From Desulfocapsaceae bacterium (GTDB lineage: Bacteria > Desulfobacterota > Desulfobulbia > Desulfobulbales > Desulfocapsaceae), in the NCBI GenBank assembly GCA_030653035.1, contig JAUSAB010000047.1:1-45959 (forward strand): a stretch of DNA of 45,959 nucleotides. The letters run 5' to 3'. Both the position numbers and the translations under genes were made by a program. Each line of letters starts with the position of its first letter. The stretch's first letter is position 1. A model generated the notes under the pieces. The model was not told the origin of the DNA. It made no database searches and saw nothing but the letters and a program-made list of their open reading frames with translations. Of the stretch, positions 1 through 45,959 are shown one piece after another.

Positions 1-80
1 ATTCCGAACACGGTCGTTAAGCTCTTCTGCGCCAATGGTACTGCATGGGTGACTATGTGGGAGAGTAGGACGCCGCCGAA
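1..80 (+). rRNA. rrf: 5S ribosomal RNA, 3' part (5' end outside window)
   Basis: The first ~80 bases match the conserved 3' two thirds of bacterial 5S rRNA: the CCGAACACGG segment of loop B/helix III, then the GGGTGACTATGTGGGAGAGTAGG stretch of helices IV/V (quoted in part: TGGGAGAGTAGG), and the 3' strand of helix I ending near CGCCGCCGAA. The 5' strand of helix I lies outside the window. The gene presumably closes an rRNA operon to the left. The exact 3' end is uncertain by a few bases. Confidence 0.9.
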
Positions 81-91
81 TTTTTTATATA

Positions 92-127
92 AAAGCCCCA
101 ATCAGATCAACTGATTGGGGCTTTCTT
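92..127 (+). terminator. Rho-independent terminator of the rRNA operon
   Basis: A perfect 14-bp stem (AAAGCCCCAATCAG pairing with CTGATTGGGGCTTT) closes on a 5-nt loop and is followed by a short T-rich tract. It lies directly after the 5S gene, so it most likely ends the rRNA operon. Confidence 0.9.
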
Positions 128-348
128 GCGTCTGATACTATTCAATTGTTTTGAATGTAGGTATTCTTTGTCTTTTGGTGTATAATTCCTTAGAATATTT
201 TCTGCTAAGTTTCTCTCTTTTCTATAGGAAAGGGGATTGGAAACTGAGTTTTTTTAATATATTTACCAAAGTTATTTTGTCCCCTTGCGGAGTAAGTGAC
301 GCAAGTTCCGATTATCGTATTTGTCGAATTTTATATACAAAGGAATAA

Positions 349-1692
349 ATGCCAACGCACTCTATAGTTGCCCTGGTTGGGCGTCCCAATGTGGGAAAAT
401 CAACCCTGTTTAACCGCATCACCAAATCCAGGCAGGCTATTGTAGATTCCACCCCAGGTGTAACCCGTGACCGGCATTATGCACGGGTGGTCTGGGATGA
501 TAAGATGTTCATGCTGGTGGATACCGGTGGCATTGACGATAACCCTGATGATCTAATGGTCGATCACATCAGAGAACAGGCTATGGCAGCTATAGAAGAG
601 GCTGATATTATAATTTTCCTCATGGATGGCAGGCAGGGGATTTTGCCTGCCGATCTTGAGGTGGTGGATCTGTTGCGTCGTACCGACAAGACTATCTTTC
701 ATGTGGTAAATAAAATTGACAGTCCTGAACAGGAGCTGAAGCTGCTTTCTCCATTTTATGAGTTGGGAGTGGAGCCGTTGTGGTCGCTCTCAGGTGAGCA
801 TAGTTTCGGTTTTTATACCCTGATGGATGCCTTGAGCAAACAGCTGAAGAAGAATGATGAGGAGGTCGCCCTACCCGAAAACACGATCAAGGTAGCTTTT
901 TTCGGTCGTCCCAATGTCGGCAAGTCGTCTATGATCAATCAGATACTTGGTCAGGAACGGATGGTGGTTTCTGATATCTCCGGTACTACGCGAGACTCTG
1001 TTGATACTTTGCTCAGTTATGATCAATATAATTATCTGCTGATTGATACCGCAGGGATTCGTCGGAAGGGAAAAACCACGGAAAAGTTGGAAAAGTTCAG
1101 TATTTTGAAAGGACTTTCCTCTATGGAGCAATGTGATATTGCCGTGGTTTTGATTGACGCTGGGGAAGGGATTACTGAGCAGGATACTACGGTGATCGGT
1201 TATACTCAGGAGCAGGGACGAGGATTGATTATTCTGGTGAATAAGTGGGATCTGATCAAGGATGATAAAAAGAGACAAGAGCACCTGTGGGCTGAGATCG
1301 GACGGGCTTTGCCATTTGTCGGGTTTGCCCCTATCCTGCATGTCTCGGCGCTTACTGGCTATGGGATTAAACGGCTTTTTCCAACCATAGGGGCGGTGTA
1401 TAAACAGTTTACGTCCAAGTTTCCTACTGCTGCCCTGAACCAGTTGCTTCAGGACGCAGTGGCGGCGCATAGTCCGCCTATCTATAAGAATAAACGGCTC
1501 AAATTTTATTTTACCTCACAGATCGGCATTAAGCCCCCACAATTTGTGATCATGAGTAACAGCTCCAAGGGAGTCCATTTCTCGTATGAGCGGTATCTGA
1601 CGAATCGTTTCCGGGATGGGCTGGGTCTGGATAAGGTGCCTGTGCAGCTAGTTATTCGTGATAAAAATAGGGATAAAGAGGGGAAGAAATAG
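349..1692 (+). CDS. der: Ribosome-assembly GTPase Der (EngA)
   Basis: Essential GTPase acting in assembly of the 50S ribosomal subunit in the cytoplasm. At 447 residues it has normal family length. Two tandem Era-like GTPase domains are visible: P-loops GRPNVGKST near residues 11-19 and GRPNVGKSS near 186-194, DTGG and DTAG switch II motifs, and NKID/NKWD specificity motifs. A KH-like C-terminal domain follows from about residue 355. The ATG is preceded by AAAGGA at a good distance. It stands alone between the rRNA terminator and a small Lys-rich gene. The open reading frame upstream (151-348) has no recognisable content and is not called. The assignment is firm. Confidence 0.97.
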   Translation: MPTHSIVALVGRPNVGKSTLFNRITKSRQAIVDSTPGVTRDRHYARVVWDDKMFMLVDTGGIDDNPDDLMVDHIREQAMAAIEEADIIIFLMDGRQGILPADLEVVDLLRRTDKTIFHVVNKIDSPEQELKLLSPFYELGVEPLWSLSGEHSFGFYTLMDALSKQLKKNDEEVALPENTIKVAFFGRPNVGKSSMINQILGQERMVVSDISGTTRDSVDTLLSYDQYNYLLIDTAGIRRKGKTTEKLEKFSILKGLSSMEQCDIAVVLIDAGEGITEQDTTVIGYTQEQGRGLIILVNKWDLIKDDKKRQEHLWAEIGRALPFVGFAPILHVSALTGYGIKRLFPTIGAVYKQFTSKFPTAALNQLLQDAVAAHSPPIYKNKRLKFYFTSQIGIKPPQFVIMSNSSKGVHFSYERYLTNRFRDGLGLDKVPVQLVIRDKNRDKEGKK

Positions 1693-1758
1693 ATTCGTTT
1701 TTGTTTCGGAGGTAAGAGGTCAAGAGTAATTCAAGAACAATTTAAAGGAGGAAAGATC

Positions 1759-1875
1759 ATGGGTAAGGAACAAAACACCAAGAAAGAAACGAAGAAAGAA
1801 CCTGCCAAGACCATGAAGGAAAAAAAGGCTGCCAAGAAGAGTAAGAAGGAAGAAAAGAAGGGGCAGATGCCATAA
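1759..1875 (+). CDS. Small Lys-rich protein (38 aa)
   Basis: A short ORF preceded by an excellent ribosome binding site (AAAGGAGG, 7 nt before ATG). The product is about 40% lysine with several glutamates, starts MGKEQNTKKE and has no hydrophobic core, so it is likely disordered, very basic, and cytoplasmic or nucleic-acid/ribosome associated. No family is recognised. It lies 66 bp after der and ends 5 bp before the start of the DUF2132 gene, so the two are probably co-transcribed. The strong Shine-Dalgarno and clean stop support real translation. Function unknown. Confidence 0.6.
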   Translation: MGKEQNTKKETKKEPAKTMKEKKAAKKSKKEEKKGQMP

Positions 1876-1880
1876 ACAGT

Positions 1881-2123
1881 ATGAATGGTCAGCAACCGAA
1901 TGATCCTTTGCATGGTGTTACCCTGGAGATGATTCTTGTTCGTCTGCTTGAGAAGTATGGCTGGGAGAAAATGGGCAGGAAGATCAAAATAAAATGTTTT
2001 CTCAGTGAGCCAAGCATCAAGTCCAGTCTGGTTTTTTTGCGAAAAACCCCCTGGGCCAGGAAAAAAGTTGAGGATTGGTATATCAGAAATTTTGTTAAAG
2101 ACTGGAAGGAAGAGCGGGTGTGA
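1881..2123 (+). CDS. VF530 / DUF2132 family protein
   Basis: An 80-residue protein of the VF530 family (DUF2132). The signature is clear: NDPLHGVTLE at the N-terminus, then LLEKYGW, CFLSEPSIKSSL and FLRKTPWARKKVE. Family members are small single-domain helical proteins found widely in proteobacteria. Their role is unknown, although a nucleic-acid-binding role has been suggested. The gene starts 5 bp after the Lys-rich ORF, and the coupling suggests that the pair works together. Length is normal for the family. Confidence 0.85.
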   Translation: MNGQQPNDPLHGVTLEMILVRLLEKYGWEKMGRKIKIKCFLSEPSIKSSLVFLRKTPWARKKVEDWYIRNFVKDWKEERV

Positions 2124-2145
2124 AATTTTTCATTCCTGCTCTTCC
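2108..2145 (+). terminator. Hairpin overlapping the DUF2132 stop (possible terminator)
   Basis: An 8-bp perfect stem (GGAAGAGC with GCTCTTCC) encloses a further imperfect stem that includes the TGA stop. There is no good T-tract after it, so termination is only possible, not shown. Confidence 0.3.
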
Positions 2146-2476
2146 GCTGTTGTGTTTTGCCGCTTGCCAAGATATATACATGGGGTGTTTTCACAAAGGT
2201 CAAAAAAGAACCGTCCAAGCCAAATAACAGGATTATTCCAGCTTCAGTGACCTTTTCTTCATGAGAGTTATGCTCCTTTTAGCACAATCGTTTCAAAAAT
2301 TCCGATGCTGAACAATGGCATATAGTTGATGCCGGACCGCGCTTACAATAACCTCACCCCATCTGATAACAAGGTCATCTGTCGTTAAATTTGAAGATGT
2401 ACATGTTTCTTTTTTTCATCTTTCTGATACGTTTTCTGAGTAGTCATATATGTCGTGTATTGACAGGTTCTGAAAG
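2146..2476. other. Intergenic, nothing recognised
   Basis: A convergent gap between the DUF2132 gene and the reverse-strand aminotransferase. It contains AT-rich stretches but no ORF with a ribosome binding site and no clear bidirectional terminator that I can identify. Confidence 0.5.
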
Positions 2477-3661
2477 CTAAGCTCTGGCCTGGGCTATGGC
2501 CTTTTGAAAGGCCCCTGCTGATCGGCTGATCACGTCATCTGAGATACAGAAGGCGAGGCGGAAGTAGCCGGGAGCACCAAAGCCGCATCCGGGAACCGCC
2601 AGGATTTTGTGCTCCTGAAGAATGGCGCAGAAGGCCACATCGTTGGCAATGGGTGATTTGGGGAAGATGTAGAAGGCCCCTTTCGGCGGCATAAAATCAT
2701 ATCCGGCTTCGCGAAGGATTGTGCAGAATAGCTCCCGCCTGCGGGTATAGATGGAGTTGTCAACGCTTGCGTCCTGAAGTTTGGCCACGGCCCGCTGCAT
2801 GAGGGCTGGGGCGTTGACAAAACCGAGGATGCGGTTGGCAAGGGTTAAGGCATTCAGCAGGGCGGTTTTATCTTCTATCTCGGGATGGACAGCGAGAAAA
2901 CCTATGCGCTCGCCGGGCAGTGAGAGTTCCTTGGAGTAGGATGATAGAACAATGCTGTTTTTAGAGGCCAGGAAGGTGCTGCCTACTTCATGGTTGTCAA
3001 AGACAATCTTACGGTAGGGTTCATCGGCAATGAGGTAGATGGTTGTCCCGAGCCGACTGCCGGCTGTGTCCAGCAACTTACCGATGGCGTTCAGGGCATC
3101 CTGGGAATAAATCTGACCGGTGGGGTTGTTAGGCGAATTTATGAGCACAGCCTTGGTTTTGTTGGTGATGGCGGCCTCAATGGCGGTCAGATCCAGGTTG
3201 AATTCCTGATCAGTGCCCACAACCTTGCTGACTCCGCCGTGGTTGTCCACATAGAAATTATACTCAACAAAATAGGGGGCCAGCAGGATGACCTCATCGC
3301 CGGGGTTGAGCAGCGATTTCATGACGATATTGATGGCTCCGGCCGCCCCGCAGGTCATGAGCATGTCACCGGCTGTGACCGTGACCCTTTGCTCAGCTGA
3401 GATCCTGTCAGCCAGGATCTCACGAACCCACGGATAGCCGCCATTGGGCATATAGGCATGGACGCCGGGAGACTGATCAGCGGCCAGCTCCTTGAGCACT
3501 TTTGTAAAATCAGGCGGTGGCGGGACATCGGGATTGCCGAGGCTGAAATCGAAGACATTCTCGGCCCCGAACTGGGCCTTCATCTTGGCGCCTTCCTCAA
3601 ACATCTTGCGAATCCAGGAAGATGTTTCGGCAAAAGCACGCATCTTATCAGAAATAGACAT
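2477..3661 (-). CDS. Pyridoxal-phosphate aminotransferase, class I/II
   Basis: A cytoplasmic PLP-dependent aminotransferase of the aspartate aminotransferase fold, 394 residues. Visible landmarks are NSPNNPTG at 175-182, DEPYR at 213-217 (PLP-binding Asp and Tyr) and SYSKELSLPGERIG with the Schiff-base lysine at about 244. A C-terminal Arg in GYFRLAFC matches the substrate-carboxylate binding arginine. The amino-acid substrate cannot be read from sequence. AAGGAG lies before the ATG. It is the last gene of an apparent reverse operon with the DnaJ/TerB gene and ftsY, with 38-bp spacing. Confidence 0.92.
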   Translation of the reverse strand: MSISDKMRAFAETSSWIRKMFEEGAKMKAQFGAENVFDFSLGNPDVPPPPDFTKVLKELAADQSPGVHAYMPNGGYPWVREILADRISAEQRVTVTAGDMLMTCGAAGAINIVMKSLLNPGDEVILLAPYFVEYNFYVDNHGGVSKVVGTDQEFNLDLTAIEAAITNKTKAVLINSPNNPTGQIYSQDALNAIGKLLDTAGSRLGTTIYLIADEPYRKIVFDNHEVGSTFLASKNSIVLSSYSKELSLPGERIGFLAVHPEIEDKTALLNALTLANRILGFVNAPALMQRAVAKLQDASVDNSIYTRRRELFCTILREAGYDFMPPKGAFYIFPKSPIANDVAFCAILQEHKILAVPGCGFGAPGYFRLAFCISDDVISRSAGAFQKAIAQARA

Positions 3662-3699
3662 AACTCTCCTTTATCTTGTCTTGCAAAATGATCTTTCGT

Positions 3700-4527
3700 T
3701 TATCTTTTTTTGAAATATTCGTAGGCGACATTGATCTCTTTCATCTTTTCCTCGGCAACTCGGCGGAATTCCTCGCCAAGGTGCACCACCTTGTCAGGAT
3801 GATACTTCATGCTCAGGGTACGATAGGCCTTCTTGATCGTCTCCATGTCAGCCCCTGGCTCCAGACCAAGCACCGCATAATAGTGGGTAGAAGAATCCCG
3901 GGGGGCGGCACCAGGCTGCTGCCGCCGGTACATGTATTTGGCCTCAATGGTCCGCTGGTCATAGGAAGAAATCTGCAGATAGGTTGCTATATTGCGCGCC
4001 ACCACAAGCTCTGCCTCTGAGACTTCACTCTTGGTGTAGAGGATCTGATAGACCAGCTCCAGCAGGATCAGCCGCGGTTCATAGGCAAAGGTAGTCCTGA
4101 ATTCCTGAAGCAGGGACTCCAGTGGCTGGGTAGAGGAAACCGCTTCCTTGATCAGATCTTTGACCCAGAACATCTGGGCCTGGGAATAACGAAGGTTGTA
4201 CTGGAAAAAGCGGTGGATAGTGGAGATCTCTTCTTTGGTGATCATGCCGTCGATCTTGGCGATATTGATCAAGATCTGGATCAGCAGCCAGACAAAGCGG
4301 TTGTGGCTTTCGCTCTGCGAAGCCTCATAGGTTGAAACTCTTTTCTGTACCCAGTAAGTGAATCCCCAAAAAATGGCGATGAAGATGAGAACACCGGCCA
4401 TCCCGGAAAATATGAGGGCGCCCACAAAATTAAGAAGGGCCGGGGCGCCGCCGGTAAGCAGGATGATGAGAAACAGGAGGAGCAGGCAGCCGCCGCAGCC
4501 TGGTTGTTTATGTTGTTGATATTGCAT
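3700..4527 (-). CDS. Membrane-anchored TerB-like / DnaJ co-chaperone (DjlA-like)
   Basis: A 275-residue protein with two hydrophobic N-terminal segments (about residues 14-35 and 38-60) separated by little, then a TerB-like helical domain (about 85-195), then a C-terminal J domain from about 210 with the diagnostic HPD in MKYHPDKV. This order matches DjlA-type J-proteins, which stimulate DnaK from the inner membrane. A Cys-Gly-rich start (GCGGCLLL) precedes the first membrane segment. It lies 37 bp downstream of ftsY, so it is probably co-transcribed with a membrane-targeting factor. The gene symbol is withheld because the topology differs from E. coli DjlA. Confidence 0.85.
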
Positions 4528-4564
4528 TGAGATCTTGATCTATGGTGATCAGTGAGGAAAAGGG

Positions 4565-5737
4565 TTATCTGTTTTTTTGCTCCTGAAACAGTGCCTCGAC
4601 AAATTCGTCTGGGTCAAAGTCGCGCAGGTCTTCGAGTTGTTCGCCGATGCCGATAAAGCGAATGGGGATCTTCAGCTCACGGCAGATATTGACCACGATC
4701 CCGCCCTTGGCCGTGCCGTCCAGTTTGGTCAGGGTCAGACCGGTGATGTCAACCGTAGCGTTAAAGAGCTTGGCCTGCGAGATGGCATTCTGGCCGGTGG
4801 TGGCGTCAAGGATCAGCATGACCTCATGCGGAGCGCCTGCTATCTTTTTGCCCATGACCCGTTTGATCTTTTTCAGCTCTTCCATCAGGTTTACCTGGGT
4901 ATGAAGACGGCCGGCCGTGTCAACAATGACCACATCATGCCCTTTAGCCAGGGCCACGTCCATAGCATCAAAGACCACAGCGGACGGGTCTGCGCCCTCC
5001 TGCTGCGAGACTACCTGCACCTTGTTGCGCTCTCCCCATATCTTCAACTGGGCGACTGCTGCCGCCCGGAAAGTGTCGGCTGCCACCAGCAGCACGGACT
5101 GCCCGGCATTGGTGAATTTGTGGGCGATCTTGCCGATGGTTGTGGTCTTGCCAACACCATTGACCCCGACCACCATAATGATAAAAGGACCATGGTCGGG
5201 CATGACCAGCTCGGCCGGCCGGTCTGACTCGGTGATAAAGGAGCGAATCTTCTCCTTGATTACTTTTTTGAGCGTCTGGGGGTCAGAAAGTTCCTGGCGT
5301 TTGACCTTGCGACGGGCCTCCTCCAGCAGTTCCTGAGCGGTATTAACCCCTATGTCGGCGGTGATCAGGATCTCTTCCAAATCATCCAAAAGCTCCAGAT
5401 CGATCTCTTTTTTACCCAGAAAAAGGGTGTCAATCCGATAAACCAAGGATTCCTTGGTCTTGATTAATCTCTCCGTGAGCCTCTGAAACAGAGAGTTTGA
5501 CTTTTTGCCGGAGCTGGTCTGTTGTTCGGTGAGATCAGGGAAAGACTGTGGCGGCGACGCGGGCTCTAGCGGTGTGGAGGACTCTGGCTTATCTTCGCAA
5601 ATGGTGGAAACCGGTTGCGAAGAAGTCTCAGTGGTCTGAGAGGGTGCGGGGTGATCTGCTTCTGTCAGTTCGGGATGCACCTGATCAGGAATCTGCTCCT
5701 CTGTCTTGCCAAATTTTTTCTTGAACCAGCCGAGCAT
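4565..5737 (-). CDS. ftsY: Signal recognition particle receptor FtsY
   Basis: SRP receptor GTPase that docks ribosome-SRP complexes at the inner membrane. It has 390 residues. An acidic, Pro/Ser/Thr-rich A domain (about 1-85) is followed by the N domain and the SRP-type GTPase (G) domain. Visible motifs include GVNGVGKTTTIGKIA, DTFRAAA, DTAGR and TKLDGTAKGG. The family ending FDPDEFVEALF is present. It is the first gene of a reverse three-gene unit. The 320-bp gap to the divergent mrp-like gene should hold both promoters. Confidence 0.97.
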   Translation of the reverse strand: MLGWFKKKFGKTEEQIPDQVHPELTEADHPAPSQTTETSSQPVSTICEDKPESSTPLEPASPPQSFPDLTEQQTSSGKKSNSLFQRLTERLIKTKESLVYRIDTLFLGKKEIDLELLDDLEEILITADIGVNTAQELLEEARRKVKRQELSDPQTLKKVIKEKIRSFITESDRPAELVMPDHGPFIIMVVGVNGVGKTTTIGKIAHKFTNAGQSVLLVAADTFRAAAVAQLKIWGERNKVQVVSQQEGADPSAVVFDAMDVALAKGHDVVIVDTAGRLHTQVNLMEELKKIKRVMGKKIAGAPHEVMLILDATTGQNAISQAKLFNATVDITGLTLTKLDGTAKGGIVVNICRELKIPIRFIGIGEQLEDLRDFDPDEFVEALFQEQKNR

Positions 5738-6060
5738 AAGGGATTCCTTTAAGATCTATTCAATGTTTTTATGGAGAGAAGACAGTTGTGTACTGTGGTT
5801 TGCATATGAAAGAAATATATTACGGTCAGACAGGGAAGAAAGCAACAAAAACAGTATTTTTAGGACGTCTGGCAGGGTGTCCTTCAGGATTTTATTTGCA
5901 TTTACAGATATCAAGATTACTGTATAACAACCTTGTGTCGCCGGGTTGCGGAACAAACGTATTTTATTGACCTTCCCGTAACCTATGACGCATAGCAGTA
6001 AGCATTCCCCCATTAAAAGTAAACAGTTGGTTATTTATTCATATTACAGGAGGAAGTACG
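5738..6060. other. Divergent intergenic region between ftsY and the Mrp-type gene
   Basis: No convincing gene: both overlapping ORFs here lack ribosome binding sites and recognisable content. The region should carry the promoters of ftsY (reverse) and of the Mrp-type gene (forward), whose own Shine-Dalgarno is AGGAGG near 6049. I cannot place -35/-10 boxes with confidence. Confidence 0.5.
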
Positions 6061-7035
6061 ATGTCGAGTTCGTGTGGAACAAGTAGTTCTTGTTCAAGCA
6101 AGTCTTGTGGCAGTCAGGAATCTCAGCAGGCCCGGATGGCGCAGCAGGATAATGCCATTACCCGCTCCCTGGGCAAAATTAAACATAAAATTCTGGTTAT
6201 GAGCGGTAAGGGCGGGGTGGGAAAATCCACCGTTTCCGTCAATCTGGCTTTAGGTTTGGCGAAAAGAGGCCATCAGGTAGGACTCATGGATGTGGATCTC
6301 CATGGTCCAGATGTCATTCGGATGTTGAATCTGAAGGGAACCCTGGAGCCACCCGCGACCCCGGACGCCCTGGTTCCGCCGTTGAAATACAATGACAATC
6401 TGAAGGTCGTCTCGCTTGAATACATGATGAGAGATCGGGACGAGGCCATTATCTGGCGCGGCCCTCTGAAGATTCAGGCCATCCGTCAGTTTGTCGCCGA
6501 TATGGATTGGGGCGAACTTGACTATCTGATCATTGATGCCCCTCCAGGCACCGGTGATGAGCCGCTGTCTGTGGCCCAGACCATCCCCAATGTCAAGGCC
6601 ATAGTGGTGACCACTCCCCAGCAGGTTGCCCTTGCCGATGTTCGCAAGTCCATCAATTTCTGCAAGACCGTGGATATGGAGATCACCGGGGTGGTGGAAA
6701 ACATGTCCGGCTTTGTCTGCCCGCACTGTAACCAGACCGTTGATATCTTCAAGACCGGCGGTGGTGAGGATCTGGCCCGCGAATTTGACCTGCCGTTCCT
6801 CGGCCGGGTCCCCATGGATCCAAAGGTGGTTATCGGCGGTGATGATGGGACGCCGTATCTTACTTCCGATGCGGTCAGCCCGGCCACTGAGGCCTTTGCC
6901 GCCGTGGTGACGGCTGTTGAAAACCGTCTGCCGCCACTGGCCGCAGCAAAGCCTTCGCTGAACATGGCGGCTGCTGCTGCCAGCAGTTGTGGGTGCGGCG
7001 GCGGTGGGTGTAATCCTGCCAAATGTGATTGCTGA
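6061..7035 (+). CDS. Mrp/NBP35-family Fe-S cluster carrier ATPase
   Basis: A cytoplasmic P-loop ATPase of the Mrp/ApbC/NBP35 group that carries or inserts iron-sulfur clusters, 324 residues. The deviant Walker A (GKGGVGKST, about 49-57), the DAPPGTGDE switch and the metal-binding CPHC pair in GFVCPHCNQ are present. Both ends are unusual: the N-terminus is Ser/Cys-rich (four Cys in the first 16 residues) and the C-terminus ends in a Gly/Cys-rich tail (CGCGGGGCNPAKCDC), giving extra potential metal ligands. AGGAGG precedes the ATG. A strong terminator follows, so it is monocistronic. Confidence 0.93.
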   Translation: MSSSCGTSSSCSSKSCGSQESQQARMAQQDNAITRSLGKIKHKILVMSGKGGVGKSTVSVNLALGLAKRGHQVGLMDVDLHGPDVIRMLNLKGTLEPPATPDALVPPLKYNDNLKVVSLEYMMRDRDEAIIWRGPLKIQAIRQFVADMDWGELDYLIIDAPPGTGDEPLSVAQTIPNVKAIVVTTPQQVALADVRKSINFCKTVDMEITGVVENMSGFVCPHCNQTVDIFKTGGGEDLAREFDLPFLGRVPMDPKVVIGGDDGTPYLTSDAVSPATEAFAAVVTAVENRLPPLAAAKPSLNMAAAAASSCGCGGGGCNPAKCDC

Positions 7036-7063
7036 GCGATTGCTGATTAACCGGTGAACAGTG

Positions 7064-7112
7064 AACAGGAAGAGTGAATCATTTGAATATTCTCTCTTCC
7101 TGTTTTTTTTTT
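7064..7112 (+). terminator. Rho-independent terminator
   Basis: An 11-bp perfect stem (AACAGGAAGAG with CTCTTCCTGTT) runs straight into a run of about ten T residues. It ends the Mrp-type gene, 28 bp after its stop codon. Confidence 0.92.
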
Positions 7113-7137
7113 GTAAATTCTTCTGATAAGTAGAGCT

Positions 7138-7767
7138 ATGTTTATCAAACAACTGACCGTTGGGCAGATGGGCGTCTGCTGTTATATCGTCGGATGTACC
7201 AAGACCGGCAAGTGTGCGGTGATTGATCCCGGCGGTGATGAAGAGCAGATTCTGGCCGAGGTCAAACGGGCAAAACTTACCATTGAGTATATCCTTGCCA
7301 CCCATGGACATGCCGATCATGTCTGCGGCAACAGGCGGATCAAGGAGGTCAGCGGCGCCCCCATTGTTATGCATGAGGCGGATGCGGTCTTCTTTGCCCG
7401 GCCTGAGGTGATAAAATATTTTTCCATGCTCGGGCTTGAGGCCTCGCCCCCTGTTGATATCCAGGTCCTGGACGGCGATGTGATTACTATTGGTGAGGTG
7501 AAACTGAAGGTGATTCATACCCCGGGTCATACCCCGGGCGGCATCTGTTTTTACAATGCCCCGGATCTTTTTACCGGTGATACCCTTTTTGTCGGCGGCC
7601 TTGGTCGCTCCGATTTCCCCGGTGGATCCGAGCGCGAGCTGCTGGCTTCGATTGCCACTAAATTGCTGACCCTGCCCCCGGAGACTGTGGTCTGGCCGGG
7701 ACATGGTTATGGTGGCAACCGTTCCACTATTGGTGAAGAAAAAAGAACGAATCCGTATATCCGTTAA
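7138..7767 (+). CDS. MBL-fold metallo-hydrolase (glyoxalase II-like)
   Basis: A 209-residue cytoplasmic metallo-beta-lactamase-fold hydrolase with a complete binuclear metal site: THGHADHV (HxHxDH), the later His in HTPGHTPGG, Asp in FTGDTLF and His in VWPGHGYGG. It has the length of compact glyoxalase-II-like thioesterases without a substrate-recognition C-domain. The substrate is unknown. It lies 74 bp upstream of selB on the same strand and just after the terminator of the preceding gene, so it may head a short unit with selB. Confidence 0.9.
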   Translation: MFIKQLTVGQMGVCCYIVGCTKTGKCAVIDPGGDEEQILAEVKRAKLTIEYILATHGHADHVCGNRRIKEVSGAPIVMHEADAVFFARPEVIKYFSMLGLEASPPVDIQVLDGDVITIGEVKLKVIHTPGHTPGGICFYNAPDLFTGDTLFVGGLGRSDFPGGSERELLASIATKLLTLPPETVVWPGHGYGGNRSTIGEEKRTNPYIR

Positions 7768-7841
7768 GACCTGGGAAGGGAGGGATTGCAACCTCTGATC
7801 TCCCCGGTCACTGTCTTTTATCCTCTGCCTGCTGATATCCC

Positions 7842-9776
7842 ATGCGTGAAATTGTCCTCGGCACCGCCGGCCATGTTGATCATGGCAAGACCAGCCTGAT
7901 CAGGGCCCTGACCGGTATTGAAACCGACCGCCTCAAGGAAGAAAAAAAACGGGGCATCACCATTGAGCTCGGCTTTGCCTATCTTGATCTTCCATGTGGC
8001 CATCGTCTGGGGATTGTCGATGTCCCCGGTCATGAAAAGTTCGTCAAGAATATGGTGGCCGGGGTCATGGGCATGGATCTGGTCGCCTTTATCGTCGCCG
8101 CCGATGAGGGGATCATGCCCCAGACCAGGGAACATTTCGAGATCTGCCGTCTGCTCGGAGTCAAGGAAGGGATCATTGTCATCACCAAGAAAGATATGGT
8201 GGAACCGGAGTGGCTGGATCTGGTGGAAGAGGAGGTGCGCGATTTCTGCGTCGGCAGCTTTCTTGAAGATGCCCCTCTGGTGCGGGTCTCCTCGATCACC
8301 GGCGAGGGTATCCCTGAGCTTACGGAAGAACTCGACCGTTTTGTCAAAAGACAGGTACTGCAGGAAGTACATGGGCCGTTTCGGCTGCCGGTAGATCGGG
8401 TCTTTGCCATGAAAGGATTTGGGGCGGTGATTACCGGGACCTCCATTTCCGGCCGGGTTGCCATTGGTGAGGAGTTGCGCTTTTACCCTTCGGAGCTGGT
8501 CGCCAAGGTGCGTGGCCTGCAGGTCCATTCCCAGTCGGTGGAGGAGGTCGAAGCCGGACACCGCACTGCCATCAACCTGCAGGGAGTTGATACTGCGTTG
8601 GTTGAACGAGGGATGGTGGCGGCCACTCCCGGCTGTCTGCAAGCGGGCTATATGCTTGATTGCGAATTTCTGTATCTCGCCAGCAATGAAAAACCACTCA
8701 AACACCGGACCAGGGTGCGCGTCCATCTGGGGACGGCCGAGGTCATGGGCCGGATCTCCTTGCTGATGCAGGATGAATTGCGGCCGGGTGATGATGCGGC
8801 GGTCCAGCTTCTTTTTGAGGAGCCTGTTGCCGTCTGGCCAGGGGACAGGTATGTGGTGCGCAGCTATTCTCCGGCCACAACCATCGGCGGCGGCAAGGTT
8901 CTGGGGAATCAGCCGGCACGGAAGCGAAAACGGGCAACCGATCAGGACCGGAGTCTGAATGCCCATGTCTTTCAGGTCTTGCAGCAGGGTACCGTTGAAG
9001 AGCAGATCCTCCTTTTCCTTGAGGAAAGCCAGACAGCCGGGTTGACGGCCGATGATCTTTCTATTCGGCTCGGGATCTTTGGTAAGCAGCTGAAGAAGGT
9101 GATGAACGCGCCGCTTTCCACCCGCAAGATCGTGGTGGTCGATTCCGCGGCCCAGCGTTATCTAGCCAAAACGGTGAGCGACAGGGTGGAGGAGACCCTG
9201 CTTGCCAATCTTGCCGCCTTTCATCGTGACAATCCTTTGCAGAATGGTCTGTCAAAAGAAGAGCTGCGCTCAGGGCTTGGCAAGAGGGTGGAACAGAAGG
9301 TCTTCCAGTTCTGTCTGGGGGAGCTGCTGAAAAAAGAACTGGTGGTTCAGGAAGAATCGGAGGTGCGGCTCACCACCCACAGGGTGGCCCTGCAGGCGGA
9401 CGAGAAGGCCTTGCAGCGGGACCTGGAGGAGTGGTACCGGCAGAAAGGGCTGGCCACGGCCACTATCCGCGAGAGCGGGGAGCATTTTGCCGACATGCCG
9501 GAGGCCATGGTCAAGGAGGTGCTGGCTCTACTGCTGCGCCAGGGCAAGCTGGTCAAGATCAGCGAAAGCCTTTATTATCATGTGGACACTATTAATACCC
9601 TGGCCCAGGATCTCACTGTCTTCATCACACGGGAAGGAGAAATCGATGCCCCGCGCTTCAAGGAGCTGACCGGCCTGACCCGCAAGTTTTCCATTCCCCT
9701 GCTTGAGTATTTTGACAAGATCAAACTGACCATCCGGGTCGGCGATACCCGGATCTTGCGTAAAAAAATTACTTGA
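7842..9776 (+). CDS. selB: Selenocysteine-specific elongation factor SelB
   Basis: A translation factor that binds GTP, selenocysteyl-tRNA and the SECIS hairpin to decode UGA as selenocysteine. It has 644 residues, normal for bacterial SelB. The N-terminal EF-Tu-like GTPase is clear ([27 protein letters not shown]), beta-barrel domains II/III follow, and the C-terminal ~250 residues form the winged-helix repeats that bind mRNA, ending in the [13 protein letters not shown] recognition-helix region. No selA, selD or tRNA-Sec is seen nearby. A degenerate copy of its last ~40 codons occurs near 28.4 kb. Confidence 0.96.
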
Positions 9777-9866
9777 GAAAAATGCGCCCTGAATAAGTTA
9801 AAATTGCAATAAGGTACAAGGTCTACTCCCTGAATAACTTCAAGCAACCTAAGGAGGGATTACTCG

Positions 9867-10607
9867 ATGAAAATCAAATCAGTTCTTATCATGATGCTGT
9901 TGTCATTGCTCGGTACGCTGGCTGTGGCGGCGCAGGAGATGGTGAAAAAGGATGTGATCAGGACATCGGCCGGAGATCTGGAGCTTACATTTATCGGGCA
10001 CGGATCACTGATGATGACCTTCGGCGGAAAAGTCATCCATATCGATCCCTATAGTCGGGTGGCCGATTACTCGAAGCTGCCCAAGGCCGACCTGATTTTT
10101 CTGACCCATGATCATCCCGACCATCTCGACCAGGTGGCCCTGCAGAGTGTTCGGACGACTGATTCGGTGGTGGTGCTTCCCCCAGTCTGCGCTGACAGGG
10201 TGGAGGGAGGAATTATCATGAAGAATGGCGAGACCAGGACGGTGCGGGGGATCAAGGTGAAGGCCATTCCTGCCTATAATCTCGTGCATAAGCGGGACAA
10301 CGGCCAACCCTTTCATCCACAAGGTGTTGGCAACGGCTATGTGCTGACCTTTGGCGACAAGCGCATTTACGTGGCGGGAGATACCGAAAATATACCGGAA
10401 ATGAAGGCCCTGCAAGACATCAACTGTGCCTTCCTGCCGATGAATCTGCCCTATACGATGACGCCGGAGATGGTGGCCGATGCGGCAAAGGCGTTCAAAC
10501 CAAAAATTCTCTACCCCTACCATTACGGCGATACGGATCCGATGCGACTCACGGAACTGCTGAAAGACACGCCCGAGATTGAGGTGCGTATCCGTCCGCT
10601 GCAGTGA
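9867..10607 (+). CDS. Secreted UlaG-like metal-dependent hydrolase (MBL fold)
   Basis: A 246-residue protein with a classic signal peptide (hydrophobic h-region ending LAVAAQE), so a periplasmic member of the UlaG/YtnP-like metallo-hydrolase group. Metal motifs are visible: THDHPDHLDQ, VAGDTEN and YPYHYGDTDP. The substrate is unknown. AAGGAGG precedes the ATG. It lies 90 bp after selB. A decayed, 5'-truncated copy of the gene and of its downstream flank lies about 9.5 kb to the right (19611-20077), so this locus has been duplicated and the copy lost. Confidence 0.88.
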   Translation: MKIKSVLIMMLLSLLGTLAVAAQEMVKKDVIRTSAGDLELTFIGHGSLMMTFGGKVIHIDPYSRVADYSKLPKADLIFLTHDHPDHLDQVALQSVRTTDSVVVLPPVCADRVEGGIIMKNGETRTVRGIKVKAIPAYNLVHKRDNGQPFHPQGVGNGYVLTFGDKRIYVAGDTENIPEMKALQDINCAFLPMNLPYTMTPEMVADAAKAFKPKILYPYHYGDTDPMRLTELLKDTPEIEVRIRPLQ

Positions 10608-10700
10608 ATCCCACCCTGCCGCGTAAAGTCCATTAATGGGATCTGCTTATTTTCAGGCGGTAGGAGTTGGCGGTATGGATAATTTGGAAAGATATTGACT
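10143..10700 (+). repeat. Duplicated segment, intact copy (3' part of UlaG-like gene plus flank)
   Basis: This stretch, covering the last two thirds of the UlaG-like gene and ~90 bp of downstream flank (including the GGAGTTGGC..TATGGATAA string), reappears in mutated form at about 19611-20182. The similarity stops just before the coding part of the Lit-like gene, placing one border of the accessory region at about 10.7 kb. Confidence 0.85.
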
Positions 10701-10808
10701 CTGTAAATGATCTGCCACAGGTCAATAAAAACAATGCCATCTTTCTGTATAATGCTCAAGTCGGAGTATTTTGCAGAAACTGGTTACCAACTTGTTAACT
10801 GTAAAAAA

Positions 10809-11687
10809 ATGAAATCACCCATATTAAGCCAACTTAATCATATAGCCAGCGCACCATATCGTATCGCTCCTGAAAGACAAATTGAACTACGATCAATAGA
10901 TTTAGAAGAAGATTTAAGCATAGACTTTATTGAAAAAAATGGTTTTCAGTTTAGTGTGAATCCACGAACCAAAATCATCACAACTACTGTCCCAACTCTG
11001 GAATATTTCTGGGCTTGTTCATATTTTCACTTGGTTATCACCTACGACTATCAGCAATGCAAGGCAGAAGGCAATGAGTTTTTTGATACCAGCAAATATG
11101 AGAACACTGTCACCGCGATTGATCTCTTAAAATGGGCTAAAAATAATGTTTCCTCATCTAAAAGAAGAGAGGAATGGCCTAGTAATTTTCCACGGCCAAG
11201 TGAAAAAATAAAAGAAAGTTCAATGGTATATTCAGCAAATGAGCTTTTTCTCTGTGGAGTTGCTTGGATTATCCACCATGAAATTGCTCATGTAACGAAA
11301 AAGCATCCTAATATAACAACATCATCTTCAAAATTTGAAGAAAGAGAAGCAGACATTCAAGCAACAGAATGGATTCTTCAAAAATGTAAAGATCCACAAC
11401 AATTGTATAAAAGAACAATAGGCATTATTTCAATCATTCTTGCCCTGCAACTGCTCGAAGAACCTTTAAAGAGTAACATCTTTGAAACACACCCTAAAGC
11501 ATTTGAAAGAATCGACTACTGTATATGCAATTCTCATTTAGACGAAGACCATGAATTATTTTTCTTCGCATCAATTATTTTACAAATTCAATTAGCATTC
11601 AAAGGCGTTAATGTGCATCATGAAGGTAAAACATTTAAAGAAAGATTTTCTAATTATCTAATTGAATACAATAAATATTTTAGTTAA
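10809..11687 (+). CDS. Lit-like (peptidase U49) phage-exclusion metalloprotease candidate
   Basis: A 292-residue AT-rich gene. It carries a zinc-protease motif HHEIAH at about residues 157-161 followed by a downstream EREADIQATEW, as in Lit/peptidase U49 proteins, whose E. coli member is about 297 residues and has HExxH near residue 160. Lit cleaves EF-Tu during phage infection, causing abortive infection. That role is inferred here from motif spacing and length, not proven. The start at 10809 is chosen because the N-terminus (KSPILSQLNH) then resembles Lit in length. An upstream ATG at 10707 is possible. It is the first gene of the cassette-like region, with an attC-like site overlapping its stop. 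Confidence 0.65.
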   Translation: MKSPILSQLNHIASAPYRIAPERQIELRSIDLEEDLSIDFIEKNGFQFSVNPRTKIITTTVPTLEYFWACSYFHLVITYDYQQCKAEGNEFFDTSKYENTVTAIDLLKWAKNNVSSSKRREEWPSNFPRPSEKIKESSMVYSANELFLCGVAWIIHHEIAHVTKKHPNITTSSSKFEEREADIQATEWILQKCKDPQQLYKRTIGIISIILALQLLEEPLKSNIFETHPKAFERIDYCICNSHLDEDHELFFFASIILQIQLAFKGVNVHHEGKTFKERFSNYLIEYNKYFS

Positions 11688-11745
11688 CCACCGCCTCCAC
11701 ACGGACCCCGTAAACAGCGCGGGTCCGGTGAGGCGGAACGTTATA
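11683..11745 (+). other. attC-like recombination site (A)
   Basis: It starts at the stop codon of the Lit-like gene. TAAC at 11685 pairs with GTTA at 11740, CCGCCTC pairs with GAGGCGG, and GGACCC pairs with GGGTCC inside, with unpaired bases between the boxes. This order (TAAC, spacer, CGCC-type box, stem, mirrored box, CGTTA) matches integron attC architecture. The next gene starts 14 bp later. Confidence 0.72.
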
Positions 11746-11758
11746 AGGTAAACTTCGA

Positions 11759-12424
11759 ATGAAAGAAGATTTTGAACAACGAATATCAGAGCTTGTTCTT
11801 GAAGGCAAAACACTAGTTGATACTTTACGAAAAAGTAGATCAGGCTTTGAGTACTATGTTCCAAATGCACGAACTGTAGAGTACCAAAAGTGGCTTGGCT
11901 CAACCGTCAATTTATTGAAACTCATTGACCAACCATATGGAATATTTGTGACAGAAAGTACAAGATTGTTTAATGAAAATACAACTTCTAGCATCATGTC
12001 TCATGTTGTTCAAAAAATGTATGGAATTTTGACTTCTGCCCAAGATGAATGGCAAAGAGGATTTCTCAGAAAGGTCGAGTTTATTGTAATTGCAGACGCT
12101 TATGATGATTTTCTTGACCATGCAAGTATTTACCATAAAGGGAACAAAAAAATAGAATCAGCCGTTTTAGCAAGTACAGTACTTGAGGACACAATAAAGA
12201 AAATTGCTCAAAAACATAATGTTGATTCTAAAGGGAAATCACTTGAACCATTAATTGACGAATTAGTTAAAGAAGGGATTATTACTCAAGTAAAAGGAAA
12301 GCGAATAAAGGGGTTCGCAGGCGTACGAAATCATGCTCTTCATGCCGAGTGGGATGAATTTGATATTAAAGATGTTGGTCAGTTGATTTCTGGAGTTCGT
12401 GAATTAATCGAAAATTTTCTATAA
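11759..12424 (+). CDS. DUF4145-like protein, probable defence or accessory cassette
   Basis: A 221-residue soluble protein with strongly AT-rich codon use. The C-terminal ~90 residues (ASTVLEDTIKKIAQ through GVRNHALHAEWDEF) resemble DUF4145, a domain seen alone and fused to restriction and other defence proteins. The N-terminal half is helical and not recognised. Its start lies 14 bp after attC-like site A, typical of integron cassettes, and TAAGGTAAAC may serve as a weak ribosome binding site. The molecular role is unknown. Confidence 0.7.
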   Translation: MKEDFEQRISELVLEGKTLVDTLRKSRSGFEYYVPNARTVEYQKWLGSTVNLLKLIDQPYGIFVTESTRLFNENTTSSIMSHVVQKMYGILTSAQDEWQRGFLRKVEFIVIADAYDDFLDHASIYHKGNKKIESAVLASTVLEDTIKKIAQKHNVDSKGKSLEPLIDELVKEGIITQVKGKRIKGFAGVRNHALHAEWDEFDIKDVGQLISGVRELIENFL

Positions 12425-12435
12425 ATTAAGAACTT

Positions 12436-12550
12436 ATAACAAACTGGGTGGACATGAGGACGCCCTTAACTTGTAAACTTGGCAGGTTATATATCAGAAA
12501 TCCCAACCATAACATTCAGCGGAAAAGCCGCAGATGTTTATGTTCGGCTT
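12436..12550 (+). other. Degenerate attC-like site(s) (B)
   Basis: ATAAC at 12436 can pair with GTTAT at 12486, and a second imperfect hairpin (CATAACAT against ATGTTTATG with an inner GCGG/CCGC) follows at about 12509-12545. The inner boxes fit attC poorly, so this is the weakest site of the set, kept for its position between two cassette-like genes. Confidence 0.3.
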
Positions 12551-12607
12551 TCGTGACATTCTTCATGCTGGTCAGACTGATGCTCAACAATTCATACAGG
12601 AAAACTT

Positions 12608-13096
12608 ATGAACATTGATGAAAATTGGGACATGATTAAAGACACTTTGCAGGCGGCAATGAAAAGTTCTCACCACTTGTCTTTTGCTACTGTGACTGAA
12701 GATGGTTCCCCACATGTCACACCAATTGGGTCATTAATTCTCAGAGACGATTGTACAGGCTATTATTTTGAGGAATACACAAAACAAATGCCTGTGAATT
12801 TAAAAAATAACCAGCAAATATCTATCCTTGCGGTTAATAGTGGTTTTTGGTTTTGGATAAAATCAATTTATTCAGGAAGATTCTCTTCTCATCCTGGGAT
12901 TCGTCTTCACGGTAAAGTAGGTGAACGCCGCCCAGCAACAGAAGGTGAAATTGCCGCTTGGCAAAATCGTGTTAAGGGCGTCAAAAATACCAAAGGTTAT
13001 AAACTTATATGGGAAAATCTCAAACATGTCCGCGATATTCAATTTGATTCATTTGAGCCTATTACAGCAGGAAAAATGACAAAATATCTTGTTTAA
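12608..13096 (+). CDS. Pyridoxamine 5'-phosphate oxidase-like (FMN-binding split barrel) protein
   Basis: A 162-residue protein of the PNPOx-like FMN-binding split-barrel superfamily. SHHLSFATVTEDGSPHVTPIGS is the typical first strand pair (motif ATVTEDGSPHVTP) and HGKVGERRP lies in the dimer-interface region. Members bind FMN, F420 or haem, and the real cofactor and substrate cannot be told. CAGGAAAAC before the ATG is a usable ribosome binding site. A stand-alone cassette-like gene, AT-rich compared with the core genes to the left. Confidence 0.8.
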   Translation: MNIDENWDMIKDTLQAAMKSSHHLSFATVTEDGSPHVTPIGSLILRDDCTGYYFEEYTKQMPVNLKNNQQISILAVNSGFWFWIKSIYSGRFSSHPGIRLHGKVGERRPATEGEIAAWQNRVKGVKNTKGYKLIWENLKHVRDIQFDSFEPITAGKMTKYLV

Positions 13097-13174
13097 ATAA
13101 ATCCAATTATTTACATGATTTACAAGCTTGGGGGCATGGACGTTCTTCAGATTATAATTTTCTTTATTTTTACC

Positions 13175-13214
13175 AACCAGTCGTTCCAGCGGGTAAACCG
13201 CTGAACTCAATGTT
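13175..13214 (+). other. attC-like hairpin (C)
   Basis: AAC at 13175 and GTT at 13212 flank GTTCCAGCGG-GTAAA-CCGCTGAAC, a 9-bp stem with a single bulged C, the type of extrahelical base seen in attC sites. A perfect 11-bp hairpin (TTCCCGGCGAC, loop TGC) follows at 13213-13237. Confidence 0.45.
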
Positions 13215-13281
13215 CCCGGCGACTGCGTCGCCGGGAATCGCGGCGTTCACTTCGTTCGGCCTTGTCGTCGCCTTGCGCCGG

Positions 13282-13361
13282 AACAAGGCACTTCACCAGT
13301 CGGTTCAGCCGTCAAGCTTTCAGCTTGCCGTCCGACCCGCTGGTGAGCGCAGCGATTATAC
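13282..13361 (+). other. attC-like site (D)
   Basis: AACAAGGCACTTCACCAG opens the site. CACCAG pairs with CTGGTG, TCGG with CCGA and CAAGCT with AGCTTG. It closes with GCGATTAT, one step from the usual GCGTTAT box. The order and spacing fit an attC site lying just before the next cassette gene. Confidence 0.55.
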
Positions 13362-13384
13362 AAAAAAATATAAGAACTATTATT

Positions 13385-13789
13385 ATGACAACAATTTCAG
13401 CGGTATATATAAGTGGATTTCTAACTTTATTGGTAGCCTTATATCATCTTAGATTATACAAAATCAAAAATTGGAAAGAAGAACTAAGAGACATAGATTT
13501 ACAAACTCAAAAAATTCTTTATACAATTAATCTTGCATTAACTATTCTTTTTTTTATTGTCGGTTTTCTTACGTTTACCTACGCTAATGAACTGAACGCA
13601 AATACTGGACTTGCGTTTGGTTTTAACTTTTCTTTATGTGGCTTTTGGATTTGGAGAGTCATCTGGGGGAAAATACATCTGAGGAGCACTTCAAAAAATA
13701 AATCCTCGATTATCGAGATAATAAAAAAAGCTGTTGGTCCTATTCTAATCATTTCATATTTAATCCCAATATTGAAGGCAATCATTTGA
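13385..13789 (+). CDS. Small membrane protein of unknown function
   Basis: A 134-residue protein with four predicted membrane segments (about residues 5-22, 45-63, 68-88 and 115-132) and a short charged loop (YKIKNWKEELRDID). The start at 13385 is chosen because the upstream part of the open frame runs through the attC-like site D. No strong Shine-Dalgarno is visible. AT-rich and flanked by attC-like sites on both sides, so probably a cassette gene. No family recognised. Confidence 0.55.
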   Translation: MTTISAVYISGFLTLLVALYHLRLYKIKNWKEELRDIDLQTQKILYTINLALTILFFIVGFLTFTYANELNANTGLAFGFNFSLCGFWIWRVIWGKIHLRSTSKNKSSIIEIIKKAVGPILIISYLIPILKAII

Positions 13790-13803
13790 AATAAATAAGA
13801 ATG

Positions 13804-13865
13804 TATAACCACCGGCTTCAATTGGACCCCGCAAAAAGCGCGGGTCCGGTGAGCCGAACGATGTC
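13804..13865 (+). other. attC-like site (E1)
   Basis: ATAACCACCGGCTTC opens and GAGCCGAACGATGT closes, with an inner GGACCC/GGGTCC stem. It shares most of its central sequence (GGACCCCG..AAA..AGCGCGGGTCCGGTGAG, given in part) with site A, 2.1 kb away, which supports a common repeat family. The right GTTA box is mutated to GATG. Confidence 0.62.
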
Positions 13866-13880
13866 CCCGCTTCGCGGGAC

Positions 13881-13998
13881 ATCGCCCCGGATGAGCAGCG
13901 TTTTTGCTACGATCCAATATCAAGGTAAATTAAACTCCGGGACATCAAATGGATTGAGGTAGACGCACAACGCGCTACTCATCCGGGGCGTTGTTAGC
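13881..13998 (+). other. attC-like site (E2), long form
   Basis: CGCCCCGGATGAG at 13883 pairs perfectly with CTCATCCGGGGCG at 13978-13990, which is followed by TTGTTAGC, a good attC right box. The ~82-bp interior is weakly folded, as in long VCR-like attC sites. The left AAC box is replaced by GACAT, suggesting a fused or partly lost cassette between E1 and E2. Confidence 0.58.
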
Positions 13999-14046
13999 TG
14001 GCATCTTACTGTAATTAGGATTACATGAATTTAGGAGGCATAATCC

Positions 14047-14916
14047 TTGGTACTCTCCATCATTAAACGTTCAGAAAAGATCTTTGATGCATTGGAGGCT
14101 GGCGTAGAGAGTCATGCTGGGCACCGGGCTGTGGGCGCATTGCTGGTGACCAGCTTTATCGGTTCGCTGGTCGTTATTGAACTGAACCGCCAGGGGATGC
14201 TGCCCACACCCCTGGCACAGGTGGTCCCAGACTCACACCTGGTTGCTATCCAAATTGCCTTTAACCTGTTGCTCTGTGTTGAGGTTGTGTCTCTGATCAT
14301 GATGCTATCCCACTCCATATCGTCCTCTGTGGGAAAACAATTCGAACTGCTTTCCCTCATTCTTCTCAGGGACGTGTTCAAGGAACTGGCACACCTGATC
14401 GAACCCATCACCTGGGACAAAGTCGGGCCAGCCATGCCTGCCATGGCGGCCTCGGCCATCGGCAGCCTAGTCATTTTCGTGGTGATCGCTTTTTTCTACC
14501 GAGCCCAGTGCCGGCTGTCCATCACCCACGATCATCTGGAGCAGAACACCTTCATCGCGGGGAAAAAATGCATCGCCCTGGGACTCCTGGCGGCCTTTAT
14601 CGGCATTGTCGGTCGAAGCCTTATGGCGTTTTACAACGGTGTGCACCTGCCAAGCCCTTTCGTGTCTCTGTATTCCCTGCTTATCTTCACCGATGTGCTT
14701 CTGGTTCTGCTATCCCTGCGGTACAGTTCGAGTTACCATGTCGCCTTCCGGAACTCGGGATTTGCGGTGTCCACGGTGATGATTCGTGTAGCCCTTATCG
14801 CTCCACCGCTTGTTGGGGCTGGACTTGGTGCTGCCACAGCACTTTTTACCCTGGCGGTCACTTTGGCCTATAATCATTTCGCCGCCATCATGGCGAAACC
14901 TTGTGATCTCTCTTGA
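14047..14916 (+). CDS. Multi-pass membrane protein, unknown function
   Basis: A 289-residue protein with about seven hydrophobic segments and few charged loops (KRSEKIFDALEAGVE at the N-terminus, then TM segments near 30-45, 65-88, 135-150, 178-195, 208-228 and 240-280). The start is a TTG with a strong AGGAGG 8 nt upstream. Base composition is richer in GC than that of the preceding cassette genes, so its origin differs. It is flanked by attC-like sites E2 and F. No family recognised. Confidence 0.65.
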   Translation: MVLSIIKRSEKIFDALEAGVESHAGHRAVGALLVTSFIGSLVVIELNRQGMLPTPLAQVVPDSHLVAIQIAFNLLLCVEVVSLIMMLSHSISSSVGKQFELLSLILLRDVFKELAHLIEPITWDKVGPAMPAMAASAIGSLVIFVVIAFFYRAQCRLSITHDHLEQNTFIAGKKCIALGLLAAFIGIVGRSLMAFYNGVHLPSPFVSLYSLLIFTDVLLVLLSLRYSSSYHVAFRNSGFAVSTVMIRVALIAPPLVGAGLGAATALFTLAVTLAYNHFAAIMAKPCDLS

Positions 14917-15003
14917 CCACCACGGAACTATATGCCGTGAGATTACATGATGTTATTTATGAACGAAGCCACTACACCTCTTGTCTGCCGCGTAGCGGCT
15001 TCG

Positions 15004-15070
15004 TCCAACAAGCGGCTGCACTGGGATTCGGGCCAAAAAGCGGGCCTCATCCGTGAGCCGGAGCGTTCGC
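15004..15070 (+). other. attC-like site (F)
   Basis: CCAACAAGCGGCTGCAC opens and GTGAGCCGGAGCGTTCG closes. CGGCT pairs with AGCCG and GGAT with ATCC, with a GGGCC-rich inner stem. The right box GCGTTCG is one change from the usual GCGTTAG. The next gene's ribosome binding site starts ~10 bp later. Confidence 0.68.
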
Positions 15071-15091
15071 AAGCCATTGGAGAAAACAACT

Positions 15092-16036
15092 ATGCTTAAT
15101 ATTGGCAAGCAAGAGCTGCAAACGACATTGCAGCAACTAGACCAAGCTATTTACAACCATGAGCAGTGGTCCAAGGATCTCACCCGTTCCATCATCTGTC
15201 GATTGCCCTACGATAATCGAGACATAGCGGATGATGCCCATCATCAGTGTCGCTTCGGCCAGTGGTATTACGGTACTCGGCCTCAGGCACTTCGCGATCA
15301 CCCGGCATTCGTGGCGATCGAGACTGAGCACCGCCACATGCATCAGCTTGGAGCACAGTTGCTTCTTGCCGCGGCAAACGAAGCGTTAGGGTCTCCGCGG
15401 GACTATGACAGTTTCACAAATGCTGCCGACCGCCTGCATCTGGAAATTTATTCGCTCAAGAAGGAACTCGAGGAGTTACTCAATAATCGCGACGCGTTAA
15501 CAGGCGCTGAGAACCGCACCAGCATGCTCACCCGGCTGCGGGAACTACGTGAGTTGGTCAAGCGTGGCATTCAGGAATGTAGTATCGTGATCATGGACTT
15601 GGACCATTTCAAAACGGTCAACGATACATATGGCCATCCCGCTGGCGACCAGGTGCTCGTGGCCTGGGTGAGTTACATCAAGCAACATCTGAGGCCCTAC
15701 GACAGAGTGTACCGTTATGGAGGCGAGGAATTTCTACTGTCCTTTCCGAGTACCAATCTTCAGACCGTCCAGGATATCATCGAACGCATACGCAAGGGGC
15801 TTTCTGCAGTTGCCATCGGCGTGGACGAAACAAGGGCGATCATGGTCACTGCATCGTTCGGGATTACCATACTCGAACCGAGCGTTAGCGTTGAGGAGTC
15901 GATCAATCGCGCGGACAGCGCATTGTACGCAGCCAAGAAGGCCGGGCGCAACCGTGGTTGCATCTGGGATCCTACTATGACACCTATTCAGGATGGAGGA
16001 GACGCTCCTCAGGACACAATCGCCGGAGAGATCTGA
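15092..16036 (+). CDS. Zinc-sensing diguanylate cyclase, DgcZ-like (CZB-GGDEF)
   Basis: A 314-residue two-domain enzyme that should make cyclic di-GMP from GTP. The N-terminal CZB domain has the zinc ligands His23, Cys53 (in CRFGQWYY), His80 and His84, matching E. coli DgcZ with a shift of one. The GGDEF domain has an intact GGEEF at 210-214, the DLDHFKTVND nucleotide-binding motif and an inhibitory RxxD (RPYD, 201-204). Zinc binding inhibits DgcZ, and the same control is expected here. The start at 15092 follows GGAG. The in-frame extension upstream lies in attC-like site F and is rejected. Likely a cassette gene. Confidence 0.88.
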   Translation: MLNIGKQELQTTLQQLDQAIYNHEQWSKDLTRSIICRLPYDNRDIADDAHHQCRFGQWYYGTRPQALRDHPAFVAIETEHRHMHQLGAQLLLAAANEALGSPRDYDSFTNAADRLHLEIYSLKKELEELLNNRDALTGAENRTSMLTRLRELRELVKRGIQECSIVIMDLDHFKTVNDTYGHPAGDQVLVAWVSYIKQHLRPYDRVYRYGGEEFLLSFPSTNLQTVQDIIERIRKGLSAVAIGVDETRAIMVTASFGITILEPSVSVEESINRADSALYAAKKAGRNRGCIWDPTMTPIQDGGDAPQDTIAGEI

Positions 16037-16050
16037 GAGAAGAACTGAAC

Positions 16051-16100
16051 TGCGAATCGGGTAAGGGACGCGTATAGGGGACGTTGTTTAAATGTTGAAT
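16051..16100 (+). repeat. Left inverted repeat of the first RAYT element
   Basis: GGGGACGTTGTTTAAATGTTGAAT-type sequence at 16077-16100 is the reverse complement, with one mismatch, of the repeat found three times after the transposase. A second weaker match (TGCGAATCGG..AAGGGACG) at 16051-16070 mirrors the CGTCCCCGATTTCGCA part. Confidence 0.8.
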
Positions 16101-16129
16101 CAGGAATGGTCATATGCTATCTTGCAAGT

Positions 16130-17113
16130 ATGCCAAGACAAGCCCGAATAGATATTCCCGGCCTCCTTCAACATGTCATTGTCCGTGGGATTGAAAGAGG
16201 GAAAATATTTCTCGATGATACCGACAGAGACCGGTTTCTCGTACGATTATCCACTTTGTTGACAGAAACCGATACCGACTGTTTTGCCTGGGCGTTGATT
16301 CCAAATCACTTTCATTTGCTGCTACGGTCTAATAGAATTGAGCTAAAGCAGTTTATGAGGCGCCTGCTTACCGGGCATGCCATAACGTTCAATATTCGTC
16401 ATAAACGTTCAGGCCATGTCTTCCAGAATCGCTACAAATCCATTGTCTGCGAAAAAGACACCTATCTCATGGAACTGGTGCGTTACATCCATCTCAATCC
16501 CCTCCGCGCCAAGCTTGTTACAGACCTTTCCGCCTTGAATAAATATCCCTGGTCTGGCCATTCGGTGTTAATGGGAGTGCACGATAGGCCCGGACAGATT
16601 GTCGAGGAAATTCTATTGCATTTTGGTGATACTGTCGGAAAAGCACGTAATGGGTATTTTGCATTTATGCAGGACGGAACCCTCCAGGGGAGAAGAGACG
16701 ACTTGGTTGGCGGCGGTCTGAGAAGAAGTAGGGGGATGCAGATCGAACAGCACGATGATATGACGATATCAGACGAGCGGGTATTAGGAAGCGGGGATTT
16801 TGTTGAAGGTCTGAGACGTGAAGAAGCCTTGCAGCAGGTAATGATAACCGGCATGCAACTGCCGGAACTGGCCTGCCGGGTTGAACAATATTTTGGTTGT
16901 GAGAAGAGCAGTATAAAGCGGCGCAGTAAAGACAAAGCAGTGATGACAGCCCGTGATGTTTATTGTTATCTGGCAGTGCGGGTCTTGCGGTATAGCGGAA
17001 CAGAAGTGGGGAAAATACTGAATATTCAACGTTCAGCAGTAAGTCATGCCGTCCGGCGTGGTGAAGGAATCGTTGATAGCATTGAGAATATGAATGAAAA
17101 GATATTAACATAA
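16130..17113 (+). CDS. REP-associated tyrosine transposase (RAYT), Y1_Tnp family
   Basis: A 327-residue single-strand DNA transposase-like enzyme of the IS200/IS605-related RAYT group. The start MPRQARIDIPGLLQHVIVRG is typical. The HUH motif is visible in LIPNHFHLLL (about residues 62-71), and the catalytic Tyr is likely in YIHLNPLRA. An added C-terminal DnaA-like helix-turn-helix (ARDVYCYLAVR through RSAVSHAVRRGEG) occurs in one RAYT subgroup. It is flanked by inverted copies of a 24-bp repeat, so the gene plus repeats form a unit of about 1.2 kb inserted between the dgcZ-like and mrr genes. The start at 16130 is favoured by family alignment. Confidence 0.9.
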   Translation: MPRQARIDIPGLLQHVIVRGIERGKIFLDDTDRDRFLVRLSTLLTETDTDCFAWALIPNHFHLLLRSNRIELKQFMRRLLTGHAITFNIRHKRSGHVFQNRYKSIVCEKDTYLMELVRYIHLNPLRAKLVTDLSALNKYPWSGHSVLMGVHDRPGQIVEEILLHFGDTVGKARNGYFAFMQDGTLQGRRDDLVGGGLRRSRGMQIEQHDDMTISDERVLGSGDFVEGLRREEALQQVMITGMQLPELACRVEQYFGCEKSSIKRRSKDKAVMTARDVYCYLAVRVLRYSGTEVGKILNIQRSAVSHAVRRGEGIVDSIENMNEKILT

Positions 17114-17114
17114 A

Positions 17115-17240
17115 CATATTCAACAATTAAACAACGTCCCCGATTTCGCACGTCCCCGATTTCGCATATTCAACAATTAAACAACGTCCCCGATTTCGCA
17201 TATAAACATATTCAACAATTAAACAACGTCCCGGATTTCG
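17115..17240 (+). repeat. Tandem right-end repeats of the first RAYT element
   Basis: Three full copies of a 34-40 bp unit (ATTCAACAATTAAACAACGT followed by CCCCGATTTCGCA) begin at about 17117, 17167 and 17208, with an extra half copy at 17151-17166. They are inverted relative to the left repeat at 16077-16100. The last copy has CCCGGATTTCG. Confidence 0.9.
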
Positions 17241-17336
17241 TCGCGAGGTGGTCTGCTGCTTTCTTCGAGCGTAGTTTGTTGGCGCAGTCGGCTGATTTTT
17301 GGCGTTGTGCTGGTATAAAAATATGGAGGTATCAAG

Positions 17337-18224
17337 TTGGCTGACACAAGATTTGCACATTATATCAATCCTGTGATTGAAGCAATTAACGTCTTGGGTG
17401 GGTCTGCTCGTCCTCAAGAAGTATATAAACAAATTGCCAGTACTTTGAATCTTCCCGATAACGTACTGAATGAAGAAAAGAAAAGTGGAGGCTCAAAATT
17501 TGAAAATCAAGTTGCTTGGGCAAGATTCTATCTTGCGAAGGCAGACATTATTGATTCCTCTCGCCATGGGGTTTGGTCGCTTACTGACAAAGGCAGAAAA
17601 ATAACGAAATTAAACAACAATGAAGTACAAGAACTTATTAGAGAAGTACAAGCTCAATCTCTCCCCTCTTCTGGGGTAGCTCAGCCCTCCTCGACAGTAA
17701 TAGTAAGGAAAAAAACAACTCAAGACGAAGAAGAACAGACAGAAGAAGCACCGCCCTCTGAAGAATCAAATTACAGGGTTCAATTGTTAGATACAATCCT
17801 AGCCCTCCCACCTGACGGTTTTGAACGACTTTGCCAAAGACTTCTGAGGGAATCTGGGTTCCAAGAGGTCACAGTAACCGGCAGGAGTGGTGATGGAGGA
17901 ATAGATGGCATTGGAATTTTAAAAATTAATCCATTTGTCAGTTTTAAGGCATTATTCCAAAGCAAACGTTATTCTGGCTCTGTCAGTTCTCCCCAAATCA
18001 GAGACTTTCGGGGTGCAATGATGGGAAGGGCTGACAAAGGAATTATTATAACCACAGGAACCTTCACGGCAGATGCAAAACGTGAAGCCGTCCGAGATGG
18101 TGTGCCGCCAATTGAACTTGTGGATGGAGAAATGTTACTCAATATGTTTGAGCAATTAGAACTTGGTTTGAAATCAAGAACTACCTACGACCTCGACCTG
18201 AGTTTTTTTAATGATTTTAAATAA
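17337..18224 (+). CDS. mrr: Mrr-type (type IV) restriction endonuclease
   Basis: A 295-residue protein with an Mrr N-terminal winged-helix domain (about 8-88, with WARFYLAKADIID and GVWSLTDKGRK), an acidic linker (about 110-145) and a C-terminal PD-(D/E)xK Mrr catalytic domain (FERLCQRLLRESGF, GDGGIDG, then QSKRY as the QxK motif). Mrr enzymes cut modified DNA, so this is a defence gene. The start is TTG, preceded by GGAGGT at good spacing. It is AT-rich, downstream of the RAYT unit, and followed by an attC-like site, in keeping with an integron cassette. Confidence 0.9.
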   Translation: MADTRFAHYINPVIEAINVLGGSARPQEVYKQIASTLNLPDNVLNEEKKSGGSKFENQVAWARFYLAKADIIDSSRHGVWSLTDKGRKITKLNNNEVQELIREVQAQSLPSSGVAQPSSTVIVRKKTTQDEEEQTEEAPPSEESNYRVQLLDTILALPPDGFERLCQRLLRESGFQEVTVTGRSGDGGIDGIGILKINPFVSFKALFQSKRYSGSVSSPQIRDFRGAMMGRADKGIIITTGTFTADAKREAVRDGVPPIELVDGEMLLNMFEQLELGLKSRTTYDLDLSFFNDFK

Positions 18225-18236
18225 ATAATATCGCAC

Positions 18237-18320
18237 AACAAGTCAGTAAAGCGGACGGCGGGGAAAATGGCGATTTTCAAGGCAAGGTTAGTGGCCGCCG
18301 CCGCTTACCCATAAGTTATC
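18237..18320 (+). other. attC-like site (I)
   Basis: AACAAGTCAGTAAAGCGG opens the site 12 bp after the mrr stop. GTAAAGCGG pairs with CCGCTTAC with one bulged A, CGGCGG pairs with CCGCCG, and AAGTTAT closes. Strong stem with extrahelical bases, in the expected cassette-end position. Confidence 0.62.
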
Positions 18321-18338
18321 GTTTAAACAAATTAAATA

Positions 18339-19253
18339 ATGGCCATGCAACAATTTATTGCGATAGTGTTCTGCCTTTCCTTCCTGTTCGGTTGCGAAAA
18401 TATCGACGTTATAACAGCGACAGATGCGGGATTTGATGCTGTAAAGGCAGTAACTTTATCTGACCGGGATGTTCAGGAGATAGCAATACATTCAGCGCAA
18501 TATTCAGATAAAAAACATACTCTAGCTCCTCCTGACAGCAAATATGCTAAACGCCTGAGTGGGTTGGTAGGGCAAGAATTTCAGGATGGCAATCTGAAAT
18601 TCAATTATGCTGTTTACGTATCCTCAGAGGTCAATGCTTTTGCGATGGCTAACGGCACTATTAGAGTATACAGCGGTCTTATGGATATGCTGGATGATGG
18701 CGAGCTGCGTTTTGTTATCGGGCATGAAATGGGGCATGTAATAAAAAAACATATCCGTAAAAAAATACAGCTTGCCTATGCAGCCAGTGCTGTCAGGAAA
18801 GGGCTCGCTTCTCAGAACAACGCGGCAGGGGATATAGCACGGTCACTATTTGGAGGACTCGCTGAGACCTTGATGAACGCTCAATTCTCACAGCTTGAGG
18901 AAAAAGAGGCTGACGACTATGGATTGGCGTTTCTGAAAAGGGAAAAGTATGAACCAGATGATGCCGTGTCTGCGTTAAAGAAGATTGCAAAGCTGGCTCA
19001 AGGACATTCTTTTTTGTCAAGTCACCCCGACCCGGACAAGAGGGCGGAAAGATTACTGGCCCAACTGGAAGGTAGGTCATTGTCTATAGAGGAAAATAAA
19101 CAGGGCATCATCGCCGGGTTCATGGCATTTATAGCGGATGGATTGTCCTTCCTCTATAACCAACTGAGCAGGCTGTTTACGACGCTAAACGGATTAGTAT
19201 GTTGTATATTCAGCGTGTCTTGTCAGGAAGATGCCGGATATACTCCTATTTAG
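18339..19253 (+). CDS. M48-family metalloprotease, lipoprotein
   Basis: A 304-residue protein with a lipoprotein signal (LSFLFGC, lipidated Cys19), so periplasmic and membrane-anchored. The zinc site HEMGH is at 129-133 and the third ligand is in QLEEKEADDYG. This is the YcaL/LoiP/BepA-like part of M48, which degrades misfolded outer-membrane proteins. The C-terminal ~60 residues are hydrophobic and unlike the family. It follows attC-like site I by ~18 bp. Its last ~58 bp lie in a direct repeat whose second copy is at 24.4 kb, so the tail may have been replaced by recombination. Confidence 0.85.
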   Translation: MAMQQFIAIVFCLSFLFGCENIDVITATDAGFDAVKAVTLSDRDVQEIAIHSAQYSDKKHTLAPPDSKYAKRLSGLVGQEFQDGNLKFNYAVYVSSEVNAFAMANGTIRVYSGLMDMLDDGELRFVIGHEMGHVIKKHIRKKIQLAYAASAVRKGLASQNNAAGDIARSLFGGLAETLMNAQFSQLEEKEADDYGLAFLKREKYEPDDAVSALKKIAKLAQGHSFLSSHPDPDKRAERLLAQLEGRSLSIEENKQGIIAGFMAFIADGLSFLYNQLSRLFTTLNGLVCCIFSVSCQEDAGYTPI

Positions 19254-19431
19254 CGTTATCCGGGTTAATCAACCAAAACCGGCAATGAGTTTAAACGTGC
19301 TGCATTCATTCATATGGTAAGTGTCCCAACATTATTGCCGGATTTTGAATCGTCATGCACCCCCGGAAGGTATAGCTTTCAGGGGACGCGCTGCTGCTGC
19401 TCATCCTTGGCCAGGCCGTGTTGCTGCATCA
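19196..19431 (+). repeat. Direct repeat, copy 1 (about 236 bp)
   Basis: Covers the end of the M48 gene and the following ~180 bp, including TTTAGCGTTATCCGGGTTAA and the CACCCCCGGAAGGTATAGC string. A near-identical copy is at 24417-24671. This copy lacks about 20 bases after GCTTTCAGGG that copy 2 has, so the membrane-protein ORF that runs through copy 2 is destroyed here. Confidence 0.92.
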
Positions 19432-19610
19432 GAATTTTCGCTGGGGTCGTCGCTGGGGTCACGTCGCTGGGGTCAGGCTTCGAAGATGTCAAGTCTGTTT
19501 CTTTGTCTATGCTTTCAAAGAAATAAGTCGGTGGGCTGGCTCCGATTCCACATGCATAAAATCAAGAATGAGCAAAGTTTGCCTTTTTGCTTAAATTGTT
19601 AACATTGCCC
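19432..19610. other. Intergenic, nothing recognised
   Basis: Between the direct repeat and the decayed UlaG-like copy. It includes a short CTGGGGTCG duplication at 19440-19475. No gene with a ribosome binding site is seen. Confidence 0.5.
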
Positions 19611-20077
19611 ATAGAGTGTTCGGTCGATTGATATTGTGGTGGTGTTTCCCCCGGTCTGCGCCGATGGGTGGAGGGAGGCATGGTCATGAACATGAAGAAT
19701 GGCGAGCACCCGGACGGTGCTGGGAGTGGAGGCCATTCCTGCCTATAATCTCGTGCATAAGCGGGACAACGGCCAACCTTTTCATCTAAAAGGTGTTGGA
19801 AACGGCTATGTGCCGACCTTTGGCGACACTCGCATATGTGTGGCGGGCGATACCGGAAATATGTCGGAAATGAAGGTACTGCAAAACCTCAACTGTGCCT
19901 TTCTGCCAATAAACCTGCCCTATACGATGACGTCGGAGATAGTGGACAATACGGCAAAGGCGAACAAACCCAAAATTCTCTCCCCCCTATCAATGCGGCG
20001 AGGATGATCCGACGAGACTCACGGAACTGCTAAAAAATACGCCCAAAATTGAGGTGCGTATCCGTCAGCTGCAATAA
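19611..20077 (+). pseudogene. Decayed copy of the UlaG-like hydrolase gene
   Basis: Aligns with the last two thirds of the gene at 9867-10607 (IPAYNLVHKRDNGQPFH is identical in both). The first third, with the metal-binding HxHxDH motif, is missing, and there are frameshifts, for example at 19980-20000 where the YPYHYGD motif is broken. The part left open (19699-20007) cannot encode an active enzyme. Confidence 0.9.
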
Positions 20078-20367
20078 ATCCATCCCTGTCGCGTAAAGTT
20101 CATTAATCAATGGTATCTGATTACTTTCACTTTCAGGCGGCAGGAGTTGGCTGTATGGATAAATGGAAATGATCTTGACTTTGGATTCGCAAAAAAGTGA
20201 TAATTCAATACCTAACCTAGTATTTCCCTCTGTATTTTCCAGCTGTGAGGTACGCCGTGGTAGCAGACTGACCTCTGAGGTGTTATATCAGTTTATAAGG
20301 AATTTAGAAATTTCAATAAATGCGCTTAAACCTTGTAATCATCGCAGTTTCATTGAGATAATGACTC
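20078..20367. repeat. Duplicated flank, then unassigned sequence
   Basis: To about 20182 this repeats the flank found after the intact UlaG-like gene (CGCGTAAAGT, GGAGTTGGC, TATGGATAA). The rest, up to the L,D-transpeptidase start, is AT-rich with no supported gene and should hold that gene's promoter. Confidence 0.7.
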
Positions 20368-21309
20368 ATGTTTAGTGATAAAAAAGTTTTGAAGCGAACA
20401 CGAATATTGTTTTTAGAAGCGGTGGCCTTTATTGGGATATTGCTTTGTCCTTATTCTTCATGGGCCTTGAGATGCTTCACCTTGTCGCCTGACACGACCT
20501 TATACGGGACTCCGCGTTGGGTGGAAGCGAATGAAGAGGACACGCTCCTCGATATCGCACGTGACCTTGGTCTTGGATATAATCAGATTATTGCTGCAAA
20601 CCCGGTCCTCGACCCATGGGTCCCAGTCAAAGGCAACCTTGTACTGGTCCCATTGGCCGTTGTGCTCCCTCAGGAACGCATAAGCTCCGGCATAGTCGTA
20701 AATCTGGCGGAGATGCGGCTTTACTACTTCTTCTCCAATGGCGGACACGACTATTTTATTACCGCCCCCATCGGCATCGGCACAGAGGGTTTTCTCACGA
20801 AACTGGGCAGCTATAAAATAAAAAGCAAGACCGCCAACCCAACCTGGGTTGTGCCGGAATCAATCAGGAAAGCAGAGCCTGACCTCCCGGCCGAGGTGCC
20901 GCCTGGACCGGACAACCCGCTTGGCGACTATGCCTTCCGCCTTTCTGAGTTGCAATATGCAATCCATGGGACTAACAAACCATGGGGTATTGGCCGAAGG
21001 GTGAGTCATGGCTGTATCCGCATGTACCCTGAAGACGTGGCAGAGCTATATCCAATGATAGCTGTGGGGACGACAGTCCATGTAATCTATGAACCGATCA
21101 AGGTCGGATGGAGAGAGGGACAGTGCTGGGTACAGATATTTGATGACTTTGACAACCGAATCGGTAATCCCGTTTGGAATGTTATGGAAGAGCTCTTTAA
21201 CTATGAAACAGCCACAGGACCTCTGGAAGTCGATTTCTCAGCCCTTGTCAGGGCCTTGAAGGATAAAACCGGGGTTCCTGTGGCTGTCGCGCGTCCCAAA
21301 AAGCCATAA
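20368..21309 (+). CDS. L,D-transpeptidase (ErfK/YbiS type) with LysM-like region
   Basis: A 313-residue secreted enzyme. After an N-terminal hydrophobic signal (ending YSSWA) comes a LysM-like peptidoglycan-binding segment (about 50-95) and then the YkuD catalytic domain with the intact active site HGTNKPWGIGRRVSHGCIRM (catalytic Cys in SHGCIR). ErfK/YbiS-type enzymes link outer-membrane lipoprotein to, or cross-link, meso-diaminopimelate in peptidoglycan. It lies end-to-end with an OprI-like lipoprotein gene (10-bp gap, opposite strand), a likely substrate. Confidence 0.92.
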   Translation: MFSDKKVLKRTRILFLEAVAFIGILLCPYSSWALRCFTLSPDTTLYGTPRWVEANEEDTLLDIARDLGLGYNQIIAANPVLDPWVPVKGNLVLVPLAVVLPQERISSGIVVNLAEMRLYYFFSNGGHDYFITAPIGIGTEGFLTKLGSYKIKSKTANPTWVVPESIRKAEPDLPAEVPPGPDNPLGDYAFRLSELQYAIHGTNKPWGIGRRVSHGCIRMYPEDVAELYPMIAVGTTVHVIYEPIKVGWREGQCWVQIFDDFDNRIGNPVWNVMEELFNYETATGPLEVDFSALVRALKDKTGVPVAVARPKKP

Positions 21310-21318
21310 GAATGATGG

Positions 21319-21687
21319 CTATTTTTTCAGGGATTTCTCGAAGATACGCTCGGTCTTTTGGGCTGCGGCCTCGGCACGTTCTGTGGCATTCGTCGCCTTT
21401 GCCGCAGCCATGTCGGCCCTGCTTGCAGCCTGCTCAGCGCTTAATGCTGCCTTTTCTAGGCGTGCGCCCATGTCTTCAAGTTTTTTGCCAATGGCCTCGA
21501 TCCGGGTACTGGCGGCCTCGGCTCTAGCGGCGGCGGTCTTGGCCTGTTCCGCCGACTGCTTTGAACTCTCCAGAAGAGCCCTGTCTTCTTTGCTGAAGGT
21601 TGCGCACCCCCCCAGCCCTGCAAGGTAGAGAAGAGCAACAAAAACAGACGTCGTGGACAGCGTTCGATTCATTGTGTACGTCAACAT
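21319..21687 (-). CDS. OprI/Lpp-like alanine-zipper outer-membrane lipoprotein
   Basis: A 122-residue lipoprotein. The signal peptide ends in a lipobox (LAGLGGC). The mature part is an Ala-rich heptad coiled coil and the C-terminus is RIFEKSLKK, close to the end of Pseudomonas OprI (MLEKASRK). The C-terminal lysine of Lpp/OprI proteins is joined to peptidoglycan by L,D-transpeptidases. AAAGGAGG precedes the ATG at 21687. It sits between two L,D-transpeptidase genes, converging on one and diverging from the other with a 39-bp gap. It is longer than Lpp or OprI, so a longer tether is expected. Confidence 0.85.
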   Translation of the reverse strand: MLTYTMNRTLSTTSVFVALLYLAGLGGCATFSKEDRALLESSKQSAEQAKTAAARAEAASTRIEAIGKKLEDMGARLEKAALSAEQAASRADMAAAKATNATERAEAAAQKTERIFEKSLKK

Positions 21688-21726
21688 TTTTTCCTCCTTT
21701 CAGGTAAAAGTTTAAAATCATAATTT

Positions 21727-22689
21727 ATGGTACCACCTCTCTCTTTAAAAATTCAAGGTATAATATTTTTTATCCTGATCTTATCAGCCGCAAATGCCAT
21801 GGTGGCAGAACTGCCGCTTTCGGCAAGACGGATCGTCATAGACAAGGCCATAAAGAATCTGGTCTTGTTTCAAGAAGGCAAGCAGGTGGCCGAATTCCCC
21901 GCTACGTTCGGGATTGACCCTGATTCAGACAAATACAAGGCATTTGATTGCGCAACCCCTGAAGGGCTTTATTTTATTACGGAAAAAAAGATCCACAACC
22001 GCTTTCACCGGCTCCTGGGCATCTCCTACCCAAATCTGGTGAATGCCGAGAAGGGGCTGGCAAAAGGCGTGCTCCCACTCATGGAATACAAGCGGATCTA
22101 TGAAGCCATCCAGGAATCGAGACGTCCGCCCGCTGATACCTGTATAGGGAGCGGCATCGCGATACATGGTGGCGGGGTATTCAGACCTTTCGACATGGCC
22201 AGGGAGCGAGACTGGACCGAGGGATGCATTGCACTCAACAACAAAGACATAGAAAAGGTCTTCAGTTTTAGCAGGACCGGAACCCCTGTCATCATATTCA
22301 ACAGCCGCAGAAATCTCTACGGCATCATCAGGCCCTTTACCCATGCAAAAGATAGTGACGACAAAGGGGTGCCAATCTGCCCGGACGGGGTCTGCACCTA
22401 TCAGGTCGAGATTCCGACCTCTTTGGGGCAAATGATGATAACCATCAAGGAAGGAAAAGACTATGGCAGGTCTCTGCAAGTCATGGTTTATAAAGTCGAA
22501 GCCCGGGAGAAACCGCTTCTGGTTCTTGACGACCATAATGCTGACGGTTATCTCTCTCTTATGGACAGCATTAGCGGTCCTATCGTTGAGAACACCTCCG
22601 ATGCAGCGTATGGAATGGTGAGAGAAGCATTGATTGCCGCCCTTTCCAGGGGCGACATATCAGATTTGGATGAAGGACGATCAAGATAA
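21727..22689 (+). CDS. L,D-transpeptidase (YkuD family)
   Basis: A 320-residue protein with an N-terminal hydrophobic signal (IIFFILILSAANAMVA). The YkuD domain lies at about 30-195 with the catalytic motif IAIHGGG..DWTEGCIALNN (Cys in TEGC). A C-terminal region of ~120 residues is not recognised. It includes DHNADGYLSLMDS, which looks like an EF-hand calcium-binding loop. It diverges from the OprI-like gene, so promoters for both must lie in or around the 39-bp gap. Expected to act in the periplasm on peptidoglycan or lipoprotein. Confidence 0.88.
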   Translation: MVPPLSLKIQGIIFFILILSAANAMVAELPLSARRIVIDKAIKNLVLFQEGKQVAEFPATFGIDPDSDKYKAFDCATPEGLYFITEKKIHNRFHRLLGISYPNLVNAEKGLAKGVLPLMEYKRIYEAIQESRRPPADTCIGSGIAIHGGGVFRPFDMARERDWTEGCIALNNKDIEKVFSFSRTGTPVIIFNSRRNLYGIIRPFTHAKDSDDKGVPICPDGVCTYQVEIPTSLGQMMITIKEGKDYGRSLQVMVYKVEAREKPLLVLDDHNADGYLSLMDSISGPIVENTSDAAYGMVREALIAALSRGDISDLDEGRSR

Positions 22690-22882
22690 CAAAGCAGAAA
22701 ATGTTGAAGCTCAGCTCACATCGGCGAGGCAAAAAGAATATACGATCCGTGATTTGAGAAGCCAGGTAAATACATAGGTACATTGGATGCCGGAAACACA
22801 TCACTACGTTTTATCCCTCTTTCCGAAAAATCAGAGAAACATATGAGGACACAAGACGAACAAACAGAGGAAATGGATAAGA

Positions 22883-24163
22883 ATGTCGAGCAAGCCGGTG
22901 CCGCGGACCTTTACGTTATGTTTGAAAAACAACCAATTTGTAATGAAGAATATGGAAAATATTACACCTGAAAATGAACTGAATTTTCGCTGGAAAAGGT
23001 ATCGGGGTTTCCTTCATAAATACCTTCCTCAAGCTGATGGCGCATTTGTATTTTCAAGACTCAATATATTCTATTTTACGGGTACGTTTGCCAATGGTGT
23101 ACTCTGGATTCCCAAAGAAGGCGAACCGCTATTATTTTGTCGGCGTGGTGCGGAAAGAGCGAAGATAGAAACCCCACTAAAAAACATTATCCCATTCAAT
23201 TCATACGGCGACATTGAACAAGCCTTTAACGTTTTGGGGATAAAAATCCCTTCTCATATAGCAGCAGAGATGAATGGATTATCTTGGTCACTCTCAAAAA
23301 GTCTCACCAAACATCTGCCTGATATGAAGTTTCTCCCTGGAGATAATCTCATTGCAATGACTCGTGCCAAAAAGTCAGAATGGGAATTAAAAATTTTAAG
23401 AGAAGCCGGCAAAAAACATAACAGGTGTTTAACCCAGCTATTGCCCTCCTTCCTCCATGAAGGCATCACTGAATTACAAATTGCTCATAAAATTTCTGAA
23501 ATATTTTACTCTGAAGGTCACCATGGCGTATTAAGAATGGACACATTTGGTGAAGAAGCATTTTTAGGACACATTGCTATTGGTGATAGCGCCAATTACC
23601 CCAGTGTTTTTAATGGTCCCGTGGGCCTTAGAGGTGCCCACCCCGCAGTACCTTTCATGGGATCAAATGAAGTCAAATGGGGTTTACACCAACCTCTTAC
23701 AATAGATAATGGGTTTACCCTTGCCGGTTATCATACCGATAAAACCCAAATATATTGGCTTGGGAACAAAAGCGGTATTCCTTTTTCTTTGAAAAATGCC
23801 CATGATTTCTGCGTTGAAATACAATCTGTAATTTCTGAGCAATTACGCCCAGGGGCAATACCAAGTCAATTATGGAACCAATGCGAAGCTATTATCGCTG
23901 AATCACCTTGGAAGGCCGGTTTTATGGGGCTTGGCAAAAATAAGGTGAATTTTGTTGGGCATGGTATTGGCCTTGCCATTGACGAATATCCAGTAATAGC
24001 GAAAGGCTTTGATTTGCCACTAGAAGCAGGGATGGTCCTTGCGATTGAACCCAAAATAGGAATCCCTGACATCGGAATGGTTGGAACGGAAAACACTTTT
24101 GAGGTAACACCTCAAGGTGGACAATCGATAACAGGAAGTAATTACGAAATAATAACTGTCTAG
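22883..24163 (+). CDS. M24-family Xaa-Pro peptidase-like protein
   Basis: A protein of up to 426 residues with a creatinase-like N-terminal domain and an M24 'pita-bread' C-terminal domain. The metal ligands are in part recognisable: the first Asp in TIDNGFTLAGYHTDKTQ, His in NFVGHGIGLAIDEYP, Glu in LAIEPKIG and Glu in VGTENTFEV. It may cleave N-terminal X-Pro dipeptides. No signal peptide. The start is uncertain: 22883 follows GAGG, while ATG at 22943 would start close to the conserved domain. AT-rich compared with its neighbours and without an operon partner. Confidence 0.85.
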   Translation: MSSKPVPRTFTLCLKNNQFVMKNMENITPENELNFRWKRYRGFLHKYLPQADGAFVFSRLNIFYFTGTFANGVLWIPKEGEPLLFCRRGAERAKIETPLKNIIPFNSYGDIEQAFNVLGIKIPSHIAAEMNGLSWSLSKSLTKHLPDMKFLPGDNLIAMTRAKKSEWELKILREAGKKHNRCLTQLLPSFLHEGITELQIAHKISEIFYSEGHHGVLRMDTFGEEAFLGHIAIGDSANYPSVFNGPVGLRGAHPAVPFMGSNEVKWGLHQPLTIDNGFTLAGYHTDKTQIYWLGNKSGIPFSLKNAHDFCVEIQSVISEQLRPGAIPSQLWNQCEAIIAESPWKAGFMGLGKNKVNFVGHGIGLAIDEYPVIAKGFDLPLEAGMVLAIEPKIGIPDIGMVGTENTFEVTPQGGQSITGSNYEIITV

Positions 24164-24416
24164 CCTGTGAAGAGTATCATCGGGTAGCCAGGGGCGCCCT
24201 CAACCCCGACACCACCTTGCATGCGGGGCTATTCCCAAGGGCACTTCCGCTTGGCGCACACCAGGCGGTCCCCAGAGATTGGTTGGGCGTAGCGGGGTAA
24301 TGAATCTTGATCCGCAGATTTTTTGAATTTTTGCCGAAGAAAAAGTCAAGGTGTCTCCTGTCAATTATCCCAATTCCAGAAGTCAACATAGCTATATTAC
24401 AGATGAATAAATTATG
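24164..24416. other. Intergenic, unidentified
   Basis: A GC-rich block at 24180-24300 (on the reverse strand GGTGGTGTCGGGG, then GGGACCGCCTGG) followed by AT-rich DNA. The style is that of a mobile-element end, but I cannot name one. No supported ORF. Confidence 0.4.
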
Positions 24417-24671
24417 AGTATGTCGTATATTACAGCGTGTCTTGTCAGGAAGATGCCGGATATAATCCTATTTAGCGTTATCCGGGTTAATCAACCGAAA
24501 CCGGCAATGAGTTTAAACGTGCTGCATTCATTCATATGGTAAGTGTCCCAACATCATTGCCGGATTTTGAATCGTCATGCACCCCCGGAAGGTATAGCTT
24601 TCAGGGTGGGCGCTGGCGTTCCGTCTGTCTGGTGCTGCTGCTCATCCTTGGTCAGGCCGTGTTGCTGCATC
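24417..24671 (+). repeat. Direct repeat, copy 2 (about 255 bp)
   Basis: Near-identical to 19196-19431, including the last ~55 bp of the M48 protease gene without the rest of that gene. It keeps the ~20 bases absent from copy 1 and runs into the small membrane-protein ORF at 24536. Confidence 0.92.
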
Positions 24672-24904
24672 ATGTGGTGCAGCATGGGCAAGAGCACGCG
24701 ATTAGTGGTCAGCCGGGCAATGAAAACGGTTGCAGTTTTTGCGCGGTCGGCGGCCATATGGTCACGCATGCGCTGTCTTTTCAGCCTGTGCCGTCATCTG
24801 TTCTGGTCTGGGTCGTCTGTCTTCTTCTTGCGGCGCAGTTCATCATATCCCCTTGTCCTCAAGCCTTTGGAGCCCGGGGTCCACCTCTTCTGTCTGTTGC
24901 TTAA
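24536..24904 (+). CDS. Small DUF2946-like membrane protein upstream of metal-uptake genes
   Basis: A 122-residue ORF. From about residue 28 it has a hydrophobic segment (CLVLLLILGQAVLLHHVVQHGQEH), then a loop with Cys and His (NGCSFCAVGGH), then a second hydrophobic segment near 90-110. This layout resembles DUF2946-type proteins found beside metal-uptake genes, but the match is weak. The first ~27 residues come from the direct repeat, so the native start may be lost or lie further in. It is 74 bp upstream of the porin gene and probably belongs to that transcription unit. Confidence 0.5.
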   Translation: MVSVPTSLPDFESSCTPGRYSFQGGRWRSVCLVLLLILGQAVLLHHVVQHGQEHAISGQPGNENGCSFCAVGGHMVTHALSFQPVPSSVLVWVVCLLLAAQFIISPCPQAFGARGPPLLSVA

Positions 24905-24978
24905 TATCCTGGAAGACAGCCATCCATAAAGGATAGTGCTGTTTTTGCCTATGCAACTTTTGACAGAAGGAAAATCAT

Positions 24979-26412
24979 ATGATGAGGAAAAATATGGCCG
25001 GCGCTTGCGCGCTCGGCGTCGTGTTGGCAGGTATGGCGCCGATGCATGCCCATGGTGCCGTAACCGACGAAGATCTGACCCAAATCCGGCAAGCCATCAA
25101 AAAGCTTGAGCAACAACACGCTGAAGATGCACAACACATCAAGGAATTGGAACAGCGGTTAAAGGATTCGGAATCCCGAGCTGTCGCTGCCAAAGATGTC
25201 GCACCCAAGGCCCAAGCCGGTCAAACGCCAATAAGCGAAATCCCCGTTGTTACCCCCTCTTTACCCCCTGATCCCCAGCCACTGTTATCAAGTGTCGCAA
25301 CCCCGGTTGCGATGTCAGCGCCTGCTCAAACCGGTGCGTCGGCCTCAGCCAACGCCTTCAATCCGGCGATCGGCATGACGCTGATGGGCACCTATTCCCA
25401 TTTCAGTCACGATCCAGACACCTCGCCCGCCCCCGGTTTTACGCTTGGGGAGGATGCCGGCAGTCTCGGCACCCAGGGATTTTCGCTCGGCGAGTCCGAA
25501 ATCAGCCTCAGCGCCAATATCGATCAAATGTTTTACGGGCAGCTGATTTTAAGCTACCCCGGCGAAGGCGGTGTCGAGGTCGAAGAGGGGTTCATTCAGA
25601 CCACGAGTTTGCCCTGGGGGGTAATGGCCAAAGGCGGTCGTTTCTTTTCGGGGATTGGCTACCTGAACGAACAGCATGCGCACGCCTGGGACTTTCTGGA
25701 TGCGCCCTTGCCCTATCGCGTCATGCTCAATAACCAGTTGAGTGATGATGGTGTCCAGGTGCGCTGGACTGCCCCTATCAATAGCTTTTTGCAATTCGGG
25801 ATGGAGGGATTGCGCGGGGAGAAGTTCCCGGCCACGCCCACCCATGACGGCGTCGGGGCGCAAAGCGTCTTTGTGAAAGCGGGCGGTGATGTGAACGAGA
25901 GTAATTCGTGGCTCGCAAGCCTTGCCTATTATCATGCCGACGCGGAAGAACTTATGACCGGCGACGACATTTTCACCGGTGAAAATCATCTCGGCATCGC
26001 CGGTCTGGTCTGGAAATGGGCGCCGGATGGTAATTTTGTCGAGCGCAACCTGAAGCTGCAAAGTGAGTTTTTCTTCAGGCGGCAGGAGGGTATTTTTAAT
26101 GATCTGGCTTATCGCGGCAACCAGACGGGATTTTATGGTCAGGCCATCTATCAGTTCATGCCGCGCTGGAGTGTCGGCGTCCGTTATGATCAGCTATCGG
26201 CCGGTGATCAGGGCGGGGATTTAGCGGGCACGACGCTGGACAACCTGGGCGATACGCTCCAGCGTTACAGCAGCGTTCTGACGTATAATACCAGCGAGTT
26301 TGGCCGTTTCCGCCTGCAGTACAACTATGACGATTCAGCACCGCAGTCGAATCAGGGTGTGATGCTGAATTATACGGTCAGTCTCGGCGCCCATGGCGCC
26401 CATCAGTATTAA
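24979..26412 (+). CDS. Outer-membrane porin-like protein of a metal-uptake cluster
   Basis: A 477-residue protein with a signal peptide (ending MHAHGA), a short coiled-coil (about 35-70, IKKLEQQHAEDAQHIKELE), a Pro/Ala linker to ~115, and then a ~350-residue beta-barrel with alternating aromatic strands and a terminal strand (GVMLNYTVSLG). No TonB plug domain is seen, so it is a porin rather than a TonB-dependent receptor. AGAAGG precedes the ATG pair. The following ZnuA-like and ZnuB-like genes suggest that it passes zinc or another divalent metal across the outer membrane. Clearly GC-richer than its left neighbours. Confidence 0.8.
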   Translation: MMRKNMAGACALGVVLAGMAPMHAHGAVTDEDLTQIRQAIKKLEQQHAEDAQHIKELEQRLKDSESRAVAAKDVAPKAQAGQTPISEIPVVTPSLPPDPQPLLSSVATPVAMSAPAQTGASASANAFNPAIGMTLMGTYSHFSHDPDTSPAPGFTLGEDAGSLGTQGFSLGESEISLSANIDQMFYGQLILSYPGEGGVEVEEGFIQTTSLPWGVMAKGGRFFSGIGYLNEQHAHAWDFLDAPLPYRVMLNNQLSDDGVQVRWTAPINSFLQFGMEGLRGEKFPATPTHDGVGAQSVFVKAGGDVNESNSWLASLAYYHADAEELMTGDDIFTGENHLGIAGLVWKWAPDGNFVERNLKLQSEFFFRRQEGIFNDLAYRGNQTGFYGQAIYQFMPRWSVGVRYDQLSAGDQGGDLAGTTLDNLGDTLQRYSSVLTYNTSEFGRFRLQYNYDDSAPQSNQGVMLNYTVSLGAHGAHQY

Positions 26413-26431
26413 GCCAAAGGAGAACGATACC

Positions 26432-27343
26432 ATGAACAAACTGGTAATATATATTGTTTTGATTGGCGGTCTCTTCATCGCCGCCGCCCCGGCCCAGGCT
26501 GTCGTCAATATCTTTGCCTGCGAACCCGAATGGGGAGCGCTTGCAACCGAGATCGGTGGTGATGCCGTCTCTGTCTATGTCGCCTCGACCGGGCGTCAGG
26601 ACCCGCATCAGATCCAGGCACGGCCAAGTCTGATCGCGCGCGCCCGGAATGCTGATCTCGTGTTCTGCAATGGCGCTGAGCTTGAGGTCGGCTGGATGCC
26701 TGTTGTCCTGCGCCAAGCCGCCAATGGCAAAGTCCAGCCGGGATCGCCCGGTTATCTGGAAGCGGCGAGTGTCGTTGCCATGAAGGATATCCCGCAACTT
26801 CTTGATCGTGCCGGAGGCGATGTGCATGCATCGGGCAATCCGCATATTCAAACTGATCCGCGTAATTTTCTGCCGGTGGCAGATGCGCTGGCCTCCCGGT
26901 TGGCCGAAATTGATCCGGTAAATGGCGCACTCTATAAGACGCGTCACGATGCCTTTGTTGCCGAGTGGCGGGCGGCAATCCAACGATGGGAGGCCGAAGC
27001 GGCGCCCCTGAAAGGCATGCCGATTGCCGTACAGCATAAGAGCTGGATCTATCTGCTCGACTGGTTGGGGTTGAAGGATATTGTGGCGCTGGAACCCAAG
27101 CCCGGTGTGCCGCCGTCAAGCGGTTATCTGGCAGAGGTGCTGGCCAAGGTCAAGGCCAGCCCGGTCAAGATGACCATCCGTGCCGCCTATGAGGACGGAC
27201 GTCCTTCCCAATGGTTAGAGCAGAACGCGGGGGTGCCGGCAGTAGAACTGCCTTTTACGGTCGGCGGCAGCGATAAGGCCAAAGACCTGTTTGCCCTATT
27301 TGACGACACGGTTGATCGATTAGTGAAGGGAGTTCGTCCATGA
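26432..27343 (+). CDS. ZnuA-like metal-binding periplasmic protein
   Basis: A 303-residue ABC-type solute-binding protein of cluster 9 (ZnuA/TroA group) with a signal peptide ending APAQA. Candidate metal ligands are His in DPHQIQARPS, His in ASGNPHIQTDP, His in VQHKSW and an acidic residue near AAYEDGRPS. The usual His-rich loop of zinc-specific ZnuA is absent, so metal choice (Zn or Mn) is open. AAAGGAG precedes the ATG. The stop overlaps the start of the permease gene by 4 bp (ATGA), showing tight coupling. Confidence 0.9.
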   Translation: MNKLVIYIVLIGGLFIAAAPAQAVVNIFACEPEWGALATEIGGDAVSVYVASTGRQDPHQIQARPSLIARARNADLVFCNGAELEVGWMPVVLRQAANGKVQPGSPGYLEAASVVAMKDIPQLLDRAGGDVHASGNPHIQTDPRNFLPVADALASRLAEIDPVNGALYKTRHDAFVAEWRAAIQRWEAEAAPLKGMPIAVQHKSWIYLLDWLGLKDIVALEPKPGVPPSSGYLAEVLAKVKASPVKMTIRAAYEDGRPSQWLEQNAGVPAVELPFTVGGSDKAKDLFALFDDTVDRLVKGVRP

Positions 27344-28122
27344 GTGTGGGGGAAAACGTTGATCTTGCCATTCTGCTGCCGGCCCTGCTGGCAGGGCTGC
27401 TGGTTTTATCCACCCATGTGCCGCTGGGCCGACAGGTGCTGGGCCGCGGGATCGTCTTCATCGATCTGGCCTTGGCCCAGGTGGCCGGGTTGGGGATTAT
27501 CCTGATGGACACGCTTGGTTTTGAGCCGCATGGCTGGCGCGTGCAGGCTGCGGCCTGCACGTCAGCGCTTCTTGGGGCCTTGCTCCTGACGTGGACCCAA
27601 AAACACTGGGGCCAAGTCCAGGAGGCGTTGGTGGGCACGCTCTTTGCTGTGGCGGCGTGTGCCGGGCTTTTGCTTTTGGCCCACAACCCGCACGGCGGCG
27701 AGCATCTGCAGGATCTGCTGGGAGGCCAGATTCTCTGGACCTCGCCGCACGACCTGATCCCGGTTGTCATGCTCTATGCTGCCGTGCTGGCGGTATGGTT
27801 CAGCTTTCGGCAACGGCTCGGGGACCTTGGATTTTATCTGCTGTTTGCCGTGACCGTCACCGCCTCCGTGCAGCTTGTCGGCATCTATCTCGTCTTTGCC
27901 AGCCTGATTGTCCCGGCCCTTGCCGTCCGCGGCATGCACGATCGCTTGCAACTGCCCATGGGGTATGCTGTCGGCGCCTTGGGCTATGTCGTGGGCTTGC
28001 TGCTCTCGGCCCTGTTTGATCTGCCTACGGGTCCGGTCATTGTCTGCTCCCTGGTTCTGGTAATGATTCTAACGTGGCTGATAAAAGGGAGGAAGGGCGT
28101 TGTGGTTTCTGCCGCCAGATAA
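27340..28122 (+). CDS. ZnuB-like metal ABC transporter permease
   Basis: A 260-residue inner-membrane permease of the ABC-3 (ZnuB/TroC) family with about eight membrane segments. The family signatures GRGIVFIDLALAQVAGLG and QLVGIYLVFASLIVPALA are present, the second containing the ATPase-coupling region. The start overlaps the ZnuA-like gene (ATGA). No ATPase (ZnuC) gene follows. The next 650 bp contain only gene remnants, so energy coupling must come from an ATPase elsewhere, or the system has lost a gene. Confidence 0.9.
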   Translation: MSVGENVDLAILLPALLAGLLVLSTHVPLGRQVLGRGIVFIDLALAQVAGLGIILMDTLGFEPHGWRVQAAACTSALLGALLLTWTQKHWGQVQEALVGTLFAVAACAGLLLLAHNPHGGEHLQDLLGGQILWTSPHDLIPVVMLYAAVLAVWFSFRQRLGDLGFYLLFAVTVTASVQLVGIYLVFASLIVPALAVRGMHDRLQLPMGYAVGALGYVVGLLLSALFDLPTGPVIVCSLVLVMILTWLIKGRKGVVVSAAR

Positions 28123-28280
28123 AAAACGGATATCGTATAGCATGTTTTGAGATGCTAATTCCAAAAAGCATTCAAGTTGACACCGAGAAGGCAATCGAGC
28201 AGCGACGAAGCAGTACGGGGAGTACGGTGAGGAGCCGCGCAGTGCCGCCGGAAGGTGCCGGCTTGAATGCAAATTGGAAT

Positions 28281-28307
28281 AACCGATGAGTATACTGCTC
28301 GTCGGTT
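28281..28307 (+). terminator. Hairpin after the metal-uptake genes (possible terminator)
   Basis: A 10-bp stem (AACCGATGAG with CTCGTCGGTT, one G-T pair) with a 7-nt loop. No T-tract follows, so its role as a terminator is only possible. Confidence 0.35.
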
Positions 28308-28347
28308 AGCTTATTCGTCATGACTCTACAGATGCCCCATGCTTCAA

Positions 28348-28465
28348 AGGGCTGACCTGACCGGCATGATGGAAGTTCTTTGTTCCTCTACTGGAGTATC
28401 TCAATAAGATCAAACTGACCATCCTGGTTGGCGACACCCGAATCCTGTGTAAAAAAATCTTGTAG
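28348..28465 (+). pseudogene. Remnant of the 3' end of selB
   Basis: From about 28386 it reads LLEYLNKIKLTILVGDTRIL then CKKIL and a stop, against [20 protein letters not shown] then RKKIT in the intact SelB. Similarity continues a little further left but out of frame. All upstream SelB sequence is missing. Confidence 0.88.
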
Positions 28466-28619
28466 AAAGGGTGCGGGGGATAGTGCCTTTTTGATTTCTG
28501 CCATGATCTTCCTCAGTACTGAAGTGGGAGACGACAGCAGCCATGTTCAGGCAAGTGCCCAGGGGGGGGGCGATCTGGCCGACCATGTGAAAAATCTCAT
28601 GAACCAGTTCAAAATTTGA
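28466..28619 (+). pseudogene. Possible 3' remnant of a chemotaxis-receptor gene
   Basis: The frame ends SSHVQASAQ, GGGDLADHVKNLMNQFKI and stop, which looks like the last helix of a methyl-accepting chemotaxis protein (VRASAEEL..LA..L..LV.QFK pattern). A run of nine G at about 28562 sits where the usual EELS would be, suggesting a slippage mutation. The match is short and the call tentative. Confidence 0.4.
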
Positions 28620-28723
28620 TTTTTTATTTGCAATGAAGTTCGGTTGAAAATCGGTGACATCTGTTGCTTGTCATGTTGCTACTTCCAGGAGGAAATGGTG
28701 AGCATGACGGCTCGTTGCCACTA

Positions 28724-28771
28724 ATAATTTTTCTCCCGGTCGGGTTTTAGTTCGGCTGGGTGAAAAATTAT
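28724..28771 (-). terminator. Long hairpin downstream of tilS (possible terminator)
   Basis: ATAATTTTTCTCCC at the left pairs with GGGTGAAAAATTAT at the right with one mismatch, around a GGTCGGG..CGGCT loop. It lies 10 bp after the tilS stop on the reverse strand. The stem itself contains the T-run. Confidence 0.5.
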
Positions 28772-28780
28772 GGATAGCTA

Positions 28781-29842
28781 TTAAAATTCCCCCTCCATCC
28801 TTCCTCTGTAACTGCATTTGCCTACCGGATAGCTGAAAATGAGATTCTCACGGGTCTTGTGTGTGCGCAATCCTTGGCTAAGATGTATCTCCGATCCTGT
28901 CTGTCCTGTATGCAACAAGTCAAGAAGCAGCGCTATCTGCCTGAATTGCGGTCTAGCCTCCATCTGCCAGCAGCATTTTTCAAAGATACGTCGCTGGAGA
29001 GCAGGGTGGAGACGACAGAACTCTTTAGTGTTTATTTGGATGGTATAGGGTGGTGATATAGGGCCAACCGGCTGAATCGCAATCATTTTGACTACTTGGT
29101 GCCAGACCTTATCAACCATTTCATCCAGCAATGCCTCTTCATCTTGGAGGATCTTGGCGGTCTGGAGCAGAGTTTGTTTGATGGAGTTGTTAAAGTGCTC
29201 TTGCAGATAGGGCAGGAGGTCCAGCCGTACTTTGTTTCGGAGATAGGTTCGTTCCAGGTTGGAACTGTCGATGCAGAAGGGGATCTGTTGCATCTGCAGG
29301 TAGTGGAGCAGGGTCTTTTTGTTTTCGTGCAGAAGGGGGCGGATGATTGGGCCGTTTTGAAGAAGCATTCCGGAGAGTCCTTTTCGACCGCTGCCGCGGA
29401 TGAGACGGATCAGAAACTCTTCGGCCTGATCATCGGCGGTATGGGCCACTGCTATTGCTGCTCCCTGGTGTTGCAGTCGCATTGCCTCAAGCGCCTGATA
29501 ACGCAGGGCGCGGGCGGTCTCTTCAATGGACGTCTTGTCCTTCTGGGCGGCTATGTTCACATCAACGGTGATCAACTCAAACCCTGCCTGTAACTGCCGG
29601 GTCAGGGTCTGTACCAGCTCAATCTCAGCTCCGGTTTCAGCGGGCCTCAGGCTGTGATCAATATAGACGGCGATGAATCTGATGAGAGGCAGGGCGGAGC
29701 AGAGGATATGGAGCAGGGCCACGGAGTCCGGGCCGCCGGATACTCCGACGATTACCGTGTCGCCGGGTTGTGCCAGGGCCTGCGTGGCAACAAGGGTCGC
29801 GATTCGCTGACGCAGGATTATGGGAGGTGTGGGCTGTTTCAA
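28781..29842 (-). CDS. tilS: tRNA(Ile)-lysidine synthetase TilS
   Basis: Essential enzyme that converts cytidine-34 of tRNA-Ile(CAU) to lysidine using ATP and lysine, changing its codon from AUG to AUA. It has 353 residues. The PP-loop VGVSGGPDSVALLHIL (about 33-48) and the HTADDQAEEFLIRLIRGSG motif are intact. The C-terminal part is shorter than in E. coli TilS, with a compact tRNA-binding tail. It is the last gene of the reverse mpl-pnt unit, 18 bp after pntB. Confidence 0.95.
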   Translation of the reverse strand: MKQPTPPIILRQRIATLVATQALAQPGDTVIVGVSGGPDSVALLHILCSALPLIRFIAVYIDHSLRPAETGAEIELVQTLTRQLQAGFELITVDVNIAAQKDKTSIEETARALRYQALEAMRLQHQGAAIAVAHTADDQAEEFLIRLIRGSGRKGLSGMLLQNGPIIRPLLHENKKTLLHYLQMQQIPFCIDSSNLERTYLRNKVRLDLLPYLQEHFNNSIKQTLLQTAKILQDEEALLDEMVDKVWHQVVKMIAIQPVGPISPPYTIQINTKEFCRLHPALQRRIFEKCCWQMEARPQFRQIALLLDLLHTGQTGSEIHLSQGLRTHKTRENLIFSYPVGKCSYRGRMEGEF

Positions 29843-29860
29843 CGGGTTCTGTTCTGGTTG

Positions 29861-31240
29861 TTATTTTTTGAGGGTTGCCAGGATCTTTTGCAGGGAAGAC
29901 CTGGCATCGCCAAAGAGCATCATGGTGTTGTCCATCGAGAAAAGCTCATTGTCAATGCCTGCAAAACCAACATTCAGGGAGCGTTTGAGCACTATCACCG
30001 TCCTTGCCTTTTCCACATCGAGCACCGGCATCCCGTAGATGGGGCTGGCGGGGTTGGTCTTGGCCGCAGGATTGACCACGTCGTTGGCGCCGATCACCAG
30101 GACCACATCGGTGGCGGCGAAATCATCGTTGATATCGTCCATGGCAAAAAGCTGTTCATAGGGGACATCGGCCTCGGCCAGCAGGACATTCATGTGGCCG
30201 GGCATCCGGCCGGCCACTGGGTGAATGGCGTAACGGACCTCGATCCCATGTTCGCCCAGATAATCGGCAAGTTCCCGGGTGGCGTGCTGGGCCTGGGCTG
30301 CAGCCATGCCGTATCCGGGGACAATGATCAGTGATTGGGCATTGGCCAGGATCGTGGCCACATCCTCAACTTCCCCCCCCTTCATCGTTTGGGCTGGGAT
30401 CTCACCGGTTGCGGTTGCGGATTCGTCCACCTTGCCAAAGGCGCTGAACAGGACATTAGCCAGTGAGCGGTTCATGGCATCGCACATGATCTTGGTCAGG
30501 AAGATGCCGGAGGCCCCGACCAAGGAGCCGGTAATGATCAGGGCATTATTGCTCAGGGCGAAACCGGTCATGGAAACGGCGAGGCCCGAATAGGAGTTGA
30601 GCAGGCAGATAATAACCGGCATGTCGGCCCCGCCGATGGGGATGACCGCCAGCACGCCAAGCCCTAAGGAGAGGACAAGGACGCCGGCGATGGTCAGAAT
30701 ATTGGTGGAATCCTGAAAGACGAGCCAGGAAAGGGCAACTGTGGCCAGGACAATGAGGCCATTAATGATCTGCTGCCCCGGATAGGTGACGGGGCGGGTG
30801 GGGATCAACCCTTGAAGTTTGGCATAGGCCATGAGGGAACCGGTGAAGGTCAGGCCGCCGATGATGAGGGACAGCAGGAGAGTGAGTAGGGTAAAAGGGA
30901 CAAATCCCGTGCTGTTGCCATGGAATTCGGCCAGGGCAACCAGGGCGGAGGCGGCCCCGCCGCAGCCGTTAAGCAGGCCCACCATCTCGGGCATGGCAGT
31001 CATCTTCACCTTGATGGCAGCATACGCTCCGATAACCGTGCCAATGAAAATCCCGCCAATGATCAGGGTGAAGCCGTTAATTTCCGGGGCGGCCAGGGTC
31101 GCGCCAATGGCTGCGGCCATTCCGATCATGGACAGGAAATTGCCCTTTTTGGCGGTGTCGGGTGAACTCAGATATTTGATGCCGACCATGAACAGGGTGG
31201 CGGCAAGCAGATAGATGAGATTGATAATGTGTTGAGACAT
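29861..31240 (-). CDS. pntB: NAD(P) transhydrogenase subunit beta PntB
   Basis: Inner-membrane subunit of the proton-translocating transhydrogenase that moves hydride from NADH to NADP+. It has 459 residues: an N-terminal half of about nine membrane helices and a C-terminal NADP(H)-binding domain with PGYGMAAAQAQHATRELAD and DVVLVIGANDVVNPAA. In the intact operon order it should directly follow pntAB. Here a 366-bp mobile element separates them, so the gene may have lost optimal coupling with the alpha subunits. No strong Shine-Dalgarno is visible before its ATG. Confidence 0.96.
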   Translation of the reverse strand: MSQHIINLIYLLAATLFMVGIKYLSSPDTAKKGNFLSMIGMAAAIGATLAAPEINGFTLIIGGIFIGTVIGAYAAIKVKMTAMPEMVGLLNGCGGAASALVALAEFHGNSTGFVPFTLLTLLLSLIIGGLTFTGSLMAYAKLQGLIPTRPVTYPGQQIINGLIVLATVALSWLVFQDSTNILTIAGVLVLSLGLGVLAVIPIGGADMPVIICLLNSYSGLAVSMTGFALSNNALIITGSLVGASGIFLTKIMCDAMNRSLANVLFSAFGKVDESATATGEIPAQTMKGGEVEDVATILANAQSLIIVPGYGMAAAQAQHATRELADYLGEHGIEVRYAIHPVAGRMPGHMNVLLAEADVPYEQLFAMDDINDDFAATDVVLVIGANDVVNPAAKTNPASPIYGMPVLDVEKARTVIVLKRSLNVGFAGIDNELFSMDNTMMLFGDARSSLQKILATLKK

Positions 31241-31326
31241 GGGGTGTCCACTTTTTTGTGTTTATATGAAGGCTGTCTTGGTACGTGAACATGTTGATTG
31301 GCGCGAGGATGTCTGAACCTTACTTC

Positions 31327-31692
31327 TGTCATTTCGACCGGCAGGGAGAAATCTTTTCCCGTGGGTCAGAAAACCATTCTGAACTTAAATCTTGCCAATT
31401 AGGATTAGAACGTACGACCAGATTGTCTTTTTTTTCACGTCGCCATTTCTTGATTTCTTTTTCTCTGGATATAGCGGCCACTACATCATTGGTTTCTTCA
31501 TAATATACCAACTTGCTGACGTTGTATTTTTTGGTAAATCCCTCAATCAATTTCTTTTTATGTTCGTAAACACGCCGTATGAGATTATTGGTAACGCCAA
31601 CGTAAATAACTTTATGGTTCCAATTGGTGAGCAGGTAAACAAAATATTGTCGTTCAAAGGGCACAAGATTTCTCCCGCTGGTCGAAATGACA
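31327..31692 (-). mobile_element. Minimal GIY-YIG inverted-repeat element (366 bp)
   Basis: Left end 31327-31355 and right end 31665-31692 are 28-29 bp inverted repeats (TGTCATTTCGACC, a 4-6 nt variable core, then GGGAGAAATCTT). The GIY-YIG ORF fills everything between, and its last ~10 codons and stop lie in the left repeat. It is inserted between pntAB and pntB. A short ORF-less relative is at 35202-35282. No target-site duplication is evident. Confidence 0.85.
31329..31664 (-). CDS. GIY-YIG nuclease-superfamily protein
   Basis: A 111-residue single-domain GIY-YIG protein. YFVYLLTNWNHKVIYVGVTN contains the VYLL / IYVGVT strands that stand for GIY and YIG. The family Arg is in LIRRVYEHKK, the catalytic Glu is plausible in YYEETND and a conserved stretch AISREKEIKKWRR follows. 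The start is GTG at 31664, next to the right inverted repeat. The C-terminal end DPREKISPCRSK is encoded by the left inverted repeat. It has no functional link to the surrounding transhydrogenase genes. I infer that it acts on its own flanking repeats. Confidence 0.9.
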   Translation of the reverse strand: MPFERQYFVYLLTNWNHKVIYVGVTNNLIRRVYEHKKKLIEGFTKKYNVSKLVYYEETNDVVAAISREKEIKKWRREKKDNLVVRSNPNWQDLSSEWFSDPREKISPCRSK

Positions 31693-31768
31693 AAAAAAGA
31701 ATTTCAAAACTATTGCAACAGGCTTTCTGGAATATCTTTTCATAACATCCATTATTCGTCTTTTCCCT

Positions 31769-32053
31769 CTATTTCTTGAACATCTGCAGCATCCGGTGGG
31801 TCACCAGATAGCCGCCAACCACATTGATGGTGGCAAGAATGACGGCCAGAAAACCGATAACGGAGATGGAGTTGAATGATTCCGGGTGTCCCGTGGCCAG
31901 CAGGGCGCCGAGGATGGCAATGCCGGAGATGGCATTGGAGCCCGACATCAGCGGGGTGTGCAGGGTCGGCGGCACCTTGGCGATAAGTTCCGCCCCGGCA
32001 AAACAGGCCAGGACAAAAATGGTCAAGCCGATGATGATTGTTCCGGTATCCAT
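31769..32053 (-). CDS. pntAB: NAD(P) transhydrogenase subunit alpha, part 2 (PntAB)
   Basis: A 94-residue membrane subunit with three helices, corresponding to the C-terminal membrane part of E. coli PntA. Signature TLHTPLMSGSNAISGI is present. It lies 23 bp after pntAA. A separate pntAB gene is the usual layout in three-subunit transhydrogenases. The GIY-YIG element follows 76 bp later. Confidence 0.95.
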   Translation of the reverse strand: MDTGTIIIGLTIFVLACFAGAELIAKVPPTLHTPLMSGSNAISGIAILGALLATGHPESFNSISVIGFLAVILATINVVGGYLVTHRMLQMFKK

Positions 32054-32076
32054 TTTCTTCTCCTCGGAATCTGCTG

Positions 32077-33216
32077 TTATTGTGATTTACCAGCCATCAG
32101 TCTGCTGGTCAGTTCGTGGAACACCTTGCCGTCTTTGGTGACTAGAGAGCCCCTGGTGATCTCATCATTCATGTCCATCCTGAAACCCTTTTCGTCGCAG
32201 AGATAGAGGAGGAACTTTTCGACATTTCGGGAAAACATCTGGCTGGCATGGAAGGCCATGGTGGATGGCAGGTTAGGGTGGCCGATGATTGTCACCCCAT
32301 GGGCGACAATGGTCTGGCCGGGCTGGGTCAGGGCGCAGTTGCCGCCCATCTCGGCGGCAAGATCAACGATGACCGAGCCCGGCTTCATGCTTTGCACCTG
32401 TTCCTTGCTGATCAGGATGGGTGCCTTGCGGCCAGGCAGCAGGGCGGTGGGGATGACCACATCCGACTTGGCAATGTGCCTGCTGATCAGCTCCGCCTGT
32501 TTCTCTTTGTATTCGTCCGACATCTCTTTGGCATAGCCGCCGCCCCCGGAACCGTCCTCACTGACCGGGACCTCAATAAATTTGGCGCCCACCGAGCGGA
32601 CCTGCTCCTTGACCTCGGGCCGGACATCAAAGGCCTCGACCACGCCGCCCAGCCGTTTGGCGGTGGCGCAGGCCATGAGTCCGGCAACACCGGCGCCAAG
32701 GACCAGCACCTTGGCTGGGGAAACGGTGCCGGCGGCGGTCATGAGCATGGGAAAGAAACGGTTGATGGTATCGGCGGCCAGCAGCACCGCCTTGTAGCCG
32801 GCGATAGTGCTCATCGAGCTGAGCACATCCATGGATTGGGCGAGGGTGGTGCGGGGGATGATATCGAGCCCAAAGGCGGTGATCTGTTTTGCCGTAAGCG
32901 TTCTTACCAGATCGTGTCTGAGGGTCGGTTGGAGGATGGCGATGAGGACACTGCTGTCTTTCAGCATCACGGCCTCTTCCAGGGACGGGGGCCGGACCTT
33001 GACCACGCAATCGGCCTGAGCGGCCAACTCCTGGAGGGAGCTCACCAGGGTGGCGCCGACCTGTTCGTATTCCTGGTCGCTGTAGCCGGCACTGCTCCCC
33101 GCGCCAGCCTCGACTAGGAGAGTAAACCCTTTCTGCGTTAAGCGTTTGATCGAATCAGGGATGAGCGCGACCCGGTTTTCCCCTTCTTCTGTTTCCTTCA
33201 GGACGGCGAGTTTCAT
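32077..33216 (-). CDS. pntAA: NAD(P) transhydrogenase subunit alpha, part 1 (PntAA)
   Basis: A 379-residue soluble NAD(H)-binding subunit related to alanine dehydrogenase. Visible are MKLAVLKETEEGENRVALIP at the start, the Rossmann motif VLGAGVAGLMACATAKRLGG (about 171-190), and the RQD-like and mobile-loop region YAKEMSDEYK. Together with PntAB and PntB it forms the complex that supplies NADPH using the proton gradient. It lies 44 bp after mpl. Confidence 0.96.
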   Translation of the reverse strand: MKLAVLKETEEGENRVALIPDSIKRLTQKGFTLLVEAGAGSSAGYSDQEYEQVGATLVSSLQELAAQADCVVKVRPPSLEEAVMLKDSSVLIAILQPTLRHDLVRTLTAKQITAFGLDIIPRTTLAQSMDVLSSMSTIAGYKAVLLAADTINRFFPMLMTAAGTVSPAKVLVLGAGVAGLMACATAKRLGGVVEAFDVRPEVKEQVRSVGAKFIEVPVSEDGSGGGGYAKEMSDEYKEKQAELISRHIAKSDVVIPTALLPGRKAPILISKEQVQSMKPGSVIVDLAAEMGGNCALTQPGQTIVAHGVTIIGHPNLPSTMAFHASQMFSRNVEKFLLYLCDEKGFRMDMNDEITRGSLVTKDGKVFHELTSRLMAGKSQ

Positions 33217-33260
33217 TATCAGTTGTGGGGTTGAGTTGGGAAGACATGAAGCTGCGGCTG

Positions 33261-34712
33261 TCAGTTTGGTCTGATCGTCTCCTGTAATTGCGCAAGCAGG
33301 CGGCTGTGGATATTGTCAAAACCGCCGTTGGAGAGGATGGCGACTACATCCCCTTTTTTCAAGATGGTCATGAGATGGGCAATGATGGAGTCGGTATCAC
33401 CAAAACTCAGGGCCTGCAGGCCGCGTTTCCGCAGATCGGCGGCCAGTTGCTCGGATGAAAACAGTTCTTCTGTCGGGACATTATCGAGGGGGATTGGTCT
33501 GCGGATTACGATCAGGTCGGCGGCGTCAAAGGCGCTCACGTAGTCCTGCTGGAAGATGGCCCTACGCGAGGAGTTGGTCCGTGGTTCAAAGACCGTGACC
33601 AGTCGCTGGTTCGTATAGGCTGCTTTCAGAGCGCCCAGGGTCTCCCGCACAGCGGTGGGATGGTGGGCAAAATCGTCGATGACGGTGATCCCGGCCTCCA
33701 CGCCGCGTACCTCCTGGCGGCGTTTGACCCCGCCAAAGCTTGCGAGCGCGGTGTTGATCTGTGCCGGAGCAAGACCGATCCGGTGGAGAACGGCGGTGAC
33801 AGCCAGGCTGTTGAGGCAGTTGTGGCGGCCAGGCATGCGAACTGCCAGCTCGGCCCAGTCTTGACCTTTATGCCGGACCTGGAACCGGGTCATCCCTTGG
33901 TCGGCGCGGACATCGGCAAGTGACCAGGTAAGCTCGGGACGGAATCCATAGCCTTGGACCTCGCAGGGGGCATCGGCAACAATCTCGGCCACGTTCGGGT
34001 CGTCGAGATGGGCGATGATCAGGCCGTCTTTCGGCAGCAGGGCCACAAATTTGCGGAAGGAGCGCTTGATGGCGTCGAGATCGGCGAAGATGTCGGCGTG
34101 ATCAAATTCCACCGAGGTGATGATGGCGATCTGGGGTCGATAATGGAGAAACTTGGAACCCTTGTCAAAGAAGGCGGTATCGTACTCGTCGCCTTCCGCT
34201 ACAAAATGGGGGCCATGACCGAGGCGGAAATTGGCCTCAAATTCGCGGACAATGCCGCCGATCATGAAGGAGGGATCAAGACCTGCCTGATGGAGTGCTG
34301 AGGCCAGCAGCGAAGAGGTTGTGGTCTTGCCGTGGGTGCCGGTCACTACCAGCGAGGTGCGGGAGCTGATAAAGAAATGGGCCAGGGCCTGGGGGAAGGA
34401 AAGATACGTGATGGCGGCGGCGGCCAACCCTTGGGCCTCCGGGTTCTTGCGGGTGATGACATTGCCGACGATGACCAGGTCAGGGCGCGGGGCAAGGTTT
34501 TGCGGGCCATAGCCGCTGGCGGCCTCAATCCCTTGCCCCTTGAGGAAATCAGACATGGGCGGATAGACCCCGCTGTCGGAACCGGTTACCGTGAACCCGG
34601 ATGCCTTCAGCATTCCGGCCAGCGCCGCCATGCCGGTGCCGCAGATCCCCATGATATGGATGTGGCGGATTTGCTCAGGCGCCGCATTGAGCTTCGGGTC
34701 CAGTTCCATCAT
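33261..34712 (-). CDS. mpl: Murein tripeptide ligase Mpl
   Basis: UDP-N-acetylmuramate:L-alanyl-gamma-D-glutamyl-meso-diaminopimelate ligase, which recycles murein tripeptide in the cytoplasm. It has 483 residues. The start HIHIMGICGTGMAALAGML is Mpl-specific compared with MurC, the ATP loop GTHGKTTTSSLL is at ~124-135 and FEPRTNSSRRA is a known Mpl-type stretch. Two ATG codons lie in tandem at the start. The first overlaps the stop of the 59-aa ORF. It heads the core unit followed by pntAA and fits a cell that recycles its wall. Confidence 0.95.
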   Translation of the reverse strand: MMELDPKLNAAPEQIRHIHIMGICGTGMAALAGMLKASGFTVTGSDSGVYPPMSDFLKGQGIEAASGYGPQNLAPRPDLVIVGNVITRKNPEAQGLAAAAITYLSFPQALAHFFISSRTSLVVTGTHGKTTTSSLLASALHQAGLDPSFMIGGIVREFEANFRLGHGPHFVAEGDEYDTAFFDKGSKFLHYRPQIAIITSVEFDHADIFADLDAIKRSFRKFVALLPKDGLIIAHLDDPNVAEIVADAPCEVQGYGFRPELTWSLADVRADQGMTRFQVRHKGQDWAELAVRMPGRHNCLNSLAVTAVLHRIGLAPAQINTALASFGGVKRRQEVRGVEAGITVIDDFAHHPTAVRETLGALKAAYTNQRLVTVFEPRTNSSRRAIFQQDYVSAFDAADLIVIRRPIPLDNVPTEELFSSEQLAADLRKRGLQALSFGDTDSIIAHLMTILKKGDVVAILSNGGFDNIHSRLLAQLQETIRPN

Positions 34713-34888
34713 GGCTTGCGTACCGTTTTCTTGATCGTATTGTAGATGTTGTCAAAGGTCTGTTCAAAGGTGGTAGGCGTCAGTCGGCCTACCTCAATGA
34801 ATTTAATGGTAATTTCCTTGGCAACCTTGAGCAGAGTCTCATCAGAGACAGGCCGGTCGGAATGGGTGTCAGCGGTTCTTTCTGGCAT
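34709..34888 (-). CDS. Small conserved-looking protein (59 aa) coupled to mpl
   Basis: A short reverse-strand ORF, MPERTADTHS at the start, with a helical core KEITIKFIEVGRLTPTTFEQ and DNIYNTIKKTV. Its TGA overlaps the first ATG of mpl (ATGATG arrangement), the pattern of translational coupling. The composition is that of a real, folded helical protein. I do not recognise a named family. The Shine-Dalgarno is weak. Confidence 0.6.
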   Translation of the reverse strand: MPERTADTHSDRPVSDETLLKVAKEITIKFIEVGRLTPTTFEQTFDNIYNTIKKTVRKP

Positions 34889-34966
34889 GATTTCAGGATT
34901 ATTTGAAGAAGATTAAATTGTTTCGTAATGATGGTGAAGTTGCTTTCAGCCTTCAATCAACTGATG

Positions 34967-35017
34967 CCGCCTCTGCCGGGGGAAGAAGGCCAATTCGTCA
35001 CGAGACGGCAGAGGCGG
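34967..35017. other. 12-bp perfect inverted repeat in the mpl/crp divergent gap
   Basis: CCGCCTCTGCCG and CGGCAGAGGCGG pair perfectly around a 27-nt loop, 80 bp upstream of the 59-aa ORF. There is no T-tract, so it is not an obvious terminator. It may be a folded leader or a small repeat. Confidence 0.4.
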
Positions 35018-35201
35018 GGTTGCAGAAATAACGGTCAAGCCATCCCTGTATCTCTTAATTTTTACTGTAGTTGGCCCAGTTTTGCCAGAGCAATTTTATG
35101 AATGTGGTCAGGAGCTCTGGAAAATGGTAAAGAAAGTTGTTTGGGGGTGTTTTTACAGCGGCTATTATTGACAATCTCGCAAAAAATCCAAACTGTCACA
35201 A

Positions 35202-35282
35202 TGTCATTTCGACCATCGGGAGAAATCTTAATAGTACCCAGTGCTTAAGAAGAAAGATTTCTCCCTGCCGGTCGAAATGACA
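35202..35282. mobile_element. ORF-less 81-bp relative (MITE) of the GIY-YIG element
   Basis: Left arm 35202-35229 and right arm 35254-35282 are inverted copies of the same repeat that bounds the GIY-YIG element (TGTCATTTCGACC..GGGAGAAATCTT), with a 24-bp spacer and no ORF. It lies 49 bp upstream of the Crp/Fnr start codon. Confidence 0.88.
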
Positions 35283-35331
35283 GGCTTTTTTTGACTTTTT
35301 TCGAGACCATCATTATTGAGGGAAGGAACAA

Positions 35332-35994
35332 ATGGGAATGCGTGAATTGATTGGGGCCAGCGTTTTATTTGGCGGTCTGCCGGAAGAACAGCTTGACGCG
35401 ATTGTGAAGATTGTTGTGGAAAAGAAGTTTGGCAAGGGGGAAACGATATTCTTTGAAGGGGATCCCGGCAATGGCTTTTATATGGTTGCTGAAGGGAAGG
35501 TGAAGATCTTCAAGATGTCCTTTGCCGGCAAGGAACAGATCCTCCATATCTTTGGGCCGGGTGAGCCTTTCGGCGAGGTGCCGGTCTTTCACGGACAACC
35601 ATTTCCGGCCAGCGCTGAAACCCTGGTGAAGAGCACCTTGATTTTTTTCCCCAGGGAAAAATTTATTGCCCTGGTCCACGAAAATCCTTCTCTTGCCCTG
35701 AATATGCTGGCCGTCCTGTCAATGCGTCTGCGCCGCTTTGTGACCCAGATCGAGAACCTCTCCTTGAAGGAAGTGCCGGCAAGGATTGCCGGCTATCTGT
35801 TGTATCTGCTTGAAGAACAGGGGAGTAAAGACAGTGTTGAACTGGAGATATCCAAGGGGCAACTGGCAAGCTTGCTGGGAACTATTCCTGAAACCCTCTC
35901 CAGGATCTTTGCCAAGATGAGTGACGAGGGACTTATTGCCGTCGATGGCAAAAAGATCCGTATTCTTGACCGGAAGGCCTTGGCAGAGAGGTAG
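35332..35994 (+). CDS. Crp/Fnr-family transcription regulator
   Basis: A 220-residue regulator with an N-terminal cyclic-nucleotide-binding-like domain (about 10-125, GETIFFEGDPGNGFYMVAEG and FGEVPVFHG), a dimer helix and a C-terminal winged helix (ISKGQLASLLGTIPETLSR is the recognition part). There are no clustered cysteines for an Fnr-type cluster, and the cAMP-binding Arg-Ser pair is replaced (QPFPASAE), so the signal is unknown. The recognition helix resembles HcpR-type regulators, but I do not assign that. GGGAAGGA precedes the ATG. A possible -35 box TTGACT is at 35291, just outside the MITE. Confidence 0.92.
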   Translation: MGMRELIGASVLFGGLPEEQLDAIVKIVVEKKFGKGETIFFEGDPGNGFYMVAEGKVKIFKMSFAGKEQILHIFGPGEPFGEVPVFHGQPFPASAETLVKSTLIFFPREKFIALVHENPSLALNMLAVLSMRLRRFVTQIENLSLKEVPARIAGYLLYLLEEQGSKDSVELEISKGQLASLLGTIPETLSRIFAKMSDEGLIAVDGKKIRILDRKALAER

Positions 35995-36050
35995 GTGTTT
36001 AGGGACTCAGGAAATACTCATCTGCCATTTCGTTTCCCATCTTCGAGTCA

Positions 36051-37007
36051 TCAGAGTGTTTTTCTGTTTTTGACGGCCTTCTTGTCAATTTTGGCATATT
36101 CCTTTCTTACAACTTTAGTATTTTCCTTTTTCACAACTTTAATCTCTTCTCTCTTTGCAATGCTAACATCTTCTTTCTTCGCAACTGTTACAACAGAAGC
36201 GTATTCCTTCTTCTCGGGCTGAGCAGGTGCGGTCAGGTCGCTGCCAAAGAGGAGGGGGCGAAAGGTGTGAAAGGCGTATCGTTTTTCTTCCACCGTGACC
36301 ATAGGCGGATTCCGGTGTCCCTGGAAATAATCATACCCCTGTTTCAGGTTTTCCCAGAAGGGGATCCATGGAGATTTGTCGTTTTGGGCCATCTTGTCCC
36401 AGGTCATGTGAAAGGGGAAGATGTGGACGGCAAACTGTTCCTGGCCGCCGCTCATGGCCGCGTCAACAAGGGTGTAGATTTCTTCGATCCGGAAATCGTT
36501 CATGGCAAAACAGCCCACGGAGGCGCATTTGCCATGAACCATCAGGGCGCCTCCCGTGCGTTTGTGCAGCCGGTCGAATTCGTTTGGATATCCCAGATTA
36601 AAAGACAGATGAAAGTCGCTCCAGGGGTTGAGCGCGGTGGGGCTGACGGTATAGAATCCTTCCGGGCTTTGCAGGTCGCCCTCTTTGAGTTTGGGGCCAA
36701 GTTTGCCCGAAAATGTACAGATGGTATAGGTCTTGAAAAGTTCATAGGTGAAATCTTTTTTTACCCAGACCTCCAGCTCTTTCTCTTCCTTGAAGATGCG
36801 CATAAAGATCGGTTGGCCCAGATGCATATTTTTTTTCTGCATCTCCTCTGCCAATTGTGGTTCCAGACGCTGATAGGCCTCTTTCGAGATTTCGCTTCGG
36901 GGTATTATTGTGCCTCCCTCTGCCTGTGCAGATACGGCACAGAGAAGGGAAAGGAAACAGATCGTAAGGAGCTGGAGGATTGGTGTTGGCGAGAGTAGAG
37001 AAGACAT
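36051..37007 (-). CDS. YafK/DpaA-like YkuD-domain enzyme
   Basis: A 318-residue exported protein. The start at 37007 gives a clean signal peptide (LTICFLSLLCAVSAQA); the open frame continues upstream to a GTG but adds nothing typical. The YkuD-type catalytic motif is HGKCASVGCFAMND, in the form seen in YafK. In E. coli YafK (DpaA) cuts the link between Lpp and peptidoglycan, so this may oppose the L,D-transpeptidases at 20-23 kb. The last ~55 residues form an irregular Lys/Val/Glu repeat (VAKKEDVSIAKREE, VVKKENTKVVRKE), not part of the family. Confidence 0.87.
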   Translation of the reverse strand: MSSLLSPTPILQLLTICFLSLLCAVSAQAEGGTIIPRSEISKEAYQRLEPQLAEEMQKKNMHLGQPIFMRIFKEEKELEVWVKKDFTYELFKTYTICTFSGKLGPKLKEGDLQSPEGFYTVSPTALNPWSDFHLSFNLGYPNEFDRLHKRTGGALMVHGKCASVGCFAMNDFRIEEIYTLVDAAMSGGQEQFAVHIFPFHMTWDKMAQNDKSPWIPFWENLKQGYDYFQGHRNPPMVTVEEKRYAFHTFRPLLFGSDLTAPAQPEKKEYASVVTVAKKEDVSIAKREEIKVVKKENTKVVRKEYAKIDKKAVKNRKTL

Positions 37008-37088
37008 AGCGGCAAGTAATGGTAGAATCCAGGTTGAGTCTGAAAGTGGAGTGGCACAGGGGACACCCACCACCAAATTGTACCTATT

Positions 37089-37231
37089 GAGTCTCTTGCA
37101 AAATGATCTTTTCGCCCAAACTCTTCGTTATGCTCAAAAATTTATCCTCGGAATATCAGCTATATGCCTGCGGTAAAATTTTTCGCATGCCTCGATTTTG
37201 GGACGAAAATCTTCATTTTGCAAAAGACTCT
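37089..37231. mobile_element. 143-bp imperfect palindrome (MITE-like)
   Basis: TGAGTCTCTTGCAAAATGAT at the left mirrors ATCTTCATTTTGCAAAAGAC at the right. The interior is also palindromic (CCCAAA/TTTGGG, AAAAATTT/AAATTTTT). It has no ORF. The 18-bp string TCTTGCAAAATGATCTTT recurs alone at about 3677-3694 between two core genes. Confidence 0.75.
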
Positions 37232-37345
37232 ACTTATAAAAGATATAAATCAGGAAACAAAGAGAATGTCCAGAAAAAAGAACAATTAGAGGAAGATAGT
37301 TCGGGTGTCAGGAGGGAAAACCCACGAAGGTAGGGGGAGAGGGAA

Positions 37346-37993
37346 TCAGTAAAAGAGGGTGTTGATCAGCGATTTTCGTGGCGGGTCAACCTCATCACCT
37401 GAGCTTGACGGTTGCCGTTGGAGTCCAAACATGGCCAGGACATTATCATCCATGCAGAGCCGGTAATCGTAGGAAGAGATAATGGTTCGATCTTTTGGGT
37501 TGATAAGCCGGGCGGAGATATACATGACACGTTCGGTGTAGGAATAGGTTCCCACCAGGATGGCCTGGGCCACAAGCGATTGCTTGGCGTCGAGATCCCG
37601 GAGATTGCGGGAAAGCATGGTCTCGCCGGATTGTTCCTGCATAAGCAGGGACTGGCGCAGTTTGAGCTCTTTGGCCGTATAATTAAGCTGGACCAGGCGT
37701 GAAGTGATGTGCTCCTGGAGAATCCGGCCGAATCGTGAGGTCTCTTTCAGGTTGTCATTGTTGACAAAGGTGGTGGTCAGGATGGGCAGATCCGGCTGCC
37801 GGGGCATCAGCGGCGGAAAGGCATCTTGGGTCAGCTTGTCGGTGATTTTCTCGGCCAGGGTGATCAGGTTTTGCTCGGCGCCTAACTGTTGTTCCAGTCT
37901 GGTGCAGTTAAATGCGGAGCAGCCAGCCAGTAAAAGGGACAGGGTAATAGCCAGGAGCAAACGTTGAAAGATGATGGCTGGGTAAGTATGCAT
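37346..37993 (-). CDS. FlgO-domain lipoprotein
   Basis: A 215-residue protein with a lipoprotein signal (LSLLLAGC). The central ~130 residues match the FlgO family: LPILTTTFVNNDNLKETSRFG, then LRQSLLMQEQSGETMLSRNL and AQAILVGTYSYTERVMYISARL. FlgO is an outer-membrane lipoprotein linked to flagella in Vibrio, but the domain is widespread in non-flagellar loci. There are no flagellar genes here. It lies 34 bp downstream of another lipoprotein gene on the same strand, so the two form a pair. Confidence 0.85.
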   Translation of the reverse strand: MHTYPAIIFQRLLLAITLSLLLAGCSAFNCTRLEQQLGAEQNLITLAEKITDKLTQDAFPPLMPRQPDLPILTTTFVNNDNLKETSRFGRILQEHITSRLVQLNYTAKELKLRQSLLMQEQSGETMLSRNLRDLDAKQSLVAQAILVGTYSYTERVMYISARLINPKDRTIISSYDYRLCMDDNVLAMFGLQRQPSSSGDEVDPPRKSLINTLFY

Positions 37994-38027
37994 GGCGAGT
38001 CAGGGATCAGGAGTCAAAGTAAGGTGG

Positions 38028-38708
38028 TCAATGGCCGGTAATCTGGATTTCTTTGCTCTGGGTGGTGTTTTGATAATGCCAGAAGTCTAAATCGTTAATG
38101 TAATAAATATCCGAGGATCTGAACAGGTATTTGTTCCCTGAAATCATGGAAGTGGTGATGATTATTTCATACTGGCCGGCATCATTGGTATAAGAACTGG
38201 CCAGATCCATGAATCCGGCCGCAGCAACCGCCTGCACGTCGAAAGAGGACCACCGCAGTACGGAAACGGCTGCGGTCAGGGCGGTTAGAACTCCGGGTGG
38301 GCGGGCGGCCGTGCGTTTGTCGCGATGATAGACGACCTGGACCTTGTAGTTGACGATAATCGACTTCGGATCTTCATTGGCGCTGGTGGGCACCCCAAAA
38401 TGAACGAGCTGGGTGATCAGAAGATCACGGAAGCCTTCATTGAATTGTGTGGTTTCGCCGGGCTGACAGGGGGTGTTTTCAGTGCCGCAGGTTGTTCTGA
38501 CAAAAATTGGGGCACTGGAATAATTGTTCTGTTGCAAAGTGTTGGTGATCTGGTTGGCCACGTCATTGGCCAGGACATCCCAGTGATGGGCGGCCTGCAT
38601 CTTTTGCTGTTCAGTGTAGTCATAGGTGACTGGCTGCGGAATACGGGTGCATCCATTGGTGCCGAGGATAAAAAGACAGATAAGAGTGGTGAAAACGATA
38701 GGGCGCAT
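38028..38708 (-). CDS. Lipoprotein of unknown function, paired with FlgO-like gene
   Basis: A 226-residue protein with a lipoprotein signal (FILGTNGC). The mature part includes an alpha/beta stretch (VANQITNTLQQNN..APIFVRTTCG) and a basic segment. No family is recognised with confidence. It lies upstream of and in the same direction as the FlgO-like gene. The two proteins share a style (DVANQI..L, RDLLITQLVHFGV) that suggests a common outer-membrane complex. Probably the first gene of the pair, with its promoter in the gap before 38817. Confidence 0.75.
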   Translation of the reverse strand: MRPIVFTTLICLFILGTNGCTRIPQPVTYDYTEQQKMQAAHHWDVLANDVANQITNTLQQNNYSSAPIFVRTTCGTENTPCQPGETTQFNEGFRDLLITQLVHFGVPTSANEDPKSIIVNYKVQVVYHRDKRTAARPPGVLTALTAAVSVLRWSSFDVQAVAAAGFMDLASSYTNDAGQYEIIITTSMISGNKYLFRSSDIYYINDLDFWHYQNTTQSKEIQITGH

Positions 38709-38816
38709 GGCCGATTCTCCAATGAAATGATTCTATAGTGACAGAACTGTATCGGATGCGGCCCAGAAAAGTAAAGGAAAAAGGATGGGCAAATTTTGTC
38801 CTGATGGTATCAATCT

Positions 38817-38950
38817 GGTACCCATGCGCCGCATGGGTACCCATCCGCGCCTGTGTCGCAGGCCCGATGTTAAAGTCGGTTTGAGGCATGAAGGAAAATA
38901 CTGGATGCGGCGCATCCAGACTGCATTCCCATGCGGCGCATTGGAACGAG
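38817..38950. repeat. REP/REPIN-like unit 1
   Basis: Begins with a perfect 25-bp palindrome (GGTACCCATGCG, C, CGCATGGGTACC), then CGCGCCTG..TCGCAGG and, after ~50 bp, CTGGATGCGGCGCATCCAG and a final CCATGCGGCGCATTGG. Compared with the other copies (GGTTCCC..GGGAACC), both arms carry a compensating change. Confidence 0.88.
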
Positions 38951-39000
38951 ATATAACGAGATATAACAACCAATTTTTTTTATCATAACCGGAGGCGCTT

Positions 39001-40122
39001 GTGAAAAAATCATTCTTCTTGTTTGCTGCGTTGTTTTCTGTCACGGTGTGCGGTGTGGCCAATGCCGGGAACGAGACGCTTCCGGCCATCTATCATATCC
39101 TCTTTCTTGCACCCAGGACCCTGGCCGGGCCGAGTGTTTCCGGTACCACAGATACGACCACCACACTATCGGCGACGATCAACAAAAATGGAACTGGTCA
39201 CTCTCTGGTGCGTCTGCTTGCCGAGGCCGAGCCGACGGTGGCCGAGGTGCTGGCCGGGACATCTTTTGCCATGATTGCCAATATCCAGGCCACGCAGCCC
39301 ATTACCGGGCTGACCGTTTTTACTGCCTACAAACTCTATTTTGTGGCTAAAAGTTCATCAAACAAGGTGCAATCGACAGTGCAGAATATTGCCTTTAAGA
39401 CCAGCAACGATGGATTCACCCCTGCCCTCAACGATACCGGCATCACTTGGGGTGGCAGTTATCCCAGTGGGAATAATACCGGTTGCACCGGCGAGGAGAT
39501 CGGTGCCCAGGACTGCTCGCATGGCCGCGACTTTACCCATAACGACGATTCGGACGGCCATGCCGGTTTCAGCTTTACCAAGCTGGCCGGCAACGGAACG
39601 CCGCTGGCAAATCAGGCCGTTGATTATGCCACCACCCCCTGGGCCTGCGTCCAGGATAATGTCACCGGCCTTGTTTGGGAGGTGAAGACCGCAGATGGCG
39701 GCCTCCATGATCAGAATGACGCTTATTACTGGTATAACACCAATCCCGCCACCAACGGCGGGGCGGATGGCTATGCCGATCCCGGCGCCACCTGTGAGGG
39801 CTATGTCAGCGGTGATACCGCCACTTATTGCAACACCCAGGCCTATGTGGATCGGGTCAATGACGCCGGCTGGTGCGGGAAAAGCGACTGGCGTATGCCG
39901 ACCCGTACGGAACTTTTGGGTATTGTTTCTTTTGATCGCGTGACCCCGGCCATTGATACGGCGTATTTTCCTAATACCCCAGCTTATTCGGTTGTCTGGT
40001 CTGGGTCTCCCTATGCCAACGGTTCGGGCTACGCGTGGTATGTCTATTTCAGTGTTGGCAACTCATACAGCAATTATCGCGGCATCGATTTTCAGGTGCG
40101 GTTAGTGCGCGGCGGACAGTGA
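39001..40122 (+). CDS. Secreted DUF1566 (lectin-like) protein, DGR target 1
   Basis: A 373-residue exported protein starting at GTG with GGAGG upstream. It has a signal peptide (ending GVANAG), a fibronectin-III-like domain (about 38-130) and a C-terminal DUF1566 domain (from about 195; ATTPWACVQDNVTGLVWEV, KSDWRMPTRTELLGIV), a C-type-lectin-like fold. The last 44 codons form a variable repeat (39991-40122) of the kind written by diversity-generating retroelements. The variable residues would form the ligand surface. An avd-like fragment follows. Ligand unknown. Confidence 0.85.
   Translation: MKKSFFLFAALFSVTVCGVANAGNETLPAIYHILFLAPRTLAGPSVSGTTDTTTTLSATINKNGTGHSLVRLLAEAEPTVAEVLAGTSFAMIANIQATQPITGLTVFTAYKLYFVAKSSSNKVQSTVQNIAFKTSNDGFTPALNDTGITWGGSYPSGNNTGCTGEEIGAQDCSHGRDFTHNDDSDGHAGFSFTKLAGNGTPLANQAVDYATTPWACVQDNVTGLVWEVKTADGGLHDQNDAYYWYNTNPATNGGADGYADPGATCEGYVSGDTATYCNTQAYVDRVNDAGWCGKSDWRMPTRTELLGIVSFDRVTPAIDTAYFPNTPAYSVVWSGSPYANGSGYAWYVYFSVGNSYSNYRGIDFQVRLVRGGQ
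39991..40122 (+). other. DGR variable repeat VR1
   Basis: 44 codons starting GTTGTCTGGTCTGGGTCTCC and ending GTGCGGTTAGTGCG then GGCGGACAGTGA. Compared with VR2, 18 codons differ, always in base 1 and/or 2 and never in base 3, which is C or T in both. All others match except TCA/TCG and CGC/CGT. This predicts AAC or AAT at each variable codon in the template. Confidence 0.88.
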
Positions 40123-40202
40123 CTTTTGTGTTTTTTTTATTTCTGGTTCCCGTCTGAGCCGCATGGGAACGATGCAAATCAGGAAAATGAGTTGATACGG
40201 TA

Positions 40203-40361
40203 ATGGAGCATAAACAGCGTTTACCCATCTGGCGGGATGCCAATCGCTTATTGTTGGAGATAGAACAGGCCGTGCGCGGGTTTCCCCGGTATCATAAGTA
40301 TGCAGTGGGAACGGACATGCGGCGGCAGGCTATGATTATTTGCCGCCTTTTGGTACGGGCC
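40203..40361 (+). pseudogene. avd: Truncated avd-like (DGR accessory, four-helix-bundle) gene
   Basis: The first ~53 residues look like the N-terminal half of DGR Avd proteins (four-helix bundle): LPIWRDANRLLLEIEQAVRG, FPRYHKYAVGTDMRRQAM and IICRLLVRA. The reading frame then runs into a REP unit at 40369 and stops at 40427. Typical Avd is roughly 110-130 residues, so more than half is missing. Avd binds the DGR reverse transcriptase and is required for mutagenic retrohoming, so this copy is unlikely to work. Position between the two targets fits a DGR locus. Confidence 0.75.
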
Positions 40362-40368
40362 CAATCCT

Positions 40369-40504
40369 GGTTCCCATGCGCCGCATGGGAACCCACCCGT
40401 GCCTGCGTCGCAGGCCTGAGGGAATAGAGGATTGACCGAGGCATGAGATAGAAACTGGATGCGGCGCATCCAGACTGCATTCCCATGCGGCGCATGGGAA
40501 CGAG
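40369..40504. repeat. REP/REPIN-like unit 2
   Basis: Perfect palindrome GGTTCCCATGCG, C, CGCATGGGAACC at 40369-40393, then CGTGCCTGCGTCGCAGG, ~45 bp later CTGGATGCGGCGCATCCAG, and a closing CCCATGCGGCGCATGGG. This unit cuts the avd-like gene. Confidence 0.92.
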
Positions 40505-40543
40505 AAAGAGCAAAGACTTCGGAATTAGTTTTGTCGGTGTCCT

Positions 40544-40590
40544 GGTTCCCATGCGCCGCATGGGAACCTATCCGCGCCTGCGTCGCAGGC
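40544..40590. repeat. REP/REPIN-like unit 3 (left half only)
   Basis: Carries the 25-bp palindrome (40544-40568) and CGCGCCTGCGTCGCAGGC, then ends. It lies 34 bp before the likely start of the RAYT gene. Confidence 0.88.
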
Positions 40591-40623
40591 ATACAACGTA
40601 ACACTGAAAACAGGAGCAACATC

Positions 40624-41163
40624 ATAGGCCGTAGCCGTTACACCATAACCGATACCAGCGCGCCTCATTTCCTGACCTTCACCGTGCTCAACTGGCTTCC
40701 CGTCTTTACCCGGCCCGGCACAGTCCGGATCATCCTTGATGCCCTGGCCTGGCGGCAGCAGAACAAGGGTGTTAAAGTCTATGGGTATGTGATCCTGGAA
40801 AATCACATGCACTGCATTTTGGAGGCCGACGATTTGTCTCGGCAACTGCACGATTTCAAGGCGTTCACCGCCACTGCCATTTTGCACTCTTTGCAAGAAA
40901 GCAAGGCGGAGCGGATATTGGAGCTGCTGGCATTTTTCAAGAAGGCCCACAAGACAGACTCCCACTATCAGTTCTGGGAAGAGGGGAGCCACCCGCAACT
41001 CTTGCAGAATGAAGAGATGTTGCGGCAAAAACTGGACTATATTCATCTCAATCCGGTCAAGCGAGGGTATGTGGAAGAAGCGGTTCATTGGCGATATTCC
41101 AGCGCCCGGAATTATGAAGGGCAGGAAGGGTTGATTCCGGTCTATACCGATTGGTTGAGTTGA
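40624..41163 (+). CDS. REP-associated tyrosine transposase (RAYT), second copy
   Basis: A Y1_Tnp/RAYT protein of about 179 residues from GRSRYTITD on. HUH-like motif is in VILENHMHCILE and the catalytic Tyr in LDYIHLNPVKRGY. It is flanked on both sides by REP-like palindromes, its likely substrates. It lacks the DnaA-like C-domain of the first RAYT. The start is unusual: relatives begin M-GRSRY, but here the codon at 40624 is ATA, with CAGGAG well placed before it. The next in-frame ATG upstream (40459) lies inside REP unit 2. So either ATA is used, or the start is mutated. Confidence 0.85.
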   Translation: MGRSRYTITDTSAPHFLTFTVLNWLPVFTRPGTVRIILDALAWRQQNKGVKVYGYVILENHMHCILEADDLSRQLHDFKAFTATAILHSLQESKAERILELLAFFKKAHKTDSHYQFWEEGSHPQLLQNEEMLRQKLDYIHLNPVKRGYVEEAVHWRYSSARNYEGQEGLIPVYTDWLS

Positions 41164-41170
41164 ATGGGAT

Positions 41171-41304
41171 GGGATGCGACGCATGGGAACCCCTCCGCGC
41201 CTGCGTCGCAGGCGCGAGAGCATCATGAAATACAGAGCGGCATGAGTCAAAAGCAGGATGCGGCGCATCCAGGATGCATTCCCATGCGGCGCATGGGAAC
41301 GAGA
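41171..41304. repeat. REP/REPIN-like unit 4
   Basis: Opens GGGATGCGACGCATGGGAACC (left arm partly lost), then CGCGCCTGCGTCGCAGGCGCG, a 19-bp palindrome, and later GGATGCGGCGCATCC and CCCATGCGGCGCATGGG. Starts 8 bp after the RAYT stop. Confidence 0.88.
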
Positions 41305-41462
41305 GCTACGAGAGCTTCGGGGCATTCTTCCCAGGCCATAAATCCTCGTTTAGTTGTCAGTAAAGTTATCGTTCGCCAACAGGGATACCTGAAAGGCGGG
41401 CTTCGTCGCCGGTGTATCGAGTCAATAACCCTTCCCCCTTTCTCTCAAACAGGAGTCTTATT

Positions 41463-41987
41463 ATGCGGACAAGTCTCACCCTGATTTTTATTCTTTCCTC
41501 TCTGGCCATCGTTCCTGGAGTGAGTGGTCAGACCTGCAACACCACCTCTATCACGGCCACTATCCCGGACAGTCAATTGACCGACAATGGCGATGGTACC
41601 ATTACTGATAGCAAAACCGGTCTGATGTGGAAGAAATGTATGGAAGGTGTTACAGGAAATTTGTGTGACACCGGGGTTGCCACCACCTTTACCTGGCAGA
41701 CTGCCTTGCAGCAACCTGGGGTGGTCAATGGTGGCGGCTTTGCCACTCACCAGGACTGGCGTCTGCCTAACATCAAGGAACTGACTTCCATTGTCGAGGA
41801 GCAGTGTTATGACCCAAGTATCAATCTGAACCGGTTTCCCAATACGCCAAGTTCGGTTGTCTGGTCTGGGTCTCCCTTTGCCTACTATTCGGACAGCGCG
41901 TGGGTTGTCAATTTCTATTATGGCAGCTCGTTCAACGGTGATCGCAGCTACGGTGATCAGGTGCGGTTAGTGCGTGGCGGACAGTGA
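41463..41987 (+). CDS. Secreted DUF1566 protein, DGR target 2
   Basis: A 174-residue exported protein. The start at 41463 follows CAGGAGTC and gives a signal peptide (LIFILSSLAIVPGVSG). The rest is a DUF1566 domain (TDNGDGTITDSKTGLMWKKC, HQDWRLPNIKELTSIVEEQC). It lacks the fibronectin-like domain of target 1. The last 44 codons (41856-41987) are a variable repeat that matches VR1. Sequence upstream of the VR is much more different between the two proteins, which shows that the repeat was copied from a common source and not inherited by simple gene duplication. Confidence 0.87.
   Translation: MRTSLTLIFILSSLAIVPGVSGQTCNTTSITATIPDSQLTDNGDGTITDSKTGLMWKKCMEGVTGNLCDTGVATTFTWQTALQQPGVVNGGGFATHQDWRLPNIKELTSIVEEQCYDPSINLNRFPNTPSSVVWSGSPFAYYSDSAWVVNFYYGSSFNGDRSYGDQVRLVRGGQ
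41856..41987 (+). other. DGR variable repeat VR2
   Basis: Same 44-codon frame as VR1. It codes for WSGSPFAYYSDSAWVVNFYY at its start. Codons 8, 10, 11, 13, 14, 17, 19, 21, 22, 24, 26-29 and 31-34 differ from VR1, in each case with the third base kept. The conserved tail (CAGGTGCGGTTAGTGCG) is the likely initiation-of-mutagenic-homology region. Confidence 0.88.
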
Positions 41988-42077
41988 CTTTTGGGTTTTT
42001 CTGGTTTGCTGTGGCGGCTGCCTGGCAGCGAGTTGCGAGCTGCCTGGTTTCCTTTTTCCCTCTGCTGGTTCCTTCCT

Positions 42078-42102
42078 GGTTCCCATGCGCCGCATGGGAA
42101 CC
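42078..42102. repeat. Single REP palindrome
   Basis: Perfect 25-bp GGTTCCCATGCG, C, CGCATGGGAACC about 90 bp after DGR target 2. No second half of the unit follows. Confidence 0.88.
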
Positions 42103-42199
42103 GCTTCTTGTATATGTTGCCCCTCCTAAAAAAATAATCGACTGACATCTTTCTCTTTCTGCTCTTGCCTGTTTGTTATAAAATGTTATAATTGCTTTT

Positions 42200-42472
42200 A
42201 TGAATGAAATTCTCTGGCATAATCGCGCACGCAAGCAGATAAAATTGATCCCAACAAAAGAGCGGGAGACAATCCATGATCGTATTGATCTTCTTGCCGG
42301 TTTTCCCGATGTTGCCGGGGTTGATGTCAAACCGCTGACCGGCCATCCTGACCGGCCATCAGTACGGGTATCGCTTGCGTGTCGGCAGGTACAGGATTTT
42401 GTTTGATTACAAAATGGCGTCAAGGTTATCAGCATTCAGGAGGTAAAAAAAAGAGATGAACGCACATATTGA
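42200..42472 (+). pseudogene. RelE/ParE-family toxin gene with two frameshifts
   Basis: The start reads MNEILWHNRARKQIKLIPTK..IHDRIDLLAGFP, typical of RelE/ParE-type toxins. A 13-bp tandem duplication (CTGACCGGCCATC at 42335-42347 and 42348-42360) shifts the frame. After it, YGYRLRVGRYRILFDYK is readable in the correct frame. A second shift in the A-run at 42411 (four A where five are expected) must be undone to read the end, which would overlap the antitoxin start. The toxin is thus inactive as sequenced. Confidence 0.85.
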
Positions 42473-42791
42473 ACCCCAGATTATCAGTTTCGGCGGCAAA
42501 CCTGCTTTTGCCGTCATTCCGTGGGATGAATATCAGATGTTGATCAGCAACAGGCAGGAGCTTGATATCTGGTTTCCCAATGATGTGGTAAAGGCTAATA
42601 GTAGAGGAGTAAGCCTGATTACAGCCTGGCGTGAGCATTTCGAAATGACTCAGGCTGAGCTTGCAGCGAAGTGTGAGATGAAACAGGCATCCATTGCCAG
42701 ATTAGAAAAGGGCCATGCCGGGGCGCGGAGATCAACCCTTGCCAGAATCGCAGCGGCCATGGGGATTATGGTCGAGCAGTTAATCGAGTAG
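42456..42791 (+). CDS. XRE-family antitoxin
   Basis: A 111-residue protein. The N-terminal part (GGKPAFAVIPWDEYQMLI) resembles a Phd/RelB-like neutralising segment, and the C-terminal part is an XRE helix-turn-helix (TQAELAAKCEMKQASIARLEKG). Such antitoxins repress their own operon and bind the toxin. The ATG is placed after AGGAGG at 42438-42443, about 12 nt upstream, and overlaps the end of the broken toxin gene. As the toxin is inactive, this is a solitary antitoxin. Confidence 0.87.
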   Translation: MNAHIEPQIISFGGKPAFAVIPWDEYQMLISNRQELDIWFPNDVVKANSRGVSLITAWREHFEMTQAELAAKCEMKQASIARLEKGHAGARRSTLARIAAAMGIMVEQLIE

Positions 42792-42810
42792 TTCAGGTGC
42801 GGTTTTTTCT

Positions 42811-42835
42811 GGTTCCCATACGGTGCATGGGAACC
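42811..42835. repeat. Degenerate REP palindrome
   Basis: GGTTCCCATACGGTGCATGG then GAACC: the same element as the other REP palindromes, with two changes in the centre. It follows CAGGTGCGGTT at 42794, an 11-bp string also present in the DGR repeats. Confidence 0.8.
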
Positions 42836-42912
42836 AGAGCAGAGCAAAAGTTGTTCTCTTAATTTCCAATCATTTTTCCCATTTACATTTTTCTTTTTGA
42901 ACAAAGAGCAAA

Positions 42913-43203
42913 TCAGGTAGTAAAAGGCACAATGCCGGCTAATGAATCCCCCGCCGCCTTTTCAGCCTCTTCGGTGTCATAATCGGCCTGCAATCCAAGC
43001 CAGAATTTCGATGTTGTGCCAAATGCACGTGAGAGCCGCAGGGCGGTATCGGCTGTAATTGAGCGTTTTCCTGCACAAATCTCGCTGATGCGCATGGCCG
43101 AAACATTGATGGTTTTGGCTAGTCGGTATTGACTAATCTCCATTGGTTTCAGAAATTCTTCTCGCAGTATTTCTCCGGGGTGGATATTTGGCAGTCTGTC
43201 CAT
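42913..43203 (-). CDS. higA: HigA-family antitoxin
   Basis: A 96-residue XRE-type antitoxin. LPNIHPGEILREEFLKPMEI at the N-terminus and the helix-turn-helix (YRLAKTINVSAMRISEICAG) are hallmarks of HigA. The start at 43203 follows AAAGGAG; the longer frame upstream is rejected because it would read through that site and the toxin tail. HigA represses the higBA operon and blocks the HigB mRNA interferase. Only a short tail of higB remains upstream. Confidence 0.9.
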   Translation of the reverse strand: MDRLPNIHPGEILREEFLKPMEISQYRLAKTINVSAMRISEICAGKRSITADTALRLSRAFGTTSKFWLGLQADYDTEEAEKAAGDSLAGIVPFTT

Positions 43204-43214
43204 GGTTGTCTCCT

Positions 43215-43299
43215 TTAATGATAATTGCAAATCTCGACCCGGTCCGCATTGTCATCTGTCCAAACAAAGCACACTCGCCATTGATCATTGATCCTGAAA
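43215..43299 (-). pseudogene. higB: Remnant of the HigB toxin 3' end
   Basis: The last 26 or so codons of a HigB toxin remain: FRINDQWRVCFVW, then DRVEICNYH and a TAA 11 bp before higA. The upstream part is replaced by the 193-bp direct repeat starting at 43293. Confidence 0.85.
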
Positions 43300-43485
43300 A
43301 CGGCAGTTAGACACGGTTATTTTGCAATAACTTATTGTATTGCTAAGCTTTTCCCTCACCCCGACCCTCTCCTAAAAGGAGAGGGAGTTTTTGGCCCTTC
43401 TCCCTGAGGGAGAAGGGGTGGGATGAGGGGGAACTATATGTGTATTATGAGGCAACCGCCATTTTTAGGTTAAAAAGAGGGGAAC
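43293..43485. repeat. 193-bp direct repeat, copy 1
   Basis: Starts CCTGAAAACGGCAGTTAGAC. The middle contains CCCTCACCCCGACCCTCTCC against GGAGAAGGGGTGGGATGAGGG, an internal long inverted repeat, and it ends GTTAAAAAGAGGGGAAC. It matches 45767-45959 at all but two positions. It truncates higB. Confidence 0.93.
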
Positions 43486-43610
43486 ATTCAAGATAAACCA
43501 TTCTCGCCCATGAGATCCTACTACCAGAACTTCGTGAGCAGCTGGTCACCGGCAGCTTTTTGATGATTTGTTGTTCTCTTTCCTCTTCCTGTCCTGGTTC
43601 CAGGTGAGAA

Positions 43611-43661
43611 AAAGCAAAAAAGGATACCCGAATGCGAAGAACGGGCATCCTTTTTTGCTTT
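43611..43661. terminator. Bidirectional rho-independent terminator
   Basis: AAAGCAAAAAAGGAT pairs perfectly with ATCCTTTTTTGCTTT (15 bp), extended by CCCG/CGGG past one mismatch. The U-run is formed by the stem itself in either direction. On the reverse strand it lies 20 bp after the cytochrome gene's stop. Confidence 0.88.
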
Positions 43662-43681
43662 AGAGAAACGGTGCCAGCAGG

Positions 43682-45364
43682 TTATTTATGGCATTTGGTA
43701 CATTGATAACCTTTTTCGACATGTTTTTTATGCAACTCCTGGCTGTTGCTCCAGGTTTTCAGGCTATGGCAGGTTTTGCATAAAGTGCTCTTTGCGCTGA
43801 TAAGCCCTGTGGGTTCACTTCTATGACAGCTTGCACATGCCAGTTTAACCTCGCCGCCATTACTTGCCGCATGCTTGTTGTGCATACTTTCCCATGTTGC
43901 GGTCTTTGCGGAATGACAGAGGGTACAGTTTGCGACCTTGGCCGGCCAGGTATGATAACCCAGTTTACCCAGAGGAAGCATCTTGGTGCCGTCAACCGTC
44001 TTGCCTGTAGAGGCGTGGCACTCTGTACAGAGCGGGGCCTTGGACTTTGGATCAACACCGTGGGTGATCAGCATCTCGGTATTTGCCTTCACCATGGTGT
44101 AAGTGCCGGTCAGGCCCTGATCAGCCATGCCGGCCACTATTGCCTTGTTAAAATCTCCGGTCATGAACATGTCCTTGATTACCGGCGGAATAATCTTGCC
44201 GCTTGAGTGCAGAGGCATGACTGACCAGTGGTTTTTGATCGGCACGATCTTGGACTTGCCATCAAACGCCTTGCCATTGGCCCTGGCCATGGTGTAGGTG
44301 CCGTCAGCATTTTTCGTGATTATTTCACCTACATTGTAAACGTACGAGGTGCCGTCGAACCAGCGATACTCAGGTTTCGCATTGGCAAGTTTAACCTCAG
44401 TGCCAATATAGCCGCCCTGTCCGCCAAAAGAAGCCGGATCCCAGACGGGTTTTAGCCAATCACGGGACATCTCGGTGGCGCCGCCCTTGCTGAATGTGCG
44501 AATATGGCAGGTCTGGCAGCCTACCTGGCCCTGGGCATGACGGTTTAAAACGGAGCTTTCGTGAGGCGAAGCAGTATGGCAGGTGGTGCATTTCGGATCA
44601 CCTGCTTCAGTCTGGCGCAGATCTATGCCGCGGCCACCGATCTTGTGTTTCACGGTTTTATGGCAGGAGATACAGGTCATATTCTTGCCGCCTGCATCGG
44701 GGGACATATGCACGTCTTCAGCAAGCGTTGGGTTTTTGGTGCTCAGGCCCATGTCGCCGCGCTTGGTCCAGTCAGCACCGCCGGCCTTGGCATGGCAGCG
44801 CAGACAGGAGGTCCGGGTTGGTTTGTGGACGTTTTGGGCCAGAGAGACCATGGTGGTTCCTGCGGGCATGAGCGTGTAGTCGGGCACCGTTGTGTAGTTG
44901 CCCAGTGCGTCCTGTTTACCAAAGATGTATGTTTTTACTTTGCCAAAGATATCGGTGACGGTTACGGGTTTGGTCGGATCGGCAACAGTCTTGCGCTGAT
45001 AGGTGTCACTGTGGCACATAAGGCAGTCCACATCATTGACCGTTGGTGGATGCGGGGCGTTGCCGTCGGCGCGTACATGGCAGGCATAGCAGGCGCCCTT
45101 AGACGACGGGGCGTAGGTACAGAAGGTGTTGATGCCGCCAACCGCCTTACCAAGAACCTTGCCAGGGGCATTGGTTAACTCTGGTGTTGCTCCTTTCCAT
45201 TGCATGTGCAGGCTGTTCACCATGTCTTGTGCCTGAACCTGATGACAGGCGATACAGGTCTGCGGGCCATCATATTGGGTAATGGCCAGATGTTGGGGAA
45301 TGGCACCGCTTGCGTTGCTGGCAAAGAAGGTAAGTGCCGCTGTAGCAAATACTGTTTTTTTCAT
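43682..45364 (-). CDS. Twelve-haem c-type cytochrome, exported
   Basis: A 560-residue protein with a signal peptide (ATAALTFFASNASG). Twelve CxxCH haem motifs are readable in order: CIACH, CYACH, CLMCH, CLRCH, CISCH, CTTCH, CQTCH, CTECH, CTLCH, CASCH, CKTCH and CTKCH. The spacing is uneven: seven in the first ~300 residues, a ~130-residue haem-free section, then five at the C-terminus. It should lie in the periplasm or at the outer membrane and carry electrons, perhaps to external acceptors. It is not a known octahaem enzyme type. GGGAGGAAAAAATG gives a good start. Monocistronic. Confidence 0.9.
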   Translation of the reverse strand: MKKTVFATAALTFFASNASGAIPQHLAITQYDGPQTCIACHQVQAQDMVNSLHMQWKGATPELTNAPGKVLGKAVGGINTFCTYAPSSKGACYACHVRADGNAPHPPTVNDVDCLMCHSDTYQRKTVADPTKPVTVTDIFGKVKTYIFGKQDALGNYTTVPDYTLMPAGTTMVSLAQNVHKPTRTSCLRCHAKAGGADWTKRGDMGLSTKNPTLAEDVHMSPDAGGKNMTCISCHKTVKHKIGGRGIDLRQTEAGDPKCTTCHTASPHESSVLNRHAQGQVGCQTCHIRTFSKGGATEMSRDWLKPVWDPASFGGQGGYIGTEVKLANAKPEYRWFDGTSYVYNVGEIITKNADGTYTMARANGKAFDGKSKIVPIKNHWSVMPLHSSGKIIPPVIKDMFMTGDFNKAIVAGMADQGLTGTYTMVKANTEMLITHGVDPKSKAPLCTECHASTGKTVDGTKMLPLGKLGYHTWPAKVANCTLCHSAKTATWESMHNKHAASNGGEVKLACASCHRSEPTGLISAKSTLCKTCHSLKTWSNSQELHKKHVEKGYQCTKCHK

Positions 45365-45766
45365 TTTTTCCTCCCGGTTATTTGTCCTACTGTTTGGTGC
45401 TAATACGGCTTTTCAGTCGCTGCCTTTGTCGGCTGTATTGCGAAAAATTGCTCTGTGATGCTATACTGCATTTTGTGTACCAAAATGAGTGGAAGTCGTA
45501 ACACCTTGATTGTATTATGTTAATATTCCTATATGGGGGTGAATCTGTTTACGCAACTGGTGCAAAAAAATAGTTTGATACAATGAAACAAAGAGATGAT
45601 TTGGTCTGCCAGGCAAGATGGGAAGTATCTGTATTCAAATTTATGTGTGTTATTTTAATGAGATGTGCGTTGTGGGTTGGGTTGTTGTGGCCGAGTAACC
45701 GCAAAAGCAAGTTTTCTTGCAGTAAGGTTGTCCGCGTAAGTTTTTTTGCTTGTGCAAAAACTTAAA
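45365..45766. other. Upstream region of the cytochrome gene
   Basis: AT-rich with no supported gene (a short forward ORF at 45583 lacks recognisable content). It should contain the cytochrome promoter on the reverse strand. No clear boxes can be fixed. Confidence 0.5.
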
Positions 45767-45959
45767 CCTGAAAACGGCAGTTAGACACGGTTGTTTTGCA
45801 ATAACTTATTGTATTGCTAAGCTTTTCCCTCACCCCGACCCTCTCCCAAAAGGAGAGGGAGTTTTTGGCCCTTCTCCCTGAGGGAGAAGGGGTGGGATGA
45901 GGGGGAACTATATGTGTATTATGAGGCAACCGCCATTTTTAGGTTAAAAAGAGGGGAAC
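45767..45959. repeat. 193-bp direct repeat, copy 2 (may continue past the window)
   Basis: Near-identical to 43293-43485 with the same left border (CCTGAAAACGG). The differences are G for A at about 45793 and C for T in the CTCTCC box. The window ends where copy 1 ended, so the true length may be greater. Confidence 0.92.

Follow-up and report, generated by a model that had tools for sequence, protein, structure and literature searches.

The stretch of Desulfocapsaceae DNA analysed here (45,959 nucleotides, hereafter the window) encodes two target proteins with an Lcl_C domain, formerly DUF1566: VP1, of 373 aa (39001–40122, + strand), in which the domain is C-terminal, and VP2, of 174 aa (41463–41987, + strand). 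Against a Pfam cut-off of 34.9 bits, the Lcl_C profile (PF07603) scores 101.1 bits on VP1, over residues 216–370, and 117.9 bits on VP2, and both proteins start with a signal-like N-terminal stretch as judged by eye from the translation. A profile search matched VP2 weakly to PDB entry 8q4e (E 0.0011), the C-terminal domain of Legionella Lcl, and a Foldseek comparison with the same structure gave E 0.017 and a probability of 1.00, the VP2 model itself being weak (pLDDT 69.7). In the AF2 model the mean pLDDT is 39 for residues 141–150 and 44 for residues 151–160, both within the variable repeat. The Pfam assignment and the weak 8q4e matches together give the two proteins the lectin fold expected of targets of diversity-generating retroelements (DGRs); by analogy with DGR targets in general, their variable face may be ligand-binding. 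The genome holds 16 Lcl_C matches, four of which, arranged as two pairs (one in the window, one on contig C55), bear the repeat described below.

The two genes end in a pair of variable repeats, VR1 (39988–40135, + strand, repeat family D3) and VR2 (41853–42000, + strand), each including the stop codon and ~13 bases beyond. Their similarity starts sharply at ~39988 and extends ~13 bases 3′ of the stop, with 12 of these 13 bases identical. From 39988 and 41853 to the stop codons, 18 of 45 codons (stop counted) differ at base 1 and/or base 2, eight of them at both, and base 3 is the same in both genes (C or T) at all 18. The first-pass annotation had described the ends of the 39001 and 41463 genes as nearly identical except at 18 codons altered at base 1 or 2 with base 3 kept, and had noted two further third-base changes; our recount confirms both statements and places the third-base-only changes at 40063 (TCA/TCG) and 40108 (CGC/CGT). 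By codon position the differences number 12, 14 and 2, so that bases 1 and 2 differ at 26 of 90 sites and base 3 at 2 of 45 (Fisher p = 6e-4; the binomial probability of so few third-base changes at the rate seen for bases 1 and 2 is 4e-5). The VRs lie at the 3′ end of the targets and their variable codons fit template A positions, these positions being deduced from AAY-compatible codons, as a template of this type was not found. Base 1 or 2 of the 18 variable codons is never C in the window (0 of 72 positions; 40012–40092 and 41877–41957) and is C at 2 of 252 positions across seven VRs from the window and the related genome G010; C is rarer in these codons than among the template-A changes of the relatives G014, G099 and G089.

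Between the targets lie remnants of a DGR cassette, which had been overlooked in the first-pass annotation. The first is a truncated gene for the accessory protein Avd (40203–40362, + strand), cut to the first ~53 of ~107 codons and recognised by pairwise matches to the longer Avd on contig C171 of G010 (81% identity, 53 aa, E 3.5e-25) and to the Avd encoded by the intact G014 DGR (40% over 55 aa, E 9e-9); the window therefore has no intact Avd, and the bAvd profile PF22296 matched nothing in the organism's own assembly, this scrap included (all six candidates scored). It is followed by a REP/RAYT element (40364–41304, + strand; repeat families D1, D2 and D4) made of REP-like palindromic units and an ORF for a REP-associated tyrosine transposase (40459–41163; NCBIfam NF047646, 96.1 bits against a cut-off of 80). 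The second remnant is the 3′ end of a DGR reverse transcriptase (RT) gene, its last ~27 codons (41335–41415, + strand), which match the RT tail of G010 C171 with 81% identity (E 2.2e-7; 88% over 25 aa). By itself this remnant scored no Pfam family; with the G116 RT as an intermediate, it was aligned to the MutS_I-like domain of the G014 RT, at the end of that domain. The order in the window, VP1, avd scrap, REP/RAYT element, RT scrap and VP2, is that of the intact cassette of G116, an order-level relative (long VP, avd, template, RT, short VP), in pieces. VR-bearing targets, broken or missing cis machinery and homology to an intact cassette are all found at this one locus.

Intact cassettes were identified in relatives with a template query built from the VRs by placing AAY at the variable codons. 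A-rich template copies directly adjoin RTs in G014, which belongs to the same genus, and in G089, G099, G132 and G116, and these RTs carry the motif GLPIGNLTSQ; SQ in motif 4 is given as a mark of DGR RTs in the accessible text of PMC3521204. In seven template–VR pairs from G014, G099, G116 and G089, template-A positions hold 143 of 150 differences, a count that includes a fixed difference near the 3′ end distinguishing templates from VRs and that sets aside an eighth pair (G089, 56 differences) as out of register. The G014 template and the window VRs are of different VR families. The G014 DGR island (L111, ~6880–13211) is flanked by matches to window positions 1875–2189 and 2477–3670, and the window lacks this island at the equivalent place (~2190–2476). 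In four intact DGRs (G014, L111 7533–9323; G089, G099 and G132, L112, L113 and L114) a C-terminal MutS_I domain scoring above the Pfam cut-off is fused to the RT. Five more genomes of the order (G172, G177, G211, G214 and G245; loci L182–L188) gave VR-like matches among the best one or two candidates per genome; three of these loci, read in frame, end as VRs. A DGR-like RT match was also obtained in G177 (E 2.3e-47), and the one-contig G214 has weak RT matches only.

The first-pass annotation had predicted a template repeat near a DGR-type RT elsewhere in the genome, and neither was found in the assembly (3.41 Mb, 118 contigs, completeness rated 99.99%). Searches with the VR and with the inferred template, in which all 9 and all 16 candidates were scored, revealed no template repeat: only the four VR copies fell below E 0.001, and none has the GGAAAG or GGATAG end of templates. 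No RT with SQ in motif 4 was found in this assembly, the window holding just the ~27-codon RT tail, and the RT of G116 as query had no match there. The two RTs that the assembly does hold are a group II intron-like enzyme (GTPQG), terminal on contig C20, and a DRT/UG9-like enzyme on C52, the latter (353–2011) identified by PADLOC as RT_UG9_small with E 5.8e-144. Among 17 genomes of the genus, the only long RT frames that the G116 RT detected lie at two places in G014, with a fragment in G010; this query detected no DGR RT in G004, G011 or G077. In wider searches, the inferred template found no template of the window type in sets of 144 and 290 genomes (best six and two candidates per genome at most), and the RT tail found no intact window-type RT in overlapping sets of 290 and 257 genomes. 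Neither viral contigs, queried with the VR-end pattern and VP2, nor phages, queried with VP2, contained an intact template or RT of this type, and the VP2 relatives in plasmids (65 records) are all below 60% identity. As a DGR RT detector we rejected phrog_1423, which also matched group II intron RTs; motif 4 told the two apart and was used to sort RT loci L032–L061, 10 of 30 of which have no motif match and stay unclassified.

VP pairs of the same type were found at three loci of G010, in G011 and in G004, and, within the family, in G077; pairs of related proteins also occur in named contigs such as L096, L097 and L098, fetched stretches without an Avd or RT match. RT tails lie 5′ of VP2 at the three G010 loci and in G011 and G077; the avd gene of G010 is long on C171 and truncated on C9, and that of G011 is truncated as well. 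Relic pairs of another VR family are present in G013 and on contig C435 of G099, again with the second VP preceded by an RT tail; G099 has an intact cassette besides. In three of the five intact cassettes the VR pairs, of 43–45 codons each, show 0 (G099), 1 (G014) and 1 (G116) third-base differences; G089 and G132 were left out of this comparison. The ten pairs without an RT core span 1 to 25 such differences (G010 C9 1, C171 1 and C203 4; L096 4; G004 10; G011 11; G077 11; C55 14; L098 23; L097 25), values that may be inflated for the older pairs, which were aligned with gaps at the protein level. With 2 differences in 45 codons the window pair ranks with the least drifted, near the intact cassettes, and its last rewriting is therefore recent in evolutionary terms.

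The G010 loci suggest how such pairs may be kept clean. In a gapless comparison confined to 135-base VRs (7 of 30 inferred-template matches), each of the ten pairings of the five G010 VRs, from three loci, shows 0–4 third-base differences in 45 codons, while outside the VRs 35–43% of third bases differ between the genes in two of the three locus comparisons. Near-identical VRs in diverged genes point, at the level of sequence, to one template that would have written three RT-less loci in trans; since the G010 assembly is 55% complete, its RT may be unseen. In G010 C171 (L117), a 23S_rRNA_IVP-like ORF with repeats on either side sits between avd and the RT fragment, where the template and RT core belong. 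In G056 (C19, 46076–46106; L124 near 8076), a transposase-like frame extends into a VR, over its final 31 bases.

Taken together, these data make it very probable that the window genes are DGR targets and that the local cassette is a relic that has lost its middle. Judged from its sequence, the locus is a former DGR and not a demonstrably working one. The adenine-directed DGR mutagenesis proposed in the first-pass annotation agrees with the codon pattern and with the AAC/AAT templates beside DGR RTs in relatives; its direct source, a template and RT of the organism itself, did not turn up, and the origin of the window VRs is therefore inferred from relatives. Under this model, a single template repeat would have been copied into mutagenised cDNAs that overwrote the 3′ ends of VP1 and VP2, with template A's in AAC/AAT codons changed to other bases and the remaining bases, third positions included, copied faithfully. 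The ancestral cassette would have read VP1, avd, template, RT and VP2; its middle would then have been lost, leaving the 5′ avd scrap and the 3′ RT scrap with the REP/RAYT element between them. The last rewriting may have preceded loss of the local RT, or may have come later from an RT and template elsewhere that are missing from the assembly or have since been lost. The template itself, this order of events and the binding of variable ligands by VP1 and VP2 are parts of the model that we infer.

A first alternative, which we consider possible but doubtful, is that trans rewriting of the window pair continues, driven by an RT and a template of its own genome that are missing from the assembly, whether in an unassembled repeat, a plasmid or an unbinned contig. 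The low third-base count close to that of intact cassettes is what such rewriting would produce, the three G010 loci without an RT core look written from one source, and trans rewriting is reported for degenerate loci of Thiohalocapsa in the accessible part of PMC10907252. The avd scrap, moreover, ends at codon 53 both in the window and in the distant G011, as if the loss predated the last rewriting; the genes of the two differ by a dS of ~1 or more (NG86, 128–179 codons, near saturation). Against this, an assembly rated 99.99% complete yielded neither a template nor a DGR RT, and no Avd match, and the C55 pair of the same genome has drifted, with 14 third-base differences in 43 codons, and so is not being rewritten. 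Nor does further junction sequence significantly bind the window to G011: the avd ends coincide, but a common deletion junction is suggestive at most, since 223 of 2000 shuffles reach the score of the flanks.

It is likewise conceivable, but on balance unlikely, that the REP/RAYT element was itself the agent that broke up the window cassette. It lies just between the avd scrap and the RT scrap, REP-like sequence also lies 3′ of the cut avd in G010 C9, and the VR tail fused to a transposase-like frame in G056 would fit a transposon in such a role; however, G011 has the same avd end and an RT tail without a REP/RAYT element, and G010 C171 has the 23S_rRNA_IVP-like ORF there instead. An origin without any retroelement, in which ordinary duplication or gene conversion made the pair and positive selection then acted on ligand-binding residues, is very improbable: selection, too, changes the first two codon bases more than the third, and Lcl_C domains are common in this genome, but the third base is kept in 18 of 18 changed codons, eight of these changed at both first bases, DGR scraps lie between the genes, and intact relatives show the same pattern with a template beside the RT.

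Returning to the relic DGR, the window locus is of a known kind: DUF1566 targets, degenerate loci and targets without RT or template repeat (TR) are all in print, as far as the accessible parts of PMC6642488, PMC10907252 and PMC4891356 go. It comes with an unusually readable decay series. Like the DGR of Bordetella phage BPP-1 (mtd, avd, TR, brt; NC_005357), the window has a VR at the target 3′ end and an avd-like gene, and the RTs of its intact relatives share SQ in motif 4 with Brt; unlike BPP-1, it is not known to be phage-borne, two Lcl_C targets flank the cassette, and the template, the RT core and half of avd are gone. The degenerate loci of Thiohalocapsa PB-PSB1, as described in the available text of PMC10907252, resemble it in their missing or broken machinery and the involvement of transposons; PB-PSB1 keeps complete loci, whereas none was found in the present assembly. 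Isolates of Treponema denticola with targets but no TR or RT offer a further parallel in targets that outlast loss of the core, although the accessory gene there is HRDC and the window has avd and RT scraps between its targets (PMC4891356, in its accessible part). Among the papers listed in a thin literature check for DGRs together with Desulfobulb-, Desulfocapsa or Electrothrix, none carried the DGR term.

The accessory protein MSL was reportedly described in a 2018 survey. Intact relatives resemble systems with this accessory in having MutS_I (PF01624; PMC10053308, accessible portion); unlike MSL as characterised there, the domain in G014, G089, G099 and G132 is fused to the RT C-terminus. 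A literature search, mostly short of full text, found no description of such a DGR RT–MutS_I fusion.

A broader hypothesis, which we advance only tentatively, is that the RT-stripped VP pairs of these bacteria are dispersed target cassettes, rewritten in trans by one template and RT at several sites of the chromosome. By losing the local RT repeatedly, a genome would retain its targets yet hold the mutator to a single copy, and the silencing of each pair could be dated from its third-base drift. The pairs, ranging from intact to long-silent, could serve as a clock for DGR death, since the third bases of a template-copied frame should drift only once rewriting stops. The series makes testable both the trans rewriting of RT-less target pairs and the remaining role of frozen lectin-like proteins, and it cautions that VR-like codon patterns alone are no proof of a working DGR.

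Two further observations concern the DNA 3′ of VP2. Window positions 42200–42824, including an HTH protein gene (42456–42791), have translated matches of 94–97% to L123 (5587–6122), where the matching genes adjoin the G013 relic VP pair, which is of another VR family and has a rearranged gene order. A 198-base direct repeat, 98% identical, occupies 43288–43485 and 45762–45959, the second copy forming the end of the contig.
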